Assembly: GCF_002813635.1 (NCBI RefSeq)
Contig: NZ_CP016382.1
Location: 1,709,001-1,773,000, forward strand
Direction: 5' to 3'
From: Spiribacter roseus
GTDB taxonomy: Bacteria > Pseudomonadota > Gammaproteobacteria > Nitrococcales > Nitrococcaceae
Length of the DNA: 64,000 bases
Shown here: positions 1 to 64,000 of the stretch, piece by piece
Numbering within the stretch: the stretch's first letter is position 1
How the letters are laid out: each line of letters opens with the position of its first letter
The notes under the pieces: model-generated
What the model saw: only the letters and a program-made list of their open reading frames with translations
Database searches by the model: none
What the model was told of the DNA's origin: nothing
Translations under genes and position numbers: made by a program

Positions 1-759
1 GAGGCGCTTGGCCTTTTCGATGACCATCTCGGCCACCTGCACATGACGGCTCGCCGGCTCGTCGAAGGTCGACGACACCACCTCGCCCCGCACCGTGCGC
101 TCCATCTCGGTCACCTCTTCGGGGCGCTCATCGATGAGCAGGACGATGACGTAGGCTTCGGGGTTGTTGGAGGTGATGGATTGGGCGATGTTCTGCAGCA
201 GCATGGTCTTGCCGGCCTTGGGCGGCGAGACGATCAGCGCCCGCTGGCCCTTGCCGATGGGCGCGCTCAGATCGATCACCCGGGCGGTCAGGTCCTCGGT
301 GGACCCGTTGCCGCGCTCCAGCGTCATACGCTCCTTGGGGAACAGCGGCGTGAGATTCTCGAACAGGACCTTGTGCTTGGCCGATTCGGGTTTCTCGAAG
401 TTGATCTGATCGACCTTGAGCAGCGCGAAGTAGCGCTCGCCATCCTTGGGCGGGCGGATCTTGCCCGAGATGGTGTCGCCGGTGCGCAGGCTGAAGCGCC
501 GGATCTGACTGGGCGAGACGTAGATGTCGTCGGGCCCGGCCATGTAGGAGCTGGTGGCGGTCCGCAGGAAGCCGAAGCCGTCCTGGAGGATTTCGAGGAC
601 GCCGTCGCCCCAGATGTCCTCGCCCTTTTTGGCGTGCGCCTTGAGCAGGGAGAAGATAACGTCCTGCTTGCGCGAACGGGCCATGTTTTCGATGCCGAGG
701 GACTGCGCCAGCTCGACAAGCTCGGCGGCGCGCTTATGCTTGAGTTCGGTGAGATTCAT
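1..759 (-). CDS. rho: Transcription termination factor Rho (3' end outside window)
   Basis: Hexameric RNA-dependent ATPase that ends transcription at Rho-dependent sites. The first 253 codons are present, from ATG at 759 to the window edge. They hold the N-terminal Rho domain (starts [18 protein letters not shown]), the RNA-binding cold-shock domain with GFGFLR (about residues 62-67) and [10 protein letters not shown], and the Walker A region [14 protein letters not shown] near residue 180, followed by the start of the ATPase core ([14 protein letters not shown]). The remaining C-terminal part lies beyond base 1. It follows trxA after a 74-base leader that can form GC-rich hairpins but has no T-tract; trxA-rho is a common gammaproteobacterial pair. 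Identification is secure. Confidence 0.97.
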
Positions 760-833
760 TTTTGCTTGAGGGGCCGCCCGACGGACGGCCGCTGCCTTGG
801 TGGGAGGGGCGCACCCCGAGGGGGTCCCGCAGG

Positions 834-1160
834 TTAAAGGTTGCTGTCGATGAACGCGGAGAGCTGCGCCTTCGACAGGGCGCCCACCTTGGTGGCCTCG
901 ACCCCGCCGTTTTTGAACAGCATCAGCGTGGGAATGCCGCGGATCCCGTACTTAGGCGGGGTCTCGGGATTCTCGTCGATGTTGAGCTTGGCGATTCGAA
1001 GCTTGCCCTCGTAGCTACCGGCAATCTCCTCGAGGATCGGGCCGATCATCTTGCAGGGGCCGCACCACTCCGCCCAGTAGTCCACAAGGACCGGCTGGTC
1101 GGCATTGACGACTTCGGATTCAAAATTGGCGTCGGACACGTGGACGATATTGTCGCTCAC
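834..1160 (-). CDS. trxA: Thioredoxin 1
   Basis: Cytoplasmic disulfide reductase that passes electrons from thioredoxin reductase to ribonucleotide reductase and other targets. The 108-residue product matches the usual length of TrxA and has the active site WCGPCK at residues 32-37 and the cis-proline loop [10 protein letters not shown] start it at GTG 1160 because GGAGGA lies 7 bases upstream and the protein then begins MSDNIVHV like other TrxA; a TTG 15 bases further up overlaps that ribosome-binding site and is less likely. It lies just upstream of rho on the same strand. Confidence 0.97.
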
Positions 1161-1255
1161 GGAGCATTCCTCCAAAGGGATATCGGTCGCTGATCGAGAT
1201 CGAGCCGGTCGAACGGATCGCCCGTCAAATCAATGAAAATGGCTAAGGGGACATC

Positions 1256-1267
1256 GCCCGAAAGGGC
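1256..1267. other. Short GC hairpin with GAAA tetraloop
   Basis: GCCC-GAAA-GGGC forms a perfect 4-bp stem with a GNRA-type tetraloop. It is nested in a wider pair of 7-mers (AGGGGAC at about 1246 and GTCCCCT at about 1285). It lies in the divergent trxA/cysQ gap and would be in the far upstream leader of trxA if a distal promoter is used. No T-tract follows on either strand, so it is not an obvious terminator. Function unknown. Confidence 0.3.
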
Positions 1268-1315
1268 TTGTACGTCGAAGGCTAGTCCCCTGATTCGCCG
1301 GTGTCAAATGACGTG

Positions 1316-1321
1316 TATATT
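1316..1321 (+). promoter_or_regulatory. Candidate -10 element of cysQ
   Basis: TATATT ends 8 bases before the cysQ ATG, and no Shine-Dalgarno sequence precedes that ATG. If this is the -10, transcription would begin within a few bases of the start codon, giving a leaderless mRNA. No good -35 was found, so this is weak. Confidence 0.3.
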
Positions 1322-1329
1322 GGGCCGTC

Positions 1330-2178
1330 ATGGACACTCAGACACTGCCCCGCCTGGCCGAACAGGCCGTCGCCATCGCCGAGTCCGCGGGCCGCACGAT
1401 CCTTGGCATCTACGCCAACGGCTTCGACGTGCAGGCCAAGGCCGACGACTCGCCGCTGACCACCGCCGACAACGCCGCCCACGAGCTGATCGCGGAACGC
1501 CTGCAGGCGCTGACCCCCGACATCCCGGTGGTCTCCGAAGAGGGCGGCCTGCCCGACTATGCCGAGCGTCAGGGCTGGACCACCTACTGGCTGGTGGACC
1601 CGCTGGACGGCACCCGCGAGTTCGTCAAGCGCAATGGCGAGTTCACCGTCAACATCGCCCTCATCGAGGCCGGCCGCCCCATCTTCGGCGTGGTCCACGC
1701 GCCAGTGCTTGAATGCACGTGGGAGGCCGTCCACCGCCCGGCCCGCGACGGCGAAACCGCCCTGGGCTGGGCGCGGCGCCACGACGCCGACGGTCAGCAC
1801 GCCATCCAGACCCGGCGCACCCCACCCACCGACCTGACCCTGGTGGTCAGTCGTTCGCACCGCCACCCGCAGGTCGAGGCCCTGCTCCAGCGTCTGCCCG
1901 CCTATCAGACCCGCTCCATGGGCAGCTCCATCAAGTTCTGTCTGGTCGCCGAGGGCGAGGCGGACTGCTATCCGCGCTTCGGCCCCACCTCGGAATGGGA
2001 CAGCGCGGCCGCCCAGTGCATCGTCGAGGCCGCCGGCGGCGCGGTCATCCGCCCCGATGGCACGCCGCTGCGCTACAACACCAAGGCGTCGACGCTTAAT
2101 CCCAACTTTGTGGTCATCGGCGACCCGCAGTGGCCTTGGGCGGATGCGCTTGACGGGTTGCCGGTGGAGGAGCGGTAG
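1330..2178 (+). CDS. cysQ: 3'(2'),5'-bisphosphate nucleotidase CysQ
   Basis: Mg-dependent, Li-sensitive phosphatase of the inositol monophosphatase fold that hydrolyses 3'-phosphoadenosine 5'-phosphate, the by-product of sulfate reduction and sulfotransfer. The 282-residue protein carries the metal-binding set: E70 in VVSEEGG, the WLVDPLDGT motif (D90, D93), the CysQ-typical extension REFVKRNGEFTVNIALIE, and the second signature WDSAAAQCIVEAAGG. It starts at ATG 1330 with no ribosome-binding site. It diverges from trxA and ends 16 bases before a 231-bp repeat. The REFVKRNGEF segment separates CysQ from SuhB-type inositol phosphatases. Confidence 0.93.
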   Translation: MDTQTLPRLAEQAVAIAESAGRTILGIYANGFDVQAKADDSPLTTADNAAHELIAERLQALTPDIPVVSEEGGLPDYAERQGWTTYWLVDPLDGTREFVKRNGEFTVNIALIEAGRPIFGVVHAPVLECTWEAVHRPARDGETALGWARRHDADGQHAIQTRRTPPTDLTLVVSRSHRHPQVEALLQRLPAYQTRSMGSSIKFCLVAEGEADCYPRFGPTSEWDSAAAQCIVEAAGGAVIRPDGTPLRYNTKASTLNPNFVVIGDPQWPWADALDGLPVEER

Positions 2179-2194
2179 ACGGCACAACAGTGCG

Positions 2195-2425
2195 GTGCCG
2201 CTTCCGTCCCCTTTCCCCGCGCTCACACGATGCGGGGCGCCTCGAGATCGCACGGTGAAAGGGGACGGAATCGGCAATCCCCGGATCCGGTGGCGCGCCC
2301 TGCATTGGCGATCCCGTTGCCCTGGATCGGGCGACCTCGGGACGCCGTAGTGTGTGGGATCCACTGCGTGAATCGCCCCGCGTCCCGCGCGAGCCCGATT
2401 CAGGGCAATGGGAGCGCCACCGCAC
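2195..2425. repeat. 231-bp inverted repeat, left copy (flanks phaC)
   Basis: This segment is the reverse complement of 4267-4497 with only three substitutions in 231 bases by my reading. It has internal dyads: TTCCGTCCCCTTTC (2202-2215) pairs perfectly with 2257-2270, and 2307-2331 pairs with 2394-2418 at 22 of 25 positions. The ends carry GTGCGGTG (2190-2197) and CACCGCAC (2418-2425). No coding frame in it looks like a protein. It fills the gap between cysQ and the 3' end of phaC and is immediately followed by a CACCGC/GCGGTG hairpin (2423-2438). It may be a MITE-like or large palindromic chromosomal repeat. Confidence 0.9.
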
Positions 2426-2438
2426 CGCCTCAGCGGTG

Positions 2439-4190
2439 TTACGGCATCAACACATACTCACCCGGCGCCTCGACATCCGGGGCGTAGCCCTGACTCGGCG
2501 CGCCGAGGCTCGGCGGTGCCACGGCCTGCCCTGAGCGCTGCGCCAGCCAGTCCTGCCAGGTCGGCCACCACGAGCCTTCCTGCTGCGGCGTCTCGCGCTC
2601 GAAGCGCTCCGCCGGATAGGTGGGCTCCAGCGGCTTGAAGTGCCTGATCTGATAGTGCCTGCGCGGATGACCCGGCTCGCTGACAATGCCGGCGTTGTGC
2701 CCGCCCCGGGTCAGCAGGAAGGCCACGTCGGTGCGCGCCAGGCGGGTGATCTTGTACACCGAATGCCACGGGGCGATGTGGTCCTTCTGGGTGGCCACCG
2801 AGAAGATCGGGATATCGATGTCGGCGACGGAGACCGGCTGCCCGTCGATGTCGTAACGGCCCTCCACCAGATCGTTATGCAGGAACAGACTGCGCAGGTA
2901 TTCGCTGTGCATGCGATAGGGCAGGCGCGTGGCGTCGGCGTTCCAGGCCATCAGATCAAACGTCGAATCGCGCTCGCCCATCAGGTAGTGGCGTATCATC
3001 CGCGACCACACCAGGTCCTGGGAGCGCAGCAGGTGGAAGGCGCCGGCCATGCGGTCCCGGCCCAGGTAGCCGCGGGCCCACATCACATCCTCGAGGAAAG
3101 AGACCTGGGATTCGTCGATGAACAGATCCAGCTCACCCGGCTCGGTAAAGTCGGTCTGCGTCGCCAGCAGTGACAGTGTGGCCAGCCGGTCGTCGCCGTC
3201 ACGCGCCATGGCCGCCGCCGCCAGAGTCAGCAGCGTGCCGCCCAGGCAGTAACCCACGCCGTGCACCTTCTGATCGGGGACAATGTGGTTGACCGCGTCC
3301 AGCGGGTCGTTCACGCCCAGACGCCGATAGTCGGCCATCCCCATGCCGCGGTCCTCGGGCCCCGGGTTTTTCCACGACACCACGAACACCGTGTGGCCCT
3401 GACCGACCAGGTATTCGATCAGTGACCGGCCCGGCTGCAGGTCAAGGATGTAGTACTTCATGATCCAGGCTGGCACGATCAGCACCGGCTCGGGGTGGAC
3501 CGTATCGGTGGTGGGCTCGTACTGGATCAGCTCCATCAACGCGTTGCGATGGACCACCTTGCCCGGCGTCACGGCCAGATCGCGGCCGACCTGATAATCC
3601 TCGTCGCTTGCCTGCGGCCGCCCGGCGAGCTCGCGCTGCACGTCCTCAAGCCAGTTCGAGCCGCCGCGGAGCAGGTTGGCACCGCGCTCGTTGACGGTCC
3701 GCTCGAGGACTTCCGGGTTGGTGGGCAGAAAATTCGACGGCGAGACCATATCCAGCATCTGCCGGACGGTGAAGTTGACCACCTCCTCGTGGTGCGGATT
3801 CACCCCCGGCACCCCGGTGGTCGCCACATGCCACCACTGCTGCTGGAGCAGGAATGCCTGGTGGATGAACGAAAACGGCCAGTTCCCCCAGGCCGGGGCC
3901 TCGAATCGCTGGTCGTCGGGCAGTGGCTCGATACAGCGGGTCTGCTCATCATCGGCAAGGCAGTGTCCGGAATAGGCGGCAAGGCGCAGCGCCTTGCGCA
4001 GGGCCTTTTCCTGAAGCGCGCCCTGGCGGCCGGGATTGAGCGCGAGATGCCCGGCCCAGTCAAAAAAGGCCAGCTGCAGGGCGGTCGGCGAAATCCCGCC
4101 GGTCATGCGCCCGATCATGGCGTGCAGCAGTCGATCCCAGGCCACGGGGTCGGTGACCTGCTCGGAGAACGCGTGGTCCAGTCGTGTCAT
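2439..4190 (-). CDS. phaC: Class I poly(3-hydroxyalkanoate) synthase
   Basis: Polymerises short-chain 3-hydroxyacyl-CoA into polyhydroxyalkanoate storage granules. At 583 residues it is the usual class I length. It has an alpha/beta-hydrolase core with the lipase-like box GYCLGG around the nucleophile C315, a downstream aspartate in VATQKDHIAPWHSVYK and a histidine in RGGHNAGIVSEPG, which together make the Cys-Asp-His triad. The N-terminal domain has conserved PWFxF-like and NFLPTNPEVL segments. Start ATG 4190 has GGGAAG upstream. No phaA, phaB or phasin gene is next to it, so the monomer route must be encoded elsewhere. The gene is bracketed by inverted copies of a 231-bp repeat. Confidence 0.96.
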   Translation of the reverse strand: MTRLDHAFSEQVTDPVAWDRLLHAMIGRMTGGISPTALQLAFFDWAGHLALNPGRQGALQEKALRKALRLAAYSGHCLADDEQTRCIEPLPDDQRFEAPAWGNWPFSFIHQAFLLQQQWWHVATTGVPGVNPHHEEVVNFTVRQMLDMVSPSNFLPTNPEVLERTVNERGANLLRGGSNWLEDVQRELAGRPQASDEDYQVGRDLAVTPGKVVHRNALMELIQYEPTTDTVHPEPVLIVPAWIMKYYILDLQPGRSLIEYLVGQGHTVFVVSWKNPGPEDRGMGMADYRRLGVNDPLDAVNHIVPDQKVHGVGYCLGGTLLTLAAAAMARDGDDRLATLSLLATQTDFTEPGELDLFIDESQVSFLEDVMWARGYLGRDRMAGAFHLLRSQDLVWSRMIRHYLMGERDSTFDLMAWNADATRLPYRMHSEYLRSLFLHNDLVEGRYDIDGQPVSVADIDIPIFSVATQKDHIAPWHSVYKITRLARTDVAFLLTRGGHNAGIVSEPGHPRRHYQIRHFKPLEPTYPAERFERETPQQEGSWWPTWQDWLAQRSGQAVAPPSLGAPSQGYAPDVEAPGEYVLMP

Positions 4191-4266
4191 ATCGCTTCCC
4201 TTCGTACGGCTCTACACCATTGGGCTCGGGGGAGCGGCAGTACGTTCCATTCGTCGGTGTGGTGGT

Positions 4267-4497
4267 GTGCGGTGGCGCTCCCATTACCCTGAATCGGGCT
4301 CGCGCGGGACGCGGGGCGATTCACGCAGTGGATCCCACACACCACGGCGTCCCGAGGTCGCCCGATCCAGGGCAACGGGATCGCCAATGCAGGGCGCGCC
4401 ACCGGATCCGGGGATTGCCGATTCCGTCCCCTTTCACCGTGCGATCTCGAGGCGCCCCGCATCGTGTGAGCGCGGGGAAGGGGGACGGAAGCGGCAC
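4267..4497. repeat. 231-bp inverted repeat, right copy (flanks phaC)
   Basis: Reverse complement of 2195-2425 with three mismatches, with the same internal dyads. Here the ends are extended by a perfect 10-bp terminal inverted repeat, GGTGGTGTGC (4261-4270) and GCACACCACC (4494-4503). A CACCGC/GCGGTG hairpin (4500-4516) follows, directly after the ybbP stop. The copy occupies most of the 328-base gap between phaC and ybbP, so any phaC promoter lies inside or just left of it. No ORF of note. Confidence 0.9.
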
Positions 4498-4518
4498 ACC
4501 ACCGCCCCGCGCGGTGTT

Positions 4519-6995
4519 TCATCCCCCTTCCCGCAATAACCGCATCGGCGACGCCCGATAGTAGCGCCGCGCCCCCAGGGCGCCGGCAGCCCAGACGGTG
4601 ACCAGTCCCACCAGCGCGCCCACCACCAGGGTCAGCGGCCGGAACGGGTAGTCCAGGCTGAACAGCACCTCGGCGACCACCATGCCGGCGGCCGTGGCGG
4701 CCAGGCCGGCCAGACTGCCGGCCACCAGGCCCACCAGCCAGAACTCCAGCCGTGCCATGCGCCGGATGCGTCGGCCGCTGGCGCCGAGGGCCCGCAGCAG
4801 GGCACTCTCAAAGCGGCGCTGCTCGCCGGTGATCTGCAGGGCCGCCAGCAGCACCAGCACGCCCGCCGCCAGGGTCAGCAGGGCCATGAGCTCCACCACG
4901 CTCGATCCCTGATCGATGATGGTGCGCACGATGCGCAGCACGCTGCTCACATCGATCGGTGTCACGCTGGGATAGGTCCGGACCAGGTCGTTGAGGACCT
5001 GCCCCTGGTCCGACGGCAGATGAAAACTGGTCAGCCAGGTCGCCGGCAGGTCGTCGAAGGTCCCGGGCGAGGCCAGCACGAAGAAGTTGACGTTGAAGCT
5101 CTCCCAGCGCACCTCGCGCAGGCTGGTGACCCGGGCGGTGACGCGCTGGCCGCCGGAGCTGAAGGTCATGCGATCGCCCGGCTCGACACCGATTTCCTCG
5201 GCAAAATCGGTTTCCACGGACAGCTGCGGCGACGGGTCGTCGACATCACCCCACCACTCGCCGGCGACGATGCGGTTGTCCGACTGCAGCTCGGTGGTCC
5301 ACGACAGGTTGAACTCGCGCCGCGCCAGGCGGCGGGCCTGGGCGCTGTCGTAGTCGCCGGCCTGTACCGCCGCGTCGTTCAGTCCGGTCAGCCGCGCCCG
5401 AACCATGGGGTAGAAGCGCGTGTCGATCTGCGCCTCGGCCAGCCGCGAGCGGACGCCGTCCAGCTCATCGGGCTGGATGTTGATCAGGAACTGGTTGGGG
5501 GCATCGGCGGGGATTTCGCTCTCCCAGGCGCTCAGCAGGTCGTTGCGCACCACCGCCAGCAAAAAGAGGCTCATCAGGCCCACGCCCACCGCCACGATCT
5601 GGATGACCGCGGTCACTGGCCGGCGGGTGAAGCCGGTCAGCCACAGCAGGCGTCGATTGCCACCGCGCCGGGACCAGGCCCGGGCGCCGTAGACCACCGC
5701 CGCGGCCACCGCGGTCAGCAGGGCCAGGGTGGCGGTCACCGCGCCCAGCACACTCAGCGTCACCCGTGGATCGCCGGCCTGCCAGGCCATCAGCGCGATG
5801 ATGACGCCGGCCGCCGCCAGCAACGGCACGCCGGCGCCCAGCAGCCCGCTGCCCAGGTCCTGGCGCAGCACCCGCATGGGCGGGGCATTGCGCAGGCGCG
5901 CCAGGGTGGGCAGGGCGAACCCCACCAGCGCCGCGGCAGCGGTCAGCCAGCCGGTGGCCAGCGGCTGCCAGCCCGCCGGCGGCAGTCGGGTGTCGAGCAG
6001 CTCGGCCACCAGTGCCAGCATGCCCAGGTGCAGCAGATAGCCCAGCCCGGCGCCAATGGCGCCGGCGAACAGTCCCAGCCACAACAGCTTGCCGATCATC
6101 AGCGCCAGCACCTGTCGCCGGGTGGCGCCAATGGCGCGCATCACGGCCACGCCGGTGATCTGGCGCTCGGCATAGTGGCGCACGGTCAGCAGCACCGCCA
6201 CGCCGGCCACGATCACCGTCAGCAGTGCCGCCAGACCCAGAAAGCGCTTAGCCTGCTCGATGATCTCCGAGGCGCCGCGGCCCTGCTCGCTGGGTCGCTC
6301 GATCTCCACGGCATTGCCCTCGCGGGCCACCAGCTGATCGGTGAACCCGTCGAGCGCCGGGCGGGGACCCGCAAGCAGCAGTTTATGCCGGACCCGGCTG
6401 CCCTCGCCGATCAGCTCGGTGGCGGCCAGATCGGCGTGGTTGAACATCAGCCGCGGCGCCAGCCCGCCAAAGCCCTGACCGCGGTCGGGCTCAAAACTGA
6501 GGATCCCTGCCACCTCCAGGGTCTGGGCGCCGATTTCGAGGGTATCGCCCACCGAGACATCCAGCAGCCCCAGCAGGCGCGACTCGATCCAGGCCGTGCC
6601 CGGGGCGGGAATGCCATCGGGGACGACCTCTTCAGCCCCCGCCCGGGGCTGGATGCGCAAGCTGCCGCGCAGGGGATAGCGGTCACTGACGGCCTTGGCC
6701 GAGACCAGCCGGCTGGCGGCGTCATTGAGGACCACGGTGGGGAAGACCGCCGTGCGCGCCGTGGTCAGGCCCCGGGATTCGGCGTCGGCCTGCCAGTCAT
6801 CGGGGATGTGGCGCGGGTATTCCACTGCCCGGTCCGCGGCCAGCAGGTCGGCGGCGCGGGCCTCGGTGGCACCGGCGACCCGGTCAGCCAGCCACGACAC
6901 GCCGGTGACGGCGGCCACGGCAATGATCAGCGCCAGCGCCAGCAGGCGCAGTTCGCCGCCGCGCCAGTCCCGGTAGAGCAGCCGCAGCGCCAGCA

Positions 6996-6996
<1 letters not shown>
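4519..6996 (-). CDS. ybbP: ABC transporter permease, YbbP/FtsX family
   Basis: Large inner-membrane permease of the MacB/FtsX superfamily that pairs with the YbbA ATPase. The 825 residues contain an N-terminal transmembrane helix (LLALALIIAVAAVTGVSWL), a periplasmic MacB-like domain, a first cluster of membrane helices (about residues 255-440), a second periplasmic domain and a final three-helix FtsX cluster ending near MRLLREGG. The ATG overlaps the ybbA stop by one base (TGATG), so the two are translationally coupled. The substrate is not known; family members have been linked to export of lipids or other hydrophobic molecules. Confidence 0.9.
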
Positions 6997-7664
<668 letters not shown>

Positions 7665-7689
7665 CGGCGGGTCTTGACGGGAGGATTCC

Positions 7690-8352
7690 ATGGGTTGGGG
7701 CATACGCGGTCGACTCCTGCATGCGTCGTGTTTACTGTGGCTGACCCTGCTGGTGGTGGGGCCGGCCATGGGCGCCGGCGCCGCTGACGAGCGGGTCCTG
7801 GTCCTGGGCGACAGCCTTTCGGCCGCTTATAACATGCCCACCGAATCGGGCTGGGTGGCGCAGCTGTCCGAGCGCCTCGGCCCCGACAGCCGGGTCATCA
7901 ACGCGGCGATCAGCGGCGAGACCACCGCCGGCGCCGGGGCTCGTCTGCCCGCGGCCCTCGAGCGCCACGAGCCGTCCATCGTCATCATCGCGCTCGGCGG
8001 CAACGACGGCCTGCGCGGCATCTCGCCCGCCGCCATGCGCGACAACCTGCTCGCGATGATCGAGCGCTCACGGGCGGCCGGCGCCCGGGTGCTGCTGGCC
8101 GGCGTGCGCCTTCCTGCCAATTATGGCACCGCATTCATCGAGCGGTTCCGCCAAGTCTACCGCGATGTCGCCGAGCGCACCGGCGTGCGCCTGATTCCGA
8201 TGCTGCTCGACGGCGTGGCCGAGGACCCGTCACTCATGCAGTCGGACGGCATTCACCCCAATGCAAAGGCCCAGCCGATCATCCTTCAGACGGTATGGTC
8301 GGGGCTTGCCCCGCTGCTTGAATCGGACCCTGAAGGCTCGCCGGCAGACTGA
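7690..8352 (+). CDS. tesA: Periplasmic SGNH esterase, lysophospholipase/thioesterase I
   Basis: Multifunctional esterase (acyl-CoA thioesterase I, protease I, lysophospholipase L1). A signal peptide (about residues 8-31, ending near MGAGA) precedes the SGNH blocks: GDSLS with S42, the GETT block, GGND, and DGIHPN with the Asp-His pair. ATG 7690 has GGGAGG 5-6 bases upstream. The gene is 220 residues long. Its last 74 bases overlap the 3' end of the convergent endonuclease/exonuclease/phosphatase gene, so the last residues of both proteins are read from opposite strands of the same DNA. Confidence 0.95.
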   Translation: MGWGIRGRLLHASCLLWLTLLVVGPAMGAGAADERVLVLGDSLSAAYNMPTESGWVAQLSERLGPDSRVINAAISGETTAGAGARLPAALERHEPSIVIIALGGNDGLRGISPAAMRDNLLAMIERSRAAGARVLLAGVRLPANYGTAFIERFRQVYRDVAERTGVRLIPMLLDGVAEDPSLMQSDGIHPNAKAQPIILQTVWSGLAPLLESDPEGSPAD

Positions 8353-9088
8353 CCGTCATGGTCATCGGCAGATGATCGGACAGCGGGGCGTCCAGCACTT
8401 CGACCGCCTCCACCGCCAGACTGGGAGTGACCAGAATATGATCGATATTGCGGGCCGGCCGCCAGCTGGGATAGGTGGGCTCGGTGCTGGCCGGTTCGCG
8501 CAGGCCCGTCTCGGCGCATAGATAGCGCAGCTCGGGACTGCTCGAGTGGCAGTTCAGATCCCCCATGACGATGGCATGTGACTCATCGGCGATGCACTCG
8601 GCGATGTAGGCCAGCTGATTGAGCCGCGCGCGCTGGCTCAGCGCCAGGTGCAGCAGCACCACCAGCAGATCATCCCGCGCGGTGGAAAAGCGCACCATCA
8701 ACGCCCCGCGGCCGGGTATCCGTCCCGGCAGGCGGTGCTCGCTCACCGTGGTCGCCGGGCAGCGCGCGAGCAGGCCATTGCTGTGCTGGGCGAGCCGCCC
8801 CAGCGGCCGGTTGGTCTGGGTATAGCGGTGCGGGAAGGCCGCGGTCTCGGCCAGGAATGCGGTCTGATCGACGAAGCCGCTGCGCAGGCTGCCGGCGTCC
8901 AGCTCCTGGAGGCCCACCAGATCAAAGCCGCGGATGGTCTCGGCGATGCGCCGCAGGTTGGGCATGCGCGCGGTATCCGGCAGCACATGACGCCAGCCGC
9001 GGGTGAAATACTGGTGGTAGTAACGCGTCTCGATGCCGGCCTGGATGTTGAAGCTCATCAGCCGCAGCCGGGCCGGCAATCGATCCAT
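8279..9088 (-). CDS. Endonuclease/exonuclease/phosphatase family protein
   Basis: A metal-dependent hydrolase of the DNase I / exonuclease III / phosphatase fold. Motifs in order: MSFNIQAG, the metal-binding glutamate in VGLQELDAG, GDLNCHSSSPE, IDHILV and SDHLPM, in a 269-residue protein. The family covers nucleases, lipid phosphatases and sphingomyelinases; nothing here fixes the substrate. No signal peptide is evident. It lies between dsbA and tesA, and its C-terminal 24 or so residues overlap tesA on the other strand. Confidence 0.85.
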   Translation of the reverse strand: MDRLPARLRLMSFNIQAGIETRYYHQYFTRGWRHVLPDTARMPNLRRIAETIRGFDLVGLQELDAGSLRSGFVDQTAFLAETAAFPHRYTQTNRPLGRLAQHSNGLLARCPATTVSEHRLPGRIPGRGALMVRFSTARDDLLVVLLHLALSQRARLNQLAYIAECIADESHAIVMGDLNCHSSSPELRYLCAETGLREPASTEPTYPSWRPARNIDHILVTPSLAVEAVEVLDAPLSDHLPMTMTVSLPASLQGPIQAAGQAPTIPSEG

Positions 9089-9108
9089 GGTCTCGGGCCC
9101 CGGGCGGT

Positions 9109-9759
9109 TCAGCCCTCACCCGCTTCGCCGGCTACCAGCGAATCGGCCACGTCCAGCATGCCCCGCTGCCCACCGGCCTGGCGCACATCCACCAGGTACT
9201 GCCCGGCCACGCCCAGCGACGGCGTCCCGCGCACCCCGTAGGCACCGGCCAGACGCTCGGCGCGGTTGAGGCTGGAGCTGACCGCGAACGAATTCAGCGC
9301 ATCCATCACTTCGGCCTCGCTCACGTCGGCCACGCTGGCGTAGAAGGCCGCCACATCGGCATGGCTCTCAAACTGGCGACCCTCCTCGTGGATCGCATCA
9401 AACATGGCCCGATGGGTCTGATCGAGGATGCCCAGCGCATCGGCAGCGTAATAGGCCCGGGCCAGTACGGCCCAGCTGTCGCGGCCGAAGGTGATGGGTG
9501 TGTGCACCAGATCGACTCGCCCTTCGTTCTCCGCCACCCAGTCGCTGAGGACCGGCTCGAAGTCGGCGCAGTGCGGACAGCCATACGAGAAGAACTCGCG
9601 CACCTGCACGGCGTCGCCCGTGCTGTCGGTGGGCTGGGGGTTGTCGAGCACCGAATAGCCCTGCTGGGCGGCGGCCGGCCCGGTGATCAGTGCGGCCGCC
9701 AGGCCAAACAGCAGCAGCGCCGCCGGGGCCCAACGGCCCATCGAGAAAGTCAGTCGCAT
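9109..9759 (-). CDS. dsbA: Thiol:disulfide interchange protein DsbA
   Basis: Periplasmic oxidase that introduces disulfides into exported proteins. Signal peptide at residues 1-31 (ending AAAQQ), active site CPHC at C61-C64 in FFSYGCPHC, helical insert domain, and the cis-proline loop VRGTPSLGV. It is 216 residues long and the ATG has CGGAG upstream. It sits between the cytochrome c maturation genes and the phosphatase-like gene. CPHC is the canonical DsbA dipeptide. Confidence 0.96.
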   Translation of the reverse strand: MRLTFSMGRWAPAALLLFGLAAALITGPAAAQQGYSVLDNPQPTDSTGDAVQVREFFSYGCPHCADFEPVLSDWVAENEGRVDLVHTPITFGRDSWAVLARAYYAADALGILDQTHRAMFDAIHEEGRQFESHADVAAFYASVADVSEAEVMDALNSFAVSSSLNRAERLAGAYGVRGTPSLGVAGQYLVDVRQAGGQRGMLDVADSLVAGEAGEG

Positions 9760-9795
9760 GAATCGGCTCCGTTGAAAGTCATGACGTCCATCATC

Positions 9796-10962
9796 CTACA
9801 GTTCGCCGTAGGAGTGCAGTCCCGAGAGGAACATGTTGACCCCCAGAAAGGCGAAGGTGGTGACGAACAGGCCGATCACCGCCCACCAGGCCATGGGCGT
9901 GCCGCGCAGGCCCTTGGTATAGCGCAGATGCAGCCAGGCCGCGTAGTTGAGCCAGACGATCAGCGCCCAGGTCTCCTTGGGGTCCCACGACCAGTAGGCG
10001 CCCCAGGCCTCGGCCGCCCACAGGGCGCCAAGGATGGTGGCCACCGTGAAAAACGCGAAGCCCAGGGCGATGCTGCGATAGCTGACATCGTCGATCTGCT
10101 TGAGGGTGGGCAGCCGGTCGGCCCATTTGCTGTCGTCGGGCACCCGTGCGCGGATCAGATACGCCACACCCAGCATCGCGGCGATGGCAAAGCAGCCATA
10201 GCCGATGAAGTTGGTGGGCACGTGGATCTTCATCCAGTAGCTTTTCAGGGCCGGGACCAGCGGTTCGATCTGCGAGGCGCCCCGGTCAAAGTGGTACCAG
10301 AGCAGGAAACCCACCGAGGCGGTGATCACCAGCAGCACGAAAAACCCCATGGAATAGGTCTGCTGGGCCTTTTCGTAGTAGAGGTAGATCAGCGCGGTGA
10401 TGACCGCGAACAGCACGAACACCTCGTAGAGGTTGCTGACCGGGATATAGCCGATGCCCCCGGCGAACAGATGGGTCTCGTGCCAGCGCACCAGCAGGCC
10501 CACCAGCCCGGCGCCGGCGCCGAACCAGGTCAGCGTCGAGGCCACCTGGCCGGTGAAGCGGTGGCCGGTAAATAGCGAGACGCCATAGACCAGCGTCGCG
10601 GCCGGGAACAGCGCGCTCATCCACATGATCGCGGACTGGCTGGAGAGCAGGTACTGCAGGAAGAAATCCGTCTGTGCGGCCCCCAGCGCCGGGTAGCGCA
10701 TGACCGCGAACAGGCTCAGCAGGCAGACCGCGGCCATGTAGATCTTTGACTCGCCCCAGTGCCAGCCGATGCCGATCATCACCCCGGCGGTGAACAGGGT
10801 GATCACCACCTCGTAGCCGTTCATGACATCGCCCAGCACCTGGAAGGTGCCGGCGGTGGCCACCGCGACCAGGGCCGCCCAGGCCCAGTCACTCACCGTC
10901 AGCCGCTGCCACAGGGACGGGCGGCGCATCTGACGCATCATTTCTTCGCGGGACGCTACCAT
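9796..10962 (-). CDS. ccsA: System II cytochrome c maturation protein CcsA/ResC
   Basis: Integral membrane haem-handling protein which, with ResB/CcsB, exports haem and ligates it to apocytochromes c at the periplasmic face. The 388 residues hold about eight transmembrane helices and the haem-binding tryptophan-rich WWD motif (EAWGAYWSWDPKETWALIVW), with nearby conserved histidines such as KIHVPTNF. I start at ATG 10962 (MVASREEMM), four bases after the resB stop and with GAGG upstream; upstream in-frame codons lie inside resB. Together with resB this is a complete system II synthetase. Confidence 0.94.
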   Translation of the reverse strand: MVASREEMMRQMRRPSLWQRLTVSDWAWAALVAVATAGTFQVLGDVMNGYEVVITLFTAGVMIGIGWHWGESKIYMAAVCLLSLFAVMRYPALGAAQTDFFLQYLLSSQSAIMWMSALFPAATLVYGVSLFTGHRFTGQVASTLTWFGAGAGLVGLLVRWHETHLFAGGIGYIPVSNLYEVFVLFAVITALIYLYYEKAQQTYSMGFFVLLVITASVGFLLWYHFDRGASQIEPLVPALKSYWMKIHVPTNFIGYGCFAIAAMLGVAYLIRARVPDDSKWADRLPTLKQIDDVSYRSIALGFAFFTVATILGALWAAEAWGAYWSWDPKETWALIVWLNYAAWLHLRYTKGLRGTPMAWWAVIGLFVTTFAFLGVNMFLSGLHSYGEL

Positions 10963-10966
10963 TTCC

Positions 10967-13036
10967 TTAACCTCGATCCGTGTTGTCGCGCTCGAGCTGT
11001 TGGTCGACCGCATCCGCCAGTTCTCCAAACTCCTCCGCAAAGGCCTCGGGCTGGCGCTGATTGGCACCGGCCATCAACAGGTCGGCGCCACCGTTGTCCC
11101 GCGGGGTGATCAGCGCCCAGACGCGCCGATGCGAGACATAAAAAAGCAGAAACACCCCGATCGTGAGCATTGCCGAGCCGGCATAGACCACATTCTTGCC
11201 CGGGGCGCGGGTGATTTGAAGGCCCGTGGCCTGACGGTGATCAAAGTGATCGATACTAAAGATCACCGGCGCGCCATAATCCGAGACGGTGGAGACCGCG
11301 TTCATGGCGTCCTCGAAGAATGCCCGCTGATCGGCATCGGTCTGCACCATCGACAGCTGCACACCCTCGCGCGCGGCGAGCACCTCGCGGTAGATCTCGA
11401 ACAGGGTGCGCTGAAGCACCGAGCGGGAGAACTCCAGCAGCATCTCGGGGCGGTTGGAGCCGGCCACACGGTCTTCGAGCTGCCGGTTGACGGCGCCGAA
11501 GCCCCCGTCCAGCAGGGTCGCGATCATGTCATCGGCGGTGCCCGCCACCCGCGCACCCAGCTCGGGATTGGCCACGCCCATCTGCGCCAGCAGCCCATCG
11601 GCGGCCCGCTGCGAGGCCTGTTTCACGCGGTTGGGATCGTCCAGTGCGGCGTAGAAGTCGAGAAAGGTCTTCATCGAGGCGTCGTCATCGGCCGGCACAT
11701 GCAGGTACTGGAACGGCTGGCCGGGGCTGCTGCGCACGCCGTGCAGGTAGTACCAGCGCCCGTCGATTTCCACCGGCGCCATGTAGGTATGAAACTCGCG
11801 CGCCTGGCCGGCGTCATCGCGCATGGTGTAGTTGAACGACGGCCCGACGTTACGGAACTCGTCCCGGGCGCCGGTCCGCTCGACGGCCCGCGGGTCCGGA
11901 TTGACGTTGAAAAGCTGGAAGTCGTCGATCTCGAGGGTGCGCTCGATGCCGCCCAGCTGCAGGCGCAGGTTCTCGAACACCCGGCCGTCCACGGGCATGG
12001 AGGCGCCGGAGCCATCGAGGATGTGTCCGGTCAGGTCCAGCGCCGTGCCGCCATCGGTGAACGAGGCCTGGTACAGCGTATGGCCGCGGTGGGTGAGCGG
12101 CTCATTGACCGAGATGGTCTTGCGGATGGGGTCTTCGAGGGTGGGGTCATGAATGACCAGGTCACTCTCGTAACTGCTCGGCATGCCATTGGGGTAATGG
12201 TCGATGCGAAAGTCCTCGAGATAGATCTCGAATGGCAGTTCCTGGACGAGATAGCCGTCGCGGACCTGGAGGAAGGTCACGCTGCTGTTGCTGTCCTCGG
12301 GGATGGTGATGTTGCCGCGGAACGAGCCACTCTCGGGCGGCAGCCAGCTCTCACCGGGTACCTGGGAGACCGGCAGATCGCGGGTCTCGATGGCCAGATC
12401 GCCGGTCATCTCGCGGATCTTGAGGTTGATGTTGCCGTCGATCAGCGCGCCCACGGCGATCACCACCACGGCGACGTGGGTAAGCACATAGCCCGCCCGG
12501 GTGGCGCCGCCCTTCATGCCGGCCAGGATCACCGTGTCACCGCGCACCTCACGCCGGGTGCGGTAGCCATAGCCGCGGAACGCCGAATCGGCGAGCATCT
12601 CCGCGGATTCCGCATCGGCCCCGACCTGCCAGCGCCGGTGGTTGGAGAGCGCCAGCAACGAGCGCTCGCGCACATGGGTGCGATAGCGGGTGACTTCGCG
12701 CCAGACGCCGGGAATATGCCGGCTGACACAGACCCCGGTGGACAGGATGAGAAAGCCGAGAATGCCCAGAAACCACCACGCCGAGTAGACGTCGTAGAGG
12801 TTGAGCATGCGGAAGACCTCGAACCAGAACGGCCCGAACTGGATGAGATATTCGTTATAGGGATTGTTCTGGGGCAGGACGGTGCCGATGATCGAAGCGA
12901 TGCTGACCACCACCAGCAGGGTGATCGCGAGGTTCATCGACCCCAGGAATTCGAGCCAAATACTGCCGGAGCGCCGCCTGTCGCGTCGCTTTCCGCCCGT
13001 GGGGCTGTCTGTCACTGTCGCAGCATTCTGAACCAT
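10967..13036 (-). CDS. resB: System II cytochrome c maturation protein ResB/CcsB
   Basis: Partner of CcsA in cytochrome c synthesis. The 689 residues show three N-terminal membrane helices (about 33-50, 85-105 and 180-205), a long periplasmic domain of roughly 430 residues and a final helix (YAGSAMLTIGVFLLFYV), the standard ResB topology. The insert before the last helix has an extra helical stretch compared with short ResB proteins, which is common in proteobacteria. The gene is preceded by the cytochrome c4 gene, a substrate of the pathway, and followed by ccsA. Confidence 0.94.
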   Translation of the reverse strand: MVQNAATVTDSPTGGKRRDRRRSGSIWLEFLGSMNLAITLLVVVSIASIIGTVLPQNNPYNEYLIQFGPFWFEVFRMLNLYDVYSAWWFLGILGFLILSTGVCVSRHIPGVWREVTRYRTHVRERSLLALSNHRRWQVGADAESAEMLADSAFRGYGYRTRREVRGDTVILAGMKGGATRAGYVLTHVAVVVIAVGALIDGNINLKIREMTGDLAIETRDLPVSQVPGESWLPPESGSFRGNITIPEDSNSSVTFLQVRDGYLVQELPFEIYLEDFRIDHYPNGMPSSYESDLVIHDPTLEDPIRKTISVNEPLTHRGHTLYQASFTDGGTALDLTGHILDGSGASMPVDGRVFENLRLQLGGIERTLEIDDFQLFNVNPDPRAVERTGARDEFRNVGPSFNYTMRDDAGQAREFHTYMAPVEIDGRWYYLHGVRSSPGQPFQYLHVPADDDASMKTFLDFYAALDDPNRVKQASQRAADGLLAQMGVANPELGARVAGTADDMIATLLDGGFGAVNRQLEDRVAGSNRPEMLLEFSRSVLQRTLFEIYREVLAAREGVQLSMVQTDADQRAFFEDAMNAVSTVSDYGAPVIFSIDHFDHRQATGLQITRAPGKNVVYAGSAMLTIGVFLLFYVSHRRVWALITPRDNGGADLLMAGANQRQPEAFAEEFGELADAVDQQLERDNTDRG

Positions 13037-13130
13037 TGAATGCCCACCTGTTCGCTATCGACGTTATATTACCGCGCGTCGGCGGTGGGTTTAACCATCC
13101 GCCAACGGGGGATTTGCCATCGGTCGCGAA

Positions 13131-13769
13131 CTATTCGGCTGCAATATCCGTCGGGTAAAGGCCGCGCACGTAGTTGGCGACAGCCTGGATCTCTTCGTCA
13201 TCGAGCTTCGAGGCGATGTCGTTCATCAGCCCGGCCTGACCGTAGCCCGAGCGTTTGCCGGACTGGTACAGCCCGAGCTGCTCGATGGTGTATTCGACCT
13301 TCTGGCCGCTCAGCCGCGGATAGCCGCTGCTGGGCACGCCCATGCCCCCGGGGCCGTGACAGCTGACACAGGCCGGCACGCCCTTCTCGGCGATGCCACC
13401 CATGTAGATGCTGCGCCCGGTGCTGAGCAGCTCTTCGGGGGTCTCACCCAGCTCGGCGTCGAGCTCCGAGAAGTAGACCGCCAGATCGGCCATGGTCTGC
13501 TTGTCGAGCCCGGCCGCCTGGCCCAGCATGATCGCGTTCTCGCGCTCGCCGGATTTGTAGAACTGCAGGTGCTCGTAGATGTAGTCCGCGTGCTGCCCGG
13601 CCAGGTTGGGGTAGTTGGGCACGACACTGTTGCCATCCGCCCCGTGGCAGGCGACACAGGTGGCTGAGGCGGCCTCACCGCGCTTCGGGTCGGCGTTTTC
13701 GAGCTGGGCCTGGGCCGCCCCGCTCATCAGGCACAGCGCGGCGAGCGCGGATAACAACTTAACGATCAT
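13131..13769 (-). CDS. Dihaem cytochrome c4
   Basis: Periplasmic electron carrier, usually between the bc1 complex and a terminal oxidase. The 212-residue precursor has a signal peptide (residues 1-21, ending AQA) and two c-type domains with haem motifs CVACH (38-42) and CVSCH (134-138), each followed by a conserved methionine/proline-rich segment (NYPNLAGQ, GYPRLSGQ). The duplicated domain arrangement is diagnostic for cytochrome c4. It lies beside the ResB/CcsA genes that would attach its haems and diverges from engB. Confidence 0.95.
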   Translation of the reverse strand: MIVKLLSALAALCLMSGAAQAQLENADPKRGEAASATCVACHGADGNSVVPNYPNLAGQHADYIYEHLQFYKSGERENAIMLGQAAGLDKQTMADLAVYFSELDAELGETPEELLSTGRSIYMGGIAEKGVPACVSCHGPGGMGVPSSGYPRLSGQKVEYTIEQLGLYQSGKRSGYGQAGLMNDIASKLDDEEIQAVANYVRGLYPTDIAAE

Positions 13770-13798
13770 GATGTCCGACAGTTCTTGGATAGAATGGC

Positions 13799-13827
13799 TT
13801 TATACCAACGCCCCCCGAAGGGGTCAA
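13799..13827 (-). promoter_or_regulatory. Sigma70-type promoter of the cytochrome c4 gene
   Basis: On the minus strand TTGACC (13822-13827) and TATAAA (13799-13804) are separated by exactly 17 bases, about 30 bases upstream of the cytochrome c4 ATG. Both hexamers match the consensus at 5 of 6 positions. Confidence 0.7.
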
Positions 13828-13849
13828 TTCAGCGGTCTTGGTTGAGACA

Positions 13850-14455
13850 ATGACACTAGATTACCGCCGTGCGCAATTCCTTCTGTCCGCCGCACAGCTC
13901 GAGCAACTGCCCCCCGACCAGGGCGCCGAGGTGGCCTTAGCCGGGCGCTCGAACGCCGGCAAGTCCAGCGCACTCAACGCCATCACCGACCAGAAGCAGC
14001 TCGCCCGGGTCAGCAAGACGCCCGGGCGGACCCAGCAGATCAACGTCTTCCCGCTGACCGACGATGTCACGGCGACGCGCCTCATGGATCTGCCCGGCTA
14101 TGGCTACGCCAAAGCGCCGCCCTCGGTCCGTAACCACTGGCAGCAGGTGCTGCCGCAGTATCTCGAAGGTCGCGAGAGCCTCCGCGGTCTGGTGCTGATC
14201 ATGGATATCCGCCACCCGCTGGGCCCGCTGGATCAGCAGATGCTGGCCTGGTGCGATGCCGCCGGGCTGCCCGCGCATATCCTGCTCAGCAAGGCTGACA
14301 AGCTGCGCCGCGGCGCGGCGGGCAACACCCTGCAGGCGGTCCGACGTGACGCCGGCGGGCACTGCGCCATGGCGACGGTGCAACTGTTCTCGGCACAGAC
14401 GCGCCAGGGTGTGGAGGCCGCCCGTGAGCAGCTCGACCGCTGGTTGCAGACATAA
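13850..14455 (+). CDS. engB: Ribosome biogenesis GTPase EngB/YsxC
   Basis: Essential GTPase acting in assembly of the large ribosomal subunit. G1 [10 protein letters not shown]2 region [12 protein letters not shown]3 [11 protein letters not shown] and G4 SKAD (TKAD in most relatives) are present in a 201-residue protein. I start at ATG 13850 ([11 protein letters not shown]), which aligns with the E. coli start; a TTG four codons upstream is possible. It is separated from polA by a small-RNA gene on the opposite strand, the position occupied by Spot 42 in E. coli. Confidence 0.95.
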
Positions 14456-14577
14456 AAAACCCCGGCATCCAGGGGGGGTGGATGCCGGGGACGTTTGGCC
14501 CGGTCATAGGGGGGTGAATGACCGGGCCAGACTGACCCGCGCTCAAGGGAGGGAGTCGCGGGCCGCGCCGGGCACTG
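14451..14577 (-). ncRNA. Probable small regulatory RNA with three C-rich hairpin loops (sX13-like)
   Basis: Read on the minus strand downstream of polA, the DNA encodes three consecutive hairpins. The first is CCCGCG-A-CTC with loop CCTCCCTT (14536-14562). The second has a perfect 12-bp stem TGGCCCGGTCAT with loop TCACCCCCCT (14496-14529). The third has a perfect 11-bp stem CCCCGGCATCC with loop ACCCCCCCT (14460-14490) and runs directly into TTTTTT, an intrinsic terminator. A TATAAG -10 lies just upstream, predicting a transcript of about 120-125 bases. C-rich loops in a terminator-ended RNA downstream of polA match the Xanthomonas sX13 RNA in design, and Spot 42 and ErsA also lie between polA and engB. 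The loops would pair with G-rich ribosome-binding sites. Ends are estimates. Confidence 0.8.
14453..14490 (-). terminator. Intrinsic terminator (3' end of the small RNA and of polA)
   Basis: An 11-bp perfect stem (14480-14490 with 14460-14470) is followed on the minus strand by six T residues. On the plus strand no T-run follows, so it does not serve engB well. Confidence 0.85.
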
Positions 14578-14582
14578 ACGCA

Positions 14583-14611
14583 CTTATAATGACAGCGCCG
14601 GTCACGGCGAA
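14583..14611 (-). promoter_or_regulatory. Candidate promoter of the C-rich small RNA
   Basis: On the minus strand TATAAG (14583-14588) matches the -10 consensus at 5 of 6 positions. TTCGCC (14606-14611) lies 17 bases upstream as a weak -35. The promoter starts in the spacer after the polA stop (14614-14616), so the RNA could be made independently of polA. Confidence 0.55.
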
Positions 14612-14613
14612 GT

Positions 14614-17337
14614 TCAGTGCGCGGTGTCCCAGTCGTCGCCGACTCCGACCTCCACCTCCAGCGCCACGTCGAGATCCGCCGCATCGGCCATGAAACCGCG
14701 GATCCGCTCGCCGATCGCGGCTTCCTCGCCCGCCGGCACTTCCAGCACCAGCTCGTCGTGAACCTGCATGACCAGCGTCGCGTCGGGCTGCTCGCGGGTG
14801 ATCCAGTCGTCCACCGCAATCATGGCGCGCTTGATGATGTCGGCGGCCGTCCCCTGCATGGGGGCGTTGATGGCGGTGCGCTCGGCATACTGGCGGCGCT
14901 GGTTGTTGCGGCTGTTGATCTCGGGCAGGTAGAGCCGCCGGCCATAGACCGTCTCGACATAGCCCTGCTCGTGGGCCCGGGCGCGGGTCGCGTCCATGAA
15001 CGCGCGGACACCCGGGTAGCGCTCGAAATAGCGATCGACATAGCTCTGCGCCTCACCGCGCTCGATGCCCAGCTGGCGGGCGAGCCCCCAGGCCGACATG
15101 CCGTAGATGAGGCCAAAGTTGATGGCCTTGGCGGCGCGGCGCTGGTCGTCGCTGACCGCCGCGGCCTCACCCCCGAACACCTCGGCGGCGGTGGCGGCAT
15201 GGATATCCAGGCCCTCGGCAAACGCCCGGCGCAGCCCGTCGTCGCCGGACAGATGCGCCATGATGCGCAGCTCGACCTGCGAGTAGTCCGCCGCCATCAG
15301 CCGATAGCCCGGCGTGGGCACGAAGGCGCGACGGATGCGCCGGCCCTCGGGCGTGCGGATGGGGATGTTCTGCAGGTTGGGATCCGACGATGACAGCCGC
15401 CCGGTGGCCGCCACGGCCTGATGGTAGGAGGTATGCACCCGCCCGGTTCCGGGGTTGATCAGCCCGGGCAGCTTTTCGGTGTAGGTCGAGCGCAGCTTCG
15501 AGACGCCGCGATAGTCGAGGATCAGGCGCGGCAGGTCATGACCCTGAGCGGCGAGCTCCTCGAGGACCGACTCGGCGGTGGAGGGGGCGCCCTTGGGGGT
15601 CTTGGCCAGCACCGGCAGGCCCTGGCGCTCGTAGAGGATCTCCTGGATCTGCTTGGGCGAGCCGAGGTTGAAGGGCCCGCCGGCGGCTTCATGGGCCTGC
15701 GACTCGAGCCGCTGCATGGTCTCCGCGAGCTCGCGGCTCTGGGTGGCCAGCAGTCCGGCATCCACCCGCACGCCAGTGCGCTCAATGCGCGAGAGCACCG
15801 GCAGCAGCGGCAGCTCGATGGTCTCGTAGACCGATCGCGGCCCGCTGCGCTCGGCCAGCGACGGCCACAGCGACTCGTGCAGACGGAGGCTGATGTCGGC
15901 GTCCTCGGCGGCATAATCCACCGCCTGATCCAGGCCGACCTGATCGAAGGTGATCTGCCGGGCGCCCTTGCCGGCCACCGCCTCATAGCCGATGGGCCGA
16001 TAGTTGAGGTATTTCTGCGCCAACGAGTCCATGTCGTGGCGCGCCGCCGTGGCATCCAGGCAGTACGACTCGAGCATGGTGTCGTGGACCACGCCGCGCA
16101 GGGTGATGCCGTGATTGGCGAGCACGCTCATGTCGTATTTGAGGTTCTGCCCCAGCTTGCCGGCCTCCGGGTCCTCGAGCAGCGGTCTGAGCCGCTCAAG
16201 CGTTGCCTCACGATCCAGCTGGCGGGGCTGATCCGGGCCGGTGTGCGCCAGCGGCAGATAGGCCGCCTCGCCGGCGGTCACGGCAAACGACACACCGACG
16301 ATGCGGGCACGCATGTAGTCAAGGCTGTCGGTCTCCAGATCCAGGGCAAAGCAGGGTGCCGCCGCCAGCCGCTCCAGCCACTCGTCAAGGCGGTCCTCAT
16401 CCTGGATGCACTCGTAGTCCGCCTGGGGGTCGGCCGGATCATGCCGGGTGACCGCCGGCGGCGGGTCGTCGCCATCGCCATCGGCTTCGACCTCACGCAG
16501 CCAGGTGTTGAACCCGAGATGGCGGTAACGGCGGGCCAGTTCGTCGCGATCAGGGTCCGCCAGTCGGATGGCGAGTGGCTCAAGCGGCAGATCGACGTCG
16601 CAGTCAATGGTCGCCAGCTGCCGCGAGAGGTCCAGCTCGTCGAGGTGCTCGCGCAGGCTCTCGCCCACCTTGCCGCCGATCTCCCCGGCATGGGCACGGA
16701 TGCCATCGATGGACTGGTACTGGGTCAGCCACTTGGCGGCGGTCTTGGGTCCCACCTTGGGGACGCCCGGGATGTTGTCCGAGGTATCGCCCACCAGGGC
16801 CAGATAATCGATGATCTGCTCGGGCGGCACGCCGAACTTGTCGATGACCGCGTCGCGGTCGAGGGTGGTGTTGGACATGGTGTTGAGCAGGGTGACCGCG
16901 CCGTTGACGAGCTGCGCCATGTCCTTGTCACCGGTGGAGATCAGCAGCGTCAGCCCCTCATCCCGGCCGCGCACGGCAAGGGTGCCGATGACGTCGTCCG
17001 CTTCGACGCCGCCGACTTCGATCAGTGGCAGGCCCATGGCCCGCACCACCGCCTTGAGGGGTTCGAGCTGAGCGGCCAGATCATCCGGCATGGGCGGGCG
17101 GTTGGCCTTGTACTCGGCGAACAGTTCGTCACGGAATGTCCGGCCCGGGGCGTCAAAGACGACCCCCATGTGCACCGGGCGATAGTCCTCGATCAGTCGG
17201 CGCAGCATGCTGATCACCCCATAGACGGCGCCGGTGGGCTCGCCCGCGCTATTGGTCAGCGGCGGCAGGGCGTGATAGGCGCGGTACAGATAGGACGAGC
17301 CGTCCACCAGCAGCAGGCGCTTGTCGGGGTCACTCAT
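14614..17337 (-). CDS. polA: DNA polymerase I
   Basis: Repair and Okazaki-fragment-processing polymerase, 907 residues with all three domains. The N-terminal 5'-3' exonuclease starts LLLVDGSSYLYRAYHAL and contains GVEADDVIGTLA and GDTSDNIPGVPKVGPKTA. The 3'-5' proofreading domain keeps its acidic residues: DLETDSLD, GQNLKYDMSVL and YAAEDADISL. The polymerase motifs are DYSQVELRIMAHLSGD, KAINFGLIYGMS and VMQVHDELVLEVP. The ATG lies 6 bases after the uvrD stop, so uvrD-polA is probably one transcript. Proofreading residues being intact makes it an E. coli-type enzyme. Confidence 0.98.
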   Translation of the reverse strand: MSDPDKRLLLVDGSSYLYRAYHALPPLTNSAGEPTGAVYGVISMLRRLIEDYRPVHMGVVFDAPGRTFRDELFAEYKANRPPMPDDLAAQLEPLKAVVRAMGLPLIEVGGVEADDVIGTLAVRGRDEGLTLLISTGDKDMAQLVNGAVTLLNTMSNTTLDRDAVIDKFGVPPEQIIDYLALVGDTSDNIPGVPKVGPKTAAKWLTQYQSIDGIRAHAGEIGGKVGESLREHLDELDLSRQLATIDCDVDLPLEPLAIRLADPDRDELARRYRHLGFNTWLREVEADGDGDDPPPAVTRHDPADPQADYECIQDEDRLDEWLERLAAAPCFALDLETDSLDYMRARIVGVSFAVTAGEAAYLPLAHTGPDQPRQLDREATLERLRPLLEDPEAGKLGQNLKYDMSVLANHGITLRGVVHDTMLESYCLDATAARHDMDSLAQKYLNYRPIGYEAVAGKGARQITFDQVGLDQAVDYAAEDADISLRLHESLWPSLAERSGPRSVYETIELPLLPVLSRIERTGVRVDAGLLATQSRELAETMQRLESQAHEAAGGPFNLGSPKQIQEILYERQGLPVLAKTPKGAPSTAESVLEELAAQGHDLPRLILDYRGVSKLRSTYTEKLPGLINPGTGRVHTSYHQAVAATGRLSSSDPNLQNIPIRTPEGRRIRRAFVPTPGYRLMAADYSQVELRIMAHLSGDDGLRRAFAEGLDIHAATAAEVFGGEAAAVSDDQRRAAKAINFGLIYGMSAWGLARQLGIERGEAQSYVDRYFERYPGVRAFMDATRARAHEQGYVETVYGRRLYLPEINSRNNQRRQYAERTAINAPMQGTAADIIKRAMIAVDDWITREQPDATLVMQVHDELVLEVPAGEEAAIGERIRGFMADAADLDVALEVEVGVGDDWDTAH

Positions 17338-17343
17338 GGCAGT

Positions 17344-19512
17344 CTAGATCCGTTCGAGGTTGGCATAGGCGGCGACGAGCCACTTGGTGCCCGCATCGTT
17401 GAAGTTGACCTGGATGCGGGCGTTGGGGCCGTTGCCCTCGCAGTCGAGGACCACGCCTTCACCGAAGCGGCTGTGCTGGACCCGTTCCCCCAGGCCGAAC
17501 TCGGCCTGGGTGGCGGGGCTCTCGCCCAGGCCGCTGCCCGCGGCATCCGGGCCGGTCACCGAGAAGCGCGCCCGCACCTCGTCCACCAGCGCCGGGGGCA
17601 GCTCGCGGATGAACCGCGAGGCGATGGCGAAGTCGTCACGACCATGCAGGCGGCGGCGCTCGGCATAGGTGATCAGCAGGCGCTGACGCGCCCGGGTGAT
17701 GCCGACGTAGGCCAGCCGGCGCTCCTCTTCGAGTCGGCCGGGTTCCTCCACCGACATGCGATGCGGGAACAGCCCCTCCTCGAGCCCGGCCAGGAACACC
17801 ACCGGAAACTCCAGGCCCTTGGCCGAGTGCAGGGTCATCAGCTGCACGCAGTCCTCCCAGGCACCGGCCTGGCCTTCCCCGGCCTCCAGCGCGGCGTGGG
17901 CGAGGAACGCGGTCAGCGGATCCATCTCGGCCTCGGCGGTGTTGTCCTGCTCGAAGTTGCCGGCCGCGGTGATCAGCTCGTCGAGGTTTTCAAGCTTGTC
18001 CTGGGCCCGGTCAGAGCCGTCCTTGCCCAGGTGCCCGCGCAGCCCGGTCCGGGTGACGACGGTCTCGATGCGGTCGGCCAGGGCGGCGTCGGCGGTCTCG
18101 CGGTCGAGTCCGTCGATCAGCTCGACGAACGCGCGCAGGGCGTTGCCGGCCCGGGCCGGCAGCCCGCCCGGCCGGCTTACCAGTTCGCGGGCGGCGGCCC
18201 ACAGGCTGACCCCCTGATCGCGGGCGGTCAGGCGCAGCGTCTCGACCGTGCGGTTGCCGATGCCACGGGTGGGGGTATTGATGATGCGCTCCAGCGCGGC
18301 ACTGTCATCGCGATTGGCAAGCAGGCGCAGATAGGCCAGGGCGTCCTTGATCTCGGCGCGCTCGAAAAACCGCAGCCCACCGTAGACCCGGTAGGGGATG
18401 CGGCGCGCCATCAGGGCTTCCTCAAACGTGCGCGACTGGGCGTTGGAGCGGTAGAGGATGGCGACGTCGCTGCGCGCCAGGCCCTGTTCCTCGACCATCG
18501 CCATGAGCCGCTCGACCACGAACCGGGCCTCGTCCTGCTCGTTGAACGCGGCGTACAGGGCGATGGGCTCGCCAGCCTCGCCTTCGGTCCAGAGCTTTTT
18601 GCCCAGCCGGTCGCTGTTGCGCGCGATCAGGGTGTTGGCGGCGTCGAGGATGGTGCGGGTCGAGCGGTAGTTCTGCTCAAGCCGCAGCACCCGGGTGTGC
18701 GAGTAGTCGTTGCGGAAGCGCTCGAGGTTTTCCACCCGCGCGCCACGCCAGCCATAGATCGACTGATCGTCGTCACCGACGATGAACACGTCCGACTCGG
18801 GCCCGGCGAGCAGCTTGAGCCACTCGTACTGAATGCCGTTGGTGTCCTGGAACTCGTCCACCAGCACATGGCGGAAACGCCGCCGGTAGTGGCCCAGCAG
18901 CTCGAGGTGGTTCTGGAGCATTTCCACCGTGCGCAGCATCAGCTCGGCGAAGTCCACCACCCCGGCGCTGCGGCAGGCCTGTTCGTAGGCGGCGTAGACC
19001 CGCGCCATCTCGCCACTGTAGGGATCGGCACTGTCCAGGTCCTCGGCCCGCTCGCCGGCGTCCTTGCGGGCATTGATGAAGCCCTGCAGCTGACGCACCG
19101 GCCAGCGGTTTTCATCGACTTCAAGATCGCGCATGACGCGCTTGACCAGACGCCGCTGGTCCTCGCTGTCGAGGATCTGGAAGCCCTGGGGCAGGCCCGC
19201 TTCCTGCCAGTGCAGGCGCAGCAGCCGGTGACTGAGGCCGTGGAAGGTGCCCACCCACAGGCCCGAGCCATTGATGCCGAGCAGCGACTCGATGCGCGCG
19301 CGCATCTCGGCGGCGGCCTTGTTGGTGAAGGTGACGGCCAGCAGGTTCCAGGGGGTGGCACCCTCGACCCGCACCAGCCAGGCGGCGCGGTGGGTCAGGA
19401 CCCGGGTCTTGCCGCTGCCGGCCCCGGCCAGCACCAGGGCATGCCCCTGCGGGGCGGTGACGGCCTCGCGCTGGGCGGGGTTGAGCGGATCGATGAGATC
19501 AGAGACATCCAT
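17344..19512 (-). CDS. uvrD: DNA helicase II UvrD
   Basis: 3'-5' SF1A helicase of nucleotide-excision and mismatch repair. 722 residues with motif I AGAGSGKTRVLTHR, motif Ia TFTNKAAAEMR, motif II VDEFQDTN, motif III GDDDQSIYGWRGA, motif IV LEQNYRST, motif V TLHSAKGLEFPVVF and motif VI YVGITRARQRL. The C-terminal tail ending NFNDAGTKWLVAAYANLERI is the Tudor-like domain that binds RNA polymerase in UvrD/PcrA. UvrD rather than Rep is indicated by that tail and by linkage to polA. Confidence 0.96.
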   Translation of the reverse strand: MDVSDLIDPLNPAQREAVTAPQGHALVLAGAGSGKTRVLTHRAAWLVRVEGATPWNLLAVTFTNKAAAEMRARIESLLGINGSGLWVGTFHGLSHRLLRLHWQEAGLPQGFQILDSEDQRRLVKRVMRDLEVDENRWPVRQLQGFINARKDAGERAEDLDSADPYSGEMARVYAAYEQACRSAGVVDFAELMLRTVEMLQNHLELLGHYRRRFRHVLVDEFQDTNGIQYEWLKLLAGPESDVFIVGDDDQSIYGWRGARVENLERFRNDYSHTRVLRLEQNYRSTRTILDAANTLIARNSDRLGKKLWTEGEAGEPIALYAAFNEQDEARFVVERLMAMVEEQGLARSDVAILYRSNAQSRTFEEALMARRIPYRVYGGLRFFERAEIKDALAYLRLLANRDDSAALERIINTPTRGIGNRTVETLRLTARDQGVSLWAAARELVSRPGGLPARAGNALRAFVELIDGLDRETADAALADRIETVVTRTGLRGHLGKDGSDRAQDKLENLDELITAAGNFEQDNTAEAEMDPLTAFLAHAALEAGEGQAGAWEDCVQLMTLHSAKGLEFPVVFLAGLEEGLFPHRMSVEEPGRLEEERRLAYVGITRARQRLLITYAERRRLHGRDDFAIASRFIRELPPALVDEVRARFSVTGPDAAGSGLGESPATQAEFGLGERVQHSRFGEGVVLDCEGNGPNARIQVNFNDAGTKWLVAAYANLERI

Positions 19513-19542
19513 GCCGCCGGAGTATATCAGCGCGCCCGGTGA

Positions 19543-20463
19543 CTAGGGGGTCGGCAGCGCCCTGACCGGCGGCAGATCACGGATGAGTTCGGCGAGCGCA
19601 CTGACCACCGGTTCGCGGGCACAGCCGCGGCGGCGATAGATGGCCAGTTCGCGCACCGGCGGGCTGCCGCCGGCGAAGGGCCGCACCGCCAGCCCGTCGG
19701 TGGCATTGCCCGCTGCCTGCACCGCCAGGGTGGGCAGCAGCGTCACGCCGGCACCGGTGGCGACCATCTGGCGCAGGGTCTCGAGACTGGTGGCGCGGAA
19801 GTCCTGATGCTGCTGGGCGCCCACCCGCGAGCAGAAGTCGAGGGCCTGATCGCGCATGCAATGCCCTTCCTCGAGCAGCAGCATGGGCGTGGCGTCCAGG
19901 TCGTCCCGGCTGATCTCGGCCCGGGCGGCCAGCGGATGCGACTCCGGCAGCGCCACCTCGAACGGCTCCCTGAAAAGCGGCTGCGCGATCAGCCCCTCGT
20001 CAGGCACCGGCGCGCCCATGATGGCGGCGTCGAGGGTGCCCTCGCGCAGCCGGTCGATGAGCCCGCGGGTGCGTTCCTCATGGAGCAGCAGCCGCAGCTT
20101 GGGATAGCGCGCCTGCAGGATCGGGAACAGATGCGGGATCAGATAGGGCCCCAGGGTGGGGATGATGCCGATGCGCAGATCCCCGCTCATCGGGTCCCCC
20201 GCGGCGCGGGCGACGCTGACCAGATCGTCCACCTCGTCGAGGATCTGCCGGGCCCGCTCGGTGATCATGCGGCCGATGGGCGTGACCAGCACCCGCTTGC
20301 TGGTGCGCTCCACCAGCTGCACCTCGAGATAGGCCTCGAGCTTCTTGATCTGGGTGCTCAGGGTGGGCTGGCTGACGAAACACGCCGCCGACGCCCGGCC
20401 AAAATGCTGATGGTCGGCGACGGCGACGAGATAGCGCAGATCGCGAAAGTTGACGTGGTTCAT
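19543..20463 (-). CDS. oxyR: Hydrogen peroxide-responsive regulator OxyR
   Basis: LysR-type transcription factor. Residues 1-60 form the winged helix-turn-helix (DLRYLVAVADHQHFGRAS). The sensor domain carries the two redox cysteines in EEGHCMRDQALDFC (C202 and C211), equivalent to C199 and C208 of E. coli OxyR, followed by the family-typical FRATSLETLRQMV. These cysteines distinguish it from other LysR proteins. 306 residues. It lies upstream of uvrD with a 30-base gap, so peroxide stress and DNA repair genes may be cotranscribed. Confidence 0.94.
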   Translation of the reverse strand: MNHVNFRDLRYLVAVADHQHFGRASAACFVSQPTLSTQIKKLEAYLEVQLVERTSKRVLVTPIGRMITERARQILDEVDDLVSVARAAGDPMSGDLRIGIIPTLGPYLIPHLFPILQARYPKLRLLLHEERTRGLIDRLREGTLDAAIMGAPVPDEGLIAQPLFREPFEVALPESHPLAARAEISRDDLDATPMLLLEEGHCMRDQALDFCSRVGAQQHQDFRATSLETLRQMVATGAGVTLLPTLAVQAAGNATDGLAVRPFAGGSPPVRELAIYRRRGCAREPVVSALAELIRDLPPVRALPTP

Positions 20464-20528
20464 GGGCGCATCCCGAGGGATATCCGGAAAACCCCCATTC
20501 TAGCGCGGGATTACCCCGGATGCGCGAA

Positions 20529-21515
20529 TCAGCCCGCCGACAGGCAGGTCACCAGACGTTCGCTGAGCTGATTGATCAGCGTCGTGTAGTAATCCCCGTC
20601 GGCGGGGATCTCGCTGCCCAGCGGATCCAGCACGCCGGTGCGGGCATCGGTGCCACTCAGCACGGTGTCCACCATGGCCGGGTTGAACTGCGGCTCGGCG
20701 AACACACACTGCACGTCGCGCTCGGCGACGATGTCGCGGATCTCGGCGATGTGCGCCGGGCCCGGATCGCGGGCGTCACTGAGTGAGATGGCGCCGACGG
20801 TGTTCAGGTCAAAGCGGCGCTCGTAGTACTGATAGGCGTCGTGGAAGACGATGAACGCCTCGTCATGGACCCCCTCGAGCTCGCCGCGCACCTCGCGGAT
20901 GAGTCCGTCGATCCGATCCCGGGCGGCGTCGGCGTTAGCCTGGTAGCGCTCGGCATTGGCGGGATCATGGCGGGCCAGGGTGTCGGCGATCACGCCCAGC
21001 CAGTGCTGTGCGTTGACCGGGTCCAGCCAGGCATGCGGATCAACCCCCTCGTGGGCATGGCCTTCGTGCTCGTCATGGCTCTCGTGGCCCTCGTGGCCCT
21101 CATGACTCTCATGCCCGTCATGGGCGGCCTCGGCCAGCACCCGGTCGCGAAAGCCATGGCGCAGCGTCCCCTCGGTGTGCAGCAGCGCCACTGAGTCGGC
21201 GTTACCGGCCAGGTTGTCCAGCGCACCGGTCAGCCATGGAGTCAGTTCATCGCCCACCCAGAACACGATGTCGGCGTTTTCAAGCGTGGCGGCCTCGCTG
21301 GGGCGCAGCGAATAGCTGTGGGGCGAGGCGCCGCGCTGGATGACCATGGACGGCTCGGCCACCCCGTCCATCACCTGGGTGACCAGCGACTGCACCGGCG
21401 CGACGTCGGTGGCGACGCGCGGTGCCGCCAGCGCCGGCGCGGCGATGACGCCGAAAATCAGGCCCAGCAGGGCGGCACGGGGTCGCGGTAGGGCGGAAGT
21501 GGACCGGCGTTTCAT
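20529..21515 (-). CDS. znuA: Zinc ABC transporter substrate-binding protein
   Basis: Periplasmic high-affinity Zn receptor. Signal peptide at residues 1-30 (ending APALA), the first metal histidine in GASPHSYSLRPS, a His/Glu/Asp-rich loop (about residues 132-160, many GHE/SHE units), the second histidine in GVDPHAWLDP and the third in FIVFHDAYQYYERRF. The charged His-rich loop is typical of ZnuA and distinguishes it from Mn-binding receptors. 328 residues; C-terminal cysteine near TCLSAG matches the disulfide of ZnuA. It diverges from znuCB across a Zur-like operator. Confidence 0.95.
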   Translation of the reverse strand: MKRRSTSALPRPRAALLGLIFGVIAAPALAAPRVATDVAPVQSLVTQVMDGVAEPSMVIQRGASPHSYSLRPSEAATLENADIVFWVGDELTPWLTGALDNLAGNADSVALLHTEGTLRHGFRDRVLAEAAHDGHESHEGHEGHESHDEHEGHAHEGVDPHAWLDPVNAQHWLGVIADTLARHDPANAERYQANADAARDRIDGLIREVRGELEGVHDEAFIVFHDAYQYYERRFDLNTVGAISLSDARDPGPAHIAEIRDIVAERDVQCVFAEPQFNPAMVDTVLSGTDARTGVLDPLGSEIPADGDYYTTLINQLSERLVTCLSAG

Positions 21516-21541
21516 GAGAAACTCTCCTTCGCAGGCTGTTT

Positions 21542-21563
21542 ATGTAACGATATACTATAACAT
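21542..21563. promoter_or_regulatory. Candidate Zur operator between znuA and znuCB
   Basis: A 22-base AT-rich imperfect palindrome with outer arms ATGT and ACAT and a TATAAC right half sits in the 67-base divergent gap. Seven of 11 half-site positions are symmetric. It resembles the GTTATANNATAAC type of Zur site and overlaps likely -10 sequences, so one repressor could close both promoters. No zur gene is in the window. Confidence 0.5.
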
Positions 21564-21582
21564 TAGTTCACCGGGTTGAAAG

Positions 21583-22338
21583 ATGCCGAATCCACAGACT
21601 CCCTTAATACAGGCGGACAGCCTCAATATGCGGATCAATGACAACCCGATCCTGCAGGACATCACGCTGAGCCTGTCCGCCGGCGAAATCGTCACCGTGG
21701 TCGGGCCTAACGGGTCGGGCAAGTCGACGCTGCTGCGCGCGCTGATCGGGGCCATGAGGCCCACCAGCGGGCGCATCACCCGGGCGTCCGGCCTGCGTCT
21801 GGGGTATGTGCCGCAGCGCCTGCACATCGACCCGACGCTGCCGCTCAGCGTCCGGCGGTTCCTGAACCTGCCCCGCCGCCACTCGCGGCAGGCCATTGAT
21901 CAGGCGCTGGAGCAGGCCGGTCTGCCCGGCCGCGCCGACAGTGCCCTGACGTCGCTGTCCGGCGGGCAGTTCCAGCGGGCGCTGATGGCCCGGGCACTCA
22001 TCGACGCGCCCAATCTGCTGATGCTCGACGAGGCCTCGCAGGGGCTGGATCAGGCCGGCACCGCCGAGTTCTACCGCCAGCTCGAGCACATCCGCGACCG
22101 CCTGGGCTGCGGGATCCTGTTGGTCAGCCATGACCTGCATGTGGTGATGCGTGCCGCCGATCGGGTGATCTGTCTCAACCACCACATCTGCTGCCAGGGC
22201 CGGCCCGAGGCGGTGACCGCCGCGCCGGAATACCGCGCCCTGTTCGGCACCGATGACGACACGGCGCTGGCGCTGTTCCGGCATAACCCCCATCACCATC
22301 CCCACGATGCCCACACGGAGCCCGACCATGCTGGATGA
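21583..22338 (+). CDS. znuC: Zinc ABC transporter ATP-binding protein
   Basis: ATPase driving Zn uptake through ZnuB. Walker A GPNGSGKST, Q-loop YVPQRLHID, signature LSGGQFQRALMARAL, Walker B LLMLDEASQGLD and switch histidine LLVSHDLHVV. The 251-residue protein ends in a His-rich tail (HNPHHHPHDAHTEPDHAG). The stop overlaps the znuB start by 11 bases. Synteny with znuA and znuB and the tail support zinc rather than manganese. Confidence 0.95.
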   Translation: MPNPQTPLIQADSLNMRINDNPILQDITLSLSAGEIVTVVGPNGSGKSTLLRALIGAMRPTSGRITRASGLRLGYVPQRLHIDPTLPLSVRRFLNLPRRHSRQAIDQALEQAGLPGRADSALTSLSGGQFQRALMARALIDAPNLLMLDEASQGLDQAGTAEFYRQLEHIRDRLGCGILLVSHDLHVVMRAADRVICLNHHICCQGRPEAVTAAPEYRALFGTDDDTALALFRHNPHHHPHDAHTEPDHAG

Positions 22339-23134
22339 CTTTCTGGTCCGCGCCACCCTCGCGGGGCTGGGTGTGGTACTGGCCGCGGCACCGCTCGGCT
22401 GCTTTGTAGTGTGGCGGCGAATGGCCTTTTTCGGCGCCGCCACCGCCCACGCCGCGGTGCTGGGCGTCGCGCTTTCGCTGGCGCTGTCGATGTCGATCTT
22501 CGTCGGTGTGCTGGCGGTCTCGCTGCTGATGGCGGTGACGGTCAGTCTGCTGAGCGACCGCGGCTATGCCATGGACACCCTGCTGGGGGTGATGGCGCAC
22601 TCGTCACTGGCCTTCGGTCTGGTGGCCGTGTCGTTTCTCAGGGACGTGCGCATCGACCTGATGGCCTACCTGTTCGGCGATATCCTGGCGGTGGGGCGCA
22701 GCGACCTGGCGATCATCTGGGGCGGCTCGCTGCTGGTGCTGGGCCTGACCCTGTGGCGCTGGCAGGCGCTGCTGCTGACCACGGTCAATGCTGATCTGGC
22801 CTATGCCGAGGGCCTCGAGCCGTCGCGCGAGCGGCTGATCCTGACCCTGGCGCTGGCGATTGTGGTGGCGGTGGCCATCAAGGTGGTGGGGGTGCTGCTG
22901 ATCGCGGCGTTGCTGATCATTCCCGCCGCCACCGCGCGGCCGTTCAGCCGCACGCCCGAGCGCATGGCAATGGCCGCGGCCGGTCTGGGGGCGCTGGCGG
23001 TGCTGGGTGGCATGTGGGGGTCGTGGCAGTGGGACACGCCCACCGGCCCGACCATCGTCTGTGTATCGGCCACGCTCTTCGCGCTGCTGGCCGGTCTGGC
23101 GCGCAGCCTGCCGGGCCGCCATCGGGCGGTTTGA
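22328..23134 (+). CDS. znuB: Zinc ABC transporter permease
   Basis: Integral membrane channel of the ABC-3 family, 268 residues with about eight hydrophobic helices. I start at ATG 22328 (MLDDFLVRATLAGLG), inside the end of znuC, which gives the usual ZnuB length and N-terminus. Conserved ABC-3 features include the DTLLGVMAHSSLAFGL segment and the C-terminal KVVGVLLIAALLIIPAATAR motif. Confidence 0.95.
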   Translation: MLDDFLVRATLAGLGVVLAAAPLGCFVVWRRMAFFGAATAHAAVLGVALSLALSMSIFVGVLAVSLLMAVTVSLLSDRGYAMDTLLGVMAHSSLAFGLVAVSFLRDVRIDLMAYLFGDILAVGRSDLAIIWGGSLLVLGLTLWRWQALLLTTVNADLAYAEGLEPSRERLILTLALAIVVAVAIKVVGVLLIAALLIIPAATARPFSRTPERMAMAAAGLGALAVLGGMWGSWQWDTPTGPTIVCVSATLFALLAGLARSLPGRHRAV

Positions 23135-23196
23135 CACGGCACGGTGGGGCTGGGAGCGTGAAGGCCATCGTCACACCCGCAACGGAGCACGCTGGA

Positions 23197-23595
23197 ATGG
23201 ATATTCCCCATATTGATGAATCCCTCGGCCATGCGCTTTTCAAGGCCACGGCCGATCATTCCCTGAACGCCATCACCATCACCGAGGCGGCGGATGATGG
23301 CAGTGCCGGGCCGATCATCTACGTCAATCCGGCATTCACCGAGATGACCGGCTACACCGCCGAGGAGGTCGTCGGCCAGACGCCGGGCATGCTCCAGGGC
23401 CCCAAGACCGAGGCCGCCGTGCTGCAGCGTCTGGGTGAGCAGATCCGCCGCGGCGAGGTGTTTCATGGCGAGACGGTCAACTACCGCAAGGACGGCCGCG
23501 AGTTCATCCTTGAGTGGAAGGTGATCCCGGTCCGGCAGGACGGGCGGGTCACCCACCACGTCGCCGTGCAGTACGACGTCACCGGCGAGATCTAG
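23197..23595 (+). CDS. Single-domain PAS protein, LOV-like but without the photoactive cysteine
   Basis: A 132-residue protein that is essentially one PAS domain. It has YVNPAFTEMTGY (about 42-53), then GQTPGMLQG at 60-68, NYRKDG at 95-100 and a C-terminal VAVQYDVT with Q125. These positions match the LOV protein at 27112-27567 almost block for block, but the LOV signature GRNCRFLHG is replaced by GQTPGMLQG, so the cysteine that bonds flavin is missing. It could still bind flavin or another ligand, or act as a dimerisation partner. Start ATG 23197 (MDIPHIDESLG) has GGAG upstream; an upstream GTG would add 13 residues. Its stop shares a CTAG with the metC stop. Confidence 0.75.
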   Translation: MDIPHIDESLGHALFKATADHSLNAITITEAADDGSAGPIIYVNPAFTEMTGYTAEEVVGQTPGMLQGPKTEAAVLQRLGEQIRRGEVFHGETVNYRKDGREFILEWKVIPVRQDGRVTHHVAVQYDVTGEI

Positions 23596-24815
23596 CCCCC
23601 CGGGGCCGGCGGCGTATCGGCCCGGGTGGCGTCCAGCGCCCGGGACAGGTCATCGATCAGGTCGTCCGGGTCTTCCAGCCCCACGCTCAGACGCACCAGC
23701 GGCCCGCGATCCGCGCCGGTCTCGAGGCTGCGGGTATCGTGCAGGCTGCAGGGCAGCGCCAGGCTCTCGAATCCGCCCCACGAGGCACCGCGGCCGAACA
23801 GTTCCAGTTTATCGACGAAAGCGGCGGCGCGGTGGGCGACGCCGGGCGCCAGTTCGATACTGAAAAGCCCCGCGGCGCCGTCGAACTCGGCCCGCCACCG
23901 GGCATGGTCCGGGCTGTCTGGCAGGGGTGGATAGTGCACCGCCGCCACTTGGTCGCAGGCGTTCAGCCAGTCCGCCAGACGCAGCGCCCGCTCGGCATGG
24001 GCGGGATAGCGGATATGCAAGGTCCGCGCGCCGCGCAGCACCAGCGCACAGTCATCGGCGGACACCGCCAGCCCCAGCAGCACACTGGCCTCGTGGAGGG
24101 CCTCGAAGGTCGCGGCGGTGGCGGTGACCGAGCCCATGAGCACATCCGAGTGCCCGCCCAGATACTTGGTGCCGGCGACGATGGACAGATCGGCGCCGTG
24201 CTCCAGCGGCCGATAGCAGTATCCCGACGCCCAGGTGTTGTCGCAGACCACCAGGACGTCGCCGTGCGCGTGGGCGATGGCGACGATGCCGGCGATGTCC
24301 TGCAGCTCCATGGTCACCGAGCCGGGGGTTTCGGTGTAGATCATCCGCGTGGTGGGCTGCAGCAGCCGCGCCAGATCGGGCTCGCGGGGGCTGTAGAAGT
24401 CGTAGCGGATGCCGCGCTCGTGCAGGAAGCGGTCCAGCAGCTGGCGGACCGGTGCATAGACCGTGTCCACCACCAGCAGATGGTCGCCGGGGCGCAGAAA
24501 GCCCAGCAGCACCGCGGCGATGGCCTCGAGCCCGGAGCTGTAGAGTTTGGTGCCGTGGCCGTTCTCAAGGTCGGTGATCAGATCCTCGAGGGCGAAACCG
24601 GTGGGCGTGCCCCGCACCCCGTAGGTGAATGACTGCGCGCCGGCGCTGCCGGGCTGCTGGGCGGCGGCCATGTCGGCCATTGATGCGAAATCCACGGTGG
24701 CCGCCCGCACCACCGGCGGGTTCACCGGTCGCCGGCCGTCCACATAGGGCGGTCGTGCGCCATGCACCAGTCGCGTCCCGCGTCCCACGGCTGTCTCCTT
24801 CTCGTCCCGGGTCAT
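23592..24815 (-). CDS. metC: Cystathionine beta-lyase (trans-sulfuration PLP enzyme)
   Basis: Cys/Met-metabolism PLP enzyme that probably cleaves cystathionine to homocysteine. The 407 residues show YGVRGTPTG, the phosphate-binding SSGLEAIAAVL, the aspartate pair CDNTWASG, and the PLP lysine in AGTKYLGGHSDVLMG. The C-terminal WGGFESLALP motif is typical of the MetC branch rather than gamma-synthases. Start is either ATG 24815 or ATG 24827; neither has a clear ribosome-binding site. It is convergent with the PAS gene and diverges from ohr. Substrate assignment within the family is by motif only. Confidence 0.85.
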   Translation of the reverse strand: MTRDEKETAVGRGTRLVHGARPPYVDGRRPVNPPVVRAATVDFASMADMAAAQQPGSAGAQSFTYGVRGTPTGFALEDLITDLENGHGTKLYSSGLEAIAAVLLGFLRPGDHLLVVDTVYAPVRQLLDRFLHERGIRYDFYSPREPDLARLLQPTTRMIYTETPGSVTMELQDIAGIVAIAHAHGDVLVVCDNTWASGYCYRPLEHGADLSIVAGTKYLGGHSDVLMGSVTATAATFEALHEASVLLGLAVSADDCALVLRGARTLHIRYPAHAERALRLADWLNACDQVAAVHYPPLPDSPDHARWRAEFDGAAGLFSIELAPGVAHRAAAFVDKLELFGRGASWGGFESLALPCSLHDTRSLETGADRGPLVRLSVGLEDPDDLIDDLSRALDATRADTPPAPGG

Positions 24816-24931
24816 GGCCGTCAGCATGGCAGGATTCGCCGGACTGACAAGTCAAGGCTGATCCGCAGGCCGCCGGGCGTGTATGGTCAGGGGTGATCCC
24901 AATGGATTCATCAGACAACAGGAGCCAAACC

Positions 24932-25354
24932 ATGGACGTTCTCTACACCACGACGGGCACCGCCACCGGCGGTCGCGATGGCCACGCAGCGACCCGCGAC
25001 GGCTCGCTCGACGTCAAGCTGACCGCGCCGAAAGAGCTCGGCGGCCCGGGCGGCGAGGGCACCAACCCCGAGCAGCTGTTTGCCTGCGGCTATTCGGCCT
25101 GCTTTCTGGGCGCCATGCAGTTCGCCGGCGGTCAGGCGGGCATTCAGGTGCCGGCCGACACCAAGGTGACCGCCGACGTGGCACTGGGCAAGCGCGATGA
25201 TGGCCAGGGCTTTGCGATTGGCGTGGACCTGTCGGTGGAGCTGCCGGGCGTGGACCGCGCCGACGCCGAGAAGCTGGTCGAGGCCGCCCACGTGGTCTGC
25301 CCCTACTCCTACGCGACGCAGGGCAATATCGACGTCACCACGACCATCGCCTGA
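24932..25354 (+). CDS. ohr: Organic hydroperoxide resistance protein Ohr (OsmC family)
   Basis: Thiol peroxidase that reduces organic and lipid hydroperoxides. 140 residues, with the peroxidatic cysteine in GYSACFLGAM (C57) and the resolving cysteine in HVVCPYSYATQGNIDV (C123). One further cysteine at position 52 is unusual. Start ATG 24932 has AGGAG 8 bases upstream. Ohr rather than OsmC is indicated by the GYSACF and CPYS..A..GN motifs. No OhrR regulator lies next to it. Confidence 0.93.
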   Translation: MDVLYTTTGTATGGRDGHAATRDGSLDVKLTAPKELGGPGGEGTNPEQLFACGYSACFLGAMQFAGGQAGIQVPADTKVTADVALGKRDDGQGFAIGVDLSVELPGVDRADAEKLVEAAHVVCPYSYATQGNIDVTTTIA

Positions 25355-25360
25355 GGGCCG

Positions 25361-26050
25361 TCAGCCGCGGGTGACGGTCACATCCACCGAGCCCATGGCT
25401 TCGATGTGACCGACCAGCCGATCCCCCGGGATGACCGGTGCCACGCCGGCCGGCGTCCCGGTGAGGATGATGTCCCCGGCCGCCAGCGTGAACCGCGCCG
25501 ACAGGGCGGCGATCACCTCGGGCAGTGACCAGATCTGCTGATTGAGGTTGCCCCGCTGGCGTACCTCGCCGTTGACCGCCAGCTCGATGGCCCCTTCGGC
25601 ATGGTCCCCGCATTGATCCACAGGCGTCAGCGCCGAGCAGGGTGCGGCGTCATCAAAGGCCTTGGCATCAATCCACGGCCGACCCCGGGCCTTGGCCTGG
25701 GCCTGCAGGTCGCGGGCGGTCATGTCCAGCGCCACGCCATAGCCCCAGACACAGCCCAGTGCCCGGGCGGTGGGGATGTCGCGACCGCCCTCTCCCAGCC
25801 CCACCATCAACTCGATCTCATGCTGCACGTCCCGACTGCCCGCCGGATAGGGGAAAAGCCCGTCGGTGCGCAGGTTTTCGGGGTTTTTCTGAAAAAAGAA
25901 CGGCGGCTCGCGGTTCGGGTCATGACCCATCTCGGCGGCATGATCGGCGTAGTTGCGCCCCACGCAGTACACCCGCCGCACGGGAAAGCCACCCCCACCG
26001 GTCACCGGCAGCATCCAGCGCGGCGGCAGTGGGATCACCGGGTCGCTCAC
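25361..26050 (-). CDS. Fumarylacetoacetate hydrolase-family enzyme
   Basis: Small FAH-fold hydrolase (229 residues) related to YcgM-type acylpyruvate hydrolases or oxaloacetate decarboxylases. It shows YCVGRNYADHAAEMG, FFFQKNPENL, the metal-ligand block VQHEIELMVGLG, GVALDMTARDLQ, and the C-terminal GDIILTGTPAGV, the standard active-site set. I start at GTG 26050 because it overlaps the stop of the upstream gene (GTGA) and has GGGGAG upstream; the open frame further up lies inside that gene. The exact substrate cannot be read from the sequence. Confidence 0.85.
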   Translation of the reverse strand: MSDPVIPLPPRWMLPVTGGGGFPVRRVYCVGRNYADHAAEMGHDPNREPPFFFQKNPENLRTDGLFPYPAGSRDVQHEIELMVGLGEGGRDIPTARALGCVWGYGVALDMTARDLQAQAKARGRPWIDAKAFDDAAPCSALTPVDQCGDHAEGAIELAVNGEVRQRGNLNQQIWSLPEVIAALSARFTLAAGDIILTGTPAGVAPVIPGDRLVGHIEAMGSVDVTVTRG

Positions 26051-26523
26051 AGCATCTTCTCCCCGGTATCGCGGCCCGGGGTCACACCAGTGGTCATCCA
26101 CGCCGGGCCCGCCTCCAGCGAGGCCTTCTTCAGCTGCCAGCGAAAGCGGTAGAACCCGCCGTCCCGGGCCACCACCCGCACCCAATAGACGGCACGCTCA
26201 TCGCCCTCGCCCACGGGGGTGATCTCGGCACGGCTGTGGTTAATGAGCACCCCGTAACCCGGGCCCTTGAGCATGCGCTTGAAACGCGGCAACGGGCCCG
26301 TGACGGCGCGGTTGTCAGGATGGGCAAACGCCCAGACCTGCTCGATGCCGGCGTTGGGGGTGGGGCTGTCGTTGTCACTGAGGGCGTCGAGCTGGATGCG
26401 GACCACCTCGCGGGCGGCCAGATCCGGACCGGGGACCGCCGGCTCGCTGGCGCCGGCCAGCCCGGCCAGCCCGGCCATTAGCAGACCCGCGCTCAGGCCC
26501 TGACGGAATCGCGAAACCAACAT
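26047..26523 (-). CDS. Exported DUF4864-like protein of unknown function
   Basis: 158 residues beginning with a signal peptide (MLVSRFRQGL then a hydrophobic Leu/Ala/Gly run to about residue 25, AGA|SEP). The mature part (VVRIQLDALSDND, WAFAHPDNRAVTGPLPRFKRMLKGPGYGVLINH) looks like the DUF4864 family, which is uncharacterised. No lipobox cysteine is seen, so it should be periplasmic or anchored by an uncleaved helix. It is translationally coupled to the FAH-family gene by a 4-base overlap and diverges from the SRPBCC-LOV pair. Function unknown. Confidence 0.65.
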   Translation of the reverse strand: MLVSRFRQGLSAGLLMAGLAGLAGASEPAVPGPDLAAREVVRIQLDALSDNDSPTPNAGIEQVWAFAHPDNRAVTGPLPRFKRMLKGPGYGVLINHSRAEITPVGEGDERAVYWVRVVARDGGFYRFRWQLKKASLEAGPAWMTTGVTPGRDTGEKML

Positions 26524-26635
26524 GGCGAATCATCCTCTAAAGCGGGTACACACCCTGTGACAACACGCTTCCGATATTCTTCGACATCGGGTTAGAGTGC
26601 AATCAACGCAGCGGCTGACGCCCACCGGGAGAGAC

Positions 26636-27112
26636 ATGGTCAAAACCAGCGCCACCGCGATGATCCGCCGACCCAGCCCCGTGGTGTTCGCGTTCGTGGT
26701 CGATGGCTTCATCGACAACTATCCCCGCTGGTCGCCGGAGGTGAAAAGCCTCAAGGCGCTGACGGAGGGCCCCCTCGATCTGGGCTGGAAAGGCCGGCAG
26801 ATGCGCGTCGACCAGGGCCGGAAGACCACCACCGATTTCGAGGTGACCGCCCTCGAGCGGCCGCAGCGGATCAGCTTCAGGGGTGTGAAGGATCCGTATT
26901 TCATCGACTTCCACTTCAGCGACGAGGGCGGGCAGGCCACGCGGCTGACCTTCCGTTTTGAGCTCGGTCAGCTGGGCATGGCGTTCCGGCCGTTCGAAAA
27001 GCTCATCACCCACGCCGTGCAGACCGGCGTCGACCGGGTCGCCCGCAATCTCAAGCACCTCGTGGAATCGGAAACGCCCGACCCCGCCCGTGCCCCCTCA
27101 GGAGAGCAGTGA
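26636..27112 (+). CDS. SRPBCC-superfamily (cyclase/dehydrase-like) protein
   Basis: 158-residue START/Bet v1-like ligand-pocket protein. It shows the family pattern: VDGFIDNYPRWSPEVKSL near the N-terminus, alternating strands (EVTALERPQRISFRG, TRLTFRFELGQLG) and a long C-terminal helix (LITHAVQTGVDRVARNLKHLVE). Start ATG 26636 has GGGAGAG just upstream; a GTG 39 bases earlier is open but lacks a site. Its TGA overlaps the LOV gene ATG by one base (TGATG), so the two are translationally coupled. Such proteins bind hydrophobic ligands or modify polyketide-like molecules; the ligand here is unknown. Confidence 0.75.
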   Translation: MVKTSATAMIRRPSPVVFAFVVDGFIDNYPRWSPEVKSLKALTEGPLDLGWKGRQMRVDQGRKTTTDFEVTALERPQRISFRGVKDPYFIDFHFSDEGGQATRLTFRFELGQLGMAFRPFEKLITHAVQTGVDRVARNLKHLVESETPDPARAPSGEQ

Positions 27113-27567
27113 TGGCATTCATCCCCGAAAAAGACACCGGCCTCATCCCCAACATGCTCACCCAGATCCTGGATACCTGTGTGAACGGCATCACCTTGTC
27201 GGACCCGGATCAGCCGGACAACCCGATCGTGTTCGCCAACAAGGTCTTCGAGGACATGAGCGGTTACCCACAGGAGGAAATCATCGGCCGCAACTGCCGC
27301 TTTCTGCATGGCGACGACCGGGACCAGCCCGGACTCGAATCGATCCGCGAAGCGATGCGCACCGAGTCCCGGGTCGAGGTGGTGCTGCGCAATTACCGGC
27401 GCAGCGGCGAGATGTTCCACAACCAGCTCACCGTACAGCCGCTGCATGACGAAAACGGCCAGCTGATCTACTACCTGGGCGTTCAGTACGACATCACGCC
27501 CATCGTCACCGCCCGCGAAGAGGCCGATCGCATGGCGGCGCTGTTCAACCGCCCGGATGAAGCATGA
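27112..27567 (+). CDS. Short LOV blue-light photoreceptor protein
   Basis: A 151-residue protein made of one LOV (light, oxygen, voltage) domain with short N- and C-terminal helices. It carries the complete flavin-binding signature GRNCRFLHG with the adduct-forming cysteine at C62, the FANKVFEDMSGY block, NYRRSG (N94), N104 and the switch glutamine Q125 in GVQYDIT. A C-terminal J-alpha-like helix (IVTAREEADRMAALF) follows. This matches short LOV proteins such as those of Pseudomonas putida. It has no output domain and would signal through dimer or partner contacts. Coupled to the upstream SRPBCC gene; its 3' end overlaps the convergent permease gene by 23 bases. Confidence 0.9.
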   Translation: MAFIPEKDTGLIPNMLTQILDTCVNGITLSDPDQPDNPIVFANKVFEDMSGYPQEEIIGRNCRFLHGDDRDQPGLESIREAMRTESRVEVVLRNYRRSGEMFHNQLTVQPLHDENGQLIYYLGVQYDITPIVTAREEADRMAALFNRPDEA

Positions 27568-28837
27568 AAAGCCCCGCCGCCACCGCGATCATGATCGCGG
27601 CATAGGGCAGGTTCCAGCGCAGGATCTGTAGCGGCTGCAGGGCATACGCCCCCTGCAGGGCCAGATTGAGGGCCGACAGGGGGCTGACCGCCACGCCGAT
27701 GCCCCAGGCGGCGAGGAAACAGCTGGCCAGCAGACTGGGGTCGGGGTCCAGCGGCGCCACGACCGCCGCTGCGGCGGCCACGCCGATCACCGGATGCACC
27801 CCGACAATGGCCAACCCCACCAGCAACGCCAGCAACAGCCCCGCCTGGGGGCCGCCGAACCGCTCGAAGGGCAGCGCCAGCCCGGTCACCGCCACCAGAC
27901 TCATCAACCCGGCCGCCATCACCCCCGCGGACAGGAACAGCACCAGCTCGCCGCGCATCGCCGGCAGACCACTGCGGACATGATCGGCCAGTGTCCGCGC
28001 CGTATGCCGCTGATTGATCAGTAGCGCCGCGGCGGTGACGGTGGGTGCCAGCAGGGCGATCAGACCCAGCACCGACAGTGAGGGCCGCCAGCTGTGGGCC
28101 AACAGGATGGCCAGGGCCAGCAACCCCGGCAGCCAGAGACTGCTGAAGTTGATCGGGTAGCCGACAAAGCCCTCGGCATCCAGCGCGCTGACATCGCGGA
28201 AGGTGATCAGCAGGGCAACCAGCGCGAGGGGCACACCGAACGCCAGCAATGTCGGCAGCCGGGCGCCCGGGGCGTAGGTAAGCGCCGCGGCCATGGCGGC
28301 AAAAAACGGTGACCAGAACGCCGCGCTGCCAAAGCCGCGCACCAGGGTGATGGTCTGCTGGCGGCTGAGGGTGCGGCCGTCGCTCATGCGCCTTGCCATG
28401 ATGAACACGGTGGGCAGATTGACCACGGATCCGAACAGGTGCACGCCAGCCAGGGTGGTGGCAAGGCTGCGCCGGCCGAGCGGCACCTGCGCCGAGGCGG
28501 CGGCGGGTGGCACGGCGATCAGGCGCAGAAAACTCACCGCGCCCAGCATCGCGATCAACAGCGCGTTACCGGCCACCGCCGTGCGCCAGTCCACTGTCCC
28601 CTCGGCGAAAAAACCAACGCCAAGGCCCAGCGCCCCGACGGCGAGTAGAACACTGCTTTGAATGCGGACCCGGCGCGGCACATCGCGCCAGAGGATGACA
28701 CCGGCCAGCCAGGCCGGCAGCCCGGCGGCCAGCAGCGGCACCGCACCGGTGAGACTGGCGACGGCGCTGAGCGCGATGCAGGCCGTCAGCGCCAGCCCCG
28801 CGACCGTGGCCGGGACCGGCTTAAAGGGCCGGATCAT
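27545..28837 (-). CDS. Polytopic inner-membrane permease of unknown substrate
   Basis: 430-residue hydrophobic protein with about 11-12 predicted membrane helices. Recognisable pieces are LFGSVVNLPTVFIMARRM, FGSAAFWSPFFAAMAAALTYAPG, GVHPVIGVAAAAAVV and WGIGVAVSPLSALNLALQG. The repeated re-entrant-like SPFF/SPLS segments hint at the ion-transporter superfamily (ArsB/NhaD/DASS-like), but I cannot name the family with confidence. I start at ATG 28837 just after the glmS stop; upstream codons lie within glmS. No ribosome-binding site is obvious. It may be cotranscribed with glmU-glmS and converges on the LOV gene. Confidence 0.6.
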   Translation of the reverse strand: MIRPFKPVPATVAGLALTACIALSAVASLTGAVPLLAAGLPAWLAGVILWRDVPRRVRIQSSVLLAVGALGLGVGFFAEGTVDWRTAVAGNALLIAMLGAVSFLRLIAVPPAAASAQVPLGRRSLATTLAGVHLFGSVVNLPTVFIMARRMSDGRTLSRQQTITLVRGFGSAAFWSPFFAAMAAALTYAPGARLPTLLAFGVPLALVALLITFRDVSALDAEGFVGYPINFSSLWLPGLLALAILLAHSWRPSLSVLGLIALLAPTVTAAALLINQRHTARTLADHVRSGLPAMRGELVLFLSAGVMAAGLMSLVAVTGLALPFERFGGPQAGLLLALLVGLAIVGVHPVIGVAAAAAVVAPLDPDPSLLASCFLAAWGIGVAVSPLSALNLALQGAYALQPLQILRWNLPYAAIMIAVAAGLFMLHPGG

Positions 28838-28856
28838 CGACTTAATGACGCGAAAG

Positions 28857-30689
28857 TCACTCCACCGTGACCGATTTCGCCAGATTGCGCGGCTTGTCGA
28901 CATCGGTGCCCTTGAGCACGGCCACGTGATAGGCCAGCAGCTGCAGCGGCACGCTGTAAAGCAGCGGAGCCACCGCCTCGTCCACGGATGGCAGAGCAAT
29001 CACCTGACAGTCGTCGGAGGCCGCCGGGGCCGCGGCCGGGTCGGCGAACACATAGAGCCGGCCACCGCGCGCGCGGACCTCCTGGAGGTTGGATTTGAGC
29101 TTTTCCACCAGGTCGTTGTTGGGCGCTGCGGTGACCACCGGCATATCCGCGTCCACCAGCGCCAGCGGCCCGTGCTTGAGCTCACCGGCCGGATACGCCT
29201 CGGCATGGATGTAGGAGATCTCCTTGAGTTTGAGCGCCCCCTCCATGGCCACTGGATACTGGGTGCCGCGCCCCAGGAACAGGGTGTGGTGCTTGTCGAT
29301 GAATGCCTCGGCCAGTGTCTCGATGTGGGGCTCCAGCCCCAGCACGGTCTCGATCTGGCGCGGGATCTGACGCAGGGCCCGGACCAGGCGGGCTTCCTCG
29401 TCGCGACCCAGCTGATGGGCCCGGCCGGCGGCGATGACGGTCAGCAGCAGCGCGGTGAGCTGCGTGGTGAAGGCCTTGGTCGAGGCAACCCCGATCTCGG
29501 GCCCCGCCCGGGTCATCATCACCCGGTCCGACTCCCGCACCAGCGAGCTCTCGGGCACATTGCAGATCGCCAGCGTCGCCCGATAGCCCAGGGTCTTCGC
29601 CTCGCGCAGCGCCGCCAGGGTGTCGGCGGTCTCCCCGGACTGCGACAGCGTCACGAACAGCGTGTCCGGGGCGACGACATGCGCCCGGTAGCGGAATTCG
29701 CTGGCCACCTCGACATCGCAGGGCAGACCCGCGATCGACTCGAACCAGTAACGCGCCACCAGCCCGGCGTGGTAGCTCGTCCCGCAGGCGACGATCTGCA
29801 CGCGCCGGACATCGGCCAGCAGGCGGCTGGCGTCGGGGCCCAGCGCCTCGGGCAGGATCCGGTCGTCACTGACGCGGCCCTCGAGGGTCTCGGCGATGGC
29901 GGCGGGCTGCTCATGGATCTCCTTGGCCATGAAATGCCGGAAGGCGCCGCGCTCGACCGCGTCGGCGGTGAGCGTCGAGGTCCGTACCCCGCGCTCCACG
30001 GCCCGGCCGTCGGCATCATAGACCTGCACCGCCGAGCGGGTGAGCTCGGCCACATCGCCCTCCTCGAGGTCGATGAACTGCCGGGTCACCGGCAGCAGCG
30101 CCGCCACGTCCGAGGCAATGAAATGCTCACCAATGCCCACCCCGATCACCAGCGGGCTGCCGCTCCGCGCCACGATCAGGCGCTGGGGATCGCGTCGCGA
30201 GATCACGCCCAGCGCAAAGGCGCCGGTCAGCTCGGCGATGACGGCGCGGGTGGCCGCAAGCAGGTCATCGCCCAGTTCAAGGCGTTCGTGGATGGCGTTG
30301 ACGATGGCCTCGGTATCGGTCTGTGACTCAAAGTGGTAACCCGCCGCGGTCAGTCGCTCGCGCAGGGCTTCGTGATTCTCGATGATGCCGTTGTGCACGA
30401 TCGCCACGTCGTCACGCGCGACATGGGGATGGGCGTTGGCTTCGGTGGGCGCGCCGTGGGTGGCCCAGCGCGTGTGCGCCACACCCACCGGGCCATGATG
30501 GGGCGCGGCCGCCTGGGCGGCGGCCAGGGCCTCGACCTTGCCCACCGCGCGGTGGCGCTGTAGCGATCCGTCGGCGGTCAGCAGCGCCAGGCCGGCGGAG
30601 TCATAACCGCGGTACTCCAGTCGCCGCAGCCCCTCCAGCAGGATCGGGGCGACGTCCCGTTCCGCGATTGCACCAACGATTCCACACAT
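28857..30689 (-). CDS. glmS: Glucosamine-fructose-6-phosphate aminotransferase (isomerising)
   Basis: Makes glucosamine-6-phosphate from fructose-6-phosphate and glutamine, the first step toward UDP-GlcNAc for peptidoglycan and lipopolysaccharide. 610 residues: N-terminal glutaminase with the nucleophile C2 (MCGIVGAIA), [16 protein letters not shown] and HTRWATHG, then two SIS isomerase domains ([34 protein letters not shown]) and the C-terminal [12 protein letters not shown] that closes the active site. Sixteen bases follow glmU, so the two form an operon for hexosamine synthesis. Confidence 0.98.
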
Positions 30690-30704
30690 CCAGCGTCTCC
30701 CTTG

Positions 30705-32078
30705 TCAGTGATCGTTATGCCCGGAGCGCCAGCCACTGATCTCGCGGCGCTGGCCGCGATCCACCGCCAGGCTGTCTTCGGCCACGTCCTCGCGCACGGT
30801 GGTGCCGGCCCCCACGGTGGCACCGGCACCGACATGCACAGGCGCCACCAGCGCGGTGTTGGAGCCGATGAACACGCGGTCACCGATCTGCGTGAGGTGC
30901 TTGTGCCGGCCGTCATAGTTACAGGTGATGGTTCCGGCGCCCACATTCACATGCCGACCGAGGCGGGCGTCACCGATGTAGGAGAGATGATTGATCTTGC
31001 TGCCGGCGCCGACCCGGGCCTGCTTGACCTCGACAAAATTGCCGACCCGGGCCGCCGTCTCCAGTTCGGTCCCCGGTCTCAGCCGCGCGTAGGGGCCGAC
31101 CTGACAGTCTTCGGCGAGGGTCGCCGAGATCAGCTCACAGTGGCTCAGCACCTCGCTGCCGGCACCGATGCTGCAGTCCCTGAGTCGGCTGAAGGGGCCC
31201 ACCCGGACGCCGTCGCCCAGGGTGACGTGCCCTTCGATGATGACGTCGACATCGATGAAGCAGTCCATGCCCACACGCAGACTGCCGCGTAGGTCAAAGC
31301 GCGCCGGATCGGCAAGCCCCAGGCCCTGGTCGCGCATCAGGGCGTCGGCCTGGCGGCGCTGGCAGGCGCGCTCGACGGCGGCCAGCTGCCCCCGGTCATT
31401 GACGCCCTGGACCTCGTCGGGGTCGTCACAGACCACCGGCTCGACGGCGAGCCCGGCGTCGTGGGCGAGGGCGATGCAGTCGGTCAGGTAGTACTCCCCC
31501 TGGGCATTGCCCGTGTCGAGGGCCTCGAGCCAGCCACGCAGGGCGCGCGCCGGCAGACAGAGCAGGCCGGTGTTGATCTCGCGGATGGCGCGCTGGGCCG
31601 GCGTGGCGTCCTTTTCCTCGACGATGCCCTGGATGCGCCCGTCGGCGGCGCGCAGGATCCGGCCATAACCGGTGGCATCGCCAAGGCTCACGGTCAGCAC
31701 CGAGACCCCGTCCGCGGCAGCGTCCACCAGCGTGCGCAGGGTGCGGGCGCGGATCAGGGGCACATCGGCACACAGCACCAGCACCTGATGGTCATCAGGG
31801 ATATGTGGCAGGGCCTGACGCACGGCATGGCCGGTGCCAAGGCGCTCGGCCTGATGGACCCAGTGCAGGTCGGCATCGGGGAATCCGGCGCGGACGGCCT
31901 CGCCGCCATGACCATGAATGACATGGATCGCAGCCGGCTCGAGGGTGCGCGCGGCCTCAAGGACGTGGGCCAGCATCGGCTGCCCTGCCACCGGGTGCAG
32001 CACCTTGGGGGTGTGGGAGCGCATGCGTTTGCCCTCGCCGGCGGCGAGGACAACGACACTTAAGGGGGGACTGGACAT
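30705..32078 (-). CDS. glmU: Bifunctional GlcNAc-1-phosphate uridyltransferase / GlcN-1-phosphate acetyltransferase
   Basis: Cytoplasmic enzyme for the last two steps of UDP-GlcNAc synthesis. The N-terminal pyrophosphorylase domain has VVVLAAGEGKRMRSHTPKVLHPVAG and the nucleotide-binding LCADVPLI. The C-terminal left-handed beta-helix has hexapeptide repeats and the acetyltransferase pocket (NFVEVKQARVGAGSKINHLSYIGDA, NVGAGTITCNYDGRHKH). 457 residues. AAGGAG lies 5 bases before ATG 32078. It follows atpC by 39 bases with no clear terminator between, so readthrough from the atp operon is likely. Confidence 0.98.
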   Translation of the reverse strand: MSSPPLSVVVLAAGEGKRMRSHTPKVLHPVAGQPMLAHVLEAARTLEPAAIHVIHGHGGEAVRAGFPDADLHWVHQAERLGTGHAVRQALPHIPDDHQVLVLCADVPLIRARTLRTLVDAAADGVSVLTVSLGDATGYGRILRAADGRIQGIVEEKDATPAQRAIREINTGLLCLPARALRGWLEALDTGNAQGEYYLTDCIALAHDAGLAVEPVVCDDPDEVQGVNDRGQLAAVERACQRRQADALMRDQGLGLADPARFDLRGSLRVGMDCFIDVDVIIEGHVTLGDGVRVGPFSRLRDCSIGAGSEVLSHCELISATLAEDCQVGPYARLRPGTELETAARVGNFVEVKQARVGAGSKINHLSYIGDARLGRHVNVGAGTITCNYDGRHKHLTQIGDRVFIGSNTALVAPVHVGAGATVGAGTTVREDVAEDSLAVDRGQRREISGWRSGHNDH

Positions 32079-32117
32079 GGGACTCCTTCCCGCCCGCCAG
32101 GGGCCGTCCAGCCGGGA

Positions 32118-32546
32118 TCAGGTCCGGTTGGCGGCCTTGCGGATCTTCTGGACCGTTCGCAGCTGGGCCGCGGCTTCGACCAGTTCGGCCTGGGCGCGGG
32201 CGTAATCCACCTCGCTGGTGCGGTTGGCGAGGGCCTCTTCGGCCCGCTTGCGCGCCTGTTCCGCAGCGGCTTCATCAATGTCATGGGCGCGGGTCGCGGC
32301 ATCCGCGAGCACCGTGACCACATCGGGCTGCACCTCCATGGTACCGCCGGAGACATAGTAGAACTGCTCTTCGCCAAACTCGTCGCGCACCGTCACCTCG
32401 CCCGGCTTCAGCTGCACCAGCATGGGGACGTGGCGCGGGTAGATGCCCACTTCGCCCCCCACCGAACGCGCCACGATGAAGGTCGCGGCGCCGGAGTGGA
32501 TCGACTCCTCGGCGCTGACGATGTCGATATGCATGGTAATGCCCAT
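32118..32546 (-). CDS. atpC: ATP synthase epsilon subunit
   Basis: Central-stalk subunit and inhibitor of F1. 142 residues: N-terminal beta-sandwich (MHIDIVSAEESIHSGAATFIVA, GEVGIYPRHVPML) and C-terminal helical hairpin rich in Ala/Glu/Arg. GGGAGGG lies 6 bases before ATG 32546; the internal ATG four codons later (MHIDIVS) is the alternative. Last gene of the atp operon. Confidence 0.96.
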   Translation of the reverse strand: MGITMHIDIVSAEESIHSGAATFIVARSVGGEVGIYPRHVPMLVQLKPGEVTVRDEFGEEQFYYVSGGTMEVQPDVVTVLADAATRAHDIDEAAAEQARKRAEEALANRTSEVDYARAQAELVEAAAQLRTVQKIRKAANRT

Positions 32547-32558
32547 AGCGGCCCTCCC

Positions 32559-33962
<1,404 letters not shown>

Positions 33963-33989
33963 TTATTCGGTTGGGGTTTGCCGTTCACG

Positions 33990-34862
33990 CTAGACGGCCT
34001 CGGCGCCGGCCACGATCTCGGAGAGCTCGGTGGTGATCGCGGCCTGACGCGCCTTGTTGTAGGCAAGGTTCAGGTCGTCGATCAGTTTTCCAGCGTTATC
34101 GGAGGCGGCCTTCATGGCCACCATGCGTGCGGCCTGCTCGCAGGCGATGTTCTCGACCACGGACTGGAACACCAGTGACTCGATATAGCGCTCGAGCAGC
34201 TGATCCAGCGCCTCGCCCGCGGACGGCTCGTAGAGATAATCCCAGCTGTGCGCCGAGCGGGTGCCGTCATCCTGTTCCGGCGCCGGCAGCGGCAGCAGCT
34301 GCTCCACCGTCGGCTTCTGGGTCATGGTATTGACGAAGCGGTTGTAGCACAGCACCACGCGGTCGATCTCGCCGCTGGCGTACTGGTCCATCATCACCTT
34401 CACGGTCCCGATGATGTCCTGCAGCGCCGGCCGGTCACCCAGCTGCGAGACCTCGGCGACGATCGCCGGGGGCAGGCGGCTGAAGAACTGAATGGCCTTG
34501 GAGCCCACCGTGCACAGCCGCACCTCGCGGCCGGCAGCCTCCTGATCACGCAGATCGGTGAGCACCGAACGGAACAGGTTGTTGTTCAGCCCGCCGCAGA
34601 GCCCGCGGTCACTGGAGACCACGATGTAGCCGACGCGCTCGTCGGTCTCGGGCGTAGTCAGGAACGGGTGCCGATATTCCGGATTGGCCAGCGCCAGGTG
34701 ACTGATCACCTGACGCATCTTCTCGGCATAGGGCAGGGCCGCCTGCATGCGCTGCTGAGCGCCGCGCATCTTCGACGCCGCGACCATCTCCATGGCCGTG
34801 GTGATCTTCTGCGTGTTGCCGACACTCTTGATCTGAGTGCGTATTTCCTTTGCGCCGGACAT
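33990..34862 (-). CDS. atpG: ATP synthase gamma subunit
   Basis: Rotor shaft of F1. 290 residues with the N-terminal helix [27 protein letters not shown] (in part), the middle Rossmann-like domain ([12 protein letters not shown]) and the C-terminal helix motif [34 protein letters not shown] in part, which are highly conserved. It lies between atpA and atpD. Confidence 0.98.
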
Positions 34863-34884
34863 ACCGTACTACCCTTGTGACCCG

Positions 34885-36426
<1,542 letters not shown>

Positions 36427-36439
36427 CTAATCTGTCCTC

Positions 36440-36976
36440 TTAGCGACTGAGGGCGCTGGTCAGTCGGTTGAGCCGACCGCGCACCGAGCCATCGATAACC
36501 AGGTCGCCGGCACGGATCACCGCACCGCCGATGAGCGATTCGTCGAGCTGGGTGTCCAGGCTCACCACGCGCTCGAGCCGCTTCGAAAGCGATGCCTCGA
36601 GCCGGCTGCGCACCGCGTCGTCGACGGGCTGGGCGGTGATGAGCTGGGCACTGAGCGTCTTCTCGTGCTCGGCCCGAAGCCGATCGTACTGATGACTGAT
36701 CTCCGGCAGCACACCGATCCGGTCGCGCTGCACCAGCAGACGCACGAAGTTGCGCTGCTGATCGTCCAGGGCCTCCCCGCAGACGTCGATGATGAGCCCC
36801 GCCTTGCGCTCGTCATCGACCCGCGGGTGACCCAGCAGCGCGGCGACCCGGTCATCGGCGACGACCGCCGCCGCCATGGCCAGACCGTCACTCCAGCCGG
36901 CAAGGGCCCCGGACGCCTGGGCAAGCTGGAAAGCCGCTTCGGCATAGGGACGGGCAACGGTGGTTTCCTGCGCCAT
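36440..36976 (-). CDS. atpH: ATP synthase delta subunit
   Basis: Peripheral-stalk cap joining F1 alpha to the b subunits. 178 residues, starting AQETTVARPYAEAAFQLA and ending with the OSCP signature SLDTQLDESLIGGAVIRAGDLVIDGSVRGRL in part. AAGGAT precedes ATG 36976. Usual length and position. Confidence 0.97.
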   Translation of the reverse strand: MAQETTVARPYAEAAFQLAQASGALAGWSDGLAMAAAVVADDRVAALLGHPRVDDERKAGLIIDVCGEALDDQQRNFVRLLVQRDRIGVLPEISHQYDRLRAEHEKTLSAQLITAQPVDDAVRSRLEASLSKRLERVVSLDTQLDESLIGGAVIRAGDLVIDGSVRGRLNRLTSALSR

Positions 36977-36987
36977 ATCCTTCTGCC

Positions 36988-37458
36988 TCAGACCTGCTCG
37001 GCCAGCTCATCGAGCATCTGCTGATGAGCCTTCGGGTCGACCTCGCGCTCGAGGATGCGACTGGCGCCGGTGATGGCCAGCTGCGAGACCTCGCGGCGGA
37101 GCTCGGCCCGCGCCTGACTGACTTCCTGCTCGATGCGCGCCTCGGCCGCCGCCTTCTCGCGCTCGGCGACCGTGCGGGCCTCCTCGCGGGCCTCATCGAC
37201 AATCGATGCACCCTGGCGGTTGGCCCGCTCGATGATCTCACCCGCCTGCGCTTTGGCCTCGCGGATGTGCTCGGCGGCCCGCTCCTTGGCGAGCTCCAGC
37301 TCGTGCTGGCTGCGCTCGGCCGAAGCCAGACCGTCCGCGATCCGCTTCTGCCGCTCGCTCATGGCCTGTTTGATCGGCGGCCAGACGAACTTCATGGTGA
37401 ACAGAATGAACACCAGGAAGGTGATCATCTGTCCGAACAGCGTTGCGTTAATGCCCAC
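36988..37458 (-). CDS. atpF: ATP synthase b subunit
   Basis: Membrane-anchored peripheral stalk. 156 residues: N-terminal transmembrane helix ([22 protein letters not shown]) followed by a long, highly charged alpha-helix ([20 protein letters not shown]) that dimerises as a coiled coil. Start is GTG 37458 with GGAGAG upstream, matching the M/VNINATL N-terminus of other b subunits. Confidence 0.97.
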
Positions 37459-37514
37459 GGTCTACTCTCCGATGGCTGCCGGTGAATGGCAGGTTGTCGT
37501 GACGTCCGAGGGAA

Positions 37515-37808
<294 letters not shown>

Positions 37809-37845
37809 TTAAAAGCGGTTCGTTGGGTGGCGCCGGGCCGACCCC

Positions 37846-38631
<786 letters not shown>

Positions 38632-38638
38632 TCAGCGT

Positions 38639-39004
38639 TCAGTCAATGTCGCCCAGCAACACCAGGCCGTAGGCGGCCAGTGTCAGGGCCAGGGTCGTCA
38701 CCAGTGCCGCCGCTTCGTCCTGAAAGGCGTAGACGGCCATCACGATCAGCACCGTCCCGAGCAGCAGCTTCATCATCTCGGCGCGGTAGAAGGCGCCGAG
38801 GATCGCCCTCGGGTCGTCTTCGGTCGCGCTTCTCAGGCCCCAGCGCATCGCGACGTAGAACGTCATGAAGGCGCTGATCCCGGTGCCGGCGATCGCGGCC
38901 AGCCCGGCATCACTGCCACTGGCCAGCGTCCAGATGCCGGCGGCGATCAGCCCGATGGCGATCTGCCAGCGGATGACCTGCACCGCCACGCGCTTCAGCG
39001 GCAT
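38639..39004 (-). CDS. atpI: ATP synthase accessory protein AtpI
   Basis: Small membrane protein (121 residues, four hydrophobic segments) encoded first in the operon; in relatives it helps assemble the c ring. Weakly conserved in sequence, identified by size, hydrophobicity (IRWQIAIGLIAAGIWTLASG, FYRAEMMKLLLGTVLIVMAV) and position before atpB. It starts about 30 bases after the -10 of the operon promoter. Confidence 0.9.
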   Translation of the reverse strand: MPLKRVAVQVIRWQIAIGLIAAGIWTLASGSDAGLAAIAGTGISAFMTFYVAMRWGLRSATEDDPRAILGAFYRAEMMKLLLGTVLIVMAVYAFQDEAAALVTTLALTLAAYGLVLLGDID

Positions 39005-39037
39005 ACGGCCACGGCGCGAGACTGCAAAAGTGCTCGG

Positions 39038-39062
39038 AGTATAATGAACTCACCCATGGCCT

Positions 39063-39066
<4 letters not shown>
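39038..39066 (-). promoter_or_regulatory. Sigma70-type promoter of the atp operon
   Basis: On the minus strand TTGAAG (39061-39066) and TATACT (39038-39043) are exactly 17 bases apart. The -35 overlaps the parB stop codon (39063-39065), so the atp operon begins at the end of the par operon and can also receive readthrough from it. Confidence 0.75.
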
Positions 39067-39919
<853 letters not shown>

Positions 39920-39923
<4 letters not shown>

Positions 39924-40717
39924 GACAATCCTCCCGCCTCGGCGGTTGTGCGTGGCTGGCGCCGCAGGAGCTCCGAGGCGAGCGCGAGGTAGGCCACCGC
40001 GCCGCGCGAGCTGCGGTCGTACTGCAGCACCGGCAGACCGTGGCTGGGCGCCTCGGCCAGACGGACGTTGCGCGGAATCTGGGTGCGATAGACCTGACCG
40101 GGGAAGTGCGCGAGCAACTGCGCCCCGACCTGGTTGGAGAGATTGTTGCGGCCGTCGAACATGGTGCGCACCAGTCCCTCGATCTCAAGGTCGGGATTGA
40201 CGGTCTGCCGGACCCGCTCAATGGTATTGAGCAGCGCCGTCAGCCCCTCGAGCGCGTAGTACTCGCACTGGATGGGGATGAGGACATGATCGGCGGCGAC
40301 GAAGGCGTTGATGGTCAGCAGGTTGAGCGACGGTGGACAGTCGATGAGGATGTGATCGTATTCCTCGCGACACGGCGCCAGCGCACTCTGCAGGCGCTTT
40401 TCGCGGCCCTCGCCGACGCTCATCAGGCCCACCTCGGCGGCGGTCAGATCACCATTGGCCGGCAGCAGATCGAAGCCGCCGTGGACCTCCCGGCAGCGCA
40501 CCCCGCGGGCGGTGGCCTCGCCCATGAGCAGCTCGTAGTTGCTGGCCCGCACGGCATCCTTGTCGATGCCGGCCCCCACGGTGGCGTTGGCCTGCGGATC
40601 CATGTCCACCAGCAGAACGCGACGCCCGCTGCTGACCAGCGAGGCGGCCAGGTTGACGCAGGTCGTGGTCTTGCCGACGCCGCCTTTCTGGTTGGCGATG
40701 GCGAGTGTCTGATTCAT
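39920..40717 (-). CDS. parA: Chromosome-partitioning ATPase ParA (Soj)
   Basis: Deviant Walker-type ATPase that pulls ParB-parS complexes. 265 residues with NQKGGVGKTTTCVNLAAS, LLVDMDPQANAT and DHILIDCPPSLNLLTINAF. It lacks an N-terminal DNA-binding domain, as usual for chromosomal ParA. Start overlaps the rsmG stop (ATGA), and its stop overlaps the parB start. Confidence 0.97.
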
Positions 40718-41370
40718 CGGATCATCCCTGTGGCAGCGATCGATCGCTCCATGATGAGCAAATGGCGTGACGCATCAAGCCCGGGTATCTCCAGCGGCTG
40801 TCGCCGGCATGATACGCCGGCGGCTTCCAGGCCCGCCAATGATTCCGCCTCGGGGCGCCCTTTCATGGCGATCACCGGCGCGTTGTCGGCGACCCGCGGC
40901 GCCGCCACCGCCCAGAAACCGGCCGCGTCGGTAAACGCCCGGCAGATCGCCGCGGCAAATGGCTGCGGCGGGTCGAAGTCCTCGATGCGCTCGGCCACCA
41001 GGGTGACGTTGTCCAGCTTGAGTGCCAGGCAGGCCTGACGCAGAAACCGGACCTTCTTGTTATTGGGTTCAAGCAGGGTGACCGGGCGCTGCGGCTGGGC
41101 GATGGCGATCGGCAGGCCGGGCAGCCCGGCACCGGTACCAATATCCAGCAGCGCCCCCTCGGGCAGCCAGGGCACCACGGCAAGGCTGTCGAGCAGATGA
41201 CGCGGGATCATCGCCTGCGGATCCCGCACCGCGGACAGGTTATACACCCGGTTCCAGCGCGCCAGCAGATCACGATAGGCGATCAGGGCCGGCACCACCG
41301 CGGGGTCGAGCCCCCACCGCGCAAGGCCATCGCGCAGCCGCGCCGCGTCGCGATCGCTGTCGGCCGTCAT
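40714..41370 (-). CDS. rsmG: 16S rRNA (guanine527-N7)-methyltransferase RsmG
   Basis: SAM-dependent enzyme methylating G527 in the 530 loop of 16S rRNA; its loss gives low-level streptomycin resistance in other bacteria. 218 residues with the SAM motif LLDIGTGAGLPGLPIAI and the conserved HLLDSLAVVPWLPEG. Its ATG follows the mnmG TGA directly with no spacer. Confidence 0.96.
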   Translation of the reverse strand: MTADSDRDAARLRDGLARWGLDPAVVPALIAYRDLLARWNRVYNLSAVRDPQAMIPRHLLDSLAVVPWLPEGALLDIGTGAGLPGLPIAIAQPQRPVTLLEPNNKKVRFLRQACLALKLDNVTLVAERIEDFDPPQPFAAAICRAFTDAAGFWAVAAPRVADNAPVIAMKGRPEAESLAGLEAAGVSCRRQPLEIPGLDASRHLLIMERSIAATGMIR

Positions 41371-43257
41371 TCAGGCGCTCTGGCGGGTCCGCCCGCGACG
41401 CAGATGGACCAGCAGCAGCGACACCGCCGCCGGCGTCACCCCAGGGATGCGGCCCGCCTGACCCAGGGTGGCGGGGCGGTGGTGATGGAGCTTTTCGCAG
41501 ACCTCGGCGGACAGCCCCGCGACGCTGTGGTAGTCGAGATCCACGGGCAGCGGCTCGTCCTCATGACGGGCCTGCCGGGCGACCTGGTCGGACTGGCGCT
41601 TGAGATAGCCCTCGTAGCGCGCGCCGATCAGCACCTGCCGGCATACGGCGGGATCGGTCGGGCCGGGGCCCGCCCCCGGCAGCGACAGCAGCGTCGCGTA
41701 GTCCATCTCGGGGCGCTTCAAAAGGTTCATCAGCGACTGCTCGCGGCGCAGGGGCTGGCCGAGCTGGCGCGTGCCATGGTCGTCACCCAGATCCACCGGG
41801 CGGATCCAGGTCTTCTCCAGCCGCCGGCGCTCGGCCTCGATGGCGTCACGGTAGGTGGCGAAGTCGCGCCAGGCGGCATCGCTGATCAGGCCGTAGGCGC
41901 GGGCCACCGGCATCAGACGCAGGTCGGCGTTGTCCTCGCGCAGATGCAAGCGATATTCCGCCCGCGACGTGAACATCCGATAGGGCTCGCGGGTGCCGCG
42001 GGTGGTCAGGTCGTCCACCAGCACACCGATGTAGGCCTCGTGGCGCTGGGGCACCCATGGGGTCAGGCCGCCGGCGCGCGCCGCGGCGTTGATCCCGGCC
42101 AGCAGTCCCTGCGCCCCGGCCTCTTCATAGCCGGTGGTGCCGTTGATCTGCCCGGCCAGCAGCAGCCCCGGCAGCTGCAGGCTCTCGAGACTGGGGTGCA
42201 GATCGCGCGGGTCGAGATAATCGTACTCGATGGCATAGCCCGGGCGGGTGACATGGGCCTGCTCCAGACCCTGAATGCTCCGCACCATGGCGATCTGCAC
42301 ATCAAACGGAAGGCTCGTGGAGATGCCGTTGGGATAGACCTCGCGGGTGTCGAGACCCTCGGGCTCAAGAAAGATCTGGTGGCCATCGCGATCGGCAAAG
42401 CGCACCACCTTGTCCTCGATGGACGGGCAGTAGCGGGGCCCGACGCCGTCGATTTCGCCGCTGTACATCGGCGAGCGGTGCAGCGCCGCGCGGATGATCG
42501 CGTGGCTGTCGGCATTGGTGTGGGTGATGTGGCAGGGCACCTGGCGCGGGTGCTCGTCCCCCCGGCTCCAGCGCGAGAAGTATACCGGCTGATCATCGCC
42601 GGGCTGGGCATTGAGGGATCGGTAGTCAATGCTCGCCGCATCAATGCGCGGCGGGGTCCCCGTCTTGAGCCGCCCGACCCGCAGCGGCATGGCGCGCAGC
42701 CGCTCCGCCAGGGCGATCGACGGGCCATCGCCGGCGCGGCCACCGCGGCGGTTGTGATCGCCGATATGGATCGTGCCCCCCAGGAACGTCCCCACCGTGA
42801 GGACCACGGCGGCGGCCCGCAGCTCGAGCCCCATGCCGGTCACCACGCCGCGGACCTCGTCATGCTCGACGATCAGGTCATGGACCGTGTCCTGGAACAG
42901 CGACAGGGCGGGCACCGCGTCGAGGAGACTGCGCACGGCCTGGCGATAGAGACTGCGGTCGGCCTGGGCGCGCGTTGCCTGCACGGCCGGGCCCTTGCGC
43001 TGGTTGAGGGTGCGGAACTGGATGCCGGCGCGATCCGCGGCGCGGCCCATGACCCCGCCCATGGCGTCGATCTCACGCACCAGATGGCCCTTGCCGATCC
43101 CGCCAATGGCCGGGTTGCAGCTCATCTGACCGATACTCTCGAGGCTCTGGGTGAGCAGCAGGGTGCGCGCGCCCATGCGCGCCGCCGCATGGGCCGCCTC
43201 GGTGCCGGCATGGCCGCCGCCCACGACGATGACGTCATACCCTTGATCGAATTGCAT
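41371..43257 (-). CDS. mnmG: tRNA uridine-5-carboxymethylaminomethyl modification enzyme MnmG
   Basis: FAD-dependent partner of MnmE in modifying the wobble uridine. I start at ATG 43257 ([20 protein letters not shown]), giving 628 residues, one fewer than E. coli; an in-frame GTG four codons upstream is an alternative. FAD motif [10 protein letters not shown], conserved [23 protein letters not shown] and the C-terminal helical domain for MnmE and tRNA binding are present. Confidence 0.97.
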
Positions 43258-43273
43258 AGCCGCATCCACCCCG

Positions 43274-44599
43274 TTATTTACCGATACAGAAGGTCGAGAA
43301 GATCCGGCCCAGCAGGTCCTCAGTGGTCACTGCCCCGGTGATCTCGCCCAGCGACGCCTGCGCCGCGGCCAGCGACTCGGCGATCAGTTCCTCCCCCGCG
43401 CCGGCCCGGGCCGCCGTGAGGGCTTCGTCGATGTGCCCGGCGGCGGCGTCCAGCGACTGCAGATGCCGCCGCCGGGCGATGAAAGCCGCCTCGGTGTCAT
43501 CCGCGCCCAGACAGGCACGCAGGTGATCGCGCAGCGCTTCCATGCCCTCGCCGGTCAGCGCCGAGACGGCGAGGCCCGCCGCCGACTCGCCGGCGGCCCG
43601 ACCGCTGCGATCGATCTTGTTGTACACGGTGGTCACCGCGACATGATCGGGCCATTCCGCGGGCAGGGCGGGGTCATCGCCCGCATCGCTGTCGTCCACC
43701 ACCATCAGGATGCGGTCGGCCGCCGCCATCGCCCGGCGGGCGCGCCGCACGCCCTCCTGCTCCACCACATCGCCGCCTTCGCGCAGGCCGGCGGTATCCA
43801 GCACCCGCAGCGGCAGGCCATCGATATGCAGGTACGATTCGAGCACATCCCGGGTGGTCCCGGCGAGGTCGGTCACGATGGCCGCGTCGCGGCCGGCGAG
43901 GGCATTGAGCAGACTCGACTTGCCGGCATTCGGCCGGCCCGCGATCACCACGCTCAGGCCTTCCTGGAGCTGCTGCCCGCGGCTGGCCGCCCGACGGGTT
44001 GAGGCCACTTCAGCGGCGACCGCTTCCACCTGGCGGGTGACGTCCTGCAGCGCCAGCCCCTCGAGGGGCTCGTCGGCAAAGTCGATGCCGGCCTCCAAGT
44101 GCACCCGCAGGTCGGTCAGACGCTGCACCAGGGCGTCGATGGTCGCGGCGAATTCGCCCTGCAGCGAGCGCATGGCGGCCCGGGCCGCGGACTCGCTGCC
44201 CGCCTCGATCAGATCGGCGATGGCCTCGGCCCGGGTCAGGTCGATGCGGCCGTTCAGGTAGGCGCGGTGACTGAACTCCCCCGGCGTCGCCAGCCGGGCG
44301 CCGAGTCCCAGCAGGCGTTGCAGGAGCCGGTCCATGACCACCGGGCCACCGTGGCCATGGAGCTCGGCCACGTCCTCGCCGGTGAACGACTGCGGGCCGG
44401 GAAACCAGAGCACCAGCCCCTCGTCGATGGCGGCCCCATCGTCCCCGGCAAACCGCCGCATGCTCGCCCGCCGGGGCGCCGGCAGCGGGCCGGCCACCGC
44501 CTCGGTCAGCGCCGCGCTATCGGGCCCCGAAAGCCGCACCACACCAATGCCACCGCGACCCGGCGGCGTCGCCACCGCACAGATGGTCCCGTCAGGCAT
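43274..44599 (-). CDS. mnmE: tRNA modification GTPase MnmE
   Basis: GTPase acting with MnmG on wobble uridines. 441 residues: N-terminal folate-binding domain ([20 protein letters not shown]), helical domain, inserted G domain ([35 protein letters not shown]) and the C-terminal catalytic motif FCIGK. Its start overlaps the yidC stop by 8 bases. Confidence 0.97.
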
Positions 44600-46262
44600 T
44601 CGCCTTCTTGTCGCCCGCCTCGATCTGGCGGGTGATGAACCACTGCTGCAGGATCGACAGGCTGTTGTTGGTCACCCAGTAGAGCACCAGCCCGGCCGGG
44701 AAAAACATGAAGAAGATCGTGAACACGAAGGGCAGTCCCATCATGATCTTCTGCTGGATCGGATCCATGGGCGCCGGGTTGAGCTTCTGCTGCAGGAACA
44801 TCGACGCGCCCATCAGCAGCGGCAGCACGTAGAACGGATCACGCACCGACAGATCCTGGATCCAGAGAATCCAGGGCGCCTGGCGCAGCTCGACACTCTC
44901 GAGCAGCACCCAGTACAGGGCGATGAACACGGGGATCTGGATGAGGATGGGCAGACAGCCGCCCAGCGGGTTCACCTTCTCCTTTTTATAGAGCTGCATG
45001 AGCTCCTGGTTCATCTGCTGACGGTCTTCGGAGTAGCGCTCACGCAGCTTCTGCATCTCGGGCTGGAGCTTGCGCATGCGCGCCATCGAGCGATAGCTGG
45101 TCTCGGAGAGCTTGTAGAACACCAGCTTGATGCCCAGGGTCAGCAGGATGATCGACCAGCCCCAGTTGCCCACCACGCCGTGGATCCAGCTGAGCGCGAT
45201 GAACAGCGGCTTGGAGATGATCGTCAGCCAGCCATAGTCGACGGTCAGCTCCAGGCCCGCCGCGACGGCGTCCAGGCGGCTCTGCTCCTTGGGACCGGCG
45301 AACAGGCGATTCTCGAAGGACACGGTTTCGCCGGGTTCGGCGGTCTGCCAGGACGAGCTCTGGCCGAGCACGTACTCGCCATTGTCGAAACGGCTGTAGT
45401 AGCGCAGTTCACGATCGCGCGGCGGCACCCAGGACGCCAGAAAGTAGTGCTGGATCATGGCCAGCCAGCCGTTGTCGATGTCGCGCGACAGGTCGCTGTC
45501 TTCCATGTCGCCGAAGCTGATCTTCTCGTACTTCTCCGACGGGCTGTAGATCACCCCGCCGGTGTAGCTCGCCGCGCCCAGAAACCCCGGGCCCTCGGTT
45601 TCCGATGAGCGGCGCAGCTGGTTGTACTGATAGGCCCGCCACGGCGTATCGCTGGTGTTCTCCACGCTCTGGACCATGCGCACGACATAGCTGTCCCGCT
45701 CGAAGATGTACGTCCGCATCACCTCAACGCCGTCGCCGTTACTCCAGGTCAGCGGCACTTCGAGGCGGTCCTGACCGTCCTCGAGGACATAGCGCTCGGC
45801 GCCCGCGTTCCACCGGGCCTGGTGGTCGGGCGCGCTGCCCTCGTCACTGACCAGACCGCTCTGGGCCATGAACAGCGGATCATCGGGGCTCAGCAGGGTA
45901 TACGGCGCGGGGTTGTCCTCGGATACGGAATGCCGGGGCAGGCGGGCCTGGACGATGTTGCCCCCCTGCAGCGGGATCTGCACCAGCAGGGTATCGGTCT
46001 CGACCCGGATCACGTCGCCGTCCGTGCGTGTCGGGTCATCCCCCTCCGCGCCGGGCTCGCGGGCGGGGGCATCCGCCGGTTGCGGATCCGCGGCGGCCTC
46101 GGGTGCCTCGGCGGCCGGGGCGGGTGCGCTGGATTCGGAAGCCGCCTCGGTGGACTCGGCCTGCGGCGGCGGGGTGCTGTAATCGCGCTGCCAGGTGGTC
46201 CAGATCAGCAACAGGACGAGGGCGAGCGCCCCGACCAAAAAAAGGCGTTGGTTGTCCATCAT
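44592..46262 (-). CDS. yidC: Membrane protein insertase YidC
   Basis: Inner-membrane insertase acting with or without SecYEG. 556 residues: N-terminal helix ([19 protein letters not shown]), a Glu/Ala/Pro-rich linker (about residues 30-75), the large periplasmic P1 domain, and five C-terminal helices with the 60KD_IMP domain ([41 protein letters not shown]). Two adjacent ATG codons (46262 and 46259) are possible starts; the first overlaps the yidD stop. Confidence 0.97.
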
Positions 46263-46495
46263 GGGTGACGACTCGTGGTTTCACTGCCCGGAACCGGATC
46301 GACGCCGCCGGGGTGGAAGGGATTGCAGCGCAGGACCCGCCGGATCGCGTAGTAGCTGCCGCGCAGTGCGCCGTGGCGCTCGACCGCTTCGATGGCATAG
46401 CACGAGCAGGTCGGATGGAACCGGCAACAGGGGCCGAACAGCGGACTGATGACGGTACGATAGGCGCGAAGCAGGCCGATCAGGATGATTCGCAT
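46259..46495 (-). CDS. yidD: Membrane protein insertion efficiency factor YidD
   Basis: Small amphipathic protein (78 residues) that assists YidC. It shows the family block [19 protein letters not shown], then [25 protein letters not shown] start at ATG 46495 ([19 protein letters not shown]), which overlaps the rnpA end by 16 bases; this is the conserved N-terminus. Confidence 0.95.
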
Positions 46496-46845
46496 GGACC
46501 GGATATCCGTTGCCAGAGTTTGTCGAGTGACCGGATCAGGACCGGATTGTCGCATTGCCGCGCCACCGGTCGAACCATCACCACTACATCCACCGCGGGC
46601 AGCCGGGCGAGGTGGTGGCGGAACCGCTCTCGAATCAGTCGCTTCAGTCGGCTCCGGTCCACCGACCGTGGTGCCGCCCGCTTTGAAACCGCCAGCCCGA
46701 GGCGTGCGGTGTCGGCGCCGCCCTGTCCCACGAGCACGGTGAAATGGCGGTCGCCGTGGCGACGGGCATCGGCGAACACGGCCCGGAAGTCACGGGACCG
46801 CGTCAGCCGCGCAGCGCGGGGAAACCGCTCGCTGCCCGCCGTCAC
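46480..46845 (-). CDS. rnpA: Ribonuclease P protein component
   Basis: Protein cofactor of the RNase P ribozyme. 121 residues from GTG 46845, beginning [20 protein letters not shown], with the RNR-like motif [15 protein letters not shown] and C-terminal [12 protein letters not shown] at 46854 is an alternative start, 2 bases after the rpmH stop; neither has a clear ribosome-binding site, so translation is probably coupled to rpmH. Confidence 0.93.
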
Positions 46846-46856
46846 CGGATCCAACG

Positions 46857-46991
46857 TCAGGGCGTCAGCCGTGCGCGTCCCTTGGCCCGACGCCGTGCAA
46901 GCACCTTGCGCCCGTTCCGGGTCGCCATCCGGGCGCGAAAACCATGATTGCGCTTGCGCTTGATCACACTGGGTTGAAACGTCCGCTTCAT
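46857..46991 (-). CDS. rpmH: 50S ribosomal protein L34
   Basis: 44-residue basic protein beginning [20 protein letters not shown] and ending [12 protein letters not shown], unmistakably L34. It lies immediately upstream of rnpA and is the first gene of the leftward cluster that abuts the dnaA region. Confidence 0.97.
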
Positions 46992-47163
46992 GACGGGACC
47001 GCCTTATCAAAGTGGTTAGCAGATAAACAGCCGTGAAATGTACTGTCGCGGCCAGCGGCCTGTCAATTGCCGCGGCGGGCCGCGACGCAGCGCTGCTGGT
47101 ACAGGATCAGGCCAGACGATAGACTCGATCGCGACCCGCGACGATCTTGAAGGAAGCGCATTC
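46992..47163. other. rpmH-dnaA divergent intergenic region
   Basis: 172 bases that must hold the promoters of the rpmH and dnaA transcripts. The left part is AT-richer and contains CTTATCAAAG (about 47003) and CAGATAAACAG (about 47022), which are only weak DnaA-box-like sequences. The right part is GC-rich with no recognisable element apart from the AAGGAAG ribosome-binding site for dnaA. I find no convincing consensus promoter on either strand. Confidence 0.5.
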
Positions 47164-48504
47164 TTGTCCGAATCACTCTGGAAGGGCTGCCTGCAGCGGC
47201 TGGAGAAAGAACTCCCCGACCAACAGCTGAACACCTGGATCCGGCCCCTGCAGGCCGAGGAGCAGGGCAATCAGCTGCGTCTGTACGCGCCCAACCGATT
47301 TGTCCTCGACTGGGTGCGCGAGCATTTCTCGACCCGCATCGAGGAACTGCTCGCCGGTCAGTACCCCGACTCACCGCCCCAGCTGATCATGAGCATCGGC
47401 GCCCAGCCCACGGCCCCCCGGGTGGCGGCGAGCGATGAGCGCGAGTCCCGGGCCCGCAGCAGCGCGCCCGCCTCGACGCCGCACAATGCCAACCTGAACC
47501 GCGACTTCACCTTCGACACCTTTGTCGAGGGCAAATCCAACCAGCTGGCCCGGGCGGCGAGCCTGCAGGTGGTGGACAACCCGGGTCAGGCCTACAACCC
47601 GCTGTTCATATACGGCGGTGTCGGCCTGGGCAAGACCCATCTGATGCACGCCATCGGCAATGCACTGATGAACGGCCGGCCTGATGCACGGGTCCTGTAT
47701 CTGCACTCCGAGCGCTTCGTCGCCGACATGATCAAGGCCCTGCAGCACAACGCCATCAACGAGTTCAAGCGCCACTACCGCGGGGTCGACGCGCTGCTCA
47801 TCGACGATATCCAGTTCTTTGCCGGCAAGGAGCGCTCGCAGGAGGAGTTCTTCCATACCTTCAATGCGCTGCTCGAAGGCCATCAGCAGGTGGTGATGAG
47901 CTGCGATCGCTATCCCAAGGAGATCAACGGTCTCGAGGAACGCCTGAAGTCGCGCTTTGGCTGGGGGCTGACCATTGCCATCGACCCGCCCGAGCTTGAG
48001 ACCCGGGTGGCGATTCTGCTCAGCAAGGCCGACCAGGCCGGCATCGACATGCCCCCCGAGGTGGCGTTTTTCATCGCCAAGCGGATCCGCTCCAACATCC
48101 GTGAGCTCGAGGGCGCCCTGCGCCGGGTCATGGCCAATGCGCATTTCACCGGCGAGCCGATCACTGTGGACTTTGCCAAGTCGGCCCTGCGCGACCTGCT
48201 GGCACTGCAGGACAAGCTCGTGACCACCGAGAACATCCAGAAGACCGTGGCGGAGTACTACAAGGTGCGTGTCTCGGATCTGCTCTCCAAACGGCGCAGC
48301 CGCTCCATCGCCCGGCCCCGGCAGATGGCCATGGCGCTCGCCAAGGAGCTGACCAGCCACAGCCTGCCGGAAATCGGTGATGCCTTTGGCGGCCGTGACC
48401 ACACCACGGTGCTGCATGCCTGTCGCAAGGTGCAGTCACTGCGCGAATCGGACGCCCGGTTTGATGAGGACTATCACAACCTGTCGAGAACCTTGTCATC
48501 ATGA
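47164..48504 (+). CDS. dnaA: Chromosomal replication initiator DnaA (TTG start)
   Basis: Initiator ATPase that binds DnaA boxes and melts oriC. 446 residues: domain [21 protein letters not shown], a short linker (about 85-115), the AAA+ core with Walker [10 protein letters not shown], Walker [11 protein letters not shown] and sensor regions, and domain IV with the signature [20 protein letters not shown] start at TTG 47164 because AAGGAAG lies 8 bases upstream and the N-terminus then aligns with E. coli DnaA; no ATG is nearby. A rare start codon would keep DnaA levels low. Confidence 0.97.
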
Positions 48505-48513
48505 TGTGGATAA
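48505..48513 (-). promoter_or_regulatory. Consensus DnaA box
   Basis: TGTGGATAA, the exact reverse complement of TTATCCACA, starting at the base after the dnaA stop codon. Confidence 0.85.
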
Positions 48514-48692
48514 CCGGTTGATAAAAAGAGGGGCCGATTCTGTCCACAGGTTATGCAGCCTCCATCCCCGTGTCAGCGGCTTTAATGAACAGGATATGAT
48601 TCGATAAAAATTGTTATAAATCAGTAACCTGAGGCGGTTATCCAAGGCGATGGGCCGGCCTTGTCACTACAACAGTCTTTAATACACACTCT

Positions 48693-48698
48693 TATAAT
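48693..48698 (+). promoter_or_regulatory. Candidate -10 of dnaN
   Basis: A perfect TATAAT lies 21 bases before the dnaN ATG, inside an AT-rich palindrome (CTCTTAT-A-ATAAGAG). No good -35 is found at 16-18 bases, so an activator or readthrough from dnaA may help. Confidence 0.45.
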
Positions 48699-48719
48699 AA
48701 GAGAACAACGAGACCAGCC

Positions 48720-49820
48720 ATGGAATTCCAGATTGAACGGGCAACCCTTCTTCGGCCGCTGCAGGCGATCATCGGCGTTGTCGAAAGGCGCCAGACACTG
48801 CCGATCCTTGCCAATGTGCTCATAGAGAAGACCGACGATCGGCTCTGCCTGACGGCGACTGATCTCGAAGTCGAGCTGAAGACCGACACACCGCTTGAGG
48901 GCGGTCAGCCCGGGCAGGTCACTGTGCCGGCGCGTAAACTGATGGACATTGTCCGCAATCTGCCGGATGACGCCGTGGTCAATCTGCGCCAGGAGCAGGA
49001 GCGGATCGTGGTCAAGGCGGGGCCGAGCCGGTTTTCGCTGGCGACACTGCCGGCAGAAGACTTCCCGACCGCCGATGATGTGGAACCGGCACAGCGCTTC
49101 TCGCTGCCGCAGTCGCAGCTCAAGTGGTTGATTGAGAAAAGCCACTTCGCCATGGCCTTGCAGGATGTGCGCTACTACCTCAACGGGCTGCTGCTCGAGC
49201 TTGAGCCCCGGCAGCTGCGGGCGGTGGCCACCGATGGCCATCGCCTGGCGCTTGCGGCGGTGCCGTCCACTGATGAGGCCGTCGAGACCACCCAGGTGAT
49301 CGTGCCGCGCAAGGGCATCCAGGAGATGCTGCGGCTGCTGGACGACGATGAGGAGCCGGTGGAACTGGATCTGGGCCCCGGCCATATCCAGGTGACGCTC
49401 TCCGGTATCCGGTTTACCTCGAAGCTGATCGATGGGCGCTTCCCGGACTATCAGCGGGTCATCCCTGCCGAGGAAGGCAGCTTTGCAGTGGTTGATCGCG
49501 AGACGCTGCGCAAGGCACTGGTCCGCGCATCGATCCTGTCCAACGAGAAGTATCGCGGCGTGCGGTTTGGATTCGAGGCCGATCAGCTGCGCATTCAGTC
49601 CAATAACCCCGAGCAGGAAGAGGCCGAGGAGCAGGTCCCCGCTTCGTTCAACGGTGAGGCCATGGAAATCGGCTTCAACGCCAGTTACATGCTCGATGCG
49701 CTGGCGGCGATCGATGAAAACACGGTTCAGCTGTACGTGCGGGACGCCAACAGCAGCGCCCTCATTCTCGGCGAGACCCTGCGCGATGCCCGCTACGTCG
49801 TCATGCCGATGCGCCTGTAG
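48720..49820 (+). CDS. dnaN: DNA polymerase III beta subunit (sliding clamp)
   Basis: Ring-shaped processivity factor. 366 residues, the E. coli length, in three repeated domains; starts MEFQIERATLLRPLQAIIGVVERR and ends with the conserved YVVMPMRL. LPILANVLIE and ATDGHRLAL are typical. Next gene recF follows after 2 bases. Confidence 0.98.
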   Translation: MEFQIERATLLRPLQAIIGVVERRQTLPILANVLIEKTDDRLCLTATDLEVELKTDTPLEGGQPGQVTVPARKLMDIVRNLPDDAVVNLRQEQERIVVKAGPSRFSLATLPAEDFPTADDVEPAQRFSLPQSQLKWLIEKSHFAMALQDVRYYLNGLLLELEPRQLRAVATDGHRLALAAVPSTDEAVETTQVIVPRKGIQEMLRLLDDDEEPVELDLGPGHIQVTLSGIRFTSKLIDGRFPDYQRVIPAEEGSFAVVDRETLRKALVRASILSNEKYRGVRFGFEADQLRIQSNNPEQEEAEEQVPASFNGEAMEIGFNASYMLDALAAIDENTVQLYVRDANSSALILGETLRDARYVVMPMRL

Positions 49821-49822
49821 GG

Positions 49823-54132
<4,310 letters not shown>

Positions 54133-54136
<4 letters not shown>

Positions 54137-54666
54137 TGGAGCAGCGCCTCCACCGCCGCGGCCAGATCGTCGTATACCGGCACCGCTGTCCCGGCATCGG
54201 CCTCCGTCCGGTGGCCGTTGCCCGTGCGCACCAGCCAGGCCGTCACCCCGGCCCGGCGTGCGGCGTCCAGATCGCGGCGGCTGTCCCCGATGAACAGCGC
54301 TTTATCGGGCGCGCAGTCGAGGGTCTCAAGGGCCTGATGGAGCAGCCCCGGCGCGGGTTTACGGCAGTCGCAGACGTCCGTCGGGCCGTGGGGGCAGACA
54401 AAGACCCCGGCGAGGCGGCCGCCGGCGGCCTCGATGGCCGCGGTCATGCGCCGGTGGATGGCGGCCAGGCCAGCGGCCGAGATCAGTCCCCGGGCGCGGG
54501 CCGATTGATTGGTGCAGACCGCCACCGGAATGCCCGCCCGGGTCAGCCGGGCGATGGCCGCCAGGCTGCCGGGAAGGGGTTCCCAGTCATCGACGCCGAG
54601 GATGTAGGCGTCGGAATCGTGGTTGATGACGCCGTCGCGGTCCAGCAGGACGCAGTGCGGGCGCAC
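54133..54666 (-). CDS. gmhB: D-glycero-D-manno-heptose-1,7-bisphosphate 7-phosphatase
   Basis: HAD phosphatase of ADP-heptose synthesis for the lipopolysaccharide core. 177 residues: motif I LLDRDGVINHD, motif II VAVCTNQSARARG, the zinc loop CPHGPTDVCDCRKP and motif IV FIGDSRRDLDAA. GTG start at 54666, three bases after the glyS stop. The zinc loop separates it from histidinol phosphatase only partly, so a related sugar-phosphate specificity is possible. Confidence 0.9.
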
Positions 54667-54669
54667 GGC

Positions 54670-56756
54670 TCAAGCCGACTCCGGCAGGGCCGAGACATCG
54701 GCGATCGCCAGGAACTGGTCCTGGAGCCGCTGCAGCAGGGCCAGACGGTTGGCCTGAATGGCCGGGTCGTCGCTCATCACCATGACCTGGTCAAAAAACC
54801 GGTCAACGGGCTCGCGCAGCTCCGCCAGCTGGGCCAGTGCCTCGCTGTAGGCGCCGCGCTGGATGAGGGCCTCCACCGCCGGGGCACGCGACTCCAGGGC
54901 GCTCTCCAATGCCTGCTCCGCGGGTTCATCCAGTCGTGTCTTGTCCACCGTCGCAGGGATGTCAGAGCCGGCCTTGCGCAGGATATTGCGGATCCGCTTG
55001 TTGGCCGCTGCCAGGCTGCCGGCCGCGGGCAGTCGGGCAAAGTCGTGACAGGCCCGCAGGCGGCGGTCGAAATCCAGCGGCGTCAGTGTTCCGGGGGCGC
55101 GTACCGAGCGCACCGCTTCGAACAGCTCGGCGCCGTAACCCGCCTCCTGGTAGACGCCGCGCAGCCGCTCGAGGCAGAACTCCACCAGCGGCTCGACCTG
55201 CTCGGCCGCGGCCAGCGCCGCTGGCTGCTGCGCCGCCGCGGCCTGAAAAAGCGCCGCCAGGTCGATGGCATGTTCGCCCTCAATGAGGCTGCGCAGCAGA
55301 CCCACGGCAGCGCGCCGCAGCGCGAAGGGGTCCTTGGCGCCGGTGGGCGCCTTGCCGATGGCGAAGATACCCACCAGCGTGTCGGCGCGTTCCGCCACCG
55401 CCAGCAGCCGCCCCAGCGGTGAGGCGGCCACGGCATCGGCGGCAAAGCGCGGTTGATAGATCTCATCCAGCGCCGCCGCCACGGCTGCCGCCTCGCTGTC
55501 CTCGCGGGCGTAATAGCGCCCCATCACGCCCTGCAGCTCGGGGAATTCGTCGACCATTTCGGTCAGCAGATCGGCCTTGGCCAGCCGGGCGGCACGCTGG
55601 GCCTGATGGGCGTCGGTCTCGAAGCGCTCGGCGTACCGGGCCGCCAGCGCCGCCACCCGAGCGGACTTCTCCGCGATGCTGCCGAGCTGTTTCTGGAACA
55701 CCACCTGTTCCAGGGCGGGCAGGCGCGATTCCAGCGACCGGGCCCGATCCTGGTCCCAGAAAAACGCCGCATCCGCGAGCCGCGGCCGGATCACCCGCTC
55801 ATTGCCGGCGATGACCCGTGCCGGGTCGCGGCTGTCGATGTTGGCGACGGTGATGAACCGCGGCAGCAGATGACCGTCCGCGTCACGCACCGGGAAGTAG
55901 CGCTGGTGGCCCTGCATGCTCGAGATCAGCGCCTCGGGCGGGACCCGCAGGAAGGCCTCGTCGAAACTGCCCGACAGCACCACCGGCCATTCCACCAGGG
56001 CATTCACCTCATCGAGCAGTTCGGTGTCGATGACCGCATGGCCGCCGATTGCCTCGCCCTCGGCGCGGACACCCTCAAGAATGTGATCGCGCCGGTCGGT
56101 GCGATCGACCAGTACATGGGCGGCGCGCATGGCGGCGGTGTAGTCGCCGGCATCGGCCAGGCTCACCGGGCCGGGATGATGGAAGCGGTGGCCACGGCTG
56201 TCGCGGCCGCTGGCGACACCGAAGACTTCCGTCGGCACCACCGCCTGATCGAGCATCAACACCACCCAGTGCACCGGGCGCACGAACTCGCTGCTCTGAT
56301 CCCCCCAGCGCATGCGCTTGGGAATGGGCAGCTGGGTGAGGGCATGGTCGATCAGCGCCGGCAGCAGCGCGTCGGTATCCCGCCCCGTTTCGGTGCCACG
56401 GTGGACCAGCCAGGCGCCTTCGTCGGTCTCAAGGGTCTCGAGCTGATCGACGTCCACCCCGCAGGATCGGGCGAACCCCTCCGCGGCGCGGGTGGGGGCC
56501 CCCGCTTCATCAAAGGCCACCGCCCGGGCCGGGCCGCGCCGCTCGAAGTCGCGATCGGGCTGACGCCGGGCCACCGCCTCGATCTGCACCGCCAGCCGTC
56601 GCGGTGCGCCCAGGGCGCGGACCTCACCGTGGCTGACCCCGGCCCGGTCCAGACCATCGGCCACTGCGGCGGCCAGGCGGTCACTCAGGGTATCGAGGGC
56701 GCCGGGCGGGAGCTCTTCCATGCCCAGCTCAAAAAGCAGCGTCGCCGTTGCCCCGC

Positions 56757-56760
<4 letters not shown>
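54670..56760 (-). CDS. glyS: Glycyl-tRNA synthetase beta subunit
   Basis: tRNA-recognition subunit of the heterotetrameric GlyRS. 696 residues from ATG 56760 ([20 protein letters not shown]), overlapping the glyQ stop by 4 bases. It has the conserved [18 protein letters not shown], an HD-like middle region and a C-terminal anticodon-binding DALR-like domain ([22 protein letters not shown] in part). Confidence 0.97.
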
Positions 56761-57662
<902 letters not shown>

Positions 57663-57694
57663 CGATGCTCTCCAGCAAAACGGCGAAAGCGGAA

Positions 57695-57724
57695 AGTATA
57701 GCCCGCCCGCGCCATCCCTGTCAG
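57695..57724 (-). promoter_or_regulatory. Sigma70-type promoter of glyQ-glyS-gmhB-plsC
   Basis: On the minus strand CTGACA (57719-57724, 5 of 6) and TATACT (57695-57700, 5 of 6) are 18 bases apart, about 33 bases before the glyQ ATG. Confidence 0.7.
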
Positions 57725-57743
57725 GCAGCCCGCCGGCGCCCAA

Positions 57744-57807
57744 TGCACGGTATTGGTGCGTTTGCACCACCAAACGCGTTAAGGTGGTGCATGCACCCGG
57801 ATGATGC
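57744..57807 (+). promoter_or_regulatory. NtrC-binding region upstream of glnA
   Basis: TGCACGGTATTGGTGC (57744-57759) fits the NtrC pattern TGCAC-N6-GGTGC. TGCACCCGGATGATGC (57792-57807) fits it with one mismatch in the right arm. Between them TGCACCACC and GGTGGTGCA form a 9-bp inverted repeat spaced by 11 bases. The sites lie roughly 50-110 bases upstream of the sigma54 promoter, a normal enhancer distance. Confidence 0.7.
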
Positions 57808-57853
57808 CCGGAATCGGTCACGGCAGGGCCCGTTTTGGTGCACCTCGGCGGGT

Positions 57854-57869
57854 TGGCACGGAAAATGCT
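57854..57869 (+). promoter_or_regulatory. Sigma54 promoter of glnA
   Basis: TGGCACG-N5-TGCT has the invariant GG (57855-57856) and GC (57867-57868) exactly 10 bases apart and matches the -24/-12 consensus except for one base. It lies about 45 bases upstream of the glnA ATG. Confidence 0.85.
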
Positions 57870-57913
57870 TATCCCCGTGGGACTTTTCAATGAACATGAC
57901 TGGAGGCCGAACG

Positions 57914-59329
57914 ATGGCTCACACCGCCGACGACGTTCTTGCGATGATCAAGGACAACGAGGTCCGCTTTGTGGATCTGCGTTTCACCGACCCCAAGGGC
58001 AAGCAGCAGCACGTGACGCTGCCGGCCCACGCCGTGGATGCCGATCTCTTCACCGAGGGGAAGATGTTCGACGGCTCGTCAATCGATGGCTGGAAGGGCA
58101 TCAACGAGTCGGACATGATCCTCATGCCCGATGCCGATACCGCCATGCTCGACCCGTTCTTCGACGACATGACCCTGACGCTGGTCTGCCAGATCATCGA
58201 GCCCAACACCATGCAGGGCTATGGCCGGGATCCGCGCTCCATCGCCCAGCGCGCCGAGGCGTATCTGCAGTCCACCGGCATCGGTGATGTGGCCTACTTC
58301 GGGCCCGAGAACGAGTTCTTCGTGTTTGATGACGTGCGCTACGGCACCAACATGAGCGGCTCTTTCTACAAGATCGACTCCGAGGAAGCCGACTGGAACA
58401 CCGAGAAGGTCTACCCCGACGGCAACATGGGCCATCGCCCGGGCGTAAAGGGCGGCTATTTTCCGGTCCCGCCGGTGGACAGCCTTCATGACATGCGCTC
58501 GGCCATGCTCGAGTGCCTGACCGAAGTGGGCATGACCACCGAGGTGCACCATCATGAGGTGGCCACCGCCGGGCAGTGCGAGATCGGTGTCGGCTTCAAT
58601 ACCCTGGTCAAAAAGGCCGACGAGGTGCAGACCCTCAAGTATGTGGTGCACAACGTGGCCGCGGCCTACGGGAAGACGGCGACGTTCATGCCCAAGCCGG
58701 TCGTGGGTGACAACGGCAGCGGCATGCACGTCCATCAATCCATCGGCAAGACCGGCGAGATGCTGTTTGCCGGTGATCAGTACGGCGGCCTGTCCGAGAC
58801 GGCGCTCTACTACATCGGTGGTCTGATCAAGCACGCCAAGGCCATCAACGCCTTCGCCAACGCCTCGACCAACAGCTACAAGCGTCTGGTCCCCGGCTTT
58901 GAGGCGCCGGTGCTGCTGGCCTACTCGGCCCGCAACCGCTCGGCGTCGGTGCGCATCCCGTGGGTGGCCAATCCCAAGGCCCGGCGGATCGAGCTGCGCT
59001 TCCCGGACAGCACCGCCAACCCGTATCTGTGCTTTGCCGCGATGCTGATGGCCGGCCTTGACGGCATTCAGAACAAGATCCATCCCGGCGATGCCATGGA
59101 CAAGGACCTCTACGATCTGCCGCCCGAGGAAGAGGCCGAGATCGACAAGGTCGCGTTCTCGCTGGAAGAGGCTTTGGACGCGCTCGACAAGGACCGTGAG
59201 TTCCTCAAGGTCGGCGGCGTGTTCACCGATGATTCCATCGACGGCTACATCGACCTCAAGCGCGAGGACGTGCAGCAGCTGCGGATGACGACGCACCCGA
59301 TCGAGTTCGATCTCTACTACAGCGTCTGA
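57914..59329 (+). CDS. glnA: Glutamine synthetase type I
   Basis: Assimilates ammonium into glutamine. 471 residues from ATG 57914 ([20 protein letters not shown]) with GGAGG upstream. Beta-Grasp domain with [11 protein letters not shown], signature [17 protein letters not shown], the ATP-binding [16 protein letters not shown], the glutamate-binding NRSASVRIP and the adenylylation site DLYDLPPEE near the C-terminus, so activity should be controlled by GlnE. Followed by an intrinsic terminator and ntrB. Confidence 0.98.
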
Positions 59330-59362
59330 TCGGCGTCGATCGCGGAGACGGTCGCATGAAGA

Positions 59363-59390
59363 CCCCCGCCTCCGCGGGGGTTTTTTCTTT
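59363..59390 (+). terminator. Intrinsic terminator after glnA
   Basis: CCCCCGC (59363-59369) pairs with GCGGGGG (59374-59380) across a CTCC loop, followed by TTTTTTCTTT. It separates glnA from ntrBC, so regulator expression would depend on partial readthrough or a promoter I cannot see. Confidence 0.9.
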
Positions 59391-59403
59391 AATGAGGTCG
59401 ATG

Positions 59404-60459
59404 ATGACGGATGCGATGCCAATCGATGCCCGTGAGATTCTCGATAATCTGACCCGGGCGGTGGTGGCGATCGATGATGAGCGCCGGATCGTGCGCATGA
59501 ACGCCGCGGCCGAATCGCTTCTGCACGTCAGCAGCCGTCAGGCGCTGGGCGAACCGCTGATGCAGTTCCTGCCGGCGCTGCAGGTCCTGGACGAGGCCAT
59601 CGAACAGGCCTTCTCCCAGGCGGCCAGCTACACCGAGCGCGAGATGCGGCTGACCCTGGGCCCGGACCGCACCATTACCGTCGACTGTGCGATCACTCCG
59701 CTGGAAACGGTCAATGTCCTGTTGCTGGAATTCGAACAGCTCGACCGGCACCTGCGGATTTCCCGCGAGAACCGGCTGATCGCCCAGAACCAGGCCATCC
59801 GCGAGCTGATCCGCGGCCTGGCCCATGAGATCAAGAACCCGCTGGGGGGCCTGCGCGGCGCCGCCCAGTTGCTTGAGTCCGAGCTCTCGGACGAGGATCA
59901 GCGGGAGTACACGCGCATCATCATCAGCGAGGCGGATCGCCTGCGCACCCTTGTGAATGGCCTGCTGGGTCCGGATTCGCGCATCGAGCATGCTCCCACC
60001 AACCTCCACGAGGTGCTCGAGCATGTGCGCAGCCTGGCCGTGGTGGAGGCGCCGGCCGGCGTCGAGATCCGGCGCGATTACGACCCCAGCATTCCCGTGA
60101 CGCGGGCGGCCAGCGATCAGCTGATCCAGGCGCTGCTCAACCTTGTCCGCAACGCCCTGCAGGCGCTGGGCGAGACCGGCACGATCACGCTGCAGACCCG
60201 CACGCAGCGGCGCTTCACCATCGGCGACCGGCAGCATCGGCTGGTGGCGCGCATTGATGTCGTGGATGACGGACCGGGTATCACCCCGGCCATGCAGGAT
60301 CAGATTTTCTACCCGATGGTGACCGGACGCGCCGAGGGCAGCGGCATCGGGCTGCCGATCGCCCAGAACCTGGTGAATCAGCACGGCGGGCTGATCGAGT
60401 GCACCAGCGAGCCGGGGCACACCGTTTTCACTGTCTGGTTACCCCTGGAGGACGCCTGA
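59404..60459 (+). CDS. ntrB: Nitrogen regulation sensor kinase NtrB (GlnL)
   Basis: Soluble histidine kinase/phosphatase that controls NtrC in response to PII. 351 residues: PAS domain (about 10-110), dimerisation helix with H141 in GLAHEIKNPLGGLRGAAQLLE in part, then the HATPase_c domain (NLVRNALQAL, VDDGPGIT, GSGIGLPIAQNL). I start at ATG 59404 with GAGG six bases upstream; upstream in-frame codons fall in the glnA terminator. Confidence 0.95.
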   Translation: MTDAMPIDAREILDNLTRAVVAIDDERRIVRMNAAAESLLHVSSRQALGEPLMQFLPALQVLDEAIEQAFSQAASYTEREMRLTLGPDRTITVDCAITPLETVNVLLLEFEQLDRHLRISRENRLIAQNQAIRELIRGLAHEIKNPLGGLRGAAQLLESELSDEDQREYTRIIISEADRLRTLVNGLLGPDSRIEHAPTNLHEVLEHVRSLAVVEAPAGVEIRRDYDPSIPVTRAASDQLIQALLNLVRNALQALGETGTITLQTRTQRRFTIGDRQHRLVARIDVVDDGPGITPAMQDQIFYPMVTGRAEGSGIGLPIAQNLVNQHGGLIECTSEPGHTVFTVWLPLEDA

Positions 60460-61862
60460 TGGCTGACGCGATCAATGTATGGATCATCGATGACGACCGC
60501 TCCATCCGCTGGGTCCTGAAAAAGGCCCTCGAGCGGGACGGTATGCAGGCCGTGGATTTTGAGACCGGCGAGGCGGCGCTCGCCGCCCTCGAGTCGGATC
60601 CGCCGGATGTGCTGATCACCGACATCCGCATGCCCCGCCTGGATGGGCTGGCGCTGATGAAACGGGTGCATGGCGTGGATCCCGAGCTGCCGGTGATCGT
60701 GATGACCGCGCACTCCGATCTGGATGCCGCGGTGTCGGCTTACGAGGGCGGGGCGTTCGAATACCTGCCGAAGCCCTTCGATGTCGAGGAGGCCATCGAC
60801 CTGGTGCGGCGTGCCGCCGCCGCGGTGCGCAGCAGTGCACCGGCGGACGAACCGGGCGGGCGGATGCCCGAGATCATCGGCGAGGCCCCGGCCATGCAGG
60901 AGGTGTTCCGGGCCATCGGGCGGCTGTCACGCTCCAACATCACGGTGCTGATCAACGGCGAGTCGGGGACCGGCAAGGAGCTGGTGGCCGGCTCGCTGCA
61001 CCGCCACAGCCCGCGGGCCGACAAGCCGTTCATTGCCCTGAACATGGCCGCCATCCCCCGCGATCTGATGGAGTCGGAACTGTTCGGCCACGAAAAGGGC
61101 GCGTTCACCGGCGCCCATCAGGTCCGCCGCGGGCGTTTCGAGCAGGCCAACGGCGGGACGCTGTTTCTCGACGAGATCGGCGACATGCCCGCCGAACTCC
61201 AGACCCGGCTGCTGCGCGTGCTCGCCGACGGCGAGTTCTACCGCGTCGGTGCGCATACGCCCATGCAGGTGGACGTGCGCATCATCGCCGCTACCCACCA
61301 GAACCTGGATGAGCTGGTCGCGGACGGCCGTTTTCGCGAGGACCTGTTCCATCGGCTCAACGTCATCCGCATCCACTGCCCGGCACTGCGCGAGCGTCAG
61401 GCGGATATCCCCGGCCTGGCGGATCACTTCCTGCGCCGCGCGGCGCGCGAGCTCAACGTTGAGCCCAAACAGCTGACCCCCGAGGTGGAGCGCCGGCTGC
61501 AGGCCCTGCCCTGGCCCGGCAACGTCCGCGAGCTGGAGAACACCTGCCGCTGGCTCACGGTCATGGCCAGCGGCCGCCGGGTGGAGATGGAGGACCTGCC
61601 CCCGGAGCTTGCCGGTGTGGATGACCCGGCGCCGGCCAATGGCCCCGCCGACTGGGAAAGCGCGCTGGCGCGCTGGGCGGATCAGCAGGCGGCCGGGCAG
61701 GATGATGGCGCGTTGGCCGCCGCCCATGGCCGCCTCGAGCGGGTGCTGATCGAGGCCGCCCTGCGTCGCACCGGCGGGCGTCGCCAGGATGCCGCCCGGC
61801 TGCTGGGCTGGGGGCGCAATACCCTGACGCGCAAGATCCGGGATCTGCAGATGCGGGTATAA
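60459..61862 (+). CDS. ntrC: Nitrogen regulation response regulator NtrC (GlnG)
   Basis: Sigma54-dependent activator. 467 residues: receiver domain with phospho-acceptor D55 (VLITDIRMP), AAA+ domain with Walker A GESGTGKE, the sigma54-contact loop GAFTGA, Walker B GGTLFLDEIGD, and a C-terminal Fis-type helix-turn-helix (GGRRQDAARLLGWGRNTLTRKI in part). Start overlaps the ntrB stop by one base (TGATG), with GGAGG upstream. Its likely sites lie before glnA. Confidence 0.96.
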   Translation: MADAINVWIIDDDRSIRWVLKKALERDGMQAVDFETGEAALAALESDPPDVLITDIRMPRLDGLALMKRVHGVDPELPVIVMTAHSDLDAAVSAYEGGAFEYLPKPFDVEEAIDLVRRAAAAVRSSAPADEPGGRMPEIIGEAPAMQEVFRAIGRLSRSNITVLINGESGTGKELVAGSLHRHSPRADKPFIALNMAAIPRDLMESELFGHEKGAFTGAHQVRRGRFEQANGGTLFLDEIGDMPAELQTRLLRVLADGEFYRVGAHTPMQVDVRIIAATHQNLDELVADGRFREDLFHRLNVIRIHCPALRERQADIPGLADHFLRRAARELNVEPKQLTPEVERRLQALPWPGNVRELENTCRWLTVMASGRRVEMEDLPPELAGVDDPAPANGPADWESALARWADQQAAGQDDGALAAAHGRLERVLIEAALRRTGGRRQDAARLLGWGRNTLTRKIRDLQMRV

Positions 61863-61863
61863 T
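61858..61863 (+). promoter_or_regulatory. -10 element of trmL, overlapping the ntrC stop
   Basis: A perfect TATAAT spans the ntrC TAA and ends 7 bases before the trmL ATG. No Shine-Dalgarno precedes that ATG, so the expected start point would give a leaderless mRNA. No strong -35 is visible. Confidence 0.5.
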
Positions 61864-61870
61864 CCCGCGC

Positions 61871-62347
61871 ATGCTGCCCCATGTCGTATTGCACAGCCCC
61901 GAGATCCCGCCCAACGCCGGCAATGTCATCCGGCTCTGCGCCAACAGTGGCGCCCGTCTGCATCTGATCCGGCCGCTGGGGTTCGTGCTCGACGACCGGC
62001 GCATGCGCCGGGCGGGACTGGATTACCATGAATTCGCTCGTCTGCAGGTGCACGCCGACTATGCGGCGTTTCTCGCCGCCGTGGCGCCGGCGCGGGTCTG
62101 GGCGCTGACCACGGGTGGGCGGGTGCGTTTTGATCGACCGGATTACCGCCCCGATGATGCGCTGCTGTTTGGCAGTGAGACCGCGGGCCTGCCGGAGGCG
62201 GTGATGGCGCGCATTCCGCCTGAGCAGCGGCTGCGCCTGCCGATGCAGCCCGGCAACCGTAGCCTCAATCTGTCCAACAGCGTGGCGGTCACGGTTTATG
62301 AGGCGTGGCGACAGCAGGACTTTGCCGGCAGCGTCGCGATCGACTGA
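61871..62347 (+). CDS. trmL: tRNA (cytidine/uridine34-2'-O)-methyltransferase TrmL
   Basis: SPOUT-family enzyme that methylates the wobble ribose of tRNA-Leu. 158 residues with the SPOUT motifs EIPPNAGNVIRLCANSGARLHLI in part, LLFGSETAGLPE and LPMQPGNRSLNLSNSVAV, which forms the SAM-binding knot. It abuts the convergent gpsA with one base between stops. Confidence 0.95.
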   Translation: MLPHVVLHSPEIPPNAGNVIRLCANSGARLHLIRPLGFVLDDRRMRRAGLDYHEFARLQVHADYAAFLAAVAPARVWALTTGGRVRFDRPDYRPDDALLFGSETAGLPEAVMARIPPEQRLRLPMQPGNRSLNLSNSVAVTVYEAWRQQDFAGSVAID

Positions 62348-62348
62348 T

Positions 62349-63356
62349 TCAGGTCCCGAGGTCGTCGAACTCCGGGCCGGGGCGCCGGGCCATCAGCGCC
62401 GTCGCCGCATCGATGGGGGTGCAGGTGCCCCCGACCACCGACTCGACGGCACTGCAGATGGGCAGCTCCACGCCCAGCCGTTGCGCCATCCCGCCCACTT
62501 CGACGGCGGTGCGCACGCCCTCGACCACTTCGCCGATGCGCGCGGTGGCGGTGTCAATGGACTCCCCCCGCCCCAGCGCCAGGCCCATCCGGCGGTTGCG
62601 CGACTGATCATCGGTACAGGTCAGCATCAGGTCGCCCAGGCCGGCGAGCCCGGTGAGGGTGCGGTCATCCGCGCCCAGCGCCGCCCCCAGCCGGCGCACT
62701 TCAGCGAGTCCCCGGGTCACCAGCCCGCTGCGGGCATTGGCGCCAAAACCCAGGCCGTCGGCAATGCCGGTGGCAATGGCGAGGATATTCTTGACCGCGC
62801 CGCCCAGCCCCACACCGATGCGGTCATCGCTGCGATAGACGCGGAAACGCGGGTCATGGAAGTCGTCGCAGAGGCGCTCGGTAACGGCCCGGTCGCGGCC
62901 GGCCAGGACCACGGCGGTAGGCAGGCCGGCGGCCACCTCGCCGGCAAAGCTCGGCCCGGACAGTGCGGCCAGCGGCCGGTCCGGTAGGGCGGCGGCCGCC
63001 ACGTCGTGGAGCAGTCCGCCATTGGCGTTGTCGAGACCCTTGGTGGCCCACATGACCGGGATCCCGGTAGCGATGACCGGCGCGAGGGTCTGGACCGTGG
63101 CGGCAAAGGCATGACTGGGCACGGCGATCAGCACCGTGTCGGCGCCGTCCACCGCAGCGCTCAGACTGACGGTCGGCCGGATGGCCGCCGGCAGCGGATG
63201 GTCGCCCAGATGGCGCGGGTTGCGCCGGGTGTCCGCCATGGCCCGCACGGTGGCCGGATCATGCGCCCAGAGGCGGACCGCATGGCCGTTACGCGCCAGC
63301 ACGAGGGCCAGCGCCGTGCCCCACGAGCCGGCGCCCAGCACCGCGTAATCCGCCAC
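62349..63356 (-). CDS. gpsA: Glycerol-3-phosphate dehydrogenase [NAD(P)+]
   Basis: Makes sn-glycerol-3-phosphate for phospholipids. 335 residues with the nucleotide-binding VLGAGSWGTALALVLARNGH, WATKGLDNANGG, LSGPSFAGEVAAGLPT and the catalytic lysine region GGAVKNILAIATGIADGLG. Start is GTG 63356, four bases after the secB stop. The secB-gpsA pair is conserved. Confidence 0.97.
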   Translation of the reverse strand: MADYAVLGAGSWGTALALVLARNGHAVRLWAHDPATVRAMADTRRNPRHLGDHPLPAAIRPTVSLSAAVDGADTVLIAVPSHAFAATVQTLAPVIATGIPVMWATKGLDNANGGLLHDVAAAALPDRPLAALSGPSFAGEVAAGLPTAVVLAGRDRAVTERLCDDFHDPRFRVYRSDDRIGVGLGGAVKNILAIATGIADGLGFGANARSGLVTRGLAEVRRLGAALGADDRTLTGLAGLGDLMLTCTDDQSRNRRMGLALGRGESIDTATARIGEVVEGVRTAVEVGGMAQRLGVELPICSAVESVVGGTCTPIDAATALMARRPGPEFDDLGT

Positions 63357-63360
63357 CGCG

Positions 63361-63882
63361 CTACTCCGGGGTGCCGGCTTCCTCGCCGCCGGTCTGCGCC
63401 TGGGCGTTGGCGTTCTGCTGGCGCTGGCGGGCGTAGAGCGCGTCGAAGTTGACCGGTGACAGGGTCATGGGCGGAAATCCGGCCTTACCGGTCAGATCGC
63501 TCACCGCTTCGCGGGCGTAGGCGAACAGCACCCCCGGGCAGTATGCCCCGAGCAGCTGGTCGGTGGCGTTGTCCTCGAAGCCGGTGACGGTAAACAGCCC
63601 CGCCTGGTGCACCTCGCAGAGATAGGCGGTCTTATCCTCGACCGTGGCGGTCACGGTGACCGTCAGGACCACCTCGTGCAGGCCCTCGCCGACGGAATTG
63701 CGACGCGTATTGAGCTCGACCCGCGCCTCGGGCTTCCAGGACTGGGTAAAGACCTCGGGGGCGCCGGGGGTCTCCAGCGAGCCGTCCTTGAGATAGATCT
63801 TCTGGATGGTGAACTGCTGCGGGTTGGCATTTTCGCTGGCGGCTTGGCCGTTGCCCGCGCCGGCGTTGTCTGTCTCGGCCAT
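63361..63882 (-). CDS. secB: Protein-export chaperone SecB
   Basis: Tetrameric chaperone that keeps preproteins unfolded and delivers them to SecA. 173 residues with FTIQKIYLKDGSLETPGAP, the SecA-interacting acidic patch, YLCEVHQAGLFTVTGF and the C-terminal GFPPMTLSPVNFDALYARQ. CAGGAG precedes ATG 63882. The C-terminal tail (QTGGEEAGTPE) lacks the zinc-binding-like basic stretch, as is usual. Confidence 0.97.
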   Translation of the reverse strand: MAETDNAGAGNGQAASENANPQQFTIQKIYLKDGSLETPGAPEVFTQSWKPEARVELNTRRNSVGEGLHEVVLTVTVTATVEDKTAYLCEVHQAGLFTVTGFEDNATDQLLGAYCPGVLFAYAREAVSDLTGKAGFPPMTLSPVNFDALYARQRQQNANAQAQTGGEEAGTPE

Positions 63883-63920
63883 GGTATCTCCTGGGTCCTG
63901 ATCGATGGTGAGTGGGTGGC

Positions 63921-64000
63921 TCAGCCGCGCCCCTCGGTGGGCAGGCTCGCCTCGCGCCAGGCATTGATCCCGCCGCGCAGCTGCCGGACGTCCGACCAGC
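63921..64000 (-). CDS. Rhodanese-like domain protein (5' end outside window)
   Basis: Only the last 25 residues are inside the window (WSDVRQLRGGINAWREASLP then TEGRG and a stop). LRGGINAWREASLPTE is the characteristic end of a rhodanese-like domain, in which a GG..W..A.LP segment closes the fold. A rhodanese gene upstream of secB is common (YibN type), normally with grxC between; here no grxC intervenes. Confidence 0.75.
   Translation of the reverse strand, partial: WSDVRQLRGGINAWREASLPTEGRG

What the first reader, a model, noticed from the sequence alone, without database searches (positions are those of the whole stretch)
14451..14611. Three-hairpin, C-rich-loop small RNA downstream of polA
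On the minus strand three stable hairpins follow one another, with loops CCTCCCTT, TCACCCCCCT and ACCCCCCCT; the last is an intrinsic terminator. A TATAAG -10 starts it just after polA. Loops of this type are anti-Shine-Dalgarno-like and characterise sX13 of Xanthomonas; Spot 42 and ErsA also sit in the polA-engB gap. The combination suggests a global post-transcriptional regulator in this lineage. Stems and loops are seen directly; the regulatory role is inference.
Basis: partly seen in the sequence, partly recalled or inferred. Interest (0 to 1): 0.7.

Follow-up and report, generated by a model that had tools for sequence, protein, structure and literature searches.

The report
Envelope-stress small RNA beside polA
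Next to the DNA polymerase I gene lies a small RNA gene with four cytosine-rich hairpin loops that looks switched on by cell-envelope stress and built to cover ribosome-binding sites; it seems to belong to a family found in many Gammaproteobacteria that ties together RNAs so far studied apart.

Summary
On the minus strand a ~130-nt RNA gene (about 14583-14454) lies between polA and engB and ends in an intrinsic terminator. TATAAG is not conserved (2 of 22 relatives). The conserved promoter motif is of sigma-E (ECF) type, GAACTT-N17-TCATTA, its -35 starting inside the polA stop codon (21 of 22); rpoE's own leader here has GAACTT-N16-TCATTG. All 22 relatives in the taxonomic family lie just downstream of polA; stems covary (17 of 30 pairs, slid controls 2-7). 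Model R2 matches 186 of 369 sampled genomes of the class. In 40 further hits, 38 have the motif upstream (controls 8 of 231) and 32 lie beside polA or engB. Without sX13 or ErsA in training, R2 finds sX13 clearly and ErsA weakly, but as top hit in 10 of 10 genomes examined. Best reading: a sigma-E-induced RNA whose C-rich loops pair with G-rich ribosome-binding sites. Transcription and targets are not shown. It is a relative of sX13, below Rfam's cut-off; the sigma-E link and the unification are the new part.

The parts
14610..14615 (-). -35 element GAACTT of a sigma-E-type promoter; overlaps the polA stop codon TGA
   Evidence: GAACY-N15-18-TC in 21 of 22 family loci, 48 of 63 wider hits, 38 of 40 further hits
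14587..14592 (-). -10 element TCATTA, 17 nt from the -35
   Evidence: same layout in the rpoE leader with a 16-nt spacer
14454..14583 (-). small RNA, about 130 nt (start inferred, within a few bases)
   Evidence: match of models R1 and R2, folds in 22 relatives
   Evidence: 22 of 22 paired; 4 of 5 pairs never vary
14534..14564 (-). hairpin H2, loop with CUCCCUCCCUU
   Evidence: 5 of 8 pairs change on both sides
14496..14529 (-). hairpin H3, loop with CCCCCC
   Evidence: 5 of 8 pairs change on both sides
14460..14490 (-). hairpin H4, intrinsic terminator, loop with CCCCCCC
14454..14459 (-). terminator T tail
14614..17337 (-). polA, upstream neighbour on the same strand
   Evidence: reading frame; used as query
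13838..14455 (+). engB, convergent neighbour
   Evidence: reading frame; found convergent in 21 of 22 relatives

Best explanation
A stand-alone, trans-acting small RNA of the envelope-stress response. When RpoE (sigma-E) is set free, polymerase starts about 14585-14583, just behind polA, and stops at the terminator beside engB. The ~130-nt RNA folds into four hairpins whose C-rich loops, above all CUCCCUCCCUU in H2 and the C runs in H3 and H4, pair with G-rich Shine-Dalgarno or start regions of several mRNAs and mostly lower their translation. Shown: structure, covariation, place, conserved sigma-E-type motif, its likeness to the rpoE leader, presence of rpoE and hfq. Inferred: transcription, dependence on RpoE, start site, targets, direction of regulation.
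For: z -7.9 fold. 22 of 22 family relatives directly downstream of polA. Covariation 17 of 30 pairs, slid controls 2-7. Motif in 21 of 22, 48 of 63 (shuffles mean 1.9, at most 6; flanking windows 13 of 373), 38 of 40 (8 of 231). One rpoE, with the same motif in its leader; 18 of 25 rpoE-type loci examined in the family carry one. hfq present. sX13 acts through C-rich loops on G-rich motifs near start codons without Hfq (PMC3771888, abstract and passages); ErsA is strictly sigma-22 dependent (PMC7565897, passages).
Against: No transcript data. Two of three true sX13 loci lack the motif as I wrote it. anti-hemB (ncS04), which R2 also matches, showed no significant change in seven conditions in B. 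cenocepacia (PMC5688073, Table 2 passage), and 5 of 10 such loci lack the motif. Target search gave only a list that ordinary Shine-Dalgarno use can explain. G002 and G007 of the family have no convincing copy.
Confidence: 0.72

Rival explanations
1. The same C-loop RNA, but made from a housekeeping (sigma-70) promoter such as the reader's TATAAG, or processed from the end of polA mRNA, and not under sigma-E.
For: TATAAG lies 5-6 nt before the model start; the RNA follows polA on the same strand.
Against: TATAAG in 2 of 22 relatives; no sigma-70 pair by scan; the sigma-E-type motif holds even where polA is not found in the stretch.
Confidence: 0.15
2. It acts on the ribosome as a whole, as an anti-Shine-Dalgarno mimic or through 30S, rather than on chosen mRNAs.
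For: Several C-rich loops; H2 resembles the 16S anti-Shine-Dalgarno end (recalled). ErsA shifts to fractions where 30S sediments during phage infection (PMC8545117, passages).
Against: sX13 loop mutations affect particular targets that need G-rich motifs (PMC3771888, passages).
Confidence: 0.06
3. Only a strong polA terminator region with chance extra hairpins; no regulatory RNA.
For: It does end in a terminator; no transcript has been seen.
Against: Covariation in all stems taken together, near-constant H1 and loops, promoter motif, copies away from polA.
Confidence: 0.03

Closest known systems
sX13 (Rfam RF02232), Xanthomonadaceae
   Same: Downstream of polA; stable stem-loops with C-rich loops ending in a terminator; end-to-end match to the Rfam model and in reverse.
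   Different: Window RNA 42.4 bits, cut-off 50; firm fourth hairpin H1; clearer sigma-E-type promoter. The paper says sX13 is found only in Xanthomonadaceae.
ErsA (Rfam Pseudomon-1, RF01719), Pseudomonas
   Same: Same polA/engB place, sigma-E-type promoter motif, C-rich loops.
   Different: 29.3 bits, cut-off 50; R2 scores ErsA weakly (E 8.6e-5 to 0.11).
anti-hemB (Rfam RF02837)
   Same: R2 hits of this type pass the Rfam cut-off, 10 of 10 picked loci; shared H2 sequence CCCGCUU..CCUCCCUGAGCGGG.
   Different: Window scores 24.3, cut-off 49.5; 4 of the 10 (f108) have neither polA nor engB nearby and no motif.
Spot 42
   Same: polA neighbourhood (PMC3771888, passage).
   Different: Not among 18 relaxed Rfam matches; R2 silent in six enterobacterial or Vibrio-type loci.
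MicA, RybB, MicL and LhrC (recalled)
   Same: Envelope-stress-induced repressor RNAs; LhrC has repeated CU-rich loops and several copies (all recalled).
   Different: None is among the relaxed Rfam matches; not tested further.

Membership tests
sX13 (RF02232) | Rfam score of 50 bits or more | tested here: not met
   Window 42.4 bits; 1 of 20 family loci scanned, L013, reaches 50.2
sX13 (RF02232) | Lies downstream of polA | tested here: met
   Window and 22 of 22 family loci
sX13 (RF02232) | Three stem-loops with C-rich loops | tested here: met
   H2-H4, plus H1
sX13 (RF02232) | Represses targets through C-rich loops, Hfq-independent | not testable with these tools
   Known for sX13 from PMC3771888 (abstract and passages)
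ErsA / Pseudomon-1 (RF01719) | Rfam score of 50 bits or more | tested here: not met
   29.3 bits
ErsA / Pseudomon-1 (RF01719) | Sigma-22/sigma-E-type promoter | tested here: met
   Motif only; no expression data
ErsA / Pseudomon-1 (RF01719) | Common descent with the window RNA | tested here: inconclusive
   ErsA is R2's top hit in 10 of 10 genomes examined, but E 8.6e-5 to 0.11; R1 did not reach E 0.01 on L135
anti-hemB (RF02837) | Rfam score of 49.5 bits or more | tested here: not met
   24.3 bits
Spot 42 | Sequence and structure match | tested here: not met
Class-wide family defined here (R2) | R2 match, polA or engB beside it, GAACY-N15-18-TC upstream | tested here: met
   Window: 99.1 bits (the window sequence is a training row as L001)

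The most novel reading that the evidence does not exclude
One ancestral, sigma-E-driven C-loop small RNA of the polA/engB locus runs through the class Gammaproteobacteria and is a shared translational arm of the envelope-stress response; sX13, ErsA and anti-hemB are its lineage versions, treated apart so far, and some lineages have multiplied it to 2-4 copies (18 of 186 genomes with a hit, counted).
Probability: 0.58. Interest if true: 0.75.

Novelty: new member of a known kind. Interest (0 to 1): 0.62.

Why it matters
Enteric bacteria use MicA, RybB and MicL as the RNA arm of sigma-E (recalled); I know of no counterpart in most other Gammaproteobacteria. If this family is it, one RNA type links envelope stress to translation over a large part of the class (R2 matches 186 of 369 sampled genomes), and sX13 and ErsA become comparable versions of one gene. 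It would also answer the question put in the sX13 paper, whether the polA locus of other bacteria encodes such RNAs (PMC3771888, section 23 passage).

Tried and rejected
Sigma-70 promoter: not the conserved one. Spot 42 kinship: no match. REP-like repeat: R1 and R2 give one match in this genome. CsrA sponge: no GGA in the loops. Cis-acting leader: the next gene, engB, is convergent. Small reading frames across the region are listed mechanically and were not pursued.

R2 hits outside the class: six in the 398-genome phylum sample (how many of the 398 lie outside the class is not told); none has the motif, polA or engB in the stretch; taken as chance or look-alikes. Rfam sX13 and Pseudomon-1 searches over the same 369 genomes gave 17 and 26 genomes at E<=0.01, but only 3 and 1 over the cut-off; several of the weak ones lack polA, engB and motif.

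Targets: GGGAGGG-N2-10-ATG gives 35 sites in the genome against 3 for the reversed pattern, which ordinary Shine-Dalgarno use can explain. Of 30 fetched, 19 open a frame of 50 aa or more; 10 of the 19 scanned are PEP carboxylase, a sigma-70-type factor (rpoH by place), SCO1/SenC, an ABC ATPase, a PHB regulator, a PNP oxidase, cytidylate kinase, a PrpR-type activator, a glycosyl transferase 4 protein and a cyclopropane synthase. The rpoH GGGAGGG is in 6 of 22 relatives (read). Duplex energy of the H2 loop with the rpoE leader is -13.0 and with the hfq leader -9.0 kcal/mol. I name no target.

Full report
What is there. The minus strand between polA (ends 14614) and engB (plus strand, ends 14455) holds a compact RNA gene. 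Folded from the likely start, the 130-nt RNA (14583-14454) has four hairpins: H1 14581-14565 with loop AGUGCCC, H2 14564-14534 with CUCCCUCCCUU in its loop, H3 14529-14496 with a six-C run, and the terminator H4 14490-14460 with a seven-C run and a T tail.

Relatives in the same taxonomic family. The DNA query matches 21 of 23 genomes. All 22 loci lie directly downstream of polA; engB is convergent in 21 of 22 (in L021 it was not found in the stretch held). G016 gives two loci, each with its own polA end, probably a mixed assembly. G002 and G007 have no convincing copy. On a MAFFT alignment of the 22, H1 and the loops are the most constant parts, while stems H2-H4 change in step: 97.4% of 658 cells paired and 17 of 30 pairs with changes on both sides; slid controls give 29-48% and 2-7.

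Promoter. TATAAG occurs in 2 of 22. GAACY-N15-18-TC occurs in 21 of 22; L011 has AAACT. In the window it is GAACTT (14615-14610), 17 nt, TCATTA (14592-14587), the -35 overlapping the polA stop codon. GAACTT-N15-18-TCAT occurs once in 64 kb, 0.09 expected; 7 of 100 shuffles had at least one. This layout is that of RpoE-type promoters (recalled). The genome has one rpoE, whose leader carries GAACTT-N16-TCATTG. Of 25 rpoE-type loci that I examined in the family (30 were fetched; some of the 25 are second paralogues) 18 carry such a motif under a slightly looser pattern.

Reach. Model R1, built only from the 22, matches 72 of 369 sampled genomes of the class at E<=0.01 and 19 of 80 named polA loci at E<=0.01, each downstream of polA on the same strand. 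Of the 30 loci fetched, 26 have polA or engB in the stretch. R2 was built from 56 R1 matches aligned to R1; no sX13 or ErsA rows went in, but at least four rows (L113, L115, L119, L124) pass the Rfam anti-hemB cut-off, so anti-hemB is not held out. R2 matches 186 of 369 genomes at E<=0.001. Of 40 further R2 hits, none from a G-handle genome that gave a training row, 38 have the motif upstream against 8 of 231 control windows, and 32 lie next to polA or engB. For 63 hits (68 less 5 duplicates; four are sX13-type) the motif count is 48; shuffles average 1.9 and reach 6, flanking windows 13 of 373. On the R2 alignment 27 of 30 pairs change on both sides, but 2 of 500 shuffles reach that number and the alignment was fitted to the structure; the covariation score, 0.58 against 0.17 shuffled and at most 0.10 slid, is the better figure. 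In a phylum-wide sample R2 matches 42 of 398 genomes, 36 within the class; the other six lack motif and neighbours.

Relation to known RNAs. Rfam finds nothing in the window at its cut-offs. Relaxed, the best match is sX13, end to end, 42.4 bits (cut-off 50), E 4.7e-7; ErsA scores 29.3 and anti-hemB 24.3. Other C-rich families (Scr3202, 6C, ar14) also score 34-41 bits, so C-rich loops alone earn points; the case rests on order of hairpins, place and promoter too. One of 20 family loci scanned passes the sX13 cut-off. In reverse, R1 finds three true sX13 loci at 38-40 bits and R2 at 48-50, and these are R2's only matches in those genomes. Two of these three lack the motif as I wrote it, so sigma-E control may have been lost or changed there. 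Seven genomes of family f161 (Pseudomonadaceae, inferred from the Rfam ErsA match of G184) matched by R2 give exactly ErsA, 81-85% identical to G184's, next to polA and engB and with the motif. In three more below the threshold ErsA is still the top hit, E 0.005-0.11: 10 of 10 examined; other f161 genomes may be among the unlisted ones. R1 did not reach E 0.01 on ErsA. Ten loci that I picked from the R2 hits pass the anti-hemB cut-off, 10 of 10, but only 5 of them carry the motif, and the four of family f108 have neither polA nor engB near. Of 40 class loci scanned at Rfam cut-offs, 6 are recognised at the RNA, all as anti-hemB. Spot 42 does not match.

Copies. 18 of 186 genomes have two to four matches (counted from the table; some lie on different contigs). 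G193 and G300 have four in a row. Three of the four G193 copies carry the strict motif, and the three copies whose full sequence I printed each end in a terminator-like hairpin.

How it works. sX13 represses through C-rich loops on G-rich motifs near start codons, without Hfq (PMC3771888, abstract and passages). ErsA is strictly sigma-22 dependent (PMC7565897, passages); [quoted passage not shown] The window RNA joins the promoter of the one to the loops of the other, so I read it as a sigma-E-induced RNA acting on ribosome-binding sites. Against a simple stress story, anti-hemB (ncS04) changed in none of seven conditions in B. cenocepacia (PMC5688073, Table 2 passage). Targets were not resolved.

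Novelty. In the held library no paper contains both 'sX13' and 'ErsA'. One holds sX13 and rpoE, once each (listing). A search around ErsA, polA, sigma22 and Gammaproteobacteria gave five papers, none on a class-wide family by its title (listing; passages of three of them read). Seven papers hold Spiribacter and 'small RNA' (listing); the one I opened reports a different Spiribacter RNA motif (PMC8632094, passages). The library lacks most subscription journals; the first ErsA paper was not seen. So the RNA itself is a new member of a known kind; the class-wide sigma-E family is the new claim. The organism is probably Spiribacter-like (1.93 Mb in one contig; recalled, not tested).

Noticed in passing
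L110 (G193) 1501-2250 and L171 (G300) 1502-2432: Four tandem copies of the RNA in each of two genomes of one genus; three of the four G193 copies have their own sigma-E-type motif.
   Followed up: partly
L319, L320, L330, L331 (family f108): anti-hemB-type RNAs with the H2 hairpin CCCGCUUU..CCUCCCUGAGCGGG but without polA, engB or the motif nearby.
   Followed up: partly
L310 1501-1628 and L327 (outside the class, f219): Three C-rich-loop hairpins in a row (loops with ACCCCCUCAAG, UCCCCUCAA, CAUCCCCCCAA in L310), not at polA or engB; not named by Rfam at that place.
   Followed up: no
L338, L342, L343, L345, L347, L349 (rpoH leaders): GGGAGGG before rpoH, complementary to the H2 loop, in 6 of 22 relatives printed.
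   Followed up: partly
L092 5917-6043 (record titled Pantoea sp. Cy-639): The RNA here has the ErsA sequence of the f161 genomes, so the record may be mislabelled; inferred by eye.
   Followed up: no
L117 956-1396 and L131 1010-1443: Rfam cspA thermoregulator matches barely over the cut-off (79.9 and 79.4 against 78), close upstream of the RNA.
   Followed up: no
window 9796-13769, minus strand: Frames that look like cytochrome c biogenesis genes and a two-haem cytochrome c lie beyond engB (by eye from the translations; no search).
   Followed up: no
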